A DNA stretch of 64,000 nucleotides from the NCBI RefSeq assembly GCF_000499385.1, contig NW_013651698.1, positions 44,102-108,101 of the forward strand, in the 5' to 3' direction. Source of the DNA: Eimeria necatrix (taxonomy: Eukaryota > Apicomplexa > Conoidasida > Eucoccidiorida > Eimeriidae). The notes beneath the pieces are model-generated. The model worked only from the letters and a program-made list of their open reading frames with translations. It was not told the DNA's origin and made no database searches. Positions 1-64,000 of this stretch are shown piece after piece; the stretch's first letter is position 1, and each line of letters opens with the position of its first letter. The translations under genes were made by a program, and so were the position numbers.

Positions 1-324
1 AAAAGGGGCTCCACAGAAGTGTGGGCTCCCGCGCCAATCGCAGGCCGCCAAACCTGTTCCCAAAACTGCAGACACAGACACCGCAGCGCCCCAATCCAGG
101 CAGCAGCAGCTGCAGCAGCAGCAAGTGCAGCAGCAGCAAGTGCAGCAGCAGCAAGTGCAGCGACAGCAGAAGCAGCAGCTGCAGCAGCTACAGCACAAAA
201 CCGAACAGGAAACGTCACTGTGGGGGCACAGGCAGCAGCAGCAGCAGGAAGCTGCGGCTGCTGCTTGTGCCGTTGCGGCGCTGATGCCAAACGTTCCAGC
301 AAGATCAAGCAGAAGCCGCAGCAG

Positions 325-363
<39 letters not shown>

Positions 364-1091
364 CCTACGCTGCGCAGAGTCATGGGAACGGCTTCGCTGC
401 GAGCCTCCATTATCAAAACATTTGCTATGTCTTCGTTCGCTACCTGCCCGTCGGCACCTTCTGCAGCAGCAGCAGCAGCAGCAGCAGCACCAACTGCAGC
501 AGTCTGCATGCGACCGTCAGCAGCCGCACCATGTACTGCAGCAGCATCGGCAACGTCAACTGCAGCAGCAAGAGCAGCAGCACCGAGCAGCAGCAGCAGC
601 AAAGGCACGTACCGAAGTCAACATGGACAAAGCTTAAAGAGCCGAAGTCGGGCAGCACTAAGTCGCCGCGAATATGGTGCTGCTGCTGCTGCTGCTGCTG
701 CCCCTGTTGCTCCTGCTGCTGCTGCAGCAACAGCTGCAGCGGCGCCAGCTGCTGCAGCGTCAGCTTGCGCGGAAGCACATGCGGGTCCGTCCAGCGGGCG
801 CCTGCTGAGAGCGAGGCAGCATTAGCAGCAGCTGCTGCCGCTGCTGCTGCTGCTTCATCTGTGTCTGCCTCGATCCTATCTGTTTCCCTTTGAAACGCCG
901 CTGCTGCTTCTGCTGCTGCTGCTGCAGCAGCAGCAGCAGGAAGCGCAGCGTCTACAGGGACGTAGCTGCTCAGCTCCAGCACAGTACCCACATGCACAGG
1001 AACTGGGGGCCCCCAGGGGCCCCCCCCTGGTGGCTGCCGAAGGCCCCCAGAGGCCCCCCTGAAGTAGTACTCAGCAAAAGCACGCAGGCCT

Positions 1092-1129
<38 letters not shown>

Positions 1130-2782
1130 GCACAAGCAGAAACAGTGCAGCAAGATAAACTGGCTTCTGGGACTGCTGCTCCCGTTGCTGCTGCACGAGT
1201 AGCTACCGTGCAGCAGAAAACACCTGAAGTAGCTTCAAGAATGCTGCAGCAACTGCAGCAGCAGCAACACGGTCAGCAGCAGCAGGAGCAGCAGCAGGAG
1301 CAGCGGTACCTGCAGCATAAGGCAGCTGCCTATCTGCAACAACAATGATGACGTCCTTGGCTAGCCACGGAGAGTGCTGCTGCAGCTGCACAGTAAGTGC
1401 AGCAGCAGCAGCAGCAGCAACTCGAGCAGACACCCGCACGCCTTCTTGCTTCATTCCTTGCATAAGCCCGTCTAGTGGCGGCAGCTGCTGCAGCAGCAGC
1501 AGCCAGTCAGCAGCAGCAAACCTGCTGAGTGCTGCTGCTGGGGCGGAGGCTTCTGCTGCGCCGTTTATGTTTGCTGCTTTCAGCAGGTGCTGCACCACAG
1601 CAGCAAATGCTGCTGCTGCTGCTGCGCCCGCCCTGGGTGCAGCTGCACTTGCTTCCGTTGTTGCTGTTGCTGCTGCTGCTGCTGCTGCAGCAGGCTCGGC
1701 AATCGGGTCATTGAAGTCATACAGAAAGGGAAACAAAATTGCTTCCTGTCCATCCCCTCTGCTGCTTCGGGCAACTGCAACAAAGTTGAAGTGCAGCGTG
1801 GCAGCAGCTGGCGGAGCTGCTGCTGCTCCTGCTGCTGCTGCTGCTGCTGCTGCAGTGCCTCCTGCTGCTGCTGCAGCATCTGAAGACTCCACCAGGTAAA
1901 ATGGCTGCAAGGAAGACTCAAGCTGCAGAGCAGCAAACAGCGCATGCAGCTCACGCAGAGCAGCAGGCGCCTGCTGCTCTGTGCATTGCTGCTGCTGCAG
2001 CTGCTGCTGCTGCTGCTGCTGCTGCTGCATCCTTGGGCGTAAGCTGCTTTCTGGCAAAAAGATGAAGGGATAGCGAGATGGCTTGAGGGGGCCAGAGAAG
2101 CAGGGCGAGGGTGCAGCAGCAGCATGACTTGCTGCTGCAGCAGCAGGAACAGCTGCTGCTGCTGCTGCTGCTGCCTCGAGTCTGAGGTAGACAAATGAGG
2201 CCAGCGAAAGAACAGCAGCAGCAAAAGGAGTCGCAGGCTTCCGGATTGCTGCTGCATGCTGCCCAGCAGCAAATGCATGCTCTTCAACTTCTGTGGAGTG
2301 CGGCCATGAGGGCAGACAAAACAGGTAAAAGAGGCCGCCTATAAACAGCAACGGGCTGCAGCAGCAGCAGCAACAGCAGCAGCAGCAACAGCAGCAGCAA
2401 CAGCAGCACGAGTACTCATGAACCTGGCAGCAGCAGCAGCAGCTGCTGCGGCCGCAGAAGCAAGCAGCTCGGCAGCAGGGCTGCAGATGCAGCGAGCAAA
2501 CAACAGCAGCAGCTGCAGCAAGAATATCTCCCCGGGCAGCACAGGTGGCTACAGCAGCAGCAGCAGCAGCGGCAGCAGCAGCAGCAGCAGCAGCAAGACA
2601 TAAAAGGAGTGTGAGCCTCGCAGTGCGGCAGCAACGCTGCAGAAACACGAGCTGTAGATACACCTGAGACGGCAGCAGCAGCAGCAAAACAAGAAGCAGC
2701 AAAAGAATAAAAGAAAACTTACGACAAGGGCCTTAACCTGCGCAGCAGATACTGCAGCTTTTCCTCCCTGCTTAAGCTTCTG

Positions 2783-2816
<34 letters not shown>

Positions 2817-2892
2817 GGATTTTGAGGCGAAGGCGCCTGATGAGGTTTTTGGGGCCAAAGCGGCGCCAGGCCTCAAGAGAAAAGCGACTCAT
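1..2892 (-). CDS. GAA1: GAA1-like GPI transamidase subunit, multi-exon, 3' part uncertain and possibly off the left edge
   Basis: GAA1 is an ER-membrane subunit of the GPI transamidase, which attaches GPI anchors to surface proteins. Exon 1 (2892-2723) starts MSRFSLEAWRRFGPKN, carries a poly-Ser run and ends at a GTAAGT donor. Exon 2 starts at 2355 after a CTG...CAG acceptor, in matching phase, with a hydrophobic stretch (FIGGLFYLFCLP) followed by EVEEHAFAAGQ, like the GAA1 N-terminal membrane segment and lumenal start. Family-like blocks follow: RGDGQEAILF (about 1760-1725) and SPWLAKDVIIVVADR (about 1380-1340), the best match to GAA1. Further blocks on the same strand (VPVHVGTVLELSSYVPVD about 1010-955; LVLPDFGSLSFVHVDFG about 670-615; an exon-like stretch about 450-360) probably belong to it. 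Poly-Ala and poly-Gln runs interrupt the homology. Exons after about 1345 are not resolved. The assignment rests on motif recognition only. Confidence 0.62.
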
Positions 2893-3136
2893 TGGCGCAG
2901 CCGGCCAGTATTGCTGCTGCTGCTGCTGCTTTTGCTGCTGCTGCTGACTTTGCTGCTGCTGCTGCTCCTGCAGCTGTTGCTGCAGCTGTTTCTCTCCCTG
3001 CTGCTGCTGCTGCTGCTGGTTCTAGATCCCCTGCTGCAACCGTTGCCTCCGATTCTCTTGCTGCTGCTGCTGCCTTTTCTCTTGCTGCTGCCGCTGCTGT
3101 TCTTGTGGCTGCAGCTGTTGTCGCTAGGGCCAGCTT

Positions 3137-3176
<40 letters not shown>

Positions 3177-3450
3177 GTTGCTCAGCCTCGCGACTGGGCG
3201 GGTACTGTTGCAGTTGTTGCTGCTGAAGCCTCTATGACTCGCTTTGCTGCTGCTGCAGGCTATGTGTGTTCAGGTTCTGCTGCTGCAGTTGCTGGGTCTG
3301 CTGCCGTCATAACTTTGCTGCAGCTGCTGGTCTTGCTCTTGCGTTTCTCCCGGCTATTTAGCCACTCTACACCTCTGCTGCTTGCTCGCCTCAAGTTCTG
3401 TTTGCTGCTGCTGCTTGCAGTTGAGCTGAACAGCGGTCATTGACAGCTTG

Positions 3451-3482
<32 letters not shown>

Positions 3483-4012
3483 ACAGCGAGACACGCAGCA
3501 TGGAGCCGCGCATAGAGCACGGCCAGTCCCCCGGCTGACTTGAAAAGCAGCAGCCACCTCAGTTTCAAATTTATTTAGTTTTTTTTATTTGCTGCTTTCC
3601 CCAAGAGGGCTTAACACACAGTGCAGCAAAGTCTTCTGCGCCAGCGCATGCGCAGCGGTAGGAGGGCCCCGCAGCCGACAGCAGCTGAACAAACGGAGAT
3701 AAAATAGTCTCTTAACAACTTTAAATTTGCATTTCTTTCTTAATTTACATTTTTGATTGCTTAAGAGCTTGGTTGGGGGCGTAGGAGCGGTCCTGTTGCC
3801 GCTGCTACTACTGCTGCTGCTGCTGCTGCTCTCACGGTGAGTTAACTGTGTTGCTGCAGCAGCAGCAACAATAGCAGCAGCAGCTGCAGACACAGCAGCA
3901 TCAGGTGCAAGATCTGCATCAACAGTTATAGCCGCAGGACTGCAACAACTTCAACAACACAACAACGGCGGCAGCCGCAGCAGCTGGGGCGCTGCAACAC
4001 TGGAAGCAGCAT

Positions 4013-4046
<34 letters not shown>

Positions 4047-4155
4047 AAAGGTGGCAACGGCCTCAGCAGAAGCCGCAGCAGCTCCAGCAGCAAGAAGCAG
4101 CAGCATGTAGCAAATATGTTTTTAGGGCGTGAGGGCCCATGGCCAGGCAGCAACA
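2893..4155. other. CTG/CAG-rich spacer between two divergent genes
   Basis: The stretch lies between the GAA1-like gene (minus) and the secreted-protein gene (plus). It is mostly CTG- or CAG-type trinucleotide repeat, so open frames of almost pure Ala, Leu or Cys appear on both strands. I see no exon with a mixed amino-acid composition. An A/T-richer patch at about 3560-3790 is the likeliest place for promoters of the two divergent genes, but no defined element can be named. Confidence 0.5.
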
Positions 4156-4345
4156 ATGAGAGGCCCTGTGCCGCAGCTGCTGCACTGTCTTTTCCTCTTG
4201 CTGTTGCTGCTGCTGCTGCTGCAGCACAGCCCTGCAGGCTGCAGGAGCTTGAAGCGCAGTAGACTGAAGAACGTGCCGTTGCCCTTGTCAGACGGTGCAG
4301 CAGCAGCCGCAGCAACAGCAGCAGCAGCAAAGGCAGCAGCCAAAT

Positions 4346-4379
<34 letters not shown>

Positions 4380-4528
4380 TTGCATGCGTTTGGCATTCCG
4401 CTGTTCGACGACGGGCCCGCCCGCGGCCGCAGGGCCTCTGTGGACTTCGCCTACGAAATTGGACAGCAGCAGCCCAACATTGCCTTTGACTACCAGACGG
4501 CCAATTTGCTGTCGCAGAGAGTGTGCGT

Positions 4529-4592
<64 letters not shown>

Positions 4593-5058
4593 GAGCAGTG
4601 GGGGGGCTGCTTGTGGTGCTGCTGCTCTCGCTGCCGCTGGCAGGGCGGGGGGTCCTGCTTCTGTTGCTGCTGCTGTTGCTGCTGCTGGCAGCGGTAGGGG
4701 TGCTGCCACGGTTGCTGCTGCTGGCAGCGATCGTGGCGCTGCTGCTGTTGCTGCTGCTGATGCTGCTGCCGCTGCTGCTGCTGCACCTTCTAGACGCTGC
4801 AGCGGTTTTGAGGGCCCTCTCTGCTGTTGCGGCATTTCTTGCGGACTTTGCTGCTGCTGCTGCTGCTGCTGTTGCGGCCGAAGCGGCTGGTTGCTTCTGT
4901 TGTTGCTGCTGTTGCTGCTGCGTTTGCTGCTGCTGCTGTCACAGGTGCTGCTGCCACATGTAGCTTCTTCCTGTGACCGTGGCCGCAGCAACAAATTCCT
5001 CTATGCTGCTTGGACTCGCGTTGCTTCGGCTCCTGCTGCAGCTGCTGCCCCCGCTGCT

Positions 5059-5089
<31 letters not shown>

Positions 5090-5238
5090 AGGCTCTTTGA
5101 CCAGCGCGAAGGCACTCTGGTCTTTATAGAAGAGGAGGGGCTTGGGAGAGCAGCAGACACAAAAATGACTGCAGAAGAAGCAGCAGGTGGCACTCGAATA
5201 GACCCGAACGTGAGCAAATCCGCTGCTGCTGCTGCTGT

Positions 5239-5270
<32 letters not shown>

Positions 5271-5765
5271 CTGTTGGTGATTTTCGCTCGCCAGATGTTG
5301 CACTGAATTGCGCTTGCGTTTGCCTCGCCTTGTTTTGTATTTGGGGTGTATGGACAGGAAGTGAAAAAGATAGAGAACGTCTTGCCTACCTTCACCAGAC
5401 CAGACGTATGCTTTTTTGCTGCTGCTGCTGCTGCTGCTGCTGTGTTGCAGCTGCCGTGCTGCTGCTGCTGTTGCTCGCGTCTGATCATTTGAGTGTAGCT
5501 ACCTCCCTTGCTGCTTTTATACCTCCTGCTGCTGCGTTTTTTGCTGCTGTTGCAGTAGTGCAGCGGCATGCACGACGGCCCGACGTCAGCCGCCGTCTTG
5601 CTGCTGCTGCTGCTGCTGCAACGCTGCTGTGCTGCTGCTGCGCTGCTGCTGCAGGGCAGCGGCATCTTGCGGCTGCTGTCTGCATGCGACGGCCAATTCG
5701 CATTTGTCTTTCAAGGCCCCCTGCAGCACCGCCTGGGGGTTAAGGAATGGGCCAGGCAAGTTTGA
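4156..5765 (+). CDS. putative secreted protein, unrecognised family, about 4 exons
   Basis: Four non-repetitive exon-like blocks lie in one orientation. Block 1 (4156-4294) starts MRGPVPQLLHCLF followed by a leucine run, a classical signal peptide or anchor, and ends at a GT after VPLPLSD. Block 2 (4379-4522) reads LHAFGIPLFDDGPARG to YQTANLLSQRV. Block 3 (5092-5209) reads LFDQREGTLVFIEEEG to TRIDPN. Block 4 (5655-5765) reads GSGILRLLSACDGQF to VKEWARQV and stop. Junctions 2-3 and 3-4 keep phase with GT/AG sites; junction 1-2 is one base out of phase, so a small exon or another donor is missing. Both later acceptors are the end of a CTG array (CTGCTGCAG). I do not recognise the family; a secretory-pathway protein is inferred from the N-terminus only. 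Confidence 0.5.
4531..4591 (+). repeat. uninterrupted (CTG)n tract
   Basis: About 20 perfect CTG units in a row, lying in the intron after block 2 of the secreted-protein gene. In the sense direction of the gene it is CTG, not CAG, as in the other introns of this block. Confidence 0.9.
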
Positions 5766-5913
5766 GGTGTACGTACACCTCAACAGGGTTTATTCTATAT
5801 GCTTTTGCTGCTGCCATTTGCCCAGAACAACTTCGCGTAGGTGTACGTACACCCCAACAGGGTTTATTGTATTTGCGTTTGCTGCTGCCATTTGCCCAGA
5901 ACAACTTCGCGTA
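5766..5913. repeat. two-copy 74-bp tandem repeat headed by GGTGTACGTACACC
   Basis: Copy 1 is 5766-5839 and copy 2 is 5840-5913. Both begin with the 14-bp palindrome GGTGTACGTACACC, followed by CAACAGGGTTTATT, a CTG pair and GCCCAGAACAACTTCGCGTA. A few substitutions separate them. The first palindrome starts directly after the TGA stop of the preceding gene, so the repeat is probably its 3' UTR. The same palindrome recurs at 58542, 59465 and 59492. Confidence 0.9.
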
Positions 5914-5937
5914 GGCCGGAGAGCTGGTGGAGGCCCG

Positions 5938-6418
5938 AGGGTTTAGGGTTTACTGCTCGGAATTTCGGTCAAAGGGTTTAGGGGTGAGGGTTTAGGGTTT
6001 CATTCGGGTGGTTTATTTGCGGCTGCAGGTACATGATAACTTCAGTGTACCCCGAAGCCCAAGTGAAGTTCATAACAGAGGTAAATGAGGGAACTTCACT
6101 GAGTTTCTCGCGCAGTGCAATTCAGAAGCGAAGATTATACCTTGAGGGCTTAGGGTTTAGGGTTTAGGGTTTAGGGTTTAGGGTTTAGGGTTTGGCTCTG
6201 GGCTGTGCAGCACTACGCGGACCCCGATGACCGACCAGGGTGCCTTAAAGGGTTTATTCCCGACGAGGAAGTTTCAGAGGTGAACTTTTTCGAATCCTAA
6301 ACCCTCAAAACCATTTTTAAAAAACATCTCTTGCAGTTTAAAAGCTGTTCTCATGCATCCTGACCTGTGGTTTGAGGGTTAGGGTTTTTGAGGGTTTAGG
6401 GTTTAGGGTTTAGCCGAG
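5938..6418 (+). repeat. telomere-like TTTAGGG units, scattered and in one array
   Basis: Short groups of TTTAGGG occur through this stretch, with a perfect run at about 6148-6192. Unique sequence separates the groups, so this is not a chromosome end. The stretch marks the boundary between the CAG-rich block on the left and the repeat-poor block on the right. Confidence 0.9.
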
Positions 6419-8524
6419 GGTCTGTGCTGCAGTACCGCAAGGCAATCCGCTGGCGCCATCCTCGGTTGTACCACCACGAGGAAGGAAAACCCTTGCCAGA
6501 AGGACACATCAGAGCCCCTCAGCCAATACCCTAAGTTGCTGCAGCTGGTGCTGCTGCTTCTGCTGCTGCTGCAGCTGCTGCTGTTGCTGCTGCGAACGCT
6601 GCAGCAGCAGTACAGCGCTGCGCCGCGCCTCACTTTTGCGGGTTTCAAGCCAGAAACGAAATAGTCGAACTGGACTTCAACTTCCCAGTTTGTTTCAAGT
6701 TTATTTTTGTCACTCCAGTGTGCCAATTCATCTTATTCATCCATTTATCACTTTTTTTCCGCCACTCACTTGCTATGCATCACGGCTTTCCTTGCAGTTT
6801 TGTTGGAGGCACTTTATGTGTCTGCTTGAATGGCAGTTATCTCGCCTTCAAATTGTAGAAGTGATTATTCATTTATTTAATGGAGTTAAATGGCCTTTGC
6901 GGGCAGCAGTGATGAGTAGTGAAAGCAACAACATGCAGCTGCCACAGAAGACTTGCAGTGGAAGTACCTGGAAGTAAATGGGACAGATTCGGAGTAAATT
7001 CGAATTAAAATGCATTTTGTGCCAGCTTGTATTCTTACAAACACATTTATATTAATAAATTAATAAACACATATACATATGTGGGTACATTTCTGTGTAA
7101 ATATGTGCAGATCTCTATCAACGTGCACTTATATGTACAATATCTGTATTTATGTGTTTTTTTTGTTTCACGAGGACGCGAGTACTTCTTTTGATCCATG
7201 AAATGTCCAATACAAATGTACACATTTTCAAATAACGCAAAGGGAAGAGCTCTAAGTGCAGAGAAGTCCCCAACGCAATGAGGGGAAGTAGGCAAGAAGA
7301 AGCTGAAACCAATTTATCGTTGCTCCTAATTGTTTGCTGTCCTTTATGTTTGGCCTGCAATAGCTTCACCAATATGTGGGTAATCCAGCGTTAGTCTGCC
7401 CTAAAAGGGACAAACAAAGGCACTCAGCTAAACCATTTCATTTGCTTCTGCTCATGTGTGCTTAGCCTTATTTCAGTCTGCTCATGGCCTTCTGCATCCG
7501 TTCTACTGTGTAATTCATATTTTCTGTTGTATGATATTTTTTGGACGGGACAATTGCATTTGTTTTGATTTAAATGGTGCTTTCAGAGAACTGGAAACCT
7601 GTATTCGGTGTCTTGTTTTTTCCGCCGCCGGATACAAATTAAATCAGTTCGGTTGCTTCATAGATAAATTAAAAAGATATTTTAATTAAAATTTCTCAGT
7701 ATAAATGAAAGTTGTCAGAATTAAAGCTTGGCTCAGTGCTCACACAGGCGAGGCAGCTGCAACATGAACAAAATATCCTTAAGTCCACCGCACCAGGAGC
7801 AAAACAACAAGACTTGAAAATCTGTGATTGCTTCAATGGGCATTAACGCGCTTCTTCGCAATACAACTGATAGAAGAAAATGCAGTGCAACATTTTCAGG
7901 AAAGATCCACGCATTCAAAGCTTCGGAAGTGCGAAAGCTGAGAAGACTGTAGAGTTTAGGGTTTACACAAGTTTGAGATCAAAGCATTAAGATCAACAAT
8001 CTGCTTTCAATTATTCAAATGGCGGCAATATACACGGAAGTCGTACAACTGAAGTGGCTTTGAGCTGCGAAGCCCACATGCCTGCGCGTTTGCACAAATG
8101 CACCGTTGCAGGTAACGCAGAAGTGCACTTTGCACTAAACGAGTCACTGGATACTTAGAAGCGGCCACGAACATATTTAAAAGAAAAAGAACAAACCAGA
8201 ACCTTTGTGAGTACCTCAAAATGGCGGCCGCGGAGCCGCGTTGAGACAAAACCAATAAAACCCACACCCAGGAGCGAGCTGAGCCTCCCGCTTACTTAAG
8301 AGCAGCTAAGAAGAGCATAAAAGTAAGCGGTGGTGAAGAATAAACGAGTTCGTGACGAATTCGTTTCTTCAAAAACACATTGCGTAGCACCAAACGCCGC
8401 CGTGACCATAAAACCCGAATCACTGGAAGCGACAGCTGCAGACGGCCGAAGCGAATTTGCAAACAAGAGCAGCAGCAGCAGCAGCAGCAGGAGCAGCAGC
8501 AGCAGCAGCAGCAGGCGCGGGGCG
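6419..8524. other. repeat-poor intergenic stretch, no gene recognised
   Basis: Base composition is balanced to A/T-rich with ordinary complexity. Short open frames (up to about 110 codons) exist on both strands, but none shows a recognisable domain, signal peptide or convincing splice context. A small CAG/CTG patch lies at 6540-6615. The right part should hold the 3' UTR of the first rhoptry-kinase gene. Confidence 0.5.
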
Positions 8525-9313
8525 TCAGGCCTCCGCCTTGGCCTTCCTCTTGGGCCTTTCGCTGGCCTGGCGCAGCTCCGGGTACCTGTCGAGCAGCTGC
8601 AGCGGGGTGGGCCGCTTGGCGCGGTCCCTGTTGAGCAAGTCGCTGACAGCAGCTGCCCAGACAGCGGGCACACCGACTTCGCGCAGCGCGTGGGAAGGCG
8701 GCGGCAGCGCGAGACTGCGGGCGGAGTGGGTGGCGTCCAACATGGCCAAGTACTCCTCCAGGCCGCGGCCTGTGCGGATCCTGAAGGGCAGCTTGCCGTT
8801 GGTCAACAAGACGTAGCAAGTGAGGCCTGCAGACCAGGAGTCGTACTTGTGCGAAATGTTGGCTTCGCCTTTGCGCACGAAGCACTCGGCGTGGGAGGGG
8901 TCCATGAAGAGGGGGGTGATCTTCTCGGAACACTTTCTGCGCTCGCCGGCCTCGCCGGCCATGCCGAAGTCCGCCAAGTGGACTTTGCCACTTTTGCTGA
9001 TCAAAAAGTTCTCCGGCTTTATGTCTGCGTGGCACCAGCCCGTCGCGTGCAGCCGCGCCACCGTCTCGAGCACTTGCAGGCAAACTTGCACGCGGGCTTC
9101 CACGGGCAGCCGCTCCACGGGGAAGCCGTGGGGGCTTTCGTGCAGCAGATCCGCTCCATCTCCCAACATGACTTCGGAAAGCAGCACTGAATTCCCAAAA
9201 ACGGTGTTTTGATGCACCTGCAGCGAGGCTTTCGGCGAGCCCACGGTGGCCACGAACAGCGGCACCACCCACTGGTTCTGGCGAGCCACTTTCCGCGCCG
9301 TCGGCTTCCCTCC

Positions 9314-9355
<42 letters not shown>

Positions 9356-10126
9356 CCGCAGCGGCTGCCGCTCCGTCTCCAGCATCAGCTGCATGTCCTC
9401 GTGCACCAGCCGCAGCAGCTGCCGCGGCGGCGGCTGCTCCATCTCCCCCAAGTAGTAATAAGGCATTTTGACGGCGAACTCGTCCAGCCCGAGAGCCTCG
9501 GCGTCTGCGCTGTGGCGTACAGACACCGCAATCACCACTGCTGTGCCTCCAGCCCCCAACAAGCCAGTCACATCCACCACACATTTGTTCAAGACAGTTT
9601 CGCCAGTGAGGGCGTCGCGCACGTTGTAGAGGGTCAAGTCGGGGCTCCCGCCGCTCATCAGAGAAAGCACTTCCTTCAAAACGTGCTCCAACTTGTGCTT
9701 TTTGCCTTTTCCGGAGGCTTTCTTGTCGCTGGTCTTCGCCGCCTTGTTGGTCATCATCGTCTCGACAACTGCTTGCTGCGGGCGCGGCAGCGGCTCCGGC
9801 TTTCGCAGGTATTTCGTGCCGCCGCTGCTGCCGCTGCCGCCGCTGCCGCCGCCGCTGCTGCTGCTGCTGCTGCTGCTGCCGTCCGCGGACTTCTTGCCGC
9901 GCATCACCTGCAATACCACGTCAGCAAAACTCATCTTTGAGCCCGCCCGCCCTCGCCGCACAGCTTTGGCAACCTCGGCGAAGGTCCTGGGCACTGCGGG
10001 GCTCCTTTGATAAGTGTTGTTGCCTTCAGAGTCAGCTATTTCTTCGACTTCTGGTTTCTGTGGCGGTGGGTGGCCATAGGCAAGGGCGGGCGCGAGCGCG
10101 CCCGCCAGAAACAGAAGAAGTCTCAT
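8525..10126 (-). CDS. rhoptry kinase family protein (ROPK) 1, single exon
   Basis: This is a 533-residue intronless protein with a signal peptide (MRLLLFLAGALAPALA), as expected of rhoptry proteins discharged into the host cell. A low-complexity region with poly-Ser/Gly lies at about 80-105. The kinase domain covers about 185-515: glycine loop LGAGGTAV near 190, ATP-binding lysine in EFAVKM near 219, a poly-Ala insertion near 260-275, a VMLGDGADLL element shared with the two neighbours, catalytic loop CHADIKPEN near 367 and DFG near 387, then MDPSHA in place of APE and DSWSAG in subdomain IX. The HRD arginine is Ala, but Asp, Lys and Asn are kept, so the kinase may be active and would be of non-RD type. 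It is the first of three head-to-tail ROPK genes. Substrate is unknown. Confidence 0.9.
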
Positions 10127-11908
10127 GGGCCCGGAGCTGAGTTCGCGTATTTTACGTAGAACGAGGCACTTAAACTAATAAAATAAATTTCAATTCTATT
10201 TTATGTTCAAAATAGGATTTAGAACATTTGTGTTTGCACACGCGCCAACATGGCACGGCGTGCCGCGTTCCCAGCGGCCTCCGACAAGGGGGGGTGGTGC
10301 TGTGCTGGGCGCCAGCAGTGCAGCTGCAGCTTTCCCAGGATTAAAGGAAGAAATCTAATTTCTTTCGAAATAAGCTTAAAGCATCTTTTTCATATTCATG
10401 CTTTGCCAATTAACCCAAGCGTGAGCAGGAACAGAAAAAACCGATCCCCCGAAACCCCGGGGCACTCAAGTGCAGCCCGAGCCGTAGACAGATAGATGAG
10501 ATACATTTCTCCTCACTTATTCTCAGGCGGCTGCGCTAAATATTGAAACCTGAGATTCTTTTTTAATCTTTAACTTTTTAAGGTAGGGTACGTAGAAGAA
10601 AGGTAGGGAAATAGGAATAGTTGAAGAAAAGGCAGTAGGGTAGGGCGCTACCTTGGCTTGTCCCTGAGGTACTTCCTTCTTAAAACGATAATGTGTTCGC
10701 GTTTCGCGTTTATTTTTGCTTTCAATTGCATTAATTGCTTATGATATTTAGTTTAGTGGTGTAATTGTGGGCGTTTTTTGCGGGTTCTACAGTCTTGCCT
10801 ATATATGGGCGGCGACAGCAGCGCCGACACAGTACCGTGCTGCACTGCTGCCCAGAAACACGATTGTCTCTGTCTTTTAAAATGATTGACTCTGCTTAAT
10901 TAAGTATGGCATTCCTCAGAACATTTTTTGGCTGCAATCACTTTATACTGGGCGCTGCTTGCTGGATCAAATTCAACTGATGATCCTTTGCTACAGAAGC
11001 CTGCCTAAACTTGATAACGAACAAAGTGGGCTAGTCAATTCTTTAATTATCATATTTTCCAAAAGTTCCTCAATTTATTCCTCAATAAACAAGATAAATG
11101 CATTTGAAATAGAGCTAGATGAACAGCAGATCTAGCTGCGGAGGACTGCCATCCCAAACAAACAAGGCAGGCAGAACTAATAGCCAGAAACCAAATGCAC
11201 TTACTTCCTCTCTAATTATTGAAAACAGAAGTGCAGAATACTTCTAATCATAAAGAATTCATAAACTGCTTCCCGAATCTAAAAGCCACCTCGAACAAGC
11301 CAAGAAGGAAGCAGTGTTTCTCAAGCCAAGAGTGGAACCCAAGACGCTGAAAACCCTAAATCCTGAGATGAAAACATCAATTTCTCACCATCTGACTTGA
11401 ATATACTAAAACATTGCAACTGCAGCAATACCAGAAACCCTAACAGCAAGCAGTATGACGGGGGAGCTGAGGGATCTGAAGTAGAAGTAGACAAAGAACT
11501 AAACTGCTTGAATTCAGTTTAAAAAGGGTTTTCTCATCCTGTTTTCATCAAAAGCCAAATCAAAAATAAATGGCGAAGAGCCGCAATATATGGCGAATCC
11601 ATTTCGGCTTCAAACAAGGGTAAATTCATTTGCGTGCAGTTCAAGAAAATATAAATGATTTAGTACGTAAAAATGCACCTAAAACGTACGTGTTTGACTT
11701 CACGTATTTTTAAACAATTCCAGGCCCCAAGAGGTGTTCATACACCCCGCGGTTTCGCTGCTAGCCACCAACAACACAGCTAGCCACCGAAACTAGCTAG
11801 CTGTTTCTCATGGGCTGCCCAAACCGCCGCCACTTGTTCTGTATGGGAAGCTTCTCCTCACACATAAGCTCCCAGTCTAAACCCTGAGCCCTGAGCTCCG
11901 CCAGGCCC
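10127..11908. other. intergenic stretch between ROPK 1 and ROPK 2
   Basis: It is 1,782 bp of mostly A/T-rich, non-repetitive sequence with no convincing gene on either strand. The left end should contain the ROPK 1 promoter and the right end the ROPK 2 3' UTR. One GGTGT-N4-ACACC element lies at 11733. Confidence 0.5.
11733..11746. repeat. GGTGT-N4-ACACC element, variant GGTGTTCATACACC
   Basis: This is one of ten copies of the inverted-repeat motif in the window. It lies about 160 bp beyond the stop codon of ROPK 2, on its 3' side. Confidence 0.7.
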
Positions 11909-13918
11909 TTACTCGCTGCTTTCCAAAGGAAAGTGGGGGTACTTTGCAATAATTTCCTGCGGGATGGGTCTGGCTGTCCGGTCCCTGTTGAGGAGGCTGC
12001 CTACTAAAGAAGCCCAGAAAGGCGACACCCCGTGTTCCTTTAGCTCGTCTTCAGGGTTCTTGAGGAAGGGAGGGGCTCTGGGGTTGGTTTTGGGGTCTAG
12101 GTTGGCGAGAAAAGGGGTAACATGTCTGGCTGTGGACATGCCGTAGGGTAGTAGTTTTGCATCTGTGAGAAGGATATAGCAGCTGAGACCCACAGACCAT
12201 GCATCATACCTGGGGTCGAGATTGACAGAGCCGTGCTTAATGGCGCAGGCTGCGTGGGAAGGCTCCATGTACATGGGGGTTAGCTTTTCTTCGCAGCTGC
12301 GCTTTTCGTTGGTCTTGCTGCTCATTCCAAAGTCCGCCAAATACACATCCCCGTTGTCGGCTATGAGCATGTTTTCAGGCTTGATGTCCCAGTGACACAT
12401 GCCCGCATCATGCAGCTTCGCCGTTGCTGCAATCAGCTCGCCACAAACGTATTCCTTGGCAGGAATGCCAAGCCGCGCCACTGGAATGCCAGAGGTGCTC
12501 CCATAAATCAGCAAAGCTGCATCTCCCAGCATTATTTCAGACAAGAGCACTTTGCCGAGGAACGCAAAGCCTCCGTGCACGTGAACTGCAGAGCCACCCG
12601 TCCCCAGAGATGCCTGGTACAGAGGTAGTGCCCAGTGGTTGCTGCTAGATATAGCCTTGGAAGACACCGCGGCCTGACCAGTGGTTCCTTTAGTGGCTTG
12701 GGCGGCGGCAGCGACGGTGTGCAGCGGGTCCAGCTCTTGTCGGAAAAGCTCTTCGAGGCCATCGGCGACACTGCGCAGCAGCTGAGGGGGCAAAGACGCA
12801 GCGCTGGGAACGGTGGAAGGCTCTTCTGCCAGTTGTTCGTACATGAGTTTCATTGCAAGTTCTTTCGAGCCCAAGACCGCGGCGTCCGCATCCCCCACAA
12901 TGCCCACAGCCAACACCATGCCCATTCCGCCCACGCCCAGCACACGCAGCTCCTTTACTGAACACTGAGGCAGCAGCACAGTGCCCGTGATGGGGTCCGT
13001 TATATTTGTCAAGATTATTTCGTCGGCCGCCCCTCCCCCGCTAATCTTGACCAGCGCAGCGTGGGCCACATCCTCCACAGGATGTCGTCCAGCTGTGCCT
13101 GCCACTTCTTTGTCTCTTGCCTTTGCATCCACATTCCGCTTCATTACTTGGACTACCTCTTGCTTTATTTGCTTCAAGATTTGCTCCCGCTGCTCAGCAG
13201 GCAGCTCTGCAGGCGCCTCCGGCAGCCGCGACCCAGCACCAGCAGCAGGCGCTGCAGCAGCAGGTGCAGCAGCAGCAGCACGGGGAGGCAGTACTGTCGC
13301 TGTGCGCAGCAAAGCACCCTTGCCTAGCACTCCTTGGGCCTGCATAGGAGCCGGAGCTTGCATTCGCAGCAGCCTCGCCTCTCCGGGCAGCGGCCGTGGC
13401 TGCGGCCGAGGCCCCAGGCCTGCCCCCAGGGGCCTTTCCATCCTCGCCAAAGGGGCCCCGGGTCTAACTAGTTGGGCTGCAGGGACTCCCATCGGAGGAG
13501 CAGGGGCTGCAGGCCTGATCAAACGGGCTGCAGGGGTCAGAGGCCTGGCTAGCTGGGCCACCTGAGCGCGGGGAAGCACGCGTGGGGCTGCTCGCAGGGG
13601 TGCGTGGCCGACAGCCATAGGCTTGGCAGGGACGGGCATTGGAGCTCGCTCCCTCAGTCTGCCATACATATCGCCCAGGAGCATGCGTTGCTGCTCAGCT
13701 CCACGCATCTGCTGCTGCTGCGGGGATACTGCTCCTGCAGGCATGCCCAGAGGGATTCCGCGCAGCCGGTTGAGGAATGAAGCTGCCTCAAAGGCCCCCT
13801 CATCCTGTATCTTTAAAGAAGGTGATGAAAAGAGAGACAAACTGCTGATGTCTCTTCGGTCCGTTTTAAAGCCGAACACCAGGGCGGGTGACACCGCGAA
13901 AAGGAGAGCCGACCGCAT
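11909..13918 (-). CDS. rhoptry kinase family protein (ROPK) 2, single exon
   Basis: This is a 669-residue intronless protein with signal peptide MRSALLFAVSPALVFG. Residues of about 60-240 are rich in Pro, Ala and Arg with repeated short motifs, a typical variable rhoptry-protein N-terminal extension. The kinase domain lies at about 325-660: glycine loop GVGGMGMV near 332, lysine in LAMKLM near 356, EIMLGDAALL, catalytic loop CHWDIKPEN near 511, DFG near 532, MEPSHA in place of APE and DAWSVG. The HRD arginine is Trp; Asp, Lys and Asn are intact. Unlike its right-hand neighbour, its activation segment and catalytic loop are close in wording to ROPK 1, which supports local duplication. Role in host-cell interaction is inferred from the family, not from this sequence. 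Confidence 0.9.
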   Translation of the reverse strand: MRSALLFAVSPALVFGFKTDRRDISSLSLFSSPSLKIQDEGAFEAASFLNRLRGIPLGMPAGAVSPQQQQMRGAEQQRMLLGDMYGRLRERAPMPVPAKPMAVGHAPLRAAPRVLPRAQVAQLARPLTPAARLIRPAAPAPPMGVPAAQLVRPGAPLARMERPLGAGLGPRPQPRPLPGEARLLRMQAPAPMQAQGVLGKGALLRTATVLPPRAAAAAPAAAAPAAGAGSRLPEAPAELPAEQREQILKQIKQEVVQVMKRNVDAKARDKEVAGTAGRHPVEDVAHAALVKISGGGAADEIILTNITDPITGTVLLPQCSVKELRVLGVGGMGMVLAVGIVGDADAAVLGSKELAMKLMYEQLAEEPSTVPSAASLPPQLLRSVADGLEELFRQELDPLHTVAAAAQATKGTTGQAAVSSKAISSSNHWALPLYQASLGTGGSAVHVHGGFAFLGKVLLSEIMLGDAALLIYGSTSGIPVARLGIPAKEYVCGELIAATAKLHDAGMCHWDIKPENMLIADNGDVYLADFGMSSKTNEKRSCEEKLTPMYMEPSHAACAIKHGSVNLDPRYDAWSVGLSCYILLTDAKLLPYGMSTARHVTPFLANLDPKTNPRAPPFLKNPEDELKEHGVSPFWASLVGSLLNRDRTARPIPQEIIAKYPHFPLESSE

Positions 13919-15715
13919 TTTGCTAGAACAACGCGGCCAGTAGAGAGGAGGGTAACAAACAAAACAACAGGTTCAAAAAGCCAATAAAACTGATGTATCA
14001 AGGAGCTCCAGCTGGGGAAAAACTGCCCAAAATGGCTCTCTTGAAACGACTGCGCTCAACGCAGAGAACAGATCGAGACTTAGCAGTTTCCGACGAGATC
14101 TACGTGGCCATATCTGTCGAGGTGCATTTGAGTGCAGCCTAAAAATAAGTTTTTTCAACGAGGAAAAATAAGTCACTAACAACGGCAGGAGTTCTCGACT
14201 TCGTGATGGCTGTCAGCCATGGCTGCAAGGTGGGCCAGGGGGTCAGACCAGCGAGGCACGGTAGCCGCAAGCCGTTATGCAGATTCACTCCCGTTTCATC
14301 CACGCCTGCGCAATATACTTGATTTATAAATGCAGACTAAATTTTAACAAACTTCATTTTGTTGAAGCCTTAAAAGTTGCATCGGCACATTCTGCTGCGA
14401 CAAATTGAACCGCTGCAGGACCGCTGGTCGCCAGCCGCCTGCTAGCAGGCTTCATTGTGTGCGTCCCACAAGTTGCAATCGAATTAAATGGTTTTAGTTT
14501 TTAAATGATTTATCAAAAAGTCTTTTAAGTTGCTGTCTGGCCTGTGTTTCGCACATCGAGTTAATACGTAGTACTCATGGTCCGAGTCGGGGTCACCTCG
14601 CAAAGCCGCTAGCGACCCACCCCTCCGGCGACACCAGTCGATGCCTTCCTCTCGAAACAGTCAAGCAATTATGTTACAATATCCCTTTTAAAGCTTTCAA
14701 AAATGAATTTCAAATAGTTTTTGCTACTGTGAGTTTCGTCTCAGTGTGATGTTACTGGTGGGTCACACAAGTGCGCCGACATTGAAACAGCGTCAACGGC
14801 GCCTCCGTTCTCCGCAAAACAGGCACTTATTGCCAACAAAAATGCTATTATGACTATTTGAGGGCTTGTCAAATTGGCCAGAGCTTGCGCCAGATGCAAC
14901 AATCGCAGACATGTCCACGCCAGTCTTGGATTGCAATCGAGTTATGAAGCAGGTGGCCAAGCTTCTGCAGAGCCAGGGTATTGCTACATTGTAGTGTTGT
15001 AATGCAAACACATGACACTATTGAATCTCTGGTGTGTCATCCTGACGGCTTCAGTTGTAAATGCATGCTCCCATTATTCCTCTTGTTTTATGAATGCAGC
15101 CGAGCACAACTAGCGGATAAGATTGCCAAATTTTTGAGCCGAACGAGATAACATTGCTAAATTCTTTAGCCGAACGAGAAGGTATGCTCGCTGGATCTGT
15201 CAGGTTACGTATTAAGTAACAAGATCGTTAGGGGGACTGGTAGATGGGAGTACTATAGAGCGAAAAAGCAACTGCACTTCAGTGCCTCTGGATAAATGAG
15301 GCGTTAAATATGCAGTCTGCAGTGTTGGTCTGGATTATTCCGTTTTGCAGAAAACAAATGCTTTCGCACACTGCCAGGCGCAGCGTTGAGACACCAAAAG
15401 TAGCGAGCTCTGCCTTTCCCAACTTGCAGTGAAAACAACCACCGCAGACTAAGGTGTCAATGAGGGATGGCAACAGTATTAACGTTGCACACACGCTGTC
15501 ACACACTTTGTTGAAGATTGATTCAAACAAGAAGGGTCTACGCACAAGCTATAAAATAACAGCGCGGTTCAATGGTGCCACCCTGCCCACACTCGCGATT
15601 ATTTCCTCCAGTCCAGCCTATCCCCAGCTCCATTAACACCACTGGCAATAAAAAACATTCCAAAGGCCAATCATCGTTAGTGACTTATTGCAGTGTACGC
15701 AGCAGGGAGCCTCCA
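13919..15715. other. intergenic stretch between ROPK 2 and ROPK 3
   Basis: It is 1,797 bp, almost the same length as the previous spacer (1,782 bp). The sequence is non-repetitive with only short open frames and no recognisable gene. The near-equal spacing fits tandem duplication of a gene-plus-spacer unit, although I see no obvious sequence identity between the two spacers by eye. Confidence 0.5.
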
Positions 15716-17548
15716 TTAATCCTGAAGAGCCTTTGCCACTCCCACCACACTAGATCTTTTATATTTGTCGCGGTCAAGCATCGTACCAACAGCATGGGCC
15801 AGCTTGGGTGAAACTCCCATGTCTAAAAGTTTGGTTGTGGGGTCTTCGTACGTTTCTCCCTTCACAAGACTTGTCAATTTGGCTCGTGCACTCCGATTAG
15901 TGGTATCCAAGGAGGCCAGTTTCTTCAGCAAATTCTCTCCGGGACCAATCTTGTAGGGCATTTGCCCCCCAGTTAAAAAGACATATAGCGTTGCCCCCAA
16001 TGCCCATGCATCATAGGATGCGCTTACGGGCAAGTAGCCATCGCGGATGGCGCAAGACGCAGTGGATGGGTCCATGAACAAAATGGTGCCATTGTAGCAT
16101 GCCCTACTTTCCCCTGACCTTCCCACCATCCCGAAGTCGCTCAACAGCGGCTTTCCGCTGGGAGAAATAAGTACATTTTCAGGCTTAAGGTCCATGTGGC
16201 ACTGACCTAACTCGTGCATTCTCGACACACTCATAATGAGATCCTTGCAAAGCAGCTCTCGGGCCTGCAGACTTGGCGCCAAATAGGGCTCGCCCTTGCC
16301 AGATGGCAAGCCCAGGGATAGTCCATCTCCCAGCATTATTTGGGAAAGAACCACTTTGCCGCCGATCATGTGACCTCCATGGTGCTGCGGCCCACGTCCT
16401 GGCGACCCTACGTAAGCCTCAAACAGCGGCAACGCCCAGCCGTTTTCATCTGCTACTTCTTTTGTGCTAACTTTGGCACCTTCTGGGAGGTTTTGAGTAG
16501 CCGCGAGGACTAGCCGCTTAACTGAACTTGTCTCGGACGCACATATATCTTCTATCATCTGCCTTGCGTGCTTCAGTTCAGCCGGCGAGGGCGATGGGTT
16601 CGGCACTGGGAAATATGTAACTTTTGCTGCTAGCTGCTTGACACCCAGAGCTGAAACAGCATTTTCGTTCAAAAGCTCCAGTTGTAGCACCAGACCAGCA
16701 CCCCCAACACCAAGCACCGGCCCAACTTTCGCGACGACGGAGTGAAAGGCCAAGTCCCCAGTTGCTATGTCCCTCATGCTTGTCAGTATTACTGTTCCAT
16801 CTTCAGTGTTCTCAGGACACATGGACTTCAGCGCTTTAAGCACACTCCGCTCTACATTTTGCTTGAATGACGACGACGGTCTGTTTTGGCTTTCGAGTTT
16901 AAGCACTCTAGTGTTGTGAGTAACAGCGTCAGCCACTTCCTTTTGCAGTGCCTCCGTCTGCTCTTTAGTCAAAGTTGGCGTGGCCTCCTTTTGCTGCGGC
17001 TGTGCCTCCTTGCCCTCAGAGGTTCCCGCGGAAGTTGAACTCAAACGAATAGCACCTGTTCGCCTCAGCCCTGGAGCCCCCGAGCCTTGGAAAGGAGGAA
17101 ATTGCTGCCTATGAGGAGGAGAGACAAGGCGTCGGGCGAAGACAGGCCTGTGGGCATCAGCAGATGGCGGCTCCAACAAACGCGACTGGGCTGCGAAATG
17201 CGGAGCGGCTGCTGCAGCGGCGCGCCGGGCCAGCCGGTTCTGCAGCACGGCATCGGCACTTGTCCTGCCCAGTTGGCTTGGCCAGGCATTGTTTCCATTT
17301 CTTTCAGCGCCTTCTGGAAGCCCACCAGCAGCATTACCTTGATTGATACGGCGCCCCAACTCACGAATCAGGCGGGCTCTGGGTGCTAACTGGCGCAGGC
17401 GGTCCATCTGCAGCAGAGCTTGCGGGCTCTTTTCCTCTAAGAGCGGCGCTGAGGCAAGATTTGCATCGTCGCTAAGCCGTGGATGCAGCTGCAAGCTGGA
17501 AACCAAGGCAGGCGCTGCTGCAGCAATCCAGAAAATTGCTGTCTTCAT
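15716..17548 (-). CDS. rhoptry kinase family protein (ROPK) 3, single exon
   Basis: The start at 17548 was chosen because it begins the signal peptide MKTAIFWIAAAAPALVSS; an in-frame upstream ATG at 17575 adds nine residues. The protein has about 610 residues and no introns. A Pro/Arg-rich N-terminal region is followed by a kinase domain from about 275: glycine loop GVGGAGLV near 283, lysine in LAAKVTYF near 307, QIMLGDGLSL, catalytic loop CHMDLKPEN near 451, DFG near 471, MDPSTA in place of APE and DAWALG. The HRD arginine is Met, while Asp, Lys and Asn are retained. Poly-amino-acid runs are almost absent, unlike ROPK 1. It is the oldest-looking member of the trio, judged only by its greater divergence. 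Confidence 0.9.
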   Translation of the reverse strand: MKTAIFWIAAAAPALVSSLQLHPRLSDDANLASAPLLEEKSPQALLQMDRLRQLAPRARLIRELGRRINQGNAAGGLPEGAERNGNNAWPSQLGRTSADAVLQNRLARRAAAAAAPHFAAQSRLLEPPSADAHRPVFARRLVSPPHRQQFPPFQGSGAPGLRRTGAIRLSSTSAGTSEGKEAQPQQKEATPTLTKEQTEALQKEVADAVTHNTRVLKLESQNRPSSSFKQNVERSVLKALKSMCPENTEDGTVILTSMRDIATGDLAFHSVVAKVGPVLGVGGAGLVLQLELLNENAVSALGVKQLAAKVTYFPVPNPSPSPAELKHARQMIEDICASETSSVKRLVLAATQNLPEGAKVSTKEVADENGWALPLFEAYVGSPGRGPQHHGGHMIGGKVVLSQIMLGDGLSLGLPSGKGEPYLAPSLQARELLCKDLIMSVSRMHELGQCHMDLKPENVLISPSGKPLLSDFGMVGRSGESRACYNGTILFMDPSTASCAIRDGYLPVSASYDAWALGATLYVFLTGGQMPYKIGPGENLLKKLASLDTTNRSARAKLTSLVKGETYEDPTTKLLDMGVSPKLAHAVGTMLDRDKYKRSSVVGVAKALQD

Positions 17549-19100
17549 CTTGAAAATGGGAAGAAGGACAGGCACATCAAAGGCCTTTGAGGATTACTAA
17601 AATATACAAATGTTTAGGGGCGTTTCAACCCCACTTAACAGCCAGCTCGGAGGGCAAATCAGTGGAGTTGCAGGGCGGTTGATCTCGATTTGCACACTCA
17701 AGAAGGACAACACGGGACAGTCATAGTTGCCTGAAGAACCCAGCCTTAAACCAATACCCTTTCCTTAATTTACGTTATTTGATCAATTCTTTTCAAAAGT
17801 AAACTTCGCAAAATATGCGTCAGCAAGCCCTTTCGCAGAAGGCGCGAAACTGAACCATCGCCGACGGACCACATTCTCCGGACCCCTCTGCGCCTGTCGG
17901 CTGCGGCCCGGATCCACTCGACAAACGTCCGCCTTTTTCCCCAATTACTAAGAATAAAATTGGAAACTTCAGTTGTTTGAAATTTTTTTAGCCCCTGAAA
18001 GTGGGAAATTGAGCTTGTTTTGGCCCAGGGGAACTTGATGGCCAGCCGTCGACACATCTCCGCACACAGACAGCGTCTCCTGTTCCCGACGTGCATTTTA
18101 GGATTAAATACGGAAGTAAAACTGTTATATTCAAGCCAAAAGAGGAAGGCCATTTGCTTAGTAAATCTTCGCTTGTTCACTTGCAAATAAGTGTGGGAGA
18201 ATAAACCCCTCTTGCCCAGTTTCACAGCTGAGAGCAACGAGACCTCATTTGTGGATAAGGAGTGTAGATCGCGGAGGCTTTTCTGGGGAATGCTAGCTGA
18301 TCAGAGGAAAGCTGTGGATGACATCTTTAGGCTATTACATATTTAGGTGCTGTAGGGGCTTTTGGGGGATGCAGCATGCTACGGAGTCCGTGTCACTCCA
18401 AATGCTTCCATTTGGACTAATATTGAGCGATGTAGGCTTTCATCCCTGTGCTGGAGGCTTAAGCAAAAGCCTTTCAAACAAATAATGTCTCACCGTTTCC
18501 TTTCACCTTTTCGGGCACTCTTTTGCTGCTATCAACTGGGAAAGGGGACGTAGCGCAGGAGCTCGAAAACAGAAATACGCCAACATCAACTTAGTGGCAG
18601 GGGAGAAAAGTAATCATTCAGGCAAACACAAATACAGGGGAAAAAGAAACAAATAGGGGAAGTGGATTACAATTTGCAGTTTAAAAAAACACAGGAGGTC
18701 AGGCGCAGACTAAACGGGCGAGCAGTGGAAAGAGAGAGTAATATGCAAAAGAACAAACAAAAGCAAGAGCAAACAAACAGCCAACCAGATGCGCCGGCAA
18801 ACAAAGAAATTGGCAAATAAACACAAAAGGAAAGCAAAGACTAGTGCAGAGAAATGTGCAAAAATAACGGTGAACCAGATAAAGTTGGCGCACTAGTGCA
18901 AACGAACAAAAGCAAGCAAAGAAGAAACGAACGAGGGGCTTGAGATATGTATGAACAGGCACTGAGACGAGCAAACAACAAGACCGAACGAAATAAGAGA
19001 CAAAACAAACAAATCAATCATAAATGATATATCAGATGATAAAAAAGGGTTCAAGCAAATCCAAGCCTCTGCCAATATCTGCTCAGCGGTTGAGAAGAAG
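17549..19100. other. repeat-poor intergenic stretch upstream of ROPK 3
   Basis: The left end should hold the ROPK 3 promoter. A purine-rich, A-rich stretch lies at about 18600-19020 on the plus strand. Open frames are short and none is convincing. CAG/CTG repeats begin again at about 19125. Confidence 0.5.
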
Positions 19101-20421
19101 GCAAAGTTTCCACGTTCACTTGACGGCAGCAGCAGTAGCTTTTGCTGCTACTGTTGCTGGTGATGCGGCGGCTACAGCAGCAGCAGCAGCGACTGTAGAA
19201 TCAACAAACGACCAGCAACAGCTGCAGCCGTTGCTGACCCCACGCACACCAGAAAGTGGGAAGCTGATATTTGCTGCTTGTGCTGCGAGTGAAGCCAATG
19301 CTGCTACAGTTGTTGTTAGTGCTGCTGCTGTTACTGCTACTGCTGCAGTTGGTGCTGCGGCTGCTGCTTTCTTTGCATCAAGAAAGCGAAAACTCGCCTG
19401 AGTTCCGCGCACGCCTTAGCTGACGCAGCAGCAGCTGCTGCTCGAACGCCAGCAGCAGCGCAGCAGTGGCGAGAGCAACAAAGCTGCTGCCAAGCAGCAG
19501 CCTACTTGGGCTCTAAGCCCCTAGTCTTGAATCTTAGAGTGTGAGCTTTCGACTCACAACAGATCTGAGTGGTGAATTTGTTTTGTGTCTATTTGGAATG
19601 CCAGCTTGAAGGAAAACAAGACAGCATTTGGGCAAAAGGTCGCAAATGCAAGAAAGCCGTAACTGGCACCTTCCTTGCCGTATTTAAAAGCTTTTGACAG
19701 AGAAAAGGCAAAGATGCAACAGACAATACAACAGTCTCTTAGACCGCTGCAGCAGCTTCTGCAACAAGCGCAGCCGCTTCATGCGCAGCCAAACCTGAAC
19801 CAGGTGCAGCAATCAGCGGTAGCTGCTGCTGCTGTATCAACTGCAGGAACTGCGGCAGCAACACCTGCAAAAAGTGCATCAGCACCTCAGCAGCTACGAA
19901 AATGTGTAAAGCACCGGCTGTCGATCCCGCAGCAGCAGCAGCAGCACAAGCCCTGCTGCTGCTACTGGTTTCAAACCAGAAAAGGTGTTGCGCTGCTGGT
20001 AGCAACAGCCATGGCAACGCGAGGATTGGGGTGTCACTGCACCTTTTCAAAATATAATAGCATCAGATTCCCCCAATTTGTTAGAGTGCCTCTACCTTTT
20101 GAGTGCAGCTAACTCTTCCTAGCGAAATTGTATTTGGGAATAATGGCAACAACAGTAGACTTCGGCAGCTCCTTAGAGCTGCAAAGGATTCAGCAGCAGC
20201 GACAGCAACTGTTATAGCAGCAGCAGCAGATCGCTGGGTCTATTCTGCTGCACCTCCGCAGAAAGCAGCTTGCCCTGATAAAGCAGCAACGAGGTCCTCT
20301 GCTGCAGCTGCTGCTTGCCCTACCCGCAACTCAAACAGGAGCTAGGCCACCGTTACTGCAGCAGCTGCAGCAGCAACTGCAGCAGCAGCTGTAGCAGCAG
20401 CAGCAGCAACCGCAGCAGCTG
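19101..20421. other. start of CAG-rich block, no gene recognised
   Basis: Open frames of 100-145 codons exist on both strands (for example 19024-19401 and 19675-20112 plus, 19739-20050 minus), but their content is mostly Ala, Gln or Leu runs from CAG-type repeats. Mixed-composition stretches in between could be exons of an unknown gene; I cannot decide the strand. Confidence 0.4.
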
Positions 20422-21617
20422 CTAGGCTTCCGCTTGGTAGTCATAGTCCGCCCGCGGTTCGTCGTCTTCGTCTGCCTGCACAGTGCTTCTGAGGAGCGTG
20501 CCTAAGTTGATAATTGAATTTTCGTTTGAGATGTTTAAAGGATAAAAAGAAACAAGTCCGAATTCCTCCAAGACAGAAGCAAAGGCTCGGTGAAGATCAC
20601 GGAAGTTCGCAGGCATGTTATCCTGAGCACAGCAGCAGCAGCAACAGCCGCAGCAGCAGCAGCACATCCAGAGGCGAAGGGAGCAGCACTACGCCTGCGC
20701 TTCAAGCACAAGCAGCAGCAGCAGCAGCAGCAGCATCAGCAGCAGCAGCAGCTGCAGCGTACATCCAGTTCTTCCACTATTTGTTGCACGTCCTTTGAAA
20801 GCAGTTGTTCGACAACAATATCTTCTTCCGTTTCATCTGGGCCCGCGTCGTCCACCCGTACAGCGAAAGCTGAGGTGTCTATACACCTGCCGGCCCACTG
20901 GGCGCCCGCCGTGTCGGCTTCGTCTTCATCACTTTCGTCGCTTTCTTCTTCTTCGCTGTCCTCTTCCTCTTCGCGGTCGTTTGCTGCAGCAGCAGCTGCT
21001 GCTGCAGCAGCGCCTCTGGGTCTGTGGCTGCGTCTTGGCCCGCGCTTGCTGCTGCTCTCCCGGGTGGTGATGTTCAGCTTGCTGACCAAGTCGCACTTGG
21101 TCAAAATGTTGACGTGGGGAAGTTCGAAGAAAAGCATTGCGTTGAGAGCCAGCAGCGAGCCGCTGATGGACTTGGCCGCGTCCGTGAAGAAGTTCACGTC
21201 CAGACAATAAGCCACGCAAAATCTGAATCCTTGTTTTTCCAAGTAGTTGAAAATGAATCGAAAAGAGTCGAGGTGTACGAACAGCTCGATTTGCCCGGGC
21301 AAGTCGAACAGCAGCAAGTCGTCTTCGCACAACTCCAGCAACTTCTCCTCCAGCCACTCCTTGTGCTGCTCCAAGTACTCAATGCAGAACACCAGCGAGC
21401 CGTTCGGGCCCAGCTGCAGCTCCTCTGCTGCGTCATCTGCTGTTATTAATTCTCTTATGTCCACCAGAGGCTCGTAAGGCATGTACTCAGCAGCAGGGTC
21501 CAGGTTCACGCAGGCCACGCGGTGTCTAGACACCTCGTACTGCTGCTGCAGGTGGTGACACAAAGTGCTCTTCCCGCTCCCCGCCGGGCCCATTAAAAGC
21601 ACTCCGTTGCGAACCAT
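20422..21617 (-). CDS. GPN3: GPN-loop GTPase 3, two exons
   Basis: GPN3 is a cytosolic GTPase of the GPN family, which works with GPN1 in assembly and nuclear import of RNA polymerase II. Exon 1 is 21617-20763 (285 codons) and exon 2 is 20622-20422 (66 codons plus stop). The intron is a CAG/CTG array with GT and AG at its ends, and phase is kept. The total is about 351 residues, longer than the usual 280 or so. P-loop GPAGSGKST lies at residues 10-18, the family-defining LGPNGSLVF near 70, DLPGQIELF near 97 and TKCDLVS near 150. The C-terminal exon gives GLVSFYPLNISNE, typical of GPN3. An acidic Glu/Asp/Ser-rich insertion with a poly-Ala run after the TKCD motif explains the extra length. An upstream in-frame ATG at 22034 exists but precedes only repeat-like sequence. 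Confidence 0.92.
20874..20887. repeat. GGTGT-N4-ACACC element inside GPN3 exon 1
   Basis: The sequence is GGTGTCTATACACC. It lies in coding sequence (…RCIDTSA…), so it is constrained by protein sequence there and may be coincidental at this site. Confidence 0.6.
21521..21534. repeat. perfect palindrome GGTGTCTAGACACC inside GPN3 exon 1
   Basis: It is a perfect 14-bp palindrome in the coding region just after the P-loop (YEVSRHR). It is the second GGTGT-N4-ACACC element in this gene. Confidence 0.6.
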
Positions 21618-22063
21618 TTTGCTGCTTCTCAGCCTCTGCTGCTTTGCTGCAGCTGGCTGCGGCTCCCTGCTGCTGCTTCCGACGCTGCAGCAGCCAGAGA
21701 TGCTGCTGGCGATGCAGCTCCTGCTGCCACTGCTGCTGCTCTTCCCGCTGCTGGCGGCGCTGCTGCAGCGGAATTTGCTTCCTGCAGCCTCTATTGCAGG
21801 TCTTGCTTCTTGAGCATGAAGTTCGGGCTGCGTGCATGCAAGTCTTCTGCAGAAACTGCTGCAGTTCTTGCTGCTGCGCTGCAGTTCTTGCTGCTGCAGC
21901 GTTTGCTGCAGCAGCTGCGCCCGCTGCAGATGCTGCGGCTGGCAGGGCTCTTGGTGTCGTTTCACTGCCAATCTGAGGGCCTCCAGAAGCCACGCATACA
22001 AGTGAGGCTCCGCAGCAGCGGCGGTGACCTTCACTGCTGCTGCTCCTTCTGCTGCTGCTCCTG

Positions 22064-22094
<31 letters not shown>

Positions 22095-22387
22095 CTCTGC
22101 TGATTGTTTAGTTGAGGCGGCTGCAGATACCGCCGCTTCTGTCTCGGGATGCTTGCCTTCTAAGAAACTGCAGTGTCACTTCCTCGGGAGTTTCTGTGCT
22201 GCTGCCTTCGCCGCTGCTGCTGCTGTTGCTGCTGCTGGAGGCTCGGGAAGCACGCAGTGGTCAAAGGCAGGTATTTGTGTGTCTGGAAAACATATTTAAA
22301 AGCAGAGTTGAGATTAATACGAAGGAGAAAAGATATAATTGGAAGTTAAGGGTCACTTGCTGAGAGAAGGCCCTGGAAAGCCCCGTT

Positions 22388-22422
<35 letters not shown>

Positions 22423-22450
22423 GCAGTAGTTGTACACTGAGGCTTTGTTT
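21618..22450 (-). other. unresolved exon-like stretches upstream of GPN3
   Basis: Two mixed-composition pieces stand out on the minus strand: AEPHLYAWLLEALRLAVKR at about 22015-21955 and IPAFDHCVLPEPPAA at about 22275-22230, the second just after a TTTTCCAG acceptor. They could be exons of a small gene or an extended 5' part of GPN3, but I cannot join them in phase and do not recognise them. The rest is CAG/CTG repeat. Confidence 0.25.
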
Positions 22451-22540
22451 TGCGGCATTTACACCTCAGCCTTAGTTGGTTTCTGGGGATTTTGTTGGCT
22501 CAAGTGGTTTTCTTCCTTCCGCGGTGGGTCTTGTGGGGGG

Positions 22541-23055
22541 CCCGTAAACCCTAAACCCTAAACCCTAAGCCCTATGTCCTCGGCCCGCGAAGAACTCCTA
22601 GATCTTTGCCTCACCACTTTCTACTTTTAATTAAAGACATATTCAAATTATATTACGGCGTTTGAGGCAGCAGCAGCAGCGGCAGCTGCTTGTTTTTCAG
22701 CGCTCTTGCTCAGCCCCCACACGCATGCGCCAAACCCTAAACCCCAAACCCTAAACCCTCGCACCTAGTCCACCGTGACTAACACATCTGTTGGCTGCGG
22801 AGGCCACGAGCGCTGTGGGCGTCAGTGTGGGCTGCTGGGGGCCTTGGACCGGGAGCAGGGCCAGAAGGAGGGTTTAGGGCTTAGGGTTTAGGGTTTAGGG
22901 TTTAGGGCTTTCCTGTTGAGAGCTTCCCTTGGGTTCAGGTTTATCCTGGGTCTCGGAGCTAGCGGCTTTGTGCATGTGTGGCTTCTGCGTGGCCTGCACA
23001 GGGCGATTCTGCTACCTAGGGTTTACCTAGGGTTTAGGGTTTAGGGTTTGCTGCG
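22541..23055. repeat. telomere-like units upstream of eIF3d
   Basis: Short groups of CCCTAAA (22546-22570, 22733-22760) and TTTAGGG (22866-22910, 23018-23050) are separated by unique sequence. They lie directly 5' of the eIF3d start codon and probably include its 5' UTR or an upstream intron. Confidence 0.85.
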
Positions 23056-26000
23056 ATGCCTGCCTCGGCCAACGACATATTCCCCTACGCCTCTGGCGGG
23101 GCCCCCTGCTGGGGGCCCCCCGAGAAGCCAAACAGCAAATCTGAGGATGACCATTTGCAGGAGGGTTTATCCCTTTTGGAGGTTTTGCCTTTCGACCTCA
23201 ACCTGAAGTCTCCTCTCTTTTCTCAGCAGCTCTTTAGGTGCTGCGATTTCACATTCAACAGCGTGAGTCTAGGGTTTAGGGTTTAGGGTTTAGGGTTTAC
23301 ACTATAGAAGATAGCGGCTGGCTGGGGTCGGCGCTAGGGTTTGTGTTTCGGCTGACAAACAGCTATGGTGAATTGAAAGCAGCCATTTGGGGGCAACGCG
23401 ACGCGCCGACTAGGGTTTAGGGTTCCGCGTTTAGGGTTTAGGGTTTAGGGTTTAGGGTTCACGGTTTGGAATTGGGTGCGCCTGCAGAAGCAAAGAGACC
23501 CAAGGGGAGCGGCTCCAGTGGATGATGAGAAGGAATTCCACATGGTTGACAGCAAGCCAATGATGCGGCACAAGACCACAGGAGGTAGGGTTTAAGCTTG
23601 AGGGTTAAGGGTTTAGGGCTTAGGGTTTTCCTGCTAGGGTTTAGGGGGTAGGATTAGGGTTTGGATTTCTTGTTAAGGTTTAGGGTTTAGGGTTTTGGAT
23701 TGAGGGCTCATGGGCGAGTAACTCTATATAGTTGTCTGTCTGTGCTTTATAGCTCTTTGGACCTTGTTTTCGTTCTAAGTTCAAATGACTTTGTTTCAAA
23801 TTCAAAACTTGAATGGCCAGTAAGTTTCGCCCAAATGCCCACAAGTCGCCTCTTTGCGTACTTGTCTACAGAGGGCTGGCTCAGCCGTCGCAGAGCCCCG
23901 GTGAAGCAGACAACTGCAGCATTTAACGAAAAGACAAAAGATGAAGAGGAGCTGAAGTTGGGCAAAAAGGCAAAGAGCGACCAGAAGAAGCAGCAGCAGC
24001 AACAGCAAGTGCGTCTTGTTTCCGTTCATTTCAAAACGACTGCTCGAGTTGTTTCACTTGCATTGGTAGTTCGTTTCTGGAAAAATTCAGAAAATTAGCT
24101 CGAGGAAGTAGACTCAGGGTTTAGGGTTTAGGGTTTGGGGTTTGGGTTGAACAAACCACCACCTGCAGTTCCTTCCTTCACCAACCAGAAAATATCCTTG
24201 GAGGAAGCAGAAAGCCCATTGCTAGGCAGCCTCGGCCTCAGTTCAACTTTTTGGTTCAAAACTTGAATTTAATTTCGTCAAATTTAACTTTTTGATATCT
24301 TTATCTCAGGCAAGATACGCCCGCATCCACGCGCGCCACCGCGCCTTCTCTGAATGGTCTATTCAGCCCACCAACGACTGGCAGGTTCTGGCGGAGCTGC
24401 CGCTGCAGCAGCTGCACAAGCAGCAGATTGAAACTCGTAAGCGCAGCTGCAGTTTTCTTGCTTCTAGTGTTCATATTCGTGGCAATGGGCGTGCCATTAC
24501 TCTTTTGGTCGGGGCTGGTACAGATCAGTTGGCTCTGTCTTTCCTAGCTTTCCTTTTTCGAAAGGGTTCTAGAGGTTGGGCAGGGTGGGAATGGTTCCGC
24601 CAGCAGCAGGAGCAACAGCAGCAGCACGAGCGACAGCAGCAGCAGGTGCAACAGAAATAGCAGCAGCAGTTTTTGCGTGTTTGGAGCTGTGCATATTTTC
24701 CCTAACGGCAGGATGCGCAGCCGGATGCCTCTGCGTCGATTTCACTAGTGTCTAGTTTCTTTTGCCCCTCCTACACAGTATTTTGTTCTCTACTCATGAG
24801 CGGTTATTAGTCGTTTGTTGATTATTCACTTATTCTCTTGTTTTGTGTCCTACAGCACGTGTAACTGTTGAGGACTTGGAGTGGCGCGGCACCTTGGGTG
24901 TCTACTCGCGGCAAGCTGACAAGATTTCCAGCAAACTGCCGGTGCCAATGCAGAACCTCAGCAGCAACTTCTACTACTACTGGGTCACCACACAAGATGA
25001 TGAAGTCATCAGGGTCAGATTTGCTGCTGCTATTGCTGCTGCTGCTGCTGGGGGTTGGGTCGGTGTAATGTTGGGGTGGAGCTGCGGCTGGTGATGGGTG
25101 TTATTGGTGCTGCGTCTGCTGCTGCTGCTTGTGCTGCTATTGAGAATTGCTGGGCTTGCCTTTTGCTGCAATGGTTGGTGGGCTTGAGGCTGCTGCTCCT
25201 GCAGCATTTGCGCTTCGTGCCGCTGCTGCTATTACTGCTGCTGCTGCCGTCCTGCGGGCGAGCAATTTTCTGCCGTCGGCCAAATAAGTGCATCCCCCCT
25301 CCTCAGTTTCACCTAGTGTAACTGTTTGTAGACTTAGATCGTTTGTGGAGCGTTTTATTCGATTATTTGCGCGTATGAACTGCAGGATTATATGTTAAAC
25401 GGCAGCAAACAGGTTGATGTTGCAGCAACCGACCAGGTACTGGCTTGCCTCATGGCGGCGCCTCAGTCCAAGTACTCGTGGCATCTTTACCTGACCAAGA
25501 TTGACGGGAAAATCATTATCGACAAGGCCAATGGATCCATTGTGGATCTGCTCACCGTCAACGAAACGAGCATTGAGCCCCCAATGCAAGATGCAGAGGT
25601 GAGACTTGGGTCTAGGGTTTAGAGTTTTGCGCTTTAGAGGGTTTAGAAGGCGCCACAGACTCTTAAACGGTGCAGCAAGGGCCACAGATCTGTATAGGAC
25701 TATGCTTTAGGGTTAGTAAAAGGTCTTGGGTAGAGCCTGTAGGGTTAGCCTCTGATAGGACTGCCCAAGTTCCTGTGACGCTAGGACTTCGGAACGTGCG
25801 CAAGAACTGAAGATAGCATTATTGCGCTGCTTAGGGGGTTAAGACAGAGGGTTTAGGATGTAACATTTGCGTGCAGAACCGCCTAAATCGCCCAGCAGCT
25901 CTAGGGTTTGAGGCTGTCCGTATCAACCAGAATTTGAGGCAGCAGCTCTTGGTGCCCGGCGAAATCGCTGCTGAGTATCCGCCTGCCCCATTTGTGGAGA

Positions 26001-28300
26001 GTGGGGATACTCCTGCGACCATTGCTTACAGGTATGAGTGAAGTGCCTGAACTGGTTGCGGAAACTAATAGGTTCGGTTGCTTCTATTCAGAGGGCTTGT
26101 TGTGTTGGAAAACTATTCCATTGTTTCATATATGTGTCTATCGCAGGCATCTCACGCAAGAGATGCTGCTGCTTGTTTTCTCATTTGCTCTTCTTTTTCT
26201 CTCTGTCTGGTGCATGCTTTTTCGCATATTTGTTTGCACCGTTACTCTCTGAGCTTCTGCGTTTTGTTGCCTGCTGATCTGAGTGCGGGTCTTCGCCTTT
26301 TCTTTGCCGTTTTCCATGTATTTTTCCCCACTTATTAGTTTAAAAATAATTGTAATAATAGCGAAGAAAGGCTACTGTGCAATTAGCTAGTCAGCGGATG
26401 TTTCTGCCTCTCATCTCAGATACCGCCTCTTCACTATTCCTCCTCGCGCCGGACCGAACGCCTCTCGCCGCCCCATCAACATCCTTACAAGGTTTGTTAT
26501 GTTTTATGTGTTGCATGTTCTTTTTTTGTCCATTTATGCCCCTCAAATCGCCCCATCTGGTTCGCGTCAGGTGTCGCTGTTTATTCCGCCTTCCTTTTCA
26601 GCTTTTGCCGCCCTGTTGCTGCCTCTCATTAGTTGCGTCTCAGCGTCTTTATCTGCCTTTTCGTTTCTGTCTCCATTGGTGTCTTTCGACGTCAATTTCC
26701 TTTGTTGTACTCCCGAAGTTCACCTTTGCCTGTAATACCTGCATCCTGCAATCACATGCATGCTTTCCCTTTGGCTCTGCATGCAGGGCTGAGGTTTACG
26801 CCAAGTCTCCAATGGCGCGCGCGGACCTGAAGGAAGCAAGAGAGGGTGACAACTTCATTGTGGATGGGGGAGGGTACATTTATACTTGTGCTCTTAACGA
26901 GATAGAGCCAAAAGGTGAGAGCTTGTTTGCCTCATGCTTCTTTTCATATTTTTTTAATGTCGATTCTTTAACTTATTGTTTGTTTGGATGCCTGGTCGCT
27001 AGCTGCACAGTTCGGGTTCATCTAGCCCTGCGCCTCACGAAATTACGCGTAAAGGCACCTTAATTTGCTTACTGATTGCTTTCTATCTGCTTATGTGTGC
27101 ATGTTAATTGTTAGGTGATTTATTGTGTGGTTTTGTATTGCTGTTCAAGTATTTCTTGATGTATTCGTTTGCTGGCTTTCTCCACTGCGTGGGGCGTATT
27201 GCAGCAGATTGTCCTGCCTTACCGTTTCTGTTTATTATCCGTATGAGTATTATTTTGAATTAGTACTATTTTGAATATCCATAAAACTGCCTTCTCGAAT
27301 AGTATGTATTCGCCTGTTCATTTCAAGCTGGCGCTATGGCTGATACAAAACCGAACGAGAACCATGCTGGTTTACTTTTGTAGTCCACTTTTTTGCATGG
27401 TGATCGGCCTTTCTGGTTGTTCATTTCGTCATGAATTATCTTTTCCTTGTAGTAAATCTGGCTTTGCTGCCCAATTCCCATCCGCTGCGGTGTATGCTGA
27501 GGCGCAGGGCAGAAGAACTGGCGCACTCTCTTAGAGAGCCAGCGGGGTGCTCTTTTGGCCACGGAGGTTCGCAACAACGCTTGCAAATTGAGAAAGTTTG
27601 TGACATCAGCAATGATTGCCGGTTGTGATGAGCTTCGACTTGGCTTTGTCGCCAGGAAGACGCCCAACGACAATGGTGAGAATGAATCGGGTTGGTGAAT
27701 TCCTTTGCCTGCTTAGTCGTTCCGACTACAGACACTTTTCAAAGTTTGGCACTCTTGCGCTGCTGCCGTCGTGCTCCGGTTCTATTCTGCGTTTCTTGCG
27801 ACTAGTGCTGCTGCTCTTGTCTTGCGTTAGCTTTCTGAAAGCGCTTGCCGCAATTGTATACTATGTCATTGACTTCTGGCTTTGCCTCCCCATTTTTCGT
27901 TATACATTCTCGCAGTCATGTTGTTTTTGTTCTTTTCGCTTAACAGAGCAGCACTTAATTCTGACGGTGCACAATTATCAGACAAGAGACCTGGGAAGGC
28001 AAATTGGTCTCAGGCCGGAAAACGCCTGGGGTATTGTGAGGGCTGTACTCGATCTGCTCGAAGACAAGCCTGACGGCAGGTGAGAAGTTGAAAACAAGTA
28101 AAAAGCAGCTGCCGCAATGTTTGCTTGCTGTGCATGCGCTCAATGCGGCATGCATGCAAGGCTGGGGGTGACTGCGCAGATACGTGCTGCTAAAGGACCC
28201 AACGAAGCCGATGATGCGCCTGTACTCGCGCCCAGAGGATGAAGAGGAGAGAGAAGAAGCAAACGAAGCCAACAGGGAACAGGCAGAGGAGGAACAGTAG
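23056..28300 (+). CDS. EIF3D: eukaryotic translation initiation factor 3 subunit d, 12 exons
   Basis: eIF3d is a subunit of the 40S-bound eIF3 complex and carries a cap-binding fold. Exons: 23056-23262, 23488-23584, 23872-24008, 24310-24436, 24856-25013, 25386-25598, 25877-26031, 26420-26491, 26787-26914, 27508-27675, 27947-28079, 28180-28300. All junctions are GT/AG and in phase, giving 571 residues against about 548 in human. Family landmarks: CWGPPEKP near the start; DDEKEFHMVDSKP (exon 2); LGVYSRQADKIS (exon 5); QVLACLMAAPQSKYSW and DLLTVNETSIEPP (exon 6); LESQRGALLATEVRNNACKL (exon 10); LRPENAWGIVRAVLDL (exon 11); YVLLKDPTKPMMRLYS and an acidic tail (exon 12). A short Gln run ends exon 3. 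Introns 1-3 contain telomere-like repeats; later introns are T-rich and ordinary. Confidence 0.94.
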
Positions 28301-28583
28301 AGCGGAAGACAGACAAAACAGGAAGATTGTTCAACGTTTCAGGAGCCCACCGAAGTCTGGCCAAAGAAGGAGACCCGGCAAATGCATGCACGGACATCGC
28401 GCGCAAATGACGCTGCATGCGCTTCCTTTGAATTCCCCAGTGCATGCAAGCGCGCATGCGCGTGCAGGCCCGCAGCTTGCATGGATGCAGATAAGCATCA
28501 TGCGGTTTACTCGGGACTGGCAGTTCACGGCTGCAGTGTTGGGGAGAGACAGAAAAGAACTAAGGATAATTGTGATGCATGCA
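28131..28583. promoter_or_regulatory. cluster of TGCATGC motifs at the eIF3d 3' end
   Basis: TGCATGC occurs at 28131, 28151, 28383, 28414, 28441 and 28576, six times in 453 bp. TGCATGC(A) is a known binding motif of an ApiAP2 transcription factor in Plasmodium and relatives. The cluster covers the last intron and exon of eIF3d and the spacer between eIF3d and the convergent cullin gene, so it is not at an obvious promoter. Single copies also occur elsewhere in the window, which weakens the case. Confidence 0.4.
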
Positions 28584-29057
28584 GCCCGGTATAGCGACGG
28601 GCGAGTTTTGCAGTAGCTGCTGTTGCTAGGGCTGTTGCTGCTGCTAGTGCTACTGGGGGGCCAACGCTGCTGCCGCAGCTGCCTCACTAGATATTGCTGC
28701 AGCAGTGCTGCGTGTGTAGCCAATGATACGCGAACGCAGTTGGAAATTAATTAAAATCAAAGACAAAAGTGCGGCGAGGCTCAGTGGCTGGATCCTCTCC
28801 ATGCCCCCCGACACCCCACAAGTCCGGCTGCAGCTGCTGCTGCTGCTGCAATTCGAGCTGCTGCACTTACCAGCGAAACTCTGGTAACGGCCAAAGAAAC
28901 AACAGCTGCTGCCGCTGCATCTCTGGCTGCAGCGTCTGCGGCCTCAGCTGCTGCCATTTTGCGGAGTACAAGAACAGCAACAGCAGCAGTAGCAATCGCT
29001 CCTGCTGTCGCTGTTGCTGCAGTTGCCAATTGTGCAGCAGCTGCCTGTAGTTGACTG

Positions 29058-32000
29058 CTATGGGACGTAGTGGAAGACCCTCCTGAATGCAGTAGGCAGA
29101 CAAGGAAAGTAAATCCTCACTGATCTCGGCGTTATTGCCAGTGTGTGGCTTGCACCAGCAGCAGCAGCAGCAGCAAGAGCAGCAACGGCAGCAGCAGCAC
29201 CAACAAAGACTAAGCTTACGGATTTTCCTCGTCCCTTCGCAAAAACTCCCTCTCCACAAGAGAACCTAAAGCTTGCTGCAGCTGCTCCTCTGCTGCTGGT
29301 GTCCTTGTTGGTCCCAGAACTGCAGCAGCCAGCGCTGCATCGTCGGCTGAGCCCTCACGCTGCAGCAGCAGCAGTACACGCAGGCGCTCTTGCTGTTGAA
29401 ATGCAAGAGCAAATGGCATGAAAGTAGACACGCAGAGGCACAAGTAAAGGCAGCAGCAGCAGCGCAGCAGCAGCGGCACGATTGCTGGCTCTCCACCATG
29501 TTTTCTTCCAGAGTTGCGCATTAAGCCCTACAGGAAGCAGCGCTAGATCGCAATCCCACTGCAGCCTTCATTGCTGAGGCTTTTCTACACTAATTGTGCA
29601 GCTTTTGGGGTTTAGTTGTTGTTCCGTTTCTGCGAAGTACCTTGAGAATTCGCACAAGAGCTGCCTCCAGCAGGATTTTCTTATCTGCTGCTGACGTGGG
29701 CGCCTCTTCCTTCTTGCTCTGCACCATCGTTTCTTTCTTTTGCTGCTTTGCTTCAGCAATGGCAGCCAAAGATAACGCGGGACAGCAGCGGATGTACTGC
29801 CACTTGCTGCTACTGCTGCTGCTGCTGTCGCTGCTGCTGCAGAAGGTCTCGTTCACCCGCAGCAACCAACCACCAGCAAGTTTGGCCTCCAGATCATCAG
29901 CAAATGCCTTGCGGTCCCTGCCATCTTCTTCATGCTGCTGCTGCTGCTGCTGCCCTCTCCGCTGCTCCTGCTGCTCTGCTTGCTCCTGCAAATGCCCTGG
30001 AGGACACAGCATCAGCAGTGGGAGAGGCCGCAGCAGCGATGCTGCTGCTTCAGTAATCTCTGCAGGTCGAAATTTCGTCTCCGCCTCTATTTCTTCCAGA
30101 GAAATGCCCCTTGCTGCTCTCGCGCTGCAGCACAAGCAGTGGCTCAAAGAACTTCCAGTGCAGCAGCAAAGCAACAACGAGCAGCAGAAACAACAAACCA
30201 GCAGCAGCAGTGGTAGAAACACTTACTCATCATTGAATAGCAGCAGGATCGTAGCAGCATACGGGTCAGTCTCTAGCAGCGTCACAAGAGGCCCTGAGCT
30301 AGTGGCTGTGGCGCTTTTGCTACAAGCATTGCTGCTGCCGGGGTTCTTGCTGCTGCTGTTCCTGCTGCAGCTGTTGCTGCTACTGCAGCTACGAGCTGCC
30401 TGCGAGGGTGGAGGTTGGAGCCGCTGGCTTTGCCTTCTGACGCAGTTGCTGCTGTTTTCCTCGCTGACCGCGACAGCCGCCGCAGCAGCTGCTGCTGTTG
30501 CTGCTGCTGCTGGGGTGTACAGCGATGTTGCGAATGTCACTCTGCTGCAGTGCATCTGCCACGCCAAAACCCTGCTGGAGTACTTGCCAGTGTAGAAAGC
30601 AGTGAAAGACACTATTGGCTGAGACAGCTGCGGGGGCAGCAGCAGCTGCGTGCTGTTTCTCAAGTCTCTTTGCCTCTCCTCCACAGCCCAGCAGTTCCAG
30701 CGCAGAATGAGGGCGCTGAACTGCTGCTGCGGATACGGGAGCCGCAGCAACTCGGGTGTCTCGTCGGCATCATCTAGCTGCTGCAGCAGCAGCTCTTGCT
30801 GCAGTCGCTGCTGCTGCGCCTGCTGTTCCCTCTGGGAGTTGTGTTCCTGCTGCTCCTGCTGGTGCTGCTTAGCCAGCTGCTGCTGCTCCTTCTGGTGCTG
30901 CTGCCGCTGTCGCTGCAGCTGCAGTTGTTGCAGCCGCTGTGAGCTGCGGCCTCGCTGCTGCTGCTGCTGCTGCTCTCGGCTGATCTGCACAGTTTCTCGG
31001 AGGTGCCGCATGCACATTTGGTGCGTCTGCTGCCGCTGCCGCTCATCGAGCTGCTGCTGCTCCTGCTTCCGCTGCTGGTGCTCCTGCTGCCGCTGCTGCT
31101 GCTGGAACTCCCTCGACAGCAGCGCACTTGCTTCTATGTCTCGCGGCATTGCAGCAATGCGCACTGTTGCTTGCAGGTCCGCCCCTGCGTGCCTCTGCAG
31201 AATGGACAGAAAAAAGAAGAAAAATATAATAAATGGAATAAGCTTTGAATGGGAATGATTCAAGAAAAACCCAGTAAGAATGAGGCAAGAAAAACCCAGT
31301 AAGGAACTTCAAAAAAGCCGAAAGGGAAGCAAATGGGCTCAACAGCAGCTGAACAGGGGACGCTGCAGCAGCTTCGCCGCAGCACCAGCAGCAGCACAGC
31401 AGCACTAAGAGAGTTCTAGCAGCTGCTGCAGCTGCACACACCTCGAGAAGATCTGCAATCAGCTTCTCTTGCTCTATTCCCCTGCAGCCGCGCAGCAGCA
31501 GTCGATCTCCCAGGTGCCTCTGCAGCAGAAACCCAATGCACGAAAAAATCTGCAGCATTAATGGCAGCAGCAGCAGCAGCTCTCCTGGATTGACGGCGCA
31601 GCAGCAACAACCGAGCAAAGAGGTGCGAGCTGCTGCCGCTGCAGCTGCTTCTCGCGTTGCTGTTGGTGCTGCTGCTGCCGCTGTAATCGAGGAGAGCAGC
31701 AGCACAAAAGATAATAGCCAAAAAGCAGCAGCAGCCGCCACTGCAGCAAAGTTACCCTGTAAGCCTCAAGGAAGCCAGCTCTGTCCGGCATGTTCTGCAG
31801 CAACGCGACAAGATGGGCCTGCAGCAGCACAGCAGCAGCCACAGCAGCAGCAATGCAAGGCGGGCCAACTGCTGCTCTGCATTAAGCCCCGTATAGCTGC
31901 AGCAGCTCGTGCGTAACTTCACTCCAAGCAATGATGAGAGTGGCAGCTGCCGCTGCTGCAGCAGCTGCTGCTGATCCTGCACAGCAGCACGAGCTGCGGA

Positions 32001-33495
32001 GCTCCTTCCAGCAAGCGAACTGTTAGAGCAGAAGCACAGAGTCTGGCAGCAACAGCAGCAGCAGCTGCAGCAGCAGCAGCTGCAGCAGCAGCAGCAGCAG
32101 CAGCGCACCGCAACTTTCTTGGTTTGTGAATATCTCTGCAGCCGTGGAAGGAACCGATCCCAGTAGAGGCAGAGTGAAGCTGCTAAGGAAGAAACGTGAG
32201 AGAGAGCGTCCCTTATGGCCTGAAGAACAGCAGCAAACCCTAAACCCTTCTGGGCTGAAAAACAGCAGCAAACCCTAAACCCTAACTGCACTGCAAAGCA
32301 CCTAAACCCTAGCCCTGCGCCCAGCGGCTCAAGCTGCAGCAAAAGATAACAAGAGGCAGCAGAGGGGCTCGACCCAAACCCTCCACTCGGCAAAAAAAAG
32401 AAAAAGCAAAAAAGGCAAAAAGAAACAAAGACAGGAGATGCAACTAGCAGCTAAAGAGTATAAACAAAAGCGGAAATCCAAAAGATCGGAAGCAGAGAGA
32501 AAAGCGCAGAGCCACAGGTGCAGCAGCTGCTAGATCTTTTGCTGCTTCTAATTCCCTAGTCATAACTGCAGCAGGAGCTTTAAAGAGAGAAGCAGCAGAA
32601 AAGACGAAAATTGCGGAAGACAAGAAATAAATGAAAAATAAAACGAACAAAAAGAGGGGCCCGACAGCAGCAGCAGCAGCAGCGCTGCAGGGCGAAGCTG
32701 GGGGCCCCAAGAGCCGGAGCTGGAGGGGGAAAATAGGAGAAAAGGACTCAAATAGCAGCAGCAGCAGCAGCAGCAGAAATAGAAAAAAAATTAAAAAAAG
32801 AAAAAGAATTAAAAGTCATCTCACCGTTCCTATTACCTCCACCATTCTCGCGTCTCCCTTAAAAACAAAATCTATGAGCCTCCCGACTTCTCCCTGGAAG
32901 TCCAGCAGGCGCCGGCAGGCCACGCCCTGGGGCCCCTCCAGCCAGTCCTCTTCCCGCTGCTGCTGCTGCTGCTGCTGCTCCAGCTGCATCTGCTGCTGCT
33001 GCTGCTTCTTTACAGAAGAAACGCGCGCAGTGCCCCGTCCTCTGCCTTTCCCCGCGGGAAGGTCCTGCTGCAGCAGCGCAGCTTTGCTGCCGCTGCTGGT
33101 GCTGCTGCTGCTGATGCTGCGAGTGACACGGCGGCTTGGTGGGTCTGCTGCAGCCTTTGTCTGTGCCCCTGCAGCAGCAGCAGCAGCAGCAGCAGCGACG
33201 TCGCTGCTGGCTGCTCCACGTGTTTGCGGCTTCTCTGTAGGCGAGGCAGCTCGTGCTCCTGGCGCTGCTGCTGCAGCAGCAGCTGCTGCTGTTGCGGCCT
33301 GCACGGCTGCAGTCCGCAGCGGCTCGGTGATCTGCAGCACGCGGGCTGAGATGGCTTCTCTAACGAGAGCAGCAACCAGATCTCTGGGCTTTTGCTGCCG
33401 CTGCTGCGTTGGCCTGTAGAGCCGCAGCAGCCTCCACACAGAGTGCAGCAGCAGCCGACGATGCTTCAGGAGCAAGCACAAGTCTATCACCCCAC

Positions 33496-33530
<35 letters not shown>

Positions 33531-35079
33531 TTGCACTCGCTGCCGCTAGGTCTGAAACTCAAGTTGCTGCCGCTTGTGGAGCTGCTGCTGCAGGCGTTGC
33601 TGCTGCCGCCGCCACTGCTGCTGCTGCACTCCCAGATGCCGTGTCCTCCCACATCCCACCCCGTTTCCTCGACAGGTTCGCTCTGCTGCTGCTGCTGCTG
33701 CTGCTGCTGGCTCTGCTCCTGCTGGTAGGGCGCAGCATGCAGGTCGTTTACGAAGGCGTGCTGCTGCAGCAGATCCGTGAGACCCCCAGGTCCACACAAG
33801 ACAAAATGCAAACAATCCATTACTGCTATCTTCGTGGCCTTCTGCAGCAGGTTCTGCTGCAGCCGCGGCCACAACGCAGCAAGCTTGAACACTTGCTGCT
33901 CCCCGAACAGCAGCATGTGCACGCGCTCTGTGTAGCTGCTGCAGCTCAGCCCCCCTTCTGTTTGCTGCTGCTGCAGGCGACGCAGCAAACGCGCCTCACA
34001 TGCGCGCAGCTTCAGCTGCCGAGGCTGCTGCTGCTGCGGAGAGCTCGAGTGGCCTTCGCAGCAAGTGCCACTGCCGCAGCTGCAGTATACTGTCACGGTG
34101 ACGGTCTCATCCTCTTCTTTTGTTGCTGCTGCTGAAGGCAGTGCTGCTGCTCGCGCTGCAGCTGCAGCAGCTGCTGCTGACGAATCGCAACACGCCCGCA
34201 ACCAGCACGTGCCAAGTGTACGCGTCCGCTGATGCAGTCGCTGCTGCTGTGCTGTTGCTGCTGCTGCTGCTGCAGCGCAGTCCGCTGCAGCAGCAAAGTC
34301 AATTCGCTGCTGCGGATGGTGCTGCTGCAGCAGCTGCTGCTGCGCCTCTGGCGGAGCAGCGGCAAGGTCCTGTAGCAGCCACTCCCTGGACTTGCTGCAG
34401 TAATAGCTCTCCGATTCCGTCAGCATGAAACTGCAGAGACACCCAAGAAGCAGCAGCAGCAGCAGCAGCAGTCATAACAAAAGCAAACGTAGCCCCACAC
34501 TTTTCCACAAGGCAGCGAAGCAGCAGACATGGCAAGACGAACAGCAGCAAGACAAATTAGCTGCATATCCCGTGAGACAACTGCAGCACAGAGGAAAGCA
34601 GCAGCGATAGCAGCACTCACTGCTGCAAGTCGTCAAAAAAACGGCCAGTTGGCTGGTGGTGCTGCTGCTGCTGCTGTTGCTGCAGCTGCATGTGGCGTTG
34701 ATGCAGCAGGTGCTGCTGCAGCTGCTGCTGCAGCTGCTGCCTTTCCACCCTTTGCTGATGATCCCTTGTGACTGTTCCCTGCTGCAGTTCCTGCAGCTGC
34801 TGCTGACTCAGCTGCTGGTGCTGCTGAGCAGCCGCAGCTTGCTGCCACTGAGCAGTCACAGTTGGTTGGCGCTGAGCCATAGCAATGTGCTGCTGCCGGG
34901 CAGCAACAGTTTGCTGTTGTCGTGCAGCAGCAGCGTGCTGCTGCTGCGCAGCGGCAGTCTGCTGCTGCCGCCGGGCAGCAGCAGACACGGAAGAAGAATC
35001 TCCACTTTGAGGCGAGGGAAGAAGACGCCATTGTACGACACGCATCGCCCTGCTGCGCCCGTTGTTGCTGCTGCCGCTG

Positions 35080-35111
<32 letters not shown>

Positions 35112-35188
35112 AATCTTGTCGCTTAGGGCCCTGGAGTTCTCAGGTGGCCGCTGCGCGACTTGACCGTACACTGCACATTCCGCCGCTG

Positions 35189-35224
<36 letters not shown>

Positions 35225-36183
35225 CTGCTGGGAAGGACTCAAGAGCAGCAATATGGGGTTCCCCCAAGCAGCACAGCATCAGCATTAGTTTTCTAAAGGA
35301 AGCAGGATCGATGCCATGGTGCTGCGGCTGCAGCAGCAGCTGCTGCTGCTGCTGCTGTGACTGCTGCAGCTGCTGCCTGTAGCCAGCAACTGTTGCAGTA
35401 AGAGCCTCTACAGTCCTTTTGTGTATTTGCGCATACACCTGAAAAACAGCACACGTAGTCCGCCCCAGCAGCACCAAATAGAAGCACAGCAGCAGCAGCA
35501 GCAGCAGCAAAAGGTGCAGCAGCAACAGCAGCAAAAGAGGGAGCAGCAACAGCAGCAAAAGAGCACGCCCCGCCCCACGGAAGCAGCAGCAGCAGCCACA
35601 CGGGGAGCAGCAGCAGCTGCAGCACGAGCCTCCTTACGCAGGTTTGGAAAACAGCCAAGGCACACAGCAGCAAGTTTGGAGTGTCTCCTATTTCCTTTCT
35701 TCTTCCTGTGAAGAATCTGTCTAAATAGCAAAAGCCCCTCATAAGCCAATAAACGAGGTGTCCATACACCTCCCAGCAGCGCAGCAGCCGCTGCAGCAGC
35801 GAAGTGCCGCAGGCGCTGCAGCTGCACAGCAAGCCGTCTTCGCGGTGCTGCTGCAGCGGCTGCTGCAGCACGCGGCGAGCGTGCAGCTGCACGGGAAACG
35901 CCTGCTGCTGCTGCAGCTGCTGCTGCAGCAGCTGCTGCTGCTGCTGCTGCTGCCTGCCCGTGCAGCGCAAACAGCCGTGGGGCCTGCGGGTCTCCATAGC
36001 AGCTGTTTCGCGATCCGCTGCAGCAGCAGCGCCGCCAGCTGGGCAGCTGCTGCGGCAGCACTTGCTGCTGTCCCTCTCAGCTACTCGACAATCTGCGCAG
36101 CAGCATTTCTCGGGCAAAGGGACACCAGGTGCGCTGCTGCTGACGCTGGCGCCACTTGGTGCGTTCTTGCTGCCGCCACTGCG

Positions 36184-36219
<36 letters not shown>

Positions 36220-37210
36220 ACAATGACTCGCAGCTGCTTCGCAGCCCACTCCGCAAGAGATATGCGGAAGAGACAATAAACTTGAAAGGCTGTCTCCTCT
36301 GCCTCCGTCAATTGCTGCACTAAAGAATAAGTAGCAGCAAAATGGTCTCGCGAGGGCAGCAGCAGCGGGTCCAGTGTCTCTGCGTACTGCAGCACGGGCC
36401 GCACCCACAGCTGCTGCAGCAAGCTTATAGCTTCCACGGCGGCCACGCTGCGCGGCAACGCCGCAGCAGCACTTGCTGCTGCTGCTGCTGCTGCTGCTGT
36501 TGCTGATATGCCAGAGGACGAGCAGCCAGAGGCAGAGCTGCTGCTGCTGCTGCTGCTGCTGCTGCCGACATTATCGCTATTCTGAACTTGGCCAACGGCT
36601 TCCATATTGCTGCTCCCGCCGTTGCTGCTGCTGCTGCTGCTGCTGGAGCAGCAGCTGCAGCTGCTGCAGGAGCAGGCAGTGCTGCCAGAACTCCTACACG
36701 GCACAGCTCGTTGCTTTTTAGTACAGGACTGCAAAGCAGCAGCTGCTGCAGCCGCAGCAGCGCGCCTTGTCCTGCTACTGCTGCTGCTGCTGCTGCTGCT
36801 GCCACTTGAATCTCGTGAGGATTCTGTCCCAGGCTGCTCTGCAGCAGCAGCAGGGGCTGCTGCTGCTGTTGCTGACTCTGACTCTGGCGGGGCCAATCGC
36901 ACCACGCTTGCTGCTGCCTGTGCCTCTACTCTGTCGCCCTCAGAAGCAGCAGGAGCAGCAGCAGGAGCAGCAGCAGGAGCAGCAGCAGCTGCAGCCGCAG
37001 CTGCAGCCGCAGCTGCAGCCGCAGCATCACCACATGCAGCAGCAGCAGCAGCAGGCTCGTCCCCTTGCTGCTGCTCCGCCGCCTGCTGCCTCCTGTGCCT
37101 CTTACTATGGTTTGGATGACCTGCAGCAGCACCAAGACGCTTTCGTGCTGCAGCAGCAGCAGCAGCAGGACGGCCAGACTCCGTCCTGACTGTTGGGGTC
37201 GCCTCACTCC

Positions 37211-37244
<34 letters not shown>

Positions 37245-38156
37245 TGCTGCAACTGCAGCTGCTGCAGCTGCGTCGTTTGGTGTGGACAAACAATGCGAGT
37301 TAGCTGCTCTCAGTGCCCGCCTGCTGCTGCTGCTGCTGCCCTGCGTGGAGGCAGCAGCAGCAGCAGCAGCAGCAGACGGGGCAGCAGGAAAACCAAGAGA
37401 AGCAGCTCTTGCTGCAGTCTCTGGCGCTGCGACTGGCAGCCGCTGCGGGACTGTGCTGCCCCCAACTGCTGCAACAACGCCAACAGCTGCTGCTGCTACG
37501 GGAGCTGCTGCTGTCTCTGCTGCATTTGCTGCTTCTGCTACAGTTTCTGCAACACCAGTTGTTTGCTGCTGCTGCTTGGCTGCTTCTAGTCCCGAAAGAG
37601 GAGAAGCAGCAAGATCCTCTGCGCCCGAGAGGAGGGCGCAGTAGACCACTTCCGTGGTGTCGAAGCCATTCTGCTGCTGCTGCTGCTGCAGCTGCTGCTG
37701 CTGCAGCTGCTGCTGCTGCAGCTGCTGCTGCTGTCGGGTTCGCGCAGCCCTGCTGAAGTGCTGGTGCGTAGGAGAGTCTGCTGCTGCTGCTGCTGCTGCT
37801 GAATCCACAGAACGGTGCGAGGAGACCTTCGCTGCGAGCTGCTCAGCCGGTGCTGCAGCTGCAGCTGCTGCTGCTGTTACTGCTGCTACAGTGCTGCTGC
37901 TGCTGCTGCGGAGAGGACGACGGCGCCTTGGGGTGGTCCTAAGGCCAGCCCTCGGAGACATGTCTGCTGCTGCCACAGACACAGAAGCAACAGCAGCAGC
38001 AACAGATGCTACTGCTCCTGTGATGCGCCTCTTGCTGGATGAAGCTCTTGGTGGTGGCCCTAGTGCTGCTGCTGCTGCTGCTGCTGCTGCTGCAGCTGCA
38101 GATTCTTGTCTCGTTTCAGCTACTGAGCAACCACCGGCCACAGCAGCACGGTCCAT
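29058..38156 (-). CDS. cullin, scaffold of a cullin-RING ubiquitin ligase, many exons
   Basis: Cullins hold an adaptor at the N-terminus and the RING protein at the C-terminus. The start at 38156 opens a long exon with many Ala/Ser/Gln runs; N-terminal cullin-repeat blocks follow at about 36355-36220, 35808-35640 (LLQRLLRCWEVYGHLVYWLM, then LDRFF) and 35442-35220. A large exon 34431 to about 32825 has LTESESYYCSKSREWLL and RVHMLLFGEQQVFKL. The 3' part is phase-consistent: 31818-31756 (DRAGFLEAYR), 31519-31442 (HLGDRLLLRG), 31194-30521 (FTAFYTGKYSSRVLAWQ), 30298-30227 (ILLLFND), 30124-29641 (ISLEEIEAETKF to VRILK), 29392-29220 (LVEREFLRRDEENP), 29082-29058 (RVFHYVP, stop). The neddylation lysine is the last codon of the 29641 exon. 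The exons between about 32820 and 31820 are not settled. The class (CUL1, 3 or 4) cannot be told by eye. Length far exceeds the usual 750-800 residues because of amino-acid repeats. Confidence 0.86.
35757..35770. repeat. GGTGT-N4-ACACC element inside a cullin exon
   Basis: The sequence is GGTGTCCATACACC and encodes WEVYGH on the minus strand in a conserved cullin helix. It is one of four such elements lying in coding sequence. Confidence 0.6.
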
Positions 38157-39700
38157 ATCGCTGCTGCGGGTCCTGCTGCTGCTGCTGCCTCTTTCGCCGC
38201 CTTTGCTGCGCCCAGTTCCGTGCTGCAGTTGGCAAGTGCTGCCCAGAATCGCTGCAGCAGGTGCCGCTGCAGCTGCTGCTGCTGCTGCTGCTATTCTGGA
38301 TTCAGCGGGAAGAGGGAGCCTTCCTGCCGCTGCAGACGCTGCTGCTTCATGTAGGTAGGCGGGTTCTACTGCTGCTGCTGCTGCTGCTGCTACTACTAGA
38401 TTTCGTAGGCCAGTTGGTGTGGCCGGTGCAGCACCAGACGGAGGCTACTGCTTCCAAATAAGCAGCATGCGCTGCCGCTGCTGCTGCTGCTGCTGCTCGA
38501 AGAAGCAGTTAACTACAAAAAAAAATATGCCGCCGTGCTCGGGGAAACGCCGCTATTGCTGCTTCCCCTCCCACGGCTTCTACTGGTCTTGCTACGGACC
38601 GCTCCTGCTGCTGCTCCTGCTGCTCCCGCTGCTGCTGCACCCGCCGCTGCTCCTTCTGCTCTTGTTTAGGGAACATTACTTTACAGGCAGAATGCCCAAG
38701 AGCGTTGCAGGAATGCAGCTGCTGCTGCAGCAACAGCCTGGCAGGAAACGCTGCAATTCTCGTAGTATTTAAACACACTTCTGCCGCTGCATGTGTTGCC
38801 GTTGCTACTGCTGCTAGCAGCAGAGACTGAAGATTTCTGCTGCTCTAGGAAAACCTTAAAACGAGAAACGCAGCAATATCATGTGCAGTATTTACTACCG
38901 CAATGCCGCAGCTGCTGCTGCAGGCGGGCTGGCTGGCTGCTGCTGCTGCAGCTGCAGAATTGATATGTACTCACACAAGACTGCAGTTTTCTTACCCTTC
39001 GTCAACGTTTCTAGATATTTAAAAGATACAACCCGACCCAGAGACTCTCCTAAATCCCTGTACCCTCTGTCATTTGCCAACGAACCCCCCTTGGGGCTGT
39101 GTACCACCGCGTCACCGGCAGGTCTGGGCAATGAGGGTTTAGGGTCTCGGGCTTGGAGCTCTACACTGAAGCTCCCCTTCTGCGCAGAGTCATTTTGGCC
39201 GCTGAGGCTCTGAGTTTAAAGCCTGAGGGTTTGGCTCGTCGCAGCAGCGCAGGCGAGCGGCAGTGCACGCCCAAGGCGTTGAGCCCACAGCTTAACGCCG
39301 CTGCATTGAACCCTCTCGCGGCTCCCCAAGCAGCCCAAAAGAATGCTAACGCAGCCATCTACAGGCCCTGTTCTAGTGTCCCCTGCTGCGAGTTGCATGC
39401 GAACGGGGGAGACACGCAGACAGCCTGCAGCAGCAGCAGAAAGAACTCGCGCAGGCAGCACCTATACCGCCTGCCGAGTCTTGCTGCGGGTCACTGCTGT
39501 GCCACTACGCTCTACGTGCTGCCTCTACGGGCTTTCGGGCTTCCCTGCATGCACTGTGGCCAAAACTTAGAAAGGTTTGAACGACTTCTTCAAGAAATGG
39601 CCAGCCACCGACTGCCAAAAGGGTGTGCGGTGGAAGGAAAGCAGAGGCAGGGGTGAAAACTCCAAAGAGGTAGCGTAACAAAGGGATGTGGGGGATCAGC
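38157..39700. other. upstream region of the cullin gene, CTG-rich then mixed
   Basis: CTG/CAG repeats continue to about 38960. From about 39000 the sequence is of mixed composition with short open frames on both strands (up to about 170 codons at 39153-39656), none recognised. It should contain the cullin 5' UTR and promoter. Confidence 0.45.
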
Positions 39701-42700
39701 TGCGCCCCCACCATCCAGTCTGGGTATTCTGTCAGAAGCGAAGGTCACCATTTATGTAATGGAAGCGGCGTCGCCTGACTCCTACGTGATCCCGTCAAGC
39801 TCCTTAAGTACTTTCAAACCCAGAAGGGCCAAAGAAGCCCAAATAGCTATTTTAAAAAGCGAAAGATTCAACTCTGTTTCCAGTCTGGTCTCCCCGAGGC
39901 CTTCGGTTTCCATGGGTATGCAGGTGTTCCCTCAAGATGCACTGGTGACACAGCGAGCCCCAACCGCTGGCCTTCGAGCCAGACGCTTTAGGCTACATCG
40001 GCGGCAAGAGCAAGGTCCTTCTAGCTATACACTTTCTCATAGTGCTTCATCTGCAGTGTAACAAATCGTACAACTCCACGGGGTTGCGCTGGCGCAACAT
40101 TGCAGTGCTACGCACTAGAATTTAAGCTACTCTGGAGCACTGTTAGGGATTTCTCAAGCAGCATTACACAATCCTTAAGCACTAATCTTGGTTTGCTTGA
40201 ACTGCAGAAGTCGTGACGGGTAGTGCCCTGCCCAGCAGGAAATGCTTCCTGCGTTCTACGAGAGGTGCATGCTTGGTTGCATGCGGTATGGACCCTTGAA
40301 CGAAATTCTCAGAATTGGTGGAGTTATAAATTAGAAAACTATCGGATACATATTAATGTAATGCTGAGGAGTCTCAAATGTTCTAAACAATCGGTTAACT
40401 TTACTTGGTTGAAGCGTGCCACTTTTAGTGCAAACGAAAATGTGATTTTTTAAATATACATACAATTTTTCAAATAGAAAAAGCCTTAAATATGCAGAGC
40501 CGTATTTCCTAACAGCGAAACTATGAGCACCCCGCAGTCTGAATTCTTCAACACGAATTCCACACAAGAAAAATCCCCAATGAGGTTCCCTTACATACAT
40601 GATGAGAAACTCTAGAAAACTGGAGCGAGTACGTTGAGAAAACCAGCCGCGGACAGCGAGGAGGCTTCGTGCCTTATTTTTTTTGTAATCAACATTTCAA
40701 AATCAATAACAGTTCAACTAATCGATGGGTAGTTGATTATTGCATGGTCTTTGCTAAAGAGATATCGGGAAACTTTTATCTGTTCGTGGAGAAATTTTCA
40801 TATGTCCCACCAGAAACAATCAATAACAAACTTGTTACCAGTTAGTTGAATTCTTATTAATTAAAAAATGTTCATTTTATAATTTAATAGAACGCAATGT
40901 ATCTTTTGATCTAACGAACATTTTCATGTGGTCTGGCCAGCGCTGGCGCATGCATCACATCCAGTTCTGAGCCCCTGCATTTGCTCAAACGGCTCTACTA
41001 TCGACTCCCCTTATCTTTTTATTCTCTCCTGTACGCGGGCAGGTGGATCGCGGCCTTTCTCTGTCCTAATACCAAGACTAGCCTACTGTAGCTACTGCCT
41101 TGATCGCTAGCAGCTGATAGATGTAGAGTGCCCGGAGACCAAGATTGACTTCAAGCAAATTGCCTCCCGATATTTTATGGCGATGACCCTTATTTTCTCT
41201 CCGCCTGCCGAGAGACGGACCCTCACCCCGAGATGAGAAGCCTTTGATATTTGCGTGTAGCAGGCGCGAAACACTACCGCCTGTCCATTTAGTGCGTGTC
41301 ATGCGCTTCGGCGAAAGAAGACGAGAGAGCTTGGCTTGCCTTCTCAGGGCAGAAGATGAGGAACATTTTGTTTGTTTTGGGCCTCGTCGACGCGGGCTGT
41401 CGTAGAATGCTGAATATCTGTTACTGCGAGCGTCATTATTGGCATGCGGACGTGTCAAGGCATGTCACAGTCAATCATGAGCTATTTGAAGGAGGTTCCG
41501 TTCAGCCTGATGATGTGCGTAGTTTTAGCAAACTAGCTAGAATCGTACATTTATTGATTAACGAACAGGAACTCTATCTCTATGATAAGGCAAATTAAAT
41601 AATGAAAGCTTTTACGATTTTCCTCAAGATAGGGTTAATATTGGGAATTAATGCCATACCACTGGTTATGTAAACATGTATCTTGCACCAGGAGGGACTT
41701 CAACTGGAATTACATGCGTTCAGCCTATATTACGCTGGTTTGAACGAATGCAAGGTCAAATGAGCAACATAAGACGACCTGATGAAGGATCCGTGCTCAA
41801 TAATTGCACTTCACAAATACGTACTAAGGTCAAACAAGGAAAGTGGGATAACTTAGTCGCAAGAGCGACATTTCCGTCTCTAAGATATTACATTATTGTA
41901 CATGAGGAAGTGAATAACGTAAGAAACTTGCTCATGTGGACAACTGACAAAAGCAGCGGCTAATGATATACGGGCCATGCACAACAATTCTCTGGCCCCA
42001 CGACACGTTTACGTGCATGAATACAAGAAGCGTCCAGAGAGAAGGTTGTATAACTGTTCTCCTATAGCTACCCAAACATAGCGAGTGTAGGCAATTCTCC
42101 ATCAAGGCTAAAAATGCTAATTTTCTGTGTCCTTAGCTTCATGAGCTGCTCTCAGGCTGCTCTCAGGCGTGCTGGGTAGCTCTAATTTCCCAGGCCAAGC
42201 CTGCTTCCACGCACTCTGGTGTCATATTCGGACCCTTTCGGGAGCCGTTTTTAAAAATTAAAATTGACACTGATAAGCCAATAATGCATCGTTGTTAGAG
42301 CCACGGCTGGCCAGCCTTGCCTGGCAAACGCTTCCACTGCAAACTTGCTAGTTGCGCAACAGGCTGCCTCTGTCTGGCTCTCGAAAGAATTAGGCTTCTC
42401 TCTACCAAGAGTCGAGAATACTGCGGAAAAAAAAAGTGAAATTCGCAGCTGGCGGAACCCCTATCGATCGGGGGATGAAGCAGCTGCAATAGCTTGGATT
42501 TGTTAACCCACAGCTTCAAGCTTACATAGCCATCCTCAGAACTTCCGCAGGAAGGAGTCTGAAGATTACAACTTATGCTGCCAGTAAATGTGGCCCAGCC
42601 CACGAGTTTCTTCGCACTCTGCTGCGAAGCTGGTAAGAAGAATGGGCAATGTACCTAAAAACCGGCTAGTCGCCTCTCTAAACACATTTAGGGTCCCTCG

Positions 42701-43700
42701 TAAAACGCTAAAAACGGATTTATCCACCCCAAAGCTTTTAGAAAGCCACTTTTATTTCATCTGATTTTAGGGCTGCGTTCATTCTAGACTGTCAAGTGCA
42801 TCACCGTGGCCCATTCTGAAGTGGAGGGTGCAAGCGGACTGTAGCCCAGGAGTGCCTAAAGAAGACTTTTCTTAGATTTTGTATAATTCCAGGTTGCAAT
42901 AAAAGAAGAAATAATACAGTTCTTTTTCATTGACTGCGCCGTATGGAACAGCTGTCATTTCAGGAAGCACGTTTTTTCCTTGACTGGAGAGCGGTATTTC
43001 CGGAAGATATTATCCTAGTGCCTCTTCCGCTCTGTGAAAATTGTTTATGCTTTTTTAAAATTGATTCCTTAAATCTGTGACCTTCCCGGTCTTAGCAAAA
43101 GTGGTAAGTCCTAGACTTCCTTACACACAGGAAGGCACCACAAACAAAAGAAGAGGCGCAGCAATAAACATTAAACAGCGTCCTCGACTTTTACTCGAAA
43201 GCTGCTGCCTCTACATAGACAGAGCCTTTTCACAGCAACAGCAAAACAAACTTCGGCATTTGCTGCTGCTGCTGTGAAGAGGGATGCAATTGAAAGCAAA
43301 TGCTACAAGACTTTGTCTGAAGACGCCATTTTGGGCCTCACGGAATAAATGCCAATCTAGAGGTGGTACTAAGCCTCTTTGTCTCTTCACAATTTCTTTC
43401 TTTTTGCAATCTCTAATCGTAATCTAATCGTAAAGTGACAAAGCTAGTCAGTGAAATGCAGCTCCATCTCTTTCCATCTCTATACAGAAATGGGCGGCTC
43501 ACTCTCCAGTTTACGCCACCAAGACAGACATATAGAGGCAACAGATATGCCTACAGATGCATGCGCTGCAAAGCCCCAAAAAATTCAAATTCAGAAGAAA
43601 CTGAAAGGCACTTAGAACGACCTGAGCCCCTCTTCGGGGCTCCTCCTGTAGAGGCCAATTCTTTGCAGAAGCTGGAGGGGTAAAGTCTCAAACAAAAACA
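39701..43700. other. repeat-poor block without a recognisable gene
   Basis: About 4 kb of A/T-rich sequence with almost no CAG or telomere-like repeats. Open frames are under 130 codons. The one at 41676-41963 (95 codons, starting MYLAPGGTSTG) has a protein-like composition but no known domain and no good splice context. No transposon terminal repeats, reverse transcriptase or tRNA could be identified. The content resembles the spacers in the ROPK block. Confidence 0.5.
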
Positions 43701-44389
43701 AGAAATAATTTTCAGGAAACAAGAACAAGAAAGGATTCCCAGGAAATGTGAACAAGAATCGTTTCCGCGGGTTGCCTCCCGTGGAGGGTTTCAGGGGGCC
43801 GGTTTCTCGGGGATCCGGGACCCTCCTGGGGAGTTTAGACATTGAAAATACTTTAAAACATTAAATTTATTAAATTTAAAATAAATAAAGTAGAGAAGAA
43901 ACGGCAAAGGGACTGCAGCCGGCGCTGGGGCTGGCTTGGGGCTCTGCTGCAGCAGCAGCTGCTGCAGCACATCTGGGGTCAGAGGCTTTCTTTTGCTGCT
44001 GCTGCTGCTGCAGCTGTTGCTCATCTTCTGCTTTACGCCAGGACTGGGGTGTGCTTAGGGGTGACCCTAAATGCATTTCTTTCTCCTGCCGCGCACAGAC
44101 ACATCTCCCCACAGCCCCCCGACCGAACCCCAAACCCTAAACCCTAAACCCTAAACCCTCAGCAGCACCGCCTGCGCTGCAGCGCCTGCAGCAAATGCAG
44201 CTTTTTCTGGCTGCAAGTTTCTGAAGTCTCATTCTCCGCGACTCCTAAACCCTAGACGGGGGGCCTCTCCCGACAGAAGGAACGGTCGGCCCTCGCTGCA
44301 TGCGCGCAGGGTTTCGGACCTAGGGTTTAGGGTTTAGGGTTTAGGGTTTAGCGTTTTTCCATGTTTTTGGAGCTGAAAACCCCGAGAAA
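43701..44389. repeat. telomere-like units and CAG patches upstream of eIF3b
   Basis: CAG/CTG patches lie at 43945-44020. CCCTAAA units lie at 44129-44158 and TTTAGGG units at 44322-44350, the latter ending about 40 bp before the eIF3b start codon. This resembles the arrangement 5' of eIF3d. Confidence 0.8.
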
Positions 44390-47300
44390 ATGGTGAAAGT
44401 AACGAAGGAGGATTTGGAGAAGTTGGAGATCAAGGGTACGCCAGTGGCTAGGGAGGGCCCTCGCGAGGGTTTAGGGTTTGGAGTCAAGAGTTCAGGGTTT
44501 AGGGTTTAGGACTCGCTCTACATCCCTGAGAGCCATTGAAGCCGCCATGTTTTCCTCCCTGTGGATCGGGAGGCCGCAGTGGTTTCGCGCAGGCCCCCGG
44601 TGTCTCGATAGTTGGGGTTTAGGGTTTAGGGTTTAGGGTTTAGGGTTTGGGGTTTTGCTGCAGAGGAGGAGCAGGAAGAGCTTCTGAAGTACATTTCAGA
44701 TGACAGCGATGAAGACGAAGAAGCTCTTACAAAAAAGCTGGAGGCTTTTGAGCCTCTGCTGCAGATGGATGACCGATTCCCAGACACAGTGATCATGGTT
44801 GGAGTCCCGCTGGTAGGGTTTAGGGTTTAGGGTTTAGGGTTTAGGGTTTAGGGTTCGTTGTTGACGCGTTTCTGCGGATGCTGGGGCTTTGCGGAGGCGT
44901 GAGTGGCAGTTGGGGCTCGACCCTCGTGCACAGCCAGGCGTCGCGCCCTGCGCCGCGGGCCGAGGGTTTAGGGTTTAGGGTTTAGGGTTTAGGGTTTAGG
45001 GTTTGGGGTTTTGCGAAGGTGGGGGCGGACCGTCTGGAGAAGCTGACGGCGGTGTTGCGGAAGAAGATCGCGGACGAGTTGTCGCGGAAAGGAGGCGAAG
45101 ACGTCGAGGGTTCTTTTCTGATTGAACTTCCGATGAACTCCGACAAAACCCTAACTCGGGGTTGTTGTTTTTTGACATTTCCGAGTGTATATGCAGCACA
45201 GCATGCAGCAAGAGCTCTCAATGGATACAAGATCGACAAAAGACATACTTTTCGAGCGGCTCTTTTGGACGAGTTCGACGAGATCGTCGCTCGCGACAAA
45301 GACTACAAACCCGCCATTACTCTCCGCGGTTCGCCAAACCCTAAACCCTAAACCCTAAACCCTAAGCCCTAAACCCTAAGCCCTAAACCCTAAGTCCTGC
45401 GCACTGGCCCCGCGCAGCGCCTCGCGCCTTGCGCCGCGCGCGCCCGCGGCCAGCTCGCGCGGCGCCGCCCCTGCGGGTTAGGGTTTAGGGTTTAGGGTTT
45501 AGGGTTTAGGGTTTAGGGTTTGGTGTCGCTTAGGGTTTACGCGAGAGGACGTGCGTTGGTGGCTGAGCGACCCGCGGTTTCGCGAACAGTTCGTGCTGCG
45601 CTTCGACTCCGAAACGGAGGTTTACTGGCTCGACCCTCTCGAGGGAAATCCCTGCAGTCTTTGTTACGACGGCCAAAAAGAAAAGCAAGACGGAAAGGCA
45701 GTTTGGACCGAACTCAAGGTCCAGTGGTCACCCCAGGGCTCCTTCCTCGCCACTTTCCACCGCCAGGGTGGGTTTAGGGTTTAGGGTTTAGGGTTTAGGG
45801 TTTAGGGTTTGGGGTTTAGGGTTTGGGGTTTAGGGTTTGGGGTTTAGGGTTTAGGGTTTAGGGTTTAGGGTTTGGGGTTTAGGGTTTAGGGTTTAGGGTT
45901 TAGGGTTTAAGGGTTTGGGGTTTGCGCGGGCCCGCGGAGTCGCGGGCGCCGGCTCGAGGGTTTGCGGTTTGCGGTTTCGAAGCGGGGGGTTGGGGTTTGG
46001 GGTTGGGGGTCGCGCGTTTTCAAACCACAGTTTAGGGTTTAGGGTTTGGGGTCGGGGGTTGGGCCTTTCGAGACCACTGTTTAGGGTTTGGGGTTTAGGG
46101 TTTGGGGAGCAGCGCACAGGACCGGCGCCAAGGGCGGCGTTCGACGGGGCAAGCTCCGCTGCTTGGCCTTCGGGAGCACGGGCGAGGGTTTAGGGTTTAG
46201 GGTTTAGGGTTTAGGGTTTTGGGCCTCGGCTGCGGCTGGACTCTCAGGTATTGCCCTGTGGGCCGGCAGGAACTTCGAGAAGAAGGCGCGCCTGGAGCAC
46301 AAGGAAGTCAAGCAGGTTCGTCGAGGGTTTAGGGTTTAGGGTTTGGGGCTTAGGGTCTAGGGTTTGGGGCTTAGGGCTTAGGGTTTAGGGTGAGGTGTCA
46401 ATGCAGTGCATCTTTCTGTGGCCGGCGAATTTTCCGCTTTTGGTTGGGGTCTCATTAGCGTCCTAGGGGGAGACGTCCATCAGTAGGGTTTAGGGTTTAG
46501 GGTTTAGGGTTTAGGGTTTAGGGTTAGGGTTTAGGGTTTGTGCGCAGATCATGTTCTCCCCGAAAGAGACTTACATGCTCTCTTGGGATGGAACCCCAGC
46601 ATCAATGCGAAACGAAAAGGCGTTTAAGACATGGAACGTGATGACGGGTCGGCGCTTCTAAACCCTAAACCCTAAACCCTAAACCCTAACGCGTAAACCC
46701 CGAAGTCCAGGGTGCAGGCCGTGCGCCCCATCGGCGAACCGGCATCGCGTTCGCGCGCTGCGGGGTCGCGGTACAAGAAACAGGGTTTAGGGTTTAGGGC
46801 TTAGGGTTTAGGGTTTAGGGTTTAGGGTTTAGGGTTTAGGGTTTACGTGCAGGTGAGATGCTGCGGCAGTTCGCCACGCCCGCAGCCACTCCAAGAGGCA
46901 CTGAATTTCCTCACTTTTTATTTTCTCATGATGAAAAGTACTTGGCGAAAATTGGAGACAAAGAATTGTGCATTTACGCAATGGACCCCAAGGACAACTT
47001 CCCGGACCAGGCCGCCGACGAGGTCCGAGGGTTTAGGGTTTAGGGTTTAGGGTTTAGGGTTTAGGGTTTAGGGTTTGGGGTGGTGGAGAGCCGCGAGGGG
47101 CTTCGAGCGCCAGCACCATCATCTCCAGGCCTGCGGCCGGCGGGCCCGGCAGCGCAGGCGCTGGGGCCAAGGGCTAGGGTTTAGGGTTTAGGGTTTAGGG
47201 TTTAGGGTTTGCGTTGCAGGACGTAACTCCCGTGAAGTTGCTGCGAGATGAAAAAGGCCACTTCTCAGCCCTCAAGTATCCCGTAGAAAAGTTTGAATGG

Positions 47301-50300
47301 TCTCCAGGAGACAACATTGTTTCTTTGTGGATAAGGGGTTCTGACGACACTCCAGGTGCGCCCGAAACCCTAAACCCTAAACCCTAAACCCTAATTTTGT
47401 CTGTTGGGGTTTGGGTTTCGTCTTTGGCCCTTGTGGAGCTGTGGACTCCATCACCTCCCCCATAGGCTTTTAGCCTTCTCTCTGCGATGCGCCTGAATGC
47501 TTTAAACCCAAATTGCCACAATTAGGGTTTAGGGTTTAGGGTTTGGGAGCACAGAGACTGAGGGGTTGAGGGAGACAAACGAGGCATATGTGTCGGGTGC
47601 GACGCCTCCCTAACGCCGCCCCTGATGAACTGTCACAACAACCATTTAGGGTTTAGGGTTTAGGGTTTAGGGTTTGGGGGAGGAAAGGGGCTTTTTTGAG
47701 GCAGATTGATGGGGAGGGTGTGAGGGTTTCAAGGCCTCCCAACGAGTTGAGTATCCCTTTTTAGAGTGGAAGAAGGGTTTAGTGTTTTGCCGAGGGTTTA
47801 GGGTTTGTTTCCAGCACGCAGGATTGTGGCCTAGGGTTTAGGGTTTGAGCGAGGGTTTAGCGTTTGCTCTGTTGGCCACTGCCTAGGGTTTAGACGTGCG
47901 TGGGCAGGGCTTGGAGCCCGCGCCCTCTCGGGCGCGCGTTGCTGCGACGGCGCAGGTTTAGGGTTTAGGGTTTAGGGTTTAGGGTTTAGGGTTTAGGGTT
48001 TGTCGCAGGGCGGCTGATCCTGGTGGAGGTTCCGAGCCGGCGGGAACTGGCCAGCAAAAACGTCTACAACGTCAAGGGCGCCGCCATGCACTGGCAAGGC
48101 AATGGCGACTTTTTGTGTTTGAGAACAATGGTGTTTAAAAAGACTGGAAAAAAAGGAAGAAAGGAATTTAGTCAGTTGGAGATTTTCCGCATGCGCGAAA
48201 AGGACATTCCCGTCGACAACCTCCAGCTCAACGACATAGCCGTCCAGCTCCACTGGGAGGAGGGTCCCAGTGCGCCCCAAACCCTAAACCCTAGCCCAAA
48301 CCCTAAACCCTAGCCCAAACCCTAAACCCTAGCAAGGGGGGCCCGAAACCCTGGCGCCGCGTGCGAGGGGTGGGGCAGAGCCTGATGGGGTCGGGGGCTG
48401 CAGGGAGTTTCCGGGAGAGCAGGCGGATGGTTTTTTCGGAGGGTTTAGGGTTTAGGGTTTAGGGTTTAGGGTTTGGCGCTGGGTCTTCAGGCAAGCGGTT
48501 CGTGCTCGTCGTTCAAGAAGAAGGGACAACCAACCAGAGCCTGCGCTTCTTCCGCGTCGCCGATGCCGCTGAAGGCAGTAAGGGTTTAGGGTTTAGGGTT
48601 TAGGGTTTAGGGTTTAGGGTTTGGAGCTGGGGTTTGGGGCTTGTGCGTAGCCTTCACGCGCAGACACCGACTAGGCTTGACCGAGCCCTCAAGAAGAGTG
48701 GCGGTTTTGGGTCGAGGGCTGAGAGCTGCACCGAGGGTTTAGGGTTTAGGGTTTAGGGTTTAGGGTTTAGGGTTTAGGGTTTGGGCGCTTCAGACGTGGA
48801 GACGAACAAGAGAGACACGATAATGACTCATTCTTTCGACATTCCCAACTACATGAACTTTTTAAAATGGTCTCCTTTTGGATCTTATTTTGTCTTGGCA
48901 TCTTTGAGCACTTACGGGACAGTGATGTTTTGCCACTTGAACGACCAGGACAAAGTCGAGGTCCGCGGCCCAAACCCTAAACCCTAAACCCTAAACCCTA
49001 AACCCTCGCTGCAGGCGTTGCTGCTGTTGCGTCGGCCGCGGCGCCTCGCACGGGCCGCTGTTCCCGCGGCGCGTCTGCTGCGGCCTGCGGGCGGCGGGCC
49101 GCTGCCCGCGCGGCGCCGCAAACCCTAAACCCTAAACCCTAAACCCTAAACCCTAAACCCTTGCGCTGCAGGTGCTGCACCAAGACGAACACTACATGTG
49201 CAACGAAGTCCGCTGGTCCCACTGCGGAAGATATTTGGCCACTTGCGTGGTTATGCCCCTCGTAAGTGGGGCGCAGGCCTACAGGTTTGGAGACAACACT
49301 GGCTTCAACATCTGGACTTTCCAGGTGAGGGTTTAGGGTTTGCGAGGGTTTAGGGTTTGCGAGGGTTTGGGGTTTGCGAGGGTTTGGGGTTTGCGAGGGT
49401 TTGGGGCTTGCCGGCGTTGGGGCTTGCGAGCCTTTGGGGTTTGTTGAGGGGTTGTTGCTGCGCGGCTGCGGGGGAGAACAGGTCCGGGCCTGCTGCGGCG
49501 GCGGGGTTTAGGGTTTAGGGTTTAGGGTTTAGGGTTTTGCTGCAGGGGAAGCTGCTGGAAAAGACCAAGAAGGAAAACTTCTATCAGTTCCTCTGGAGGC
49601 CTCACCCCCCGACTTTGCTGACGGAGAAGCAGCTCGACGACATCAAGAAGCGGATGAAGGAACACAGGTTTGGCTTTGAAGCTGAGGGTTTAGGGTTTAG
49701 GGTTTAGGGTTTAGGGTTTAGCGTTTGGTTTCGCTCTCTCTTCTGGGGCTCACGCGTAGCCCAAGCCGGCGCTTGGCGCCGTGCCAGCTGCAGCTGCTGG
49801 GCGTGTGGGGCTTCGGCAGAGTAGGGTTAAGGGTGTAGGGTTAAGGGTTTAGGGTTTGGGGCTTAGGGTTTAGGGTTTAGTGTTTAGGGTTTGTGTGCAG
49901 CAAGAGGTACGAGGCGGAGGACGAGAGACTCCGCAGCGAGAAACGCCGAGCCTTCTTGAAGCAGCGGGAAGAGGAAAGTGAAAAGTTCCAGCAGATCTTG
50001 GATGAGCTTGAGGCCTGGAAGATGAAACATGTGAGGGTTTAGGGTTTAGGGTTTAGGGTTTAGGGTTTGGGGTTTGGGTTTCAAATGACTTGGGGGGTTC
50101 AGGGTCCACTACTCAGGAGAGCAAGTGGCGCGTGGGCCGTAGAGTGTGGCGCGTCGGGCTTTCCGCACTTCTCTAGGGTTTAGGGTTTAGGGTTTAGGGT
50201 TTAGGGTTTGGGGTTTGTTTTGGGTTTGCTGCAGCCCAAGTACGAAGAGTGGTGCAGAGCCCAGGAGGAATTCGACACGTGGTTTGAGTGGGAGTATAAG

Positions 50301-50351
50301 GAGGAGATAATAGAGGAGGAGCTGGACGTGAAGCAAGAAGTTATTTGCTAG
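44390..50351 (+). CDS. EIF3B: eukaryotic translation initiation factor 3 subunit b, 15 exons
   Basis: eIF3b is a core scaffold subunit of eIF3 with an RRM and a large beta-propeller. Exons: 44390-44435, 44664-44812, 45019-45328, 45534-45767, 46248-46315, 46548-46647, 46853-47022, 47220-47355, 48009-48263, 48491-48577, 48794-48960, 49172-49324, 49546-49667, 49901-50030, 50235-50351. All are GT/AG and in phase: 747 residues, the usual size. An acidic N-terminus (SDDSDEDEE) precedes the RRM (VGADRLEKL, GCCFLTFPS, LNGYKIDKRHTFRAAL). Propeller landmarks include VQWSPQGSFLATFH, GIALWAG, FSPKETYMLSW, FEWSPGDNIVSLW, MHWQGNGDFLC, EIFRMREKDIPVD and GFNIWTFQGKLLEK. The C-terminus has FLWRPHPPTLLTEKQ and a charged coiled coil. 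All 14 introns contain telomere-like repeats. Amino-acid runs are absent, unlike in the CAG-rich genes. Confidence 0.95.
45771..45925 (+). repeat. long telomere-like array in eIF3b intron 4
   Basis: About 20 nearly contiguous TTTAGGG units, with some TTTGGGG variants, form one of the longest telomere-like arrays in the window. It begins four bases after the GT donor. It is inside an intron, so it is not a telomere. Confidence 0.95.
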
Positions 50352-51530
50352 GCAAACCGCAAACCCTAAATTAGGGTTTAGGGTTTAGGGCTCACAGGGC
50401 GCAGGTTTGAGGGTCGCCTGGCTCGGCGGAACTCTGGGAATCCAAACGCAAAACCCTTGCAGCACTGAAACCGCAAAAGGCAACATAAATGCCATGCCCT
50501 GATTTCTGGGGTTTAGGGTTTAGGGTTTAGGGTTTAGAGAAAACTTTTGACACCTAGGACTCCCCAAGCTGGCGGGGCTGTTGAAGTGTTTTGAAGCTCT
50601 TGTCTGCTGTTGGTCTAAAACCACCCGAAACCCTAAAACCCTAAACCCTAGATATTATATCCAAAACAGTGTGTAGTGATTGCTCCAAACCCTCGCACGG
50701 CGCAAACCCTAAACCCTAGCGCAGCATAAACGCCAAACCCTACCAGGGTTGCGAGTCGGACAGGGGATAAACCCTAGTCGCTCTTTTCACTCTGCAAAAG
50801 ACACGAGCTGCAGAACAGCTCCAGGATCGCCAAACCCTAAACCCTAGGAGGGTTTAGGGTTTAGGGTTTGGGGTCTCGAGGTGACTTGCTGCGGCAGGCG
50901 AGCGGCCTTCGGCGGCGGTCGCAGGAGCCCAAACCCTAAACCCTAAAAGGGCGCAAAGAAATCTTGAAATATTTGAAATTATTTATTTAAAAAATGAAAA
51001 TTGACAAAAATATAAAAACAAATGCCTTAAGTGAGGCAGGGAAACGCAAAAGGCGCAATGGCCGCGCCACGTAAACCCTAAACCCTAAACCCTCAAATGC
51101 TTGAATGGGCTGCTGGGGTTTAGGGTTTGTGAGGCCTTTCCTTTGATGTCTTCGCTTCACATGTTTAACCTTCTGTTCATTTGTTCTAGGATTTAGGGTT
51201 TAGGGTTTAGGGTTTCGGGTTTAATGCTTCAGCAGCACACCTCCGGCAGCGACGACTGCTGTGGGATTAGCACCAACCCAAAACCCTAAACCCTAAACCC
51301 CAAACTGTGGATCTTACTTTTTATTCCTAAACCCTGGAGTTCCCTGGACTTCAAAACCCCCCAACTCTTGCTGCTGAACCCTAAACCCTAAACCCTAGAC
51401 CCTTAGGGGGGACTTCGCTGGCGGTCTACTCCGATGCTGGGGTTAAGAGGCTACACACTGCCCACCAAACCCTAAACCCTAAACCCTAATGTCTCCTTTT
51501 TTAAACAGACTCGGCAGAGCCGGCCGTGGG
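50352..51530. repeat. spacer with telomere-like units in both orientations
   Basis: This is the eIF3b 3' flank and the region 5' of the M3 homologue. Short groups of TTTAGGG and CCCTAAA alternate with unique stretches of 50-150 bp. An A/T-rich patch lies at about 50960-51040. No gene is seen. Confidence 0.8.
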
Positions 51531-51602
51531 ATGCAGCAGCAGCTGTTGCTGCTGCTGCTGCTGCTGCTGTCTTCACTGGTGCTTCAGGTGCGATGGTGGG
51601 GT

Positions 51603-51633
<31 letters not shown>

Positions 51634-52905
51634 ACTACTGCTGCTGCTGCTGCTACTAAATCCGTTGATTCTGCTGCTACTGTTTCTGCTGCTGCCTCTG
51701 TCAATAACACTGCTCCTTCCGACAAAGTATGGGCACTAGGGTTTAGAGTATGGGGGTCAGCGGCTAGGGCTTAGGGTTTAGGGTTTAGGGTTTAGGGTTT
51801 AGGGTTTAGGGTTTTCTCCTTTTGCTTGTGATTCTGCAGCAAGGATCATGCGAAGGTGAGCCTAAGAAAATGTGCTGGAAGCCAAAACCTGATTCCTAAA
51901 CCCTAAACCCTAAACCCTTGGAGCTTTAAGTTCCAGTCCCTCCACCAACGAACTGCTAAACCCTAAACCCTAAACCCTGATTTTGCGTGGTTTGCGCTAG
52001 AACCTCCGTTGCCGGAGTTTGCGTTGGGGGAGCGGTTTGGACACAAAGCGACCCTAAACGCTAGAAACCAACACCCAAACCCTAAACCCTAAACCCTAAA
52101 CCCTAAACCCTAAACCCTAAACCCTGATTTTGCGTGGTTTGCGCTAGAACCTCCGTTGCCGGAGTTTGCGTTGGGGGAGCGGTTTGGACACAAAGACATT
52201 TTTGCTGCTTCGTTTTGGAGTCAGTTGAGGGTTTTGCGGAAAAGGGCGCGAGGGTTTGAGAAAGGGTTTAGAGGAAGGGTTTGCACTCACCTCGAAGAAA
52301 CCCTCCAAACCCTCGAAAAGATCCACAGCGATGCTGCTGCTGCTCTTTCGTTTGCTGCTCTTGCTGCTGACAAACAACTCGACAATGAGGAGCTCCAGAG
52401 AGAAAAAGCCAAAGTCGAACACTTCGTCCTCACCGAGTCCGAAACCCTAAACCCTAAACCCTAAACCCTAAACCCTAAACCCTAGAGTTGCAGCAGCAGC
52501 TGCTGTTTGACGCAGCCCTGCAGCGCAGGCGAAGGGCCTCTCGCCCTCGCGTGTCCTCCTCTCGCCTGTCCAGCGGACTGCACCCCAAACCCTAAACCCT
52601 AAACCCTAAACCCTAAACCCTAGTTGGTGGTTTGCGGCGGCAGGGTGACTCCGCACTTGCTGTTTTTCGAGCTGGAGGCTCGCGGGATTCCCGCGGACTG
52701 GGTGTCTGTACACCTGAAGCGCTCGGGGTTTTTGAAAAGCCGCAAAAGTTATTTGGCACTTTTATTTCAGCAGCAAAAACATTTGCTGCCTTGGGAAGCA
52801 GAAGCAGTTTTGGAAGAACGCAAACCCTTCGAAGGATCTCTTGCTGCTCTTGCTGCTCTAAGGAGACAGCTGGCTTTGGCCCGCGTCGAGTCTCCTTTCG
52901 AGCCC

Positions 52906-52947
<42 letters not shown>

Positions 52948-54179
52948 GCGGCAGCGGGGGGGGAGAGCAGCAGCAGCAGCGCCGGGGACTGCAGCAAGGC
53001 AGACGCTGCTGCTGCAGCAGCAGACACAAAAAAGAAAGCCGCGAAAAGCAAACACAGCAGCAGCAGCAGCAGCAGCAGCAGCACTATCTCCCTTGCTGCA
53101 GCGCAGCAAGCCATGCAGCACCCCAGCCAGGCCGTGCGAAAGCGAGCGTTGGAAGTCATTGACAAGTAAACCCTAAACCCTAAACCCTAAACCCTAAACC
53201 CTAAACCCTAAACCCTGATGTCGCTGACAAATTTGGCGAAGTGTAGACTCCGCCATGGCTCTTCGCCTGGAGCTGCGGGGGCTCCGGGTCTTCTCTGCGA
53301 TCTGCTCTGCTTCGAGGGTTTAGGGTTTTGGGTCTAGGGTTTAGGGTTTAGGGTTTAGGGTTTAGGGTTTAGGGTTTGGGATGCAGAGCCATTAGAGAGC
53401 AGCGGCTAGACGTGCTCGCTGCTGTTTCTTTTAATGCTGTTGCTGGGGCCTGGGCCATAGACAACAAGCAGCGCAAGTACCCAGTAAGCCTAAACCCTAA
53501 ACCCTAAACCCTAAACCCTAAACCCTAAACCCTTGAAAGCATGCGCAGCCACTTTCAAAGCGCCAACGCGCTATCTTTTCTTTCTCTCTCCCCTTTTGTT
53601 TTCTTTTTTGTCTTTTTTTTTGTTTTCTTTTTTTATTCTCCTTTTCTTCTTTTTATTTCTTTTTATTTTCTTTCTTCTTTTCTCTTTCTTTTTTTCCTTT
53701 TTTCTCCTTCTTTCTCTTTTTCTTTTTTTTGTTTCCTCTTTTCTCTCTTTCTTTCTCCCTTTTGTCTTTGTTATCTTCAAACCCTCGTAAACCCTCGTAA
53801 ACCCTCGTAAACCCTCGCAAACCCTCGCAAACCCTCAAAAACCCTCGTAAACCCTCGCAAACCCTCTTAAACCCTCGTAAACCCTCGCAAACCCTCTTAA
53901 ACCCTCGTAAACCCTCGCAAACTCTCGTAAACCCTCTTAAACCCTCGTAAACCCTCGCAAACCCTCATAAACCCTCGTAAACCCTCGCAAACTCTCGTAA
54001 ACCCTCGCGTTTGTGGCTGCAGTTCCTGCGATCGAAGCGCAATTTGCTGCTGGGGGTTCCCGATGCTGCTGCTGCTGCTCTTGTTGCTGCTGTTCGCCTC
54101 GAAGGCCCTTCACTCGCCCGCCGCTTCTACGCACTCAAGAAGCAACTGCTGCAGCAACTCGCTCATATCCCAGTACTGC

Positions 54180-54270
<91 letters not shown>

Positions 54271-54525
54271 AGTGATGATGGTGATGTTGGTGATGATGAT
54301 GATGGCGATGATACTTTGTTGCTGCTTTGCTGCTGCTTTGGTGCTGCTTTGCTGCTGCTCTGGTGCTGCTGCTGCAGCTGCTGGTATTGCTGCTGTTGTT
54401 GTCGTCGTTGTTGTTATTGCTGTTGCTGCAGCTGCTGTTGCTGCTGCAGCGGCCTTGTGTCTGTTTGCTGCTGCTGCTGATGCTGCAGCATTTCACCTCC
54501 CGTTGCAGATTAGCGTTGTGTCTGT

Positions 54526-54565
<40 letters not shown>

Positions 54566-57155
54566 AGTCCTTTAGTTTTTCGGACCGTTTGTCTCCAGTT
54601 CGGGGGAATTGGAAAAGTCCCCTTTTCAGCTGGTCTGCTGCAGTGTCTCTGGTGCAGCAGGCGTTTGCTGCTGCGCTGCCGCCGTGCGAGCAGCAGCTGC
54701 TGCTGCTGCTGCAGCAGCAGCAAATCGACGCAGCAGCCAAACCCCACAAAAGACCCGGCAACTTCACAAGACCCTCCAGTCCCTTTAAAGGCCCTTTTGT
54801 CTTTTTGTCTTTTCAAGGATCTCCTGCAGATGTCCGCGCCCTCGCCAGAGAAACAAGTCCGAAAAAAAATATTTTTGAATTTATTTTCCACTTTTTTGTC
54901 TCTTTTTCTTCTTTTTTGTCCCCTTTTGTCTCCTTTTTAAGTTGCCTCTTTGTGTCTCTTTTTGTCTTCTTTTTTCTCCTTTTCTTTTTATCTTTTTTTG
55001 TCTCTCTTTTTCTTTTTTGTCTCTTCTTGTCTCCTTTTCTATTTATCTCCTTTTGTCTCTTTTTAGTTTTTTTGGTCTTCTTCTTTGTCTTCTTGTTCTT
55101 TTTTGTTTTATCTTTTTTTCATTCTTTTTGTCTCTTTTGTTTCCTTTCCTTTTTCTCTTTTTTTTCTTTTTCTTTTTTTTCTTTTTTCCTTCCGCTTTTA
55201 TTGTCTCCGTTGTTTTGTCTCTTTTGTTTCTTTCTCTGTTTTTCTTTTTTTAATTTTATTTATTTTTTTTCATTTCTTTTTTTTATTTTTTTATTTCCTT
55301 TCACTCTTTGCCCCTCACTTCCCATTTCACAGCATTGCGAGATGATGGCAGCCATTCGAAATTCCACTATTTAGGGTTTAGGGTTTAGGGTTTAGGCTCT
55401 GGAGTTTAGGGTTTAGGCTTTGGGGCTTATGGCTTAGGCCTTGGGATTTGAGGTTTAGACTTTGGGGGTTGTCGTCTAGGGCTTAAGATTTAGGGTTTAG
55501 GGTTTAGGGTTTAGCGCCTAGGCATTCGGGTTCAGGAATTAGGGTTTAGGGTTTAGGGTTTCGCTTCCACAGCCTGGCTATGCGACGACTTTCACTCTAT
55601 GCCAGCCTATGCTCTCCCGTACCCTCATTCCCGAAATTGAGCTCTCGAGCTCAGGCTTTAGGGTTTAGGGTTTAGGGTTTAGGGTTTAGGGTTTAGGGTT
55701 TAGGGTTTGTGCGCAGCCTACGCGTGCTTGCTGGCCCTGCGCAAACCCCTGGGGCCCCTCGCGTGGGCGGAAGCCTCCTTCCCGCACTGCGCCCGCTGTC
55801 CAGGGCCTAGGTTTTAGGGCCTAGGGTTTAGGGTTTAGGGTTTAGGGTTTAGGGTTTAGGGTTTAGGGTTTGTGTGCAGCCTACGCGTGTTTGCTGGCCC
55901 TGCGCAAACCCTTGGGGCCCCTCGCGTGGGCCCCCCCGAGGGCCCTGGGCGCAGCGGCGAGCCACTTGGGGGAGCATTTGGTGAACTTGGCTTTGCGGGC
56001 GGGGGCCCCGGGGGCCCCCCAGCGCCTTTCGCAGGTCCAAACCCTTCTTTTTTTCTGTCTTTTCAAACCCTTTTGAAGCCTTGTAAACCCTCTTTTAGTG
56101 TTTCTTTTTAAACCCTCTTTTTCTGCTTTTTTTCTGCTTTTTGATGAGTTTTGGACAGCTTTTCCGGGCTTTTTGGGCCTCTATTCCGCTCTTTTCGCAC
56201 TCTTTTTGGACGTTTTTCTGAACTCTTTTTGGTGTTTTTCAAAACACTTTTAAACTATTTTTGTATTTCTTTTGAATCCTTTTCTGGGTTCTTTTGGTCC
56301 TTCTTTTGACGGCGTTTTTCTGCTTTTTTTTACATTTTATTTTATTCTTTTTTCTGTTTTTGAAGACCTGTGCACCTTCTCTGTGCCAACTTCGGTCACT
56401 TTTTCGTCTCCTTTTTGTTTCTTTTTGGTTTTGTTTTTGTCGAATTTTTTGTCTCCTTTTTTCTCTTTTTTGTCTTCTCATTTGTCCCCTTTTTGCTTCC
56501 TTTTTGTCTCTTTTTTGTCTCCTTTTTTCTCCTTTTTGTCTCTTTTTTTTCTGTCTTTTTTGTCCCCTTTTTGTTTCTTATTTGCATCATTTTCTAATCT
56601 TTTTGTGCCTTCAGGTCTTTTTCTGAATTTTTTTTTGGATTCTCATATCTTTAATTCTTGTTTTTTATTTCTTTTATTTCTTTCATTTCTTTCATTTCTT
56701 TCATTTCTTTTATTTCTCTTTTCTTTTTTATTTTTTTATTTTATTTTTTCAAAAATAATTTTTTCCCGCAGGTAATGGACGAGCTGGACAACGCCGTCAA
56801 CTCCATCATCCGCCAAATCTCATACGACAGATTCGAGGCAACTCCAAACCCTAAACCCTAAACCCTAAACCCTAAACCCTAAACCCTAAACCCTTAACCC
56901 TTGGTTGCAGACCCTAGGCCTTGGGTTGCGAGCAGAAGCCGGGACCAGGAGAGACCACGCAGCTGCACGAGAGAAGGCACAGAAAATTGCATGCCCTAAA
57001 CCCTAAACCCCAAACCCTAAACCCTAAACCCTAAACCCTAAACCCTTTTTCTGTAGCTGTTCTTTGCAGGAGCTTGTTCATGAGGCGCGGCAAGAAGGTT
57101 TGCTGTTTCCCGATCAAATTGAGCAGCTCTGGCTACAGGCGACGCAGTGAGGAGC

Positions 57156-57209
<54 letters not shown>

Positions 57210-58268
57210 GTAGGTAGTGTCGCTAGAGTGTGTGGGGACCCAGGACACAGCAGCAGCACAAGAGGAGCAGCAGCAGCGCAGCAGAAGCACATCAGCAGCT
57301 CTTTAGCTAGCTGAGTTGCCAGGAAGCCTCCCATCTAGCTAGCCGCCTAATTAGCTAGCTAGCTAGCTAGAATAAGTAGTTAAGTTCGACAGCTAGCCAG
57401 CTAGCTAGCTAAAGAGCTGCTGCTGCTGCTAGCTAGGTAGCCAGCTAGCTAGCTATTGCACAAATGCGGCGTGGAGGCTTCAAAAGCCATTACAGACCTG
57501 TCCGGCCCCCAAAAGAACAACGAAACACCCAAAAGCAAAGGGGGGCCCCCAGGGGCCCCCTGGGGGCCCCCAGGGGCCCCCTGGGGGCCCCCAGGGGCCC
57601 CCTGGGGGCCCCCGGGGGCCCCCAGGGGCCTGGGGGGCCCCCTCGGGGCCCGCCGGGGGCCCCCCGGGGCCTGGGGGGCCCCCTCGGGGCCCCCCGGGGG
57701 CCCCTTGCGGGCTGGAAGAGAACTAATGGGTATGAATTTGTTTGCTGCTGAGTTTCAGGGAAATGTTTGGGCCCCCGGGAACAGTCTTTGACTCTTATGG
57801 GCCCATTGGCCGCACGTGGGCCCTCGTGCAGCATTTCCATGCAGAGCCCTTCAGCGTTTATTTGTATGCCTTGGGGCCCCTCCTCGCAGAGCTCATGGCC
57901 TCCAGGCTGGCGGGGGCCCCCGGGGGGCCCCCAGGGGGCCCCCTTGGGGGGCCCCTGGGGGGCCCCCTGGGGGGCGGGGGGCCCCCTGTGGGGGGCGATC
58001 CCGGGGTGGCCCCGGGGGGGGCCACAAGGGGGGCCCTCGGGGGGACCCCCGGGGGGGGCCCCGCAGGGGCCCCCCTGGGCAGGGGCCCCAAGGGGGGCCC
58101 CAGGGAGGCGAACAGGGGGCCCTTCAGGGGAAGCGGGGCACAGGGGGGCCCCCCAGGGGCCCCCGGGGGGGCCCCCGGGGGGGCCCCCGGGGCCCTCACG
58201 GAGCTGTTCTTGATTTTGGCTGAGTTCGGGGGGAAGGCAGAAGGAGGGGCCCTGGACGTTTACGGAAG

Positions 58269-58301
<33 letters not shown>

Positions 58302-58597
58302 GCTGCAGCGCGGGCTGCTGCTGCAGCGCGAGGCCCCCTTCCGCGCAGTGGAGACGGCGTACGAGGGAGACGGGGAGGAGTCTGGAGACGACCCCACAGA
58401 CGATCCCGGAGACGATCCCGGAGACGATCCCAGGCCCCTGGAAGAGCAGCCGCTGCTGTTTTCGCAACTTTTCGAAAGTCTTAAATTAAATCCCCAAGAT
58501 GTCAGTGTTTGGCAAGAGGCCCTGAAGAGACACTTAGGTGGGGTGTACGTACACCCCACAGGCCTGGCTCGCTGCTGCGCACTTCGCGCGCCCTCCG

Positions 58598-58628
<31 letters not shown>

Positions 58629-58747
58629 TTTGCTGCTGTTGCTGCTGCCGCTGCTGCTGCTGCTGCTGTTGCCGCTGCTACTACTGCTGCTGCCGCCGTT
58701 GCTGCTGCTGTCGCGGATGCTGTTGTTGCTGCCTCTACTATAGTAGC

Positions 58748-58781
<34 letters not shown>

Positions 58782-58924
58782 CCATCCAATTTGCTGCTGC
58801 TGCAGGCAGTTTGCTTCAAGAAGCTGAAGAGCTAGCAGCAGAAGTCTTGGGCTCCTCAGGTGTCTCCGCAGCTGCTGCAGCCCCCAGCCTGAGTGCAGCA
58901 CGCAGCAGCAGCAAGCAGCAATAA
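51531..58924 (+). CDS. M3 (PepF/oligoendopeptidase F-like) family protein with degenerate zinc site, 12 exons
   Basis: PepF enzymes are zinc oligopeptidases. Exons: 51531-51587, 51840-51855, 52148-52436, 52644-53165, 53387-53483, 54023-54172, 54568-54856, 55880-56034, 56772-56837, 57070-57146, 57759-58537, 58806-58924; phase is kept throughout, 871 residues. Exon 1 is signal-like (MQQQ, leucine run, SSLVLQ). PepF landmarks: TISLAAAQQAMQHPSQAVRK, FYALKKQLL, WSAAVSLVQQAF, KRPGNF, IIRQISYDRFE, LVHEARQEGLLF, EPFSVYLYALG. Where the family has HExGH this protein has R-E-T-T-Y (471-475), and the Glu ligand of the AETAS region is Ala (GAAAS, 498). It should therefore not bind zinc normally and may be a pseudopeptidase. 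A Gly/Pro-rich insertion from GGGGCCCC repeats and a poly-Gln run lie in exon 11. Intron 9 has a GC donor. Exon 1 and the 54856/55880 junction are the least certain parts. Confidence 0.83.
51975..52048 (+). pseudogene. duplicated head of exon 3 of the M3 homologue
   Basis: The 74 bp are identical to 52122-52195, which spans the real acceptor and first 48 bases of exon 3. The copy has the same GCGCTAG acceptor (exon-like part from 52001) and then breaks off after CACAAAG into degenerate telomere-like sequence. The offset is 147 bp, exactly 21 heptamer units. The copy lies in intron 2 and would give a truncated product if used. Confidence 0.9.
52701..52714. repeat. GGTGT-N4-ACACC element inside exon 4 of the M3 homologue
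   Basis: The sequence is GGTGTCTGTACACC and encodes WVSVHLK, a different peptide from the other coding copies, so it is not a shared protein motif. Confidence 0.6.
53571..53777 (+). repeat. polypyrimidine tract, T-rich
   Basis: Nearly pure TTTTT(C/G)TC-type sequence on the sense strand in intron 5 of the M3 homologue. It is about 200 bp long and is followed directly by the 10-bp telomere-derived repeats. Confidence 0.85.
53778..54008 (+). repeat. 10-bp derived telomere-like array AAACCCTCGT/C
   Basis: About 23 units of a decamer AAACCCTCGT or AAACCCTCGC (some AAACCCTCTT) form one block. The unit is the CCCTAAA heptamer extended by three bases. It ends just before the acceptor of exon 6 (54023). 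Confidence 0.9.
54175..54269 (+). repeat. long CTG array with interspersed TTG
   Basis: About 31 triplets of CTG with a few TTG lie straight after the exon 6 donor of the M3 homologue, followed by a GATGATG-type patch and more CTG up to the acceptor at 54567. Confidence 0.9.
54861..55330 (+). repeat. 470-bp polypyrimidine tract
   Basis: Almost uninterrupted T-rich pyrimidine sequence on the sense strand of intron 7 of the M3 homologue, made of TTTTTGTC, TTTTTCTT and similar words. It contains no stop codon over long stretches only because of this composition, so the long open frame across it is not coding. Confidence 0.85.
55707..55775 (+). pseudogene. duplicated head of exon 8 of the M3 homologue
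   Basis: This copy resembles 55870-55938, including the GCAG acceptor and the first 55 bases of exon 8. The three differences are all C here and T in the exon. The exon-like part starts at 55717, 163 bp before the real one at 55880, and diverges after CTCGCGTGGGC. Using it would end the protein within about 30 codons. Telomere-like arrays flank both copies. Confidence 0.85.
56041..56770 (+). repeat. 730-bp T-rich polypyrimidine intron
   Basis: Intron 8 of the M3 homologue is almost entirely TTTTT-rich pyrimidine words, with scattered CTTTT and TTTCAT repeats (an ATTTC run at 56670-56720). It ends at TTCCCGCAG before exon 9. Confidence 0.85.
57331..57452. repeat. AGCT/CTAG tetranucleotide-rich stretch
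   Basis: Repeated GCTAGCTAGCTAG and AGCTAGCTA words, self-complementary, interrupted by a short unique stretch and a CTG patch, in intron 10 of the M3 homologue. Several halves can pair with each other. Confidence 0.8.
57541..57712. repeat. G/C-only minisatellite GGGGGCCCCCAGGGGCCCCCT
   Basis: Alternating G-runs and C-runs in a unit of about 21 bp, each unit an inverted repeat, in intron 10 of the M3 homologue just before exon 11. The same type of sequence is translated in exon 11 at 57905-58195. Confidence 0.88.
57905..58195 (+). repeat. translated GGGGCCCC-type repeats, Gly/Pro/Ala insertion
   Basis: Within exon 11 of the M3 homologue the sequence becomes almost only G-runs and C-runs, coding for about 95 residues of Gly, Pro, Ala and a few Arg. 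It interrupts the conserved C-terminal helix region of PepF between ELMASRLAG and LTELFLILAEFGG. Confidence 0.85.
58542..58555. repeat. palindrome GGTGTACGTACACC at a 5' splice site
   Basis: The perfect palindrome extends to 18 bp (58540-58557) and begins three bases into the GT donor of the last intron of the M3 homologue. Confidence 0.8.
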
Positions 58925-59065
58925 AGCCCATTTGCTGCTGCTGCTACCTCCGCTGCTGCTGCTGCTGCTGCTGCTCTCTTTGTCTGTGTCTCCAGCGGCG
59001 CTCTGCGTGGGAGCAGCATGCAGCAGCAGCAAGCAGAAATGACGCGCAAATGCCGCTGCTGCTGC

Positions 59066-59097
<32 letters not shown>

Positions 59098-59866
59098 CTT
59101 TTGTCCCCTCTTCTGTGGGGCTTCTTTGCTGCTGCTGCTGCTGCTGCTGCTGTTGTGGCCGAGAGGGCCAGCAGCAAGTCGCCAGTGTGCATGCATATTG
59201 TCTTTGAAGTTGTGTCTTCAGACCAAACAAATTCTCAAAAACTTAATTTCTTTATCAGCACTTCCACAAACTCAATTTAAAAATAAATAAAAATAAATAA
59301 AATGCATTTAATCAAATAAGTACCTTTTTCCTTTTTGCATGCATTGTATTTCGTTTTGCAAGAAAAAACTTTTTACTTTTAATTTAATTTTTTTCAATTC
59401 AATTTAATTTAATTTAATTTAATTTAATTCAATTCAATTCTTCGCTGCAGGTGTTTGCTGGTCAGGTGTACGTACACCTGCTTGCTGCTCTGGTGTACGT
59501 ACACCTGGGAAAGCTGCACACTGGTGCATGCAAAAAATAAAAACGGAAAAAAATTAAATAAAAAATTTTGCAATTTTAAAAAATTGCAAATAAAGAAAAA
59601 TAGAAAATATAAAAGAGACTTTTAGTGGCATTTTAAAAATGTTTTTTTGCTTTTTTGCTGCAAAGCATGCAAAGAAATGTTTTGAAAAGAAATACTTTTT
59701 TGAAATTCAAAAATTCCTTTTTAATGCATTAAAGGACTTTTTGCATTTTTGCAAATAATTCAATTCGGCCAAGTTTGAATAAATACATTTTATTTGATGT
59801 TCGCGCTGATTTCCTTGCTGCAGCAACAGCTGCTGCTGCTGCTGCTGTTGCTGCTGGTGTTGCTGC

Positions 59867-59898
<32 letters not shown>

Positions 59899-60924
59899 TT
59901 GCTGCTGCCGATTATGATAGAAAGGGCTGCGACTCTGCACACAACGGCAGCCGCTGCAGCTGCAGGCCAGCTGCGATATGAAACCCTAGTTTAGGGTTTA
60001 GGGTTTGAGAAGGCATTGCTGCAGCATCTGGACTAGAAGCTGCCGCAGCTCCAGCTCGCTGCTGCTGCTGGTCTTATGCTGGAGCAGCAGCAAGACAATC
60101 TGCTGCTGCTGCTGTCTGTGCTGCTGCTGCTGTTGCTGTTGCCTGTGCTGCTGCTGCTCCTGCTGCTGTTGTCTGCGCTGCTGCTGCTGCTGCACTCGCT
60201 GCTGCAGGCCATGTTGCTGCGGCAGTATCAGTAGCCACTCCTGAACCCTAAACCCTAAACCCTAAACCCTTCATTCATTCTAAACCCTAGCCTCGCTGTC
60301 CTAAACCCTAAACCGCCGACTCATTCAGTAGTAGCTAAACCCTCGCCTCGACTTCGTAACCCTAAACCCTCGCAAACCCTCGAAATAATTTATTTTTCAT
60401 TTATTGTTTTTATCATTTAAATTAATTTTTTTTCCATTTATTTATTTTGTTTAATTTATTGGGTGGGCGAAGAAGGCCAGTGCAGCAGCCCTCAGCCACG
60501 CTTGCGAGCAGCCGCTGCTCAAAACCCTGTTTTAGGGTTTAGGGTTTAGGGTTTAGGGTTTAGGGTGTAGAGTTTTGGAATCTGTGAAGAAAGTAAAGCT
60601 CATGTTGAAACAAAACACTAATGAATGAGGGTTTAGAGTTTATCTGCCCAGCAAAAGACCAGCCCAGCCCCTTGTCGGGGGTGGGGCCCCTGGACGCTAA
60701 ACCCTAAACCCTAATGCCTAAACCCTAAACCCTAGACTATAAACCCTATACCCTAAACCACAAACCGTAAACCCTAACCCCTAATTTTTTTGCGGTTGCT
60801 TCTTCAGTGTAGACAGGGCATTCGGCGTTTCGCCGACAAATGTCTCTGTCTCCTCACTAGCTCCCAGTGCCTAAACCCTAAACCCTAAACCCTAAACCCT
60901 AAACCCTAAACCCTAAACCCTAAG
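58925..60924. other. intergenic: CTG arrays, A/T-rich island, telomere-like units
   Basis: 58925-59170 is CTG/CAG repeat. 59270-59790 is a strongly A/T-rich island with TTTAA and AATTC words. 59810-60235 is CTG repeat again; a minus-strand end ELRQLLVQMLQQCLLKP before a stop at about 59998 could be the last exon of an unknown gene. 60240-60920 holds scattered CCCTAAA and TTTAGGG units, ending in a seven-unit CCCTAAA run directly before the ankyrin-gene ATG. Confidence 0.5.
59465..59505. repeat. two GGTGTACGTACACC palindromes 27 bp apart
   Basis: Perfect copies lie at 59465-59478 and 59492-59505, separated by TGCTTGCTGCTCT. They sit at the left part of the A/T-rich island between the M3 homologue and the ankyrin gene. 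Confidence 0.85.
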
Positions 60925-61204
60925 ATGACAGAGGCACTGGCAAAAGCCGTGCTGCGGGGAGATGCGGGTGCAGTCAAGAGACTGCTGGAGGAGGGGGCGG
61001 ATCCCTCAGCGCTCAACAAGAAGGGCAGTGAGACAGAGCAGCAGCAGCAGCAGCTGCAGCAGCAGCAGCAGCAGCAGCAGCAATAGAGACAGCAGGGGTC
61101 AGCAGCAGCAGCAGCAGCAGCAGTAAGGAGCTGGGGAGAGAGCCTCGGGAGACAGGAACACGCCATCAACCGCAGCAGAGAATGCGTCATCTTTGCCCTA
61201 ATTC

Positions 61205-61268
<64 letters not shown>

Positions 61269-62133
61269 TCTGCAGTGTCTGCGCTGCACATTGCTGCTCG
61301 AGAAGGTGACTCAGACGTTTTGGCAGTGGTGCTGGAGTCCCCTGCTGTTTTTATCAATGCGCCAGATGTGAGTTGCTGCTGCTGCAGCAGCAGCAGCAGC
61401 TGCTGCTGCTGCAGCAGCAGCTGCTGCTGCTGCTACCTCGCTGCTGCTGCCTTTGCTGCTGCTGCTTCTGTTTAAGCCTGGTGTGCGCTGCAGCAGAGGG
61501 CTGGGGGGCGGGAAGGGAAAGCGCAGGCCTTAGGATCTGCTGCTGCTGGCCCTGGTGTTGCTGCTGCTGACCCTGCTGCTGCTGCTGCTGCTGTGCTAGA
61601 GCTGCAGCAGCAGTTGCTGCTGCTGCTGCTGCTCATGTGCTGCAGAGAGACAGCGGGTTTACTGCTCTGCTGCATGCGGTCGCGGGCTGCCGAGGAGACC
61701 CTGCAATCGTTAGACAAGGTTTGTTGCTGCTGCAGCTGCTGCTACAGCTGCTGCTGCAGCTGCTGCTGCAGCAGCAGCTGCTGTTGGTCCTGCTGCTGCT
61801 CTTTCGCTGCTGTAGCTACGACGGAAGCAGCAGCTGCAGCAGCAGCTGCTGCAGCCTTGTTTGTGCTGCCAGCTAAAGGGCTCCCGCAGAAGCAGCAGCT
61901 GGCAGCAGCAGCAGTGCAGCTGTAGCCACTCTTGAAGCAACAGCAGCAGCAGCACCTGCTGCAGCAGCTGCTGCTACTGCTGCTGCTGCACCTTCTACTG
62001 AAGTTGCTGCTGCTGCAGCTGCCATTGCTGCTGCTTCTACGGCCGCCACTGCTGCAGCTGCTTCTGCTGTTGTTGCTGTTACTGCAGCTTCTACTATTGT
62101 TGGCGCAGCTGCCACTGCTCCAGCTGCTGCTGG

Positions 62134-62164
<31 letters not shown>

Positions 62165-62320
62165 GCTGCTGCTGCTGCTGTTGCCGCTGCTGCTGCTGCA
62201 GCCGGATCGTGTTTGTGCTGCTGCGGCTTCCTTTTCAGTTTTGTGTGTCAAGGGCTGCGACATCGCAGCAGCAGACAAAGAGAAAAATAATGTGCGTCTG
62301 CTGCAGCAGCTGCTGTTTTG

Positions 62321-62374
<54 letters not shown>

Positions 62375-62841
62375 TAGCCTGCTGTCAGCTGCTGCTTCGC
62401 TGCGTCTGTTTGCTGCTGCAGGCGCTGCACTGGGCTGCCAGTGAGCTTGCTTTGGCTCCCGGCTTCACTGCTGCTGTTGCTGCTGCAGTTGCTACTGCTG
62501 CTGCAGTTGCTGCTGCTGCAGTTGCTGCTGGTAACTTCCATTCGAGGCTGCTGCTGGTGCACCTTGTGCTGCTGTTGCTGCTGCTGCTGCTGCAGCGCTT
62601 GGCCAGACAGAGGTTGTGGCTTTGCTGCTCAATAGAGGCGCTCCTCGCGAAGCAACAAATGCTGCCGGCGGTGCGTTACTGCTGCCGCTGCTGCTGCTGC
62701 TGCTGCTGCCGCTGCTGCTGCTGCTGCTGCCGCTGCTGCTGCTGCTGCACAGCCACAAGTTTTCCGCCATTGCAGTCTGCTCTCTCTCCTCGCTGCTCTT
62801 GTTGCCGCCGGGGGCCGTCGCGGCGTAACTGCAGCTGATCA

Positions 62842-62882
<41 letters not shown>

Positions 62883-63007
62883 TGCGCAGACACTGCGTTC
62901 CACTTGGCTCTCAAAGAGGGAAATGAAGAAGCTGCGCTGCTGCTGCTGCAGCGGGGGGCCTCGCCCAACGCCAAAGACGCGCAGGGCTGCACACCCCTGT
63001 CAGTCCC

Positions 63008-63049
<42 letters not shown>

Positions 63050-63186
63050 GCGGCTTTCGCTGCTGCTGCTGTTGATGCTGCAGCAGCACAAGTAGCACTG
63101 AAAGTAGCTGTGGCAGCAGCAGCAGCAGCGATGGCAGGAGACTAGTTGTGTGAGCTTGCACTGGCACCGCGACAGACGGCAGCCGA

Positions 63187-63232
<46 letters not shown>

Positions 63233-63376
63233 TGTGTTTGCTGCTGCAGTCACCTCGCACTGGCCAACCGGCTGCTTGCTGCTTCTCTGGAAATCCTGAA
63301 AAGCACAAAGCTGGACATCGAAGCCTGCGCAGACCACGAGGGCAACACGCCGATGCATGTTGCTGCTGAGGAGGTC

Positions 63377-63426
<50 letters not shown>

Positions 63427-63678
63427 CTGCCCCTGCTGCTGCTGCTGCTGCTCTCGCGGGTGTTGGTGTAGCTGGTGCGGCTGTTACTTGCTGCAGAGGA
63501 GGTGGCTGCTGCTGCTGCTGCTGCTGCTCTTCGTATCGTTGCTGCTGCTGCTGCTGCTGCTGCTCTTCGTATCGCTGCTGCTGCTGCTTTCTTGGACTGC
63601 AGCAGCTGCGGCTGCTCCGACGTTTCTTCTGGCCCTTGCTGCCGCCCCCCTTGCTGCTGTGCACTCTGGATTTGCGAT

Positions 63679-63720
<42 letters not shown>

Positions 63721-63937
63721 AGGGCTTGAGCAGCATTATGAAGGCACTTGAAGAGAAAGGCTTCTCTATGGAGACGCCTAATTTGGCAGGTATGCAGCAG
63801 CAGATAAGCAGCAGCAGAAAGCGCAGCAGCAGCAGCAGCGCAGCAGCAGCAAACGCAGCAAGAGCAGCAGCAGCATTCTCCTGTGTTCAGGTGTGACCCC
63901 TGCGGCAATTATCGAAATGCGGAAGCGTCAGCAAGAA
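60925..63937 (+). CDS. ankyrin-repeat protein, 10 exons visible, continues off the right edge
   Basis: Exons: 60925-61027, 61276-61367, 61646-61718, 62239-62291, 62422-62440, 62596-62670, 62890-62998, 63250-63373, 63723-63789, 63891-63937; the last ends in a GTGAGC donor, so the gene goes on. Phase is kept throughout. The start MTEALAKAVLRGDAGAVKRL is itself an ankyrin helix pair. At least seven repeats follow, with signatures MSALHIAAREGD, FTALLHAVAG, ALHWAATLGQTEVVALLL, DTAFHLALKEGNEEAALLLL, CTPLHLALANR and NTPMHVAAEE. Ankyrin repeats mediate protein binding; no catalytic domain is visible in the part seen. Introns are CTG arrays, and six of the nine acceptors read ...CTGCAG. Exon 5 is a 19-nt microexon. 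The complete protein could carry another domain at its C-terminus. Confidence 0.86.
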
Positions 63938-64000
63938 GTGAGCTTATGGAGCTTCTTGCTGCTGCTGCTGCTGCTGCTGCTGTTGCATCTGCTGCTGTCC

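Follow-up and report, generated by a model that had tools for sequence, protein, structure and literature searches.

Telomere-like repeat arrays at both ends of the eIF3b introns of Eimeria necatrix and their regular spacing

Why should every intron of a translation-factor gene begin and end in telomere-like repeats? The window analysed here, 64,000 nucleotides of an Eimeria necatrix contig, holds 89 arrays of the heptamer TTTAGGG or its complement CCCTAAA, 36 of them within the eIF3b gene, while block-shuffled versions of the window average 0 (50 shuffles). An earlier note on this DNA had described such arrays in all 14 eIF3b introns, most with one near each splice site, and had named two possible causes, a spread unit and a selected intron form.

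Anatomy of the eIF3b introns

The intron lengths given in the earlier note were by themselves compatible with 216 models of the gene. Alignment of a starting 747-aa model with the E. acervulina eIF3 subunit P0001 and the Toxoplasma gondii protein P0002 (60-62% identity) led to two changes and a 749-aa product, running from the ATG at 44390 to a stop codon that ends at 50351, with 91% identity to P0001. At each of the 14 predicted junctions, 11 to 13 of the 13 surrounding residues are identical to P0001; judged from this alignment, the fit of all 14 to the E. acervulina protein holds. Thirteen of the claimed lengths stand, including that of intron 5, whereas intron 9 measures 221 bp and not 227 (Table 1).

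Table 1. Positions in the window of the eIF3b gene, its introns and other features (array orientation: +, TTTAGGG)
Feature	Position	Strand	Size	Description	Basis
eIF3b gene	44390..50351	+	749 aa	15 coding exons	spliced model, 91% identity to E. acervulina protein P0001
Intron 1	44436..44663	+	228 bp	arrays +,+,+; 30 nt from donor, 15 nt from acceptor	model, P0001 junctions
Intron 2	44813..45018	+	206 bp	arrays +,+	model, P0001 junctions
Intron 3	45329..45533	+	205 bp	donor CCCTAAA, acceptor TTTAGGG; fold z -11.7	model, P0001 junctions
Intron 4	45768..46247	+	480 bp	+ arrays, n = 4	model, P0001 junctions
Intron 5	46316..46547	+	232 bp	+ arrays, n = 3	junction HKEVKQ/IMFSP as in P0001
Intron 6	46648..46852	+	205 bp	donor CCCTAAA, acceptor TTTAGGG; fold z -8.1	model, P0001 junctions
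Intron 7	47023..47219	+	197 bp	arrays +,+	model, P0001 junctions
Intron 8	47356..48008	+	653 bp	CCCTAAA first, then five TTTAGGG arrays	model, P0001 junctions
Intron 9	48270..48490	+	221 bp	donor CCCTAAA, acceptor TTTAGGG; start revised from 48264	junction PSKRFV as in P0001
Intron 10	48578..48793	+	216 bp	arrays +,+	model, P0001 junctions
Intron 11	48961..49171	+	211 bp	CCCTAAA at both ends (sole acceptor exception)	model, P0001 junctions
Intron 12	49325..49545	+	221 bp	arrays +,+	model, P0001 junctions
Intron 13	49668..49900	+	233 bp	arrays +,+	model, P0001 junctions
Intron 14	50031..50234	+	204 bp	arrays +,+	model, P0001 junctions
eIF3d gene (comparator)	23056..28300	+		arrays only in first three introns by the array criterion used here	gene model, Pfam eIF-3_zeta, E 2.5e-86
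Tandem duplicate, array plus core	51956..52195		93 nt identical	offset 147 bp	sequence comparison
Tandem duplicate, array plus core	55659..55931		110 nt at 97%	offset 163 bp	sequence comparison

In all 14 introns each splice site has an array no more than 30 nt away (1-30 nt from donor to array, 7-28 nt from array to acceptor), and in 11 of them both distances are within 20 nt, compared with 0.97 under random placement (p ≤ 5e-5). This confirms the layout of array, unique core and array for every intron of the gene. The core, put at roughly 80-100 bp in the earlier note, runs slightly longer in the 12 short introns (81-113 bp). All 36 arrays of the gene are intronic, with none in its 15 exons. 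A perfect array of at least three heptamers (at least 21 bp) is interrupted by stop codons whichever of the six frames is read, which would leave introns as the only places within genes where arrays survive.

The observation that 12 of the 14 introns measure 197-233 bp is unchanged in the corrected model. Only 6 of 56 array-free model introns fall in this range, and these are longer, with a median of 288 bp (n = 61), or 335 bp once introns shorter than 80 bp and those with an end other than CAG or TAG are dropped (n = 56). However, a median of 222 bp is already reported for introns of E. tenella (PMC4287421, Table 1), and 183 bp for those of E. falciformis (PMC4287421); the E. tenella mean is 298 bp. 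By length alone the eIF3b introns therefore do not stand out in the genus. As the striking point of this locus intron length is thereby weakened, even if the array-free introns here are nonetheless longer.

Spacing of arrays inside and outside genes

For comparison we used 258 kb of fetched sequence, 61.6 kb of it N and in all about 0.6% of the genome, from contigs that were hand-chosen rather than random: the window's own contig, low-numbered contigs, array-rich pieces and a piece with a chaperonin gene. Outside eIF3b, clusters that hold four arrays or more contain 109 gaps between neighbours; 45 of these gaps measure 75-125 bp, compared with 19.0 ± 3.8 when arrays are placed randomly within the same clusters (p = 0.0005). 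Again outside eIF3b, such gaps make up 22 of 42 in predicted introns, 32 of 87 outside predicted genes and 3 of 31 across exons. The spacing of approximately 100 bp is therefore not only an intron form.

Genome-wide, pairs of opposed arrays number 2449, 774, 1868 and 1083 at gaps of 95-125, 205-235, 291-321 and 375-405 bp, in pattern counts that include an array more than once if it matches in more than one register. The second and third bins were picked from the fetched sample; the last was written down as low before counting and is indeed lower than the peak that precedes it. The counts thus oscillate with gap over two periods, with a period near 167 bp. Same-orientation pair counts at gaps of 50-80 bp (2361 and 3197) were left unused because interrupted long arrays match them. 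In the fetched sample the best array period is 170 bp, and the 43 arrays at 44.2-50.9 kb (eIF3b and its surroundings) share a coherent phase at 167.5 bp (p = 0.0017 against jittered positions). Against a gap-shuffled (renewal) null, order beyond the nearest neighbour reaches p = 0.03 with eIF3b and p = 0.15 without it; since the null is not exceeded without eIF3b, a peaked neighbour gap may suffice for the oscillation, and order at longer range is not established.

The array-free cores bear on how this spacing arose. Among 90 inter-array cores in the fetched sequence, 4 have a non-self match (E < 1e-4), two of these being local tandem duplicates of an array-plus-core unit (Table 1). With so few matches in the sample, a dispersed mobile unit with a shared core is disfavoured and appears unlikely. 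The 'spread unit' of the earlier note is thus unlikely as a mobile element, while as a layout it finds support in the spacing shared by predicted introns and DNA outside predicted genes. Ladders of array and core are also visible by eye in fetched pieces C20 and C22. A scan of viral contigs with the opposed-array pattern gave 0 matches.

How far the eIF3b intron form extends to other genes was assessed on models from a codon-score finder, which in its first run found 12 of the 14 introns of eIF3b along with false ones. A Pfam match was obtained for seven of eight models (six of the ten finder models plus a kinase and a phosphatase model). The set of array-bearing introns comprised 17 (16 plus 3, minus 2 with the predicted acceptor inside an array), two long phosphatase-gene introns with the acceptor inside an array being left out. 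Arrays occupy both ends within 20 nt in 2 of these 17 introns, with 0.86 expected (p = 0.20), so the both-end form of eIF3b is not shown to be general. By the criterion used, the later eIF3d introns and the chaperonin gene are array-free, while eIF3b is dense; the acceptor of eIF3d intron 1 is predicted inside an array and is doubtful. In the kinase and phosphatase genes, short exons have arrays on either side.

Array orientation and folding at splice sites

The array nearest the acceptor nearly always has TTTAGGG on the sense strand, in 13 of 14 cases in eIF3b and in 9 of 9 in other genes. Genome-wide, GCAGG at 2-12 nt after an array is approximately fourfold more frequent after TTTAGGG (895 + 581) than after CCCTAAA (161 + 146); on the minus strand, where each site is listed once, the counts are 581 versus 146. 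Outside eIF3b, GCAGG is the most frequent of 20 permutations after TTTAGGG arrays (18 of 170 arrays) and is not so after CCCTAAA arrays (6 of 170). On the donor side, CAGGTNNG precedes TTTAGGG at 99 + 216 sites and CCCTAAA at 25 + 27, which is not strong evidence given few sites, G-rich surroundings and a count made without permutation control. Pyrimidine content before the acceptor is slightly lower in eIF3b than in array-free model introns (0.50 versus 0.60, p = 0.04), and 10 of 14 eIF3b introns lack an A between the last two AGs, compared with 14 of 56 array-free ones.

The earlier note had read introns 3, 6, 8 and 9 as CCCTAAA on the donor side and TTTAGGG on the acceptor side, and the others as mostly same-orientation and G-rich. 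Both readings are borne out: nine introns are TTTAGGG throughout, and intron 11, with CCCTAAA at both ends, is C-rich in RNA. The accompanying idea, that intron ends fold together in RNA, applies to the four opposed-array introns, whose folds are much more stable than those of shuffled sequences (z -5.2 to -11.7), whereas in the other introns stability above shuffles is weak or absent. Pairing of the first 80 with the last 80 nt clearly exceeds shuffles in 9 of 14 introns and is not raised in 5. A simple end-pairing rule is weakened by the nine same-orientation introns and by the unequal genome-wide counts of the two opposed array orders (2449 versus 1584).

Explanations and related systems

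We favour, tentatively and with a probability of roughly 0.45, the reading that telomere-like arrays recur at nucleosome scale and are tolerated and perhaps used at intron ends, with eIF3b the extreme of a genome-wide pattern. Short arrays recur along the DNA at intervals of approximately 100 bp, or 150-167 bp when measured between centres, which is the length of a single nucleosome repeat; stop codons would confine those within genes to introns, where a compact intron of approximately 210 bp could hold one array-core-array unit with the splice sites just outside the arrays. The spacing may have arisen because arrays were seeded or expanded in linker DNA between regular nucleosomes, because misaligned neighbours duplicate the array-plus-core unit, or both. 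At the 3' end, splicing would tolerate or exploit arrays chiefly when the sense strand is the G-rich one; the branch site may then be provided by the last UUUAG, or the AGs of an array may be masked by its own folding. We infer these splicing and chromatin roles. Linker seeding by itself does not predict the acceptor orientation bias. In Plasmodium falciparum the nucleosome repeat is 155 bp and the Plasmodium linker 8 bp (PMC8153576), which the median array of the fetched sample (44 bp) exceeds, and the spacing of approximately 165 bp is only suggestive as a nucleosome signal. A bolder version, which we consider doubtful, would make these 'telo-introns', with ends in telomere repeat: the arrays would show where the linkers fall in a nucleosome lattice of approximately 167 bp, exons and cores would fill whole nucleosome places, and the spliceosome would read sense (UUUAGGG)n in place of pyrimidine tract and branch region. 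As every heptamer contains GU and AG, an array landing in an exon may be spliceable at once, and telomere-repeat insertion could create introns.

Alternatively, the arrays may have been selected to act in pre-mRNA, through end pairing, quadruplexes or the binding of a protein by which intron or exon ends are defined. In favour are the closeness of arrays to both splice sites (within 20 nt in 11 of 14 eIF3b introns), the narrow size class, the acceptor bias in eIF3b, genome-wide and elsewhere, the folding of introns 3, 6, 8 and 9 with raised end pairing in 9 of 14, and the array-flanked short exons of the kinase and phosphatase genes. Pairing could join CCCUAAA to UUUAGGG, or UUUAGGG weakly to itself via G-U pairs. 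Yet the two opposed orders would pair equally and are unequal, five eIF3b introns lack raised pairing, similar spacing occurs outside predicted genes, the chaperonin gene and later eIF3d introns do without arrays, and both ends are occupied in just 2 of 17 other introns. The 'selected intron form' of the earlier note is supported by the size class and the orientation bias and is not shown to be general; we regard it as rather unlikely. A somewhat less likely account is a decayed, satellite-like ladder left by old tandem duplications, in which arrays misaligned during repair would copy array and core, length being kept while cores diverge, with no chromatin or RNA role needed. It accords with the duplicates at offsets of 147 and 163 bp and the by-eye ladders, but a search of the fetched sequence (E < 1e-4) leaves 86 of 90 cores without another match, and duplication alone explains neither splice-site position nor acceptor orientation. 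Neutral growth of heptamers anywhere non-coding, with introns simply short and eIF3b a chance extreme in a repeat-rich segment, would fit the abundant, mostly non-coding heptamers of Eimeria (PMC4287421, PMC7564333), its known repeat-rich segments (PMC9131526), the E. tenella median intron and the chance-level both-end placement elsewhere. The strong departures from random in eIF3b placement and in spacing elsewhere, and the approximately fourfold orientation bias, make it improbable. An inserting, intron-making array-core-array unit is more improbable still: repeats at both ends and the length class recall published introners, many of which end in terminal inverted repeats and which show a preference for linker DNA (PMC9860276), yet introners form families of similar copies, the cores in our sample are unrelated, and arrays and spacing extend outside predicted genes.

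Descriptions of telomere-like repeats in Eimeria have so far noted their abundance without assigning them a role, and a regular, gene-linked spacing offers a handle on chromatin, repair or splicing. Were array-type 3' splice sites real, they would provide natural introns with competing AGs in every heptamer for the study of AG choice by the spliceosome; were the arrays to lie in linkers, nucleosome spacing could be read from the genome sequence itself. For annotation, a rule of TTTAGGG array, approximately 7-28 nt, then AG could help exon calling in Eimeria.

Among known systems, introners (intron-creating DNA elements), some of which are nucleosome-sized, resemble the introns described here in having repeats at their ends; the sample here differs in containing no family of similar cores and in having arrays outside predicted genes as well. 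With host genes of intron-encoded snoRNAs, eIF3b shares its kind, a translation-factor gene, and its many introns with cores of approximately 100 nt between potentially complementary ends. We reject this possibility for eIF3b: a search of 43800-50900 against Rfam at E ≤ 1 gave no match inside the gene (six weak ones, below gathering scores, all lie upstream in 43926-44033), no match in the 64-kb window reaches the gathering score, and a C box occurs in 0 of 14 introns, the H/ACA type being covered by Rfam only. Plant telo boxes, or short interstitial telomere motifs, likewise place telomere-unit motifs near genes, as short motifs in 5' gene regions (PMC3022908), whereas here paired arrays stand at splice sites. 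Closest are the telomere-like heptamers (AAACCCT/AGGGTTT) already known from Eimeria, which likewise sit at interstitial, non-coding positions among CAG repeats and have a similar copy number (6-14 in E. falciformis, PMC4287421; approximately six here from the median array). Genome-wide in E. necatrix, a three-unit heptamer word occurs 17829 times forward and 17599 times in reverse, compared with 12 and 8 for a reversed control. In the portions of the literature compared, Reid 2014 and Ling 2007 aside, we found no description of a regular splice-site layout; the portions compared describe abundance, segments and non-coding position, and to these the present locus and genome add both-end intron placement, an acceptor strand bias and regular spacing.

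Arrays and splice sites in eIF3b

According to the earlier note, all 14 introns of eIF3b carry arrays, i.e., short runs of the telomere-like heptamer TTTAGGG or, on the other strand, CCCTAAA. The intron lengths alone are compatible with 216 gene models, one of which is favoured by protein alignment (intron 9 donor at 48270, intron 5 at 46316-46547). The encoded protein shares 91% identity with that of E. acervulina (90% by database search) and ~60% with that of T. gondii, as fits an Eimeria or a close relative. In the 13 residues around each of the 14 junctions, 11 to 13 agree with E. acervulina. The E. acervulina protein is labelled "putative" by its source and could be a prediction too, so junction support comes from homology rather than transcripts. 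The intron and array observation is confirmed. The splice sites originally proposed stand except for the intron 9 donor, which had to be moved; intron 5 was merely placed exactly.

Arrays are present in 14/14 introns, and all 36 arrays of the gene are intronic. The donor is followed after 1 to 30 nt by the first array, and 7 to 28 nt separate the last array from the acceptor; both ends are occupied within 20 nt in 11 introns, versus 0.97 expected under random placement (p ≤ 5e-5). The unique core between arrays is 81 to 113 bp long in the 12 short introns; core GC contents are 0.50 to 0.87 (0.52 for coding sequence). Donor position +5 is G in all 14 introns, versus 41 of 56 array-free introns modelled with our own gene finder, and positions +3 and +4 are mixed. 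Ten introns lack an A between the terminal AG and the closest AG upstream of it (also seen in 14/56 array-free model introns). With an adenosine branch, these ten would have to use the A of an upstream AG or skip AGs.

Array orientation and predicted RNA folding

Acceptor-proximal arrays (within 30 nt) read TTTAGGG in the sense direction in 13/14 eIF3b introns and in 9/9 other introns, while donor-proximal arrays are mixed (9 versus 5 and 5 versus 5, respectively). Genome-wide (44.0 Mb, 1148 contigs), GCAGG follows TTTAGGG arrays 895+581 times versus 161+146 times for CCCTAAA arrays; minus-strand listings, with each site present once, account for the 581 and 146. In a composition control outside eIF3b, GCAGG was the top of 20 permutations after TTTAGGG arrays (18/170; next CAGGG, with 12) and was not the top one after CCCTAAA arrays (6/170). 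This strand bias of acceptor-side arrays is new here.

The earlier note had also raised RNA folding and quadruplexes. In single-strand predictions with ViennaRNA, with each intron compared against 30 dinucleotide shuffles, fold z-scores were -11.7, -8.1, -5.2, and -5.9 for introns 3, 6, 8, and 9 and -3.6 for intron 4, and ranged from +0.7 to -2.8 for the remainder. Predicted end-to-end pairing clearly exceeds shuffles in nine introns (2, 3, 5, 6, 8, 9, 10, 13, and 14); five of these have same-orientation arrays, and their raised pairing must therefore rely on G-U pairs. For intron 11, C-rich at both ends, predicted end-to-end pairing was not above shuffles. With the quadruplex option on, quadruplexes are predicted in ten introns.

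Arrays in other genes and in coding sequence

Array-bearing introns elsewhere (n = 17) have a donor-side array within 20 nt in 8 cases (expected 4.2, p 0.028) and an acceptor-side array in 8 (expected 4.25, p 0.029), with both ends occupied in 2, which is not above chance (expected 0.86, p 0.20). The both-end layout is thus not shown to be general, and eIF3b is extreme. By our array criterion, eIF3d has arrays in its first three introns only; degenerate heptamers were judged by eye in a later intron. No arrays occur in 3.8 kb of a chaperonin gene on contig C731. Some opposed TTTAGGG...CCCTAAA pairs enclose short exons (pair listing, translated by eye), and those of the phosphatase and kinase are also present in predicted gene models. 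A further predicted model, on contig C1, is more likely two adjacent genes merged by the gene finder than a fusion.

Features located in this analysis; positions are in the window unless a contig of this genome (C-number) is given
Feature	Position	Strand	Description	Basis
eIF3b gene	44390-50351		15 coding exons	Spliced model and protein alignment
eIF3d gene	23056-28300	+	12 predicted exons	Pfam eIF-3_zeta
eIF3d later intron	about 25600-25900		Degenerate heptamers	By eye
Kinase intron			133 bp; CCCTAAA 10 nt from donor, TTTAGGG 19 nt from acceptor	Predicted model, Pfam Pkinase
Calcineurin-like phosphatase intron			232 bp; arrays 6 and 9 nt from ends	Predicted model, Pfam match
Array+core tandem duplicate	51956-52048 and 52103-52195		Offset 147 bp, 100% identical	
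Array+core tandem duplicate	55659-55768 and 55822-55931		Offset 163 bp, 97% identical	
Variant telomere-like repeat	53779-54007		10-base unit AAACCCTCGT, ~23 copies	
Pyrimidine-rich repeats	54893-56750	+	Long, CTTTTT types; strong AT skew	
Long arrays	57541-58192		Palindromic units of GGGGGCCCCC type	
Array ladders	C20:81436-82168 and C22:10732-10938		Arrays with short similar cores	By eye in listings
Probable merged model	C1:33057-48718	-	eIF2A and glycosyltransferase-2 domains	Predicted model

Exons are free of arrays because a perfect array of at least 21 bp, by its heptamer sequence, puts a stop (TAG or, on the other strand, TAA) in every frame. This agrees with passages in PMC4287421 and PMC7564333 reporting that the heptamer avoids coding sequence in Eimeria.

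Spacing and origin of the arrays

Spacing was analysed in 258 kb of contigs of our choosing, 61.6 kb of which is N. Gaps between neighbouring arrays peak at 80 to 119 bp, with or without eIF3b. Within clusters of at least 4 arrays outside eIF3b, 45 of 109 gaps measure 75 to 125 bp, versus 19.0 ± 3.8 at random (p 0.0005). Such gaps outside eIF3b make up 22/42 in predicted introns, 3/31 across exons, and 32/87 outside predicted genes, part of which may be genic given that gene prediction is incomplete. Genome-wide, CCCTAAA...TTTAGGG pairs number 2449, 774, 1868, and 1083 at gaps of 95-125, 205-235, 291-321, and 375-405 bp; the second and third bins were picked from the trough and second peak of the sample, and the low count in the last had been predicted beforehand for periodic spacing. 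Arrays in and around eIF3b are phase-coherent at 167.5 bp (R 0.47, jitter p 0.0017). With eIF3b left out, long-range order in the sample does not exceed that of shuffled gaps (p 0.15), and p is 0.04 against a jitter null; we therefore limit our claim to a strong neighbour rule with a genome-wide oscillation over two periods; a lattice is not proven. The genome-wide neighbour spacing of ~100 bp with oscillation is new here.

As to how this layout arose, the offsets of the two tandem duplicates are similar in scale to the general array spacing, and misalignment between arrays is therefore a likely source. The first arrays might have been seeded by telomerase at breaks or by slippage. The "spread unit" of the earlier note fits the array layout, though not as a mobile element, as cores in the fetched sample are not copies of one another; its other reading, a "selected intron form", is possible for the eIF3b introns. 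The ladders on contigs C20 and C22 resemble minisatellites that grew from telomere-like arrays.

Among titles and abstract beginnings of the open-licence literature, we recognised none that places the heptamers at Eimeria splice sites or reports a regular spacing for them. The duplications at offsets of 147 and 163 bp between telomere-like arrays are nucleosome-sized; for P. falciparum, a nucleosome repeat of 155 bp is given in a passage of PMC8153576.
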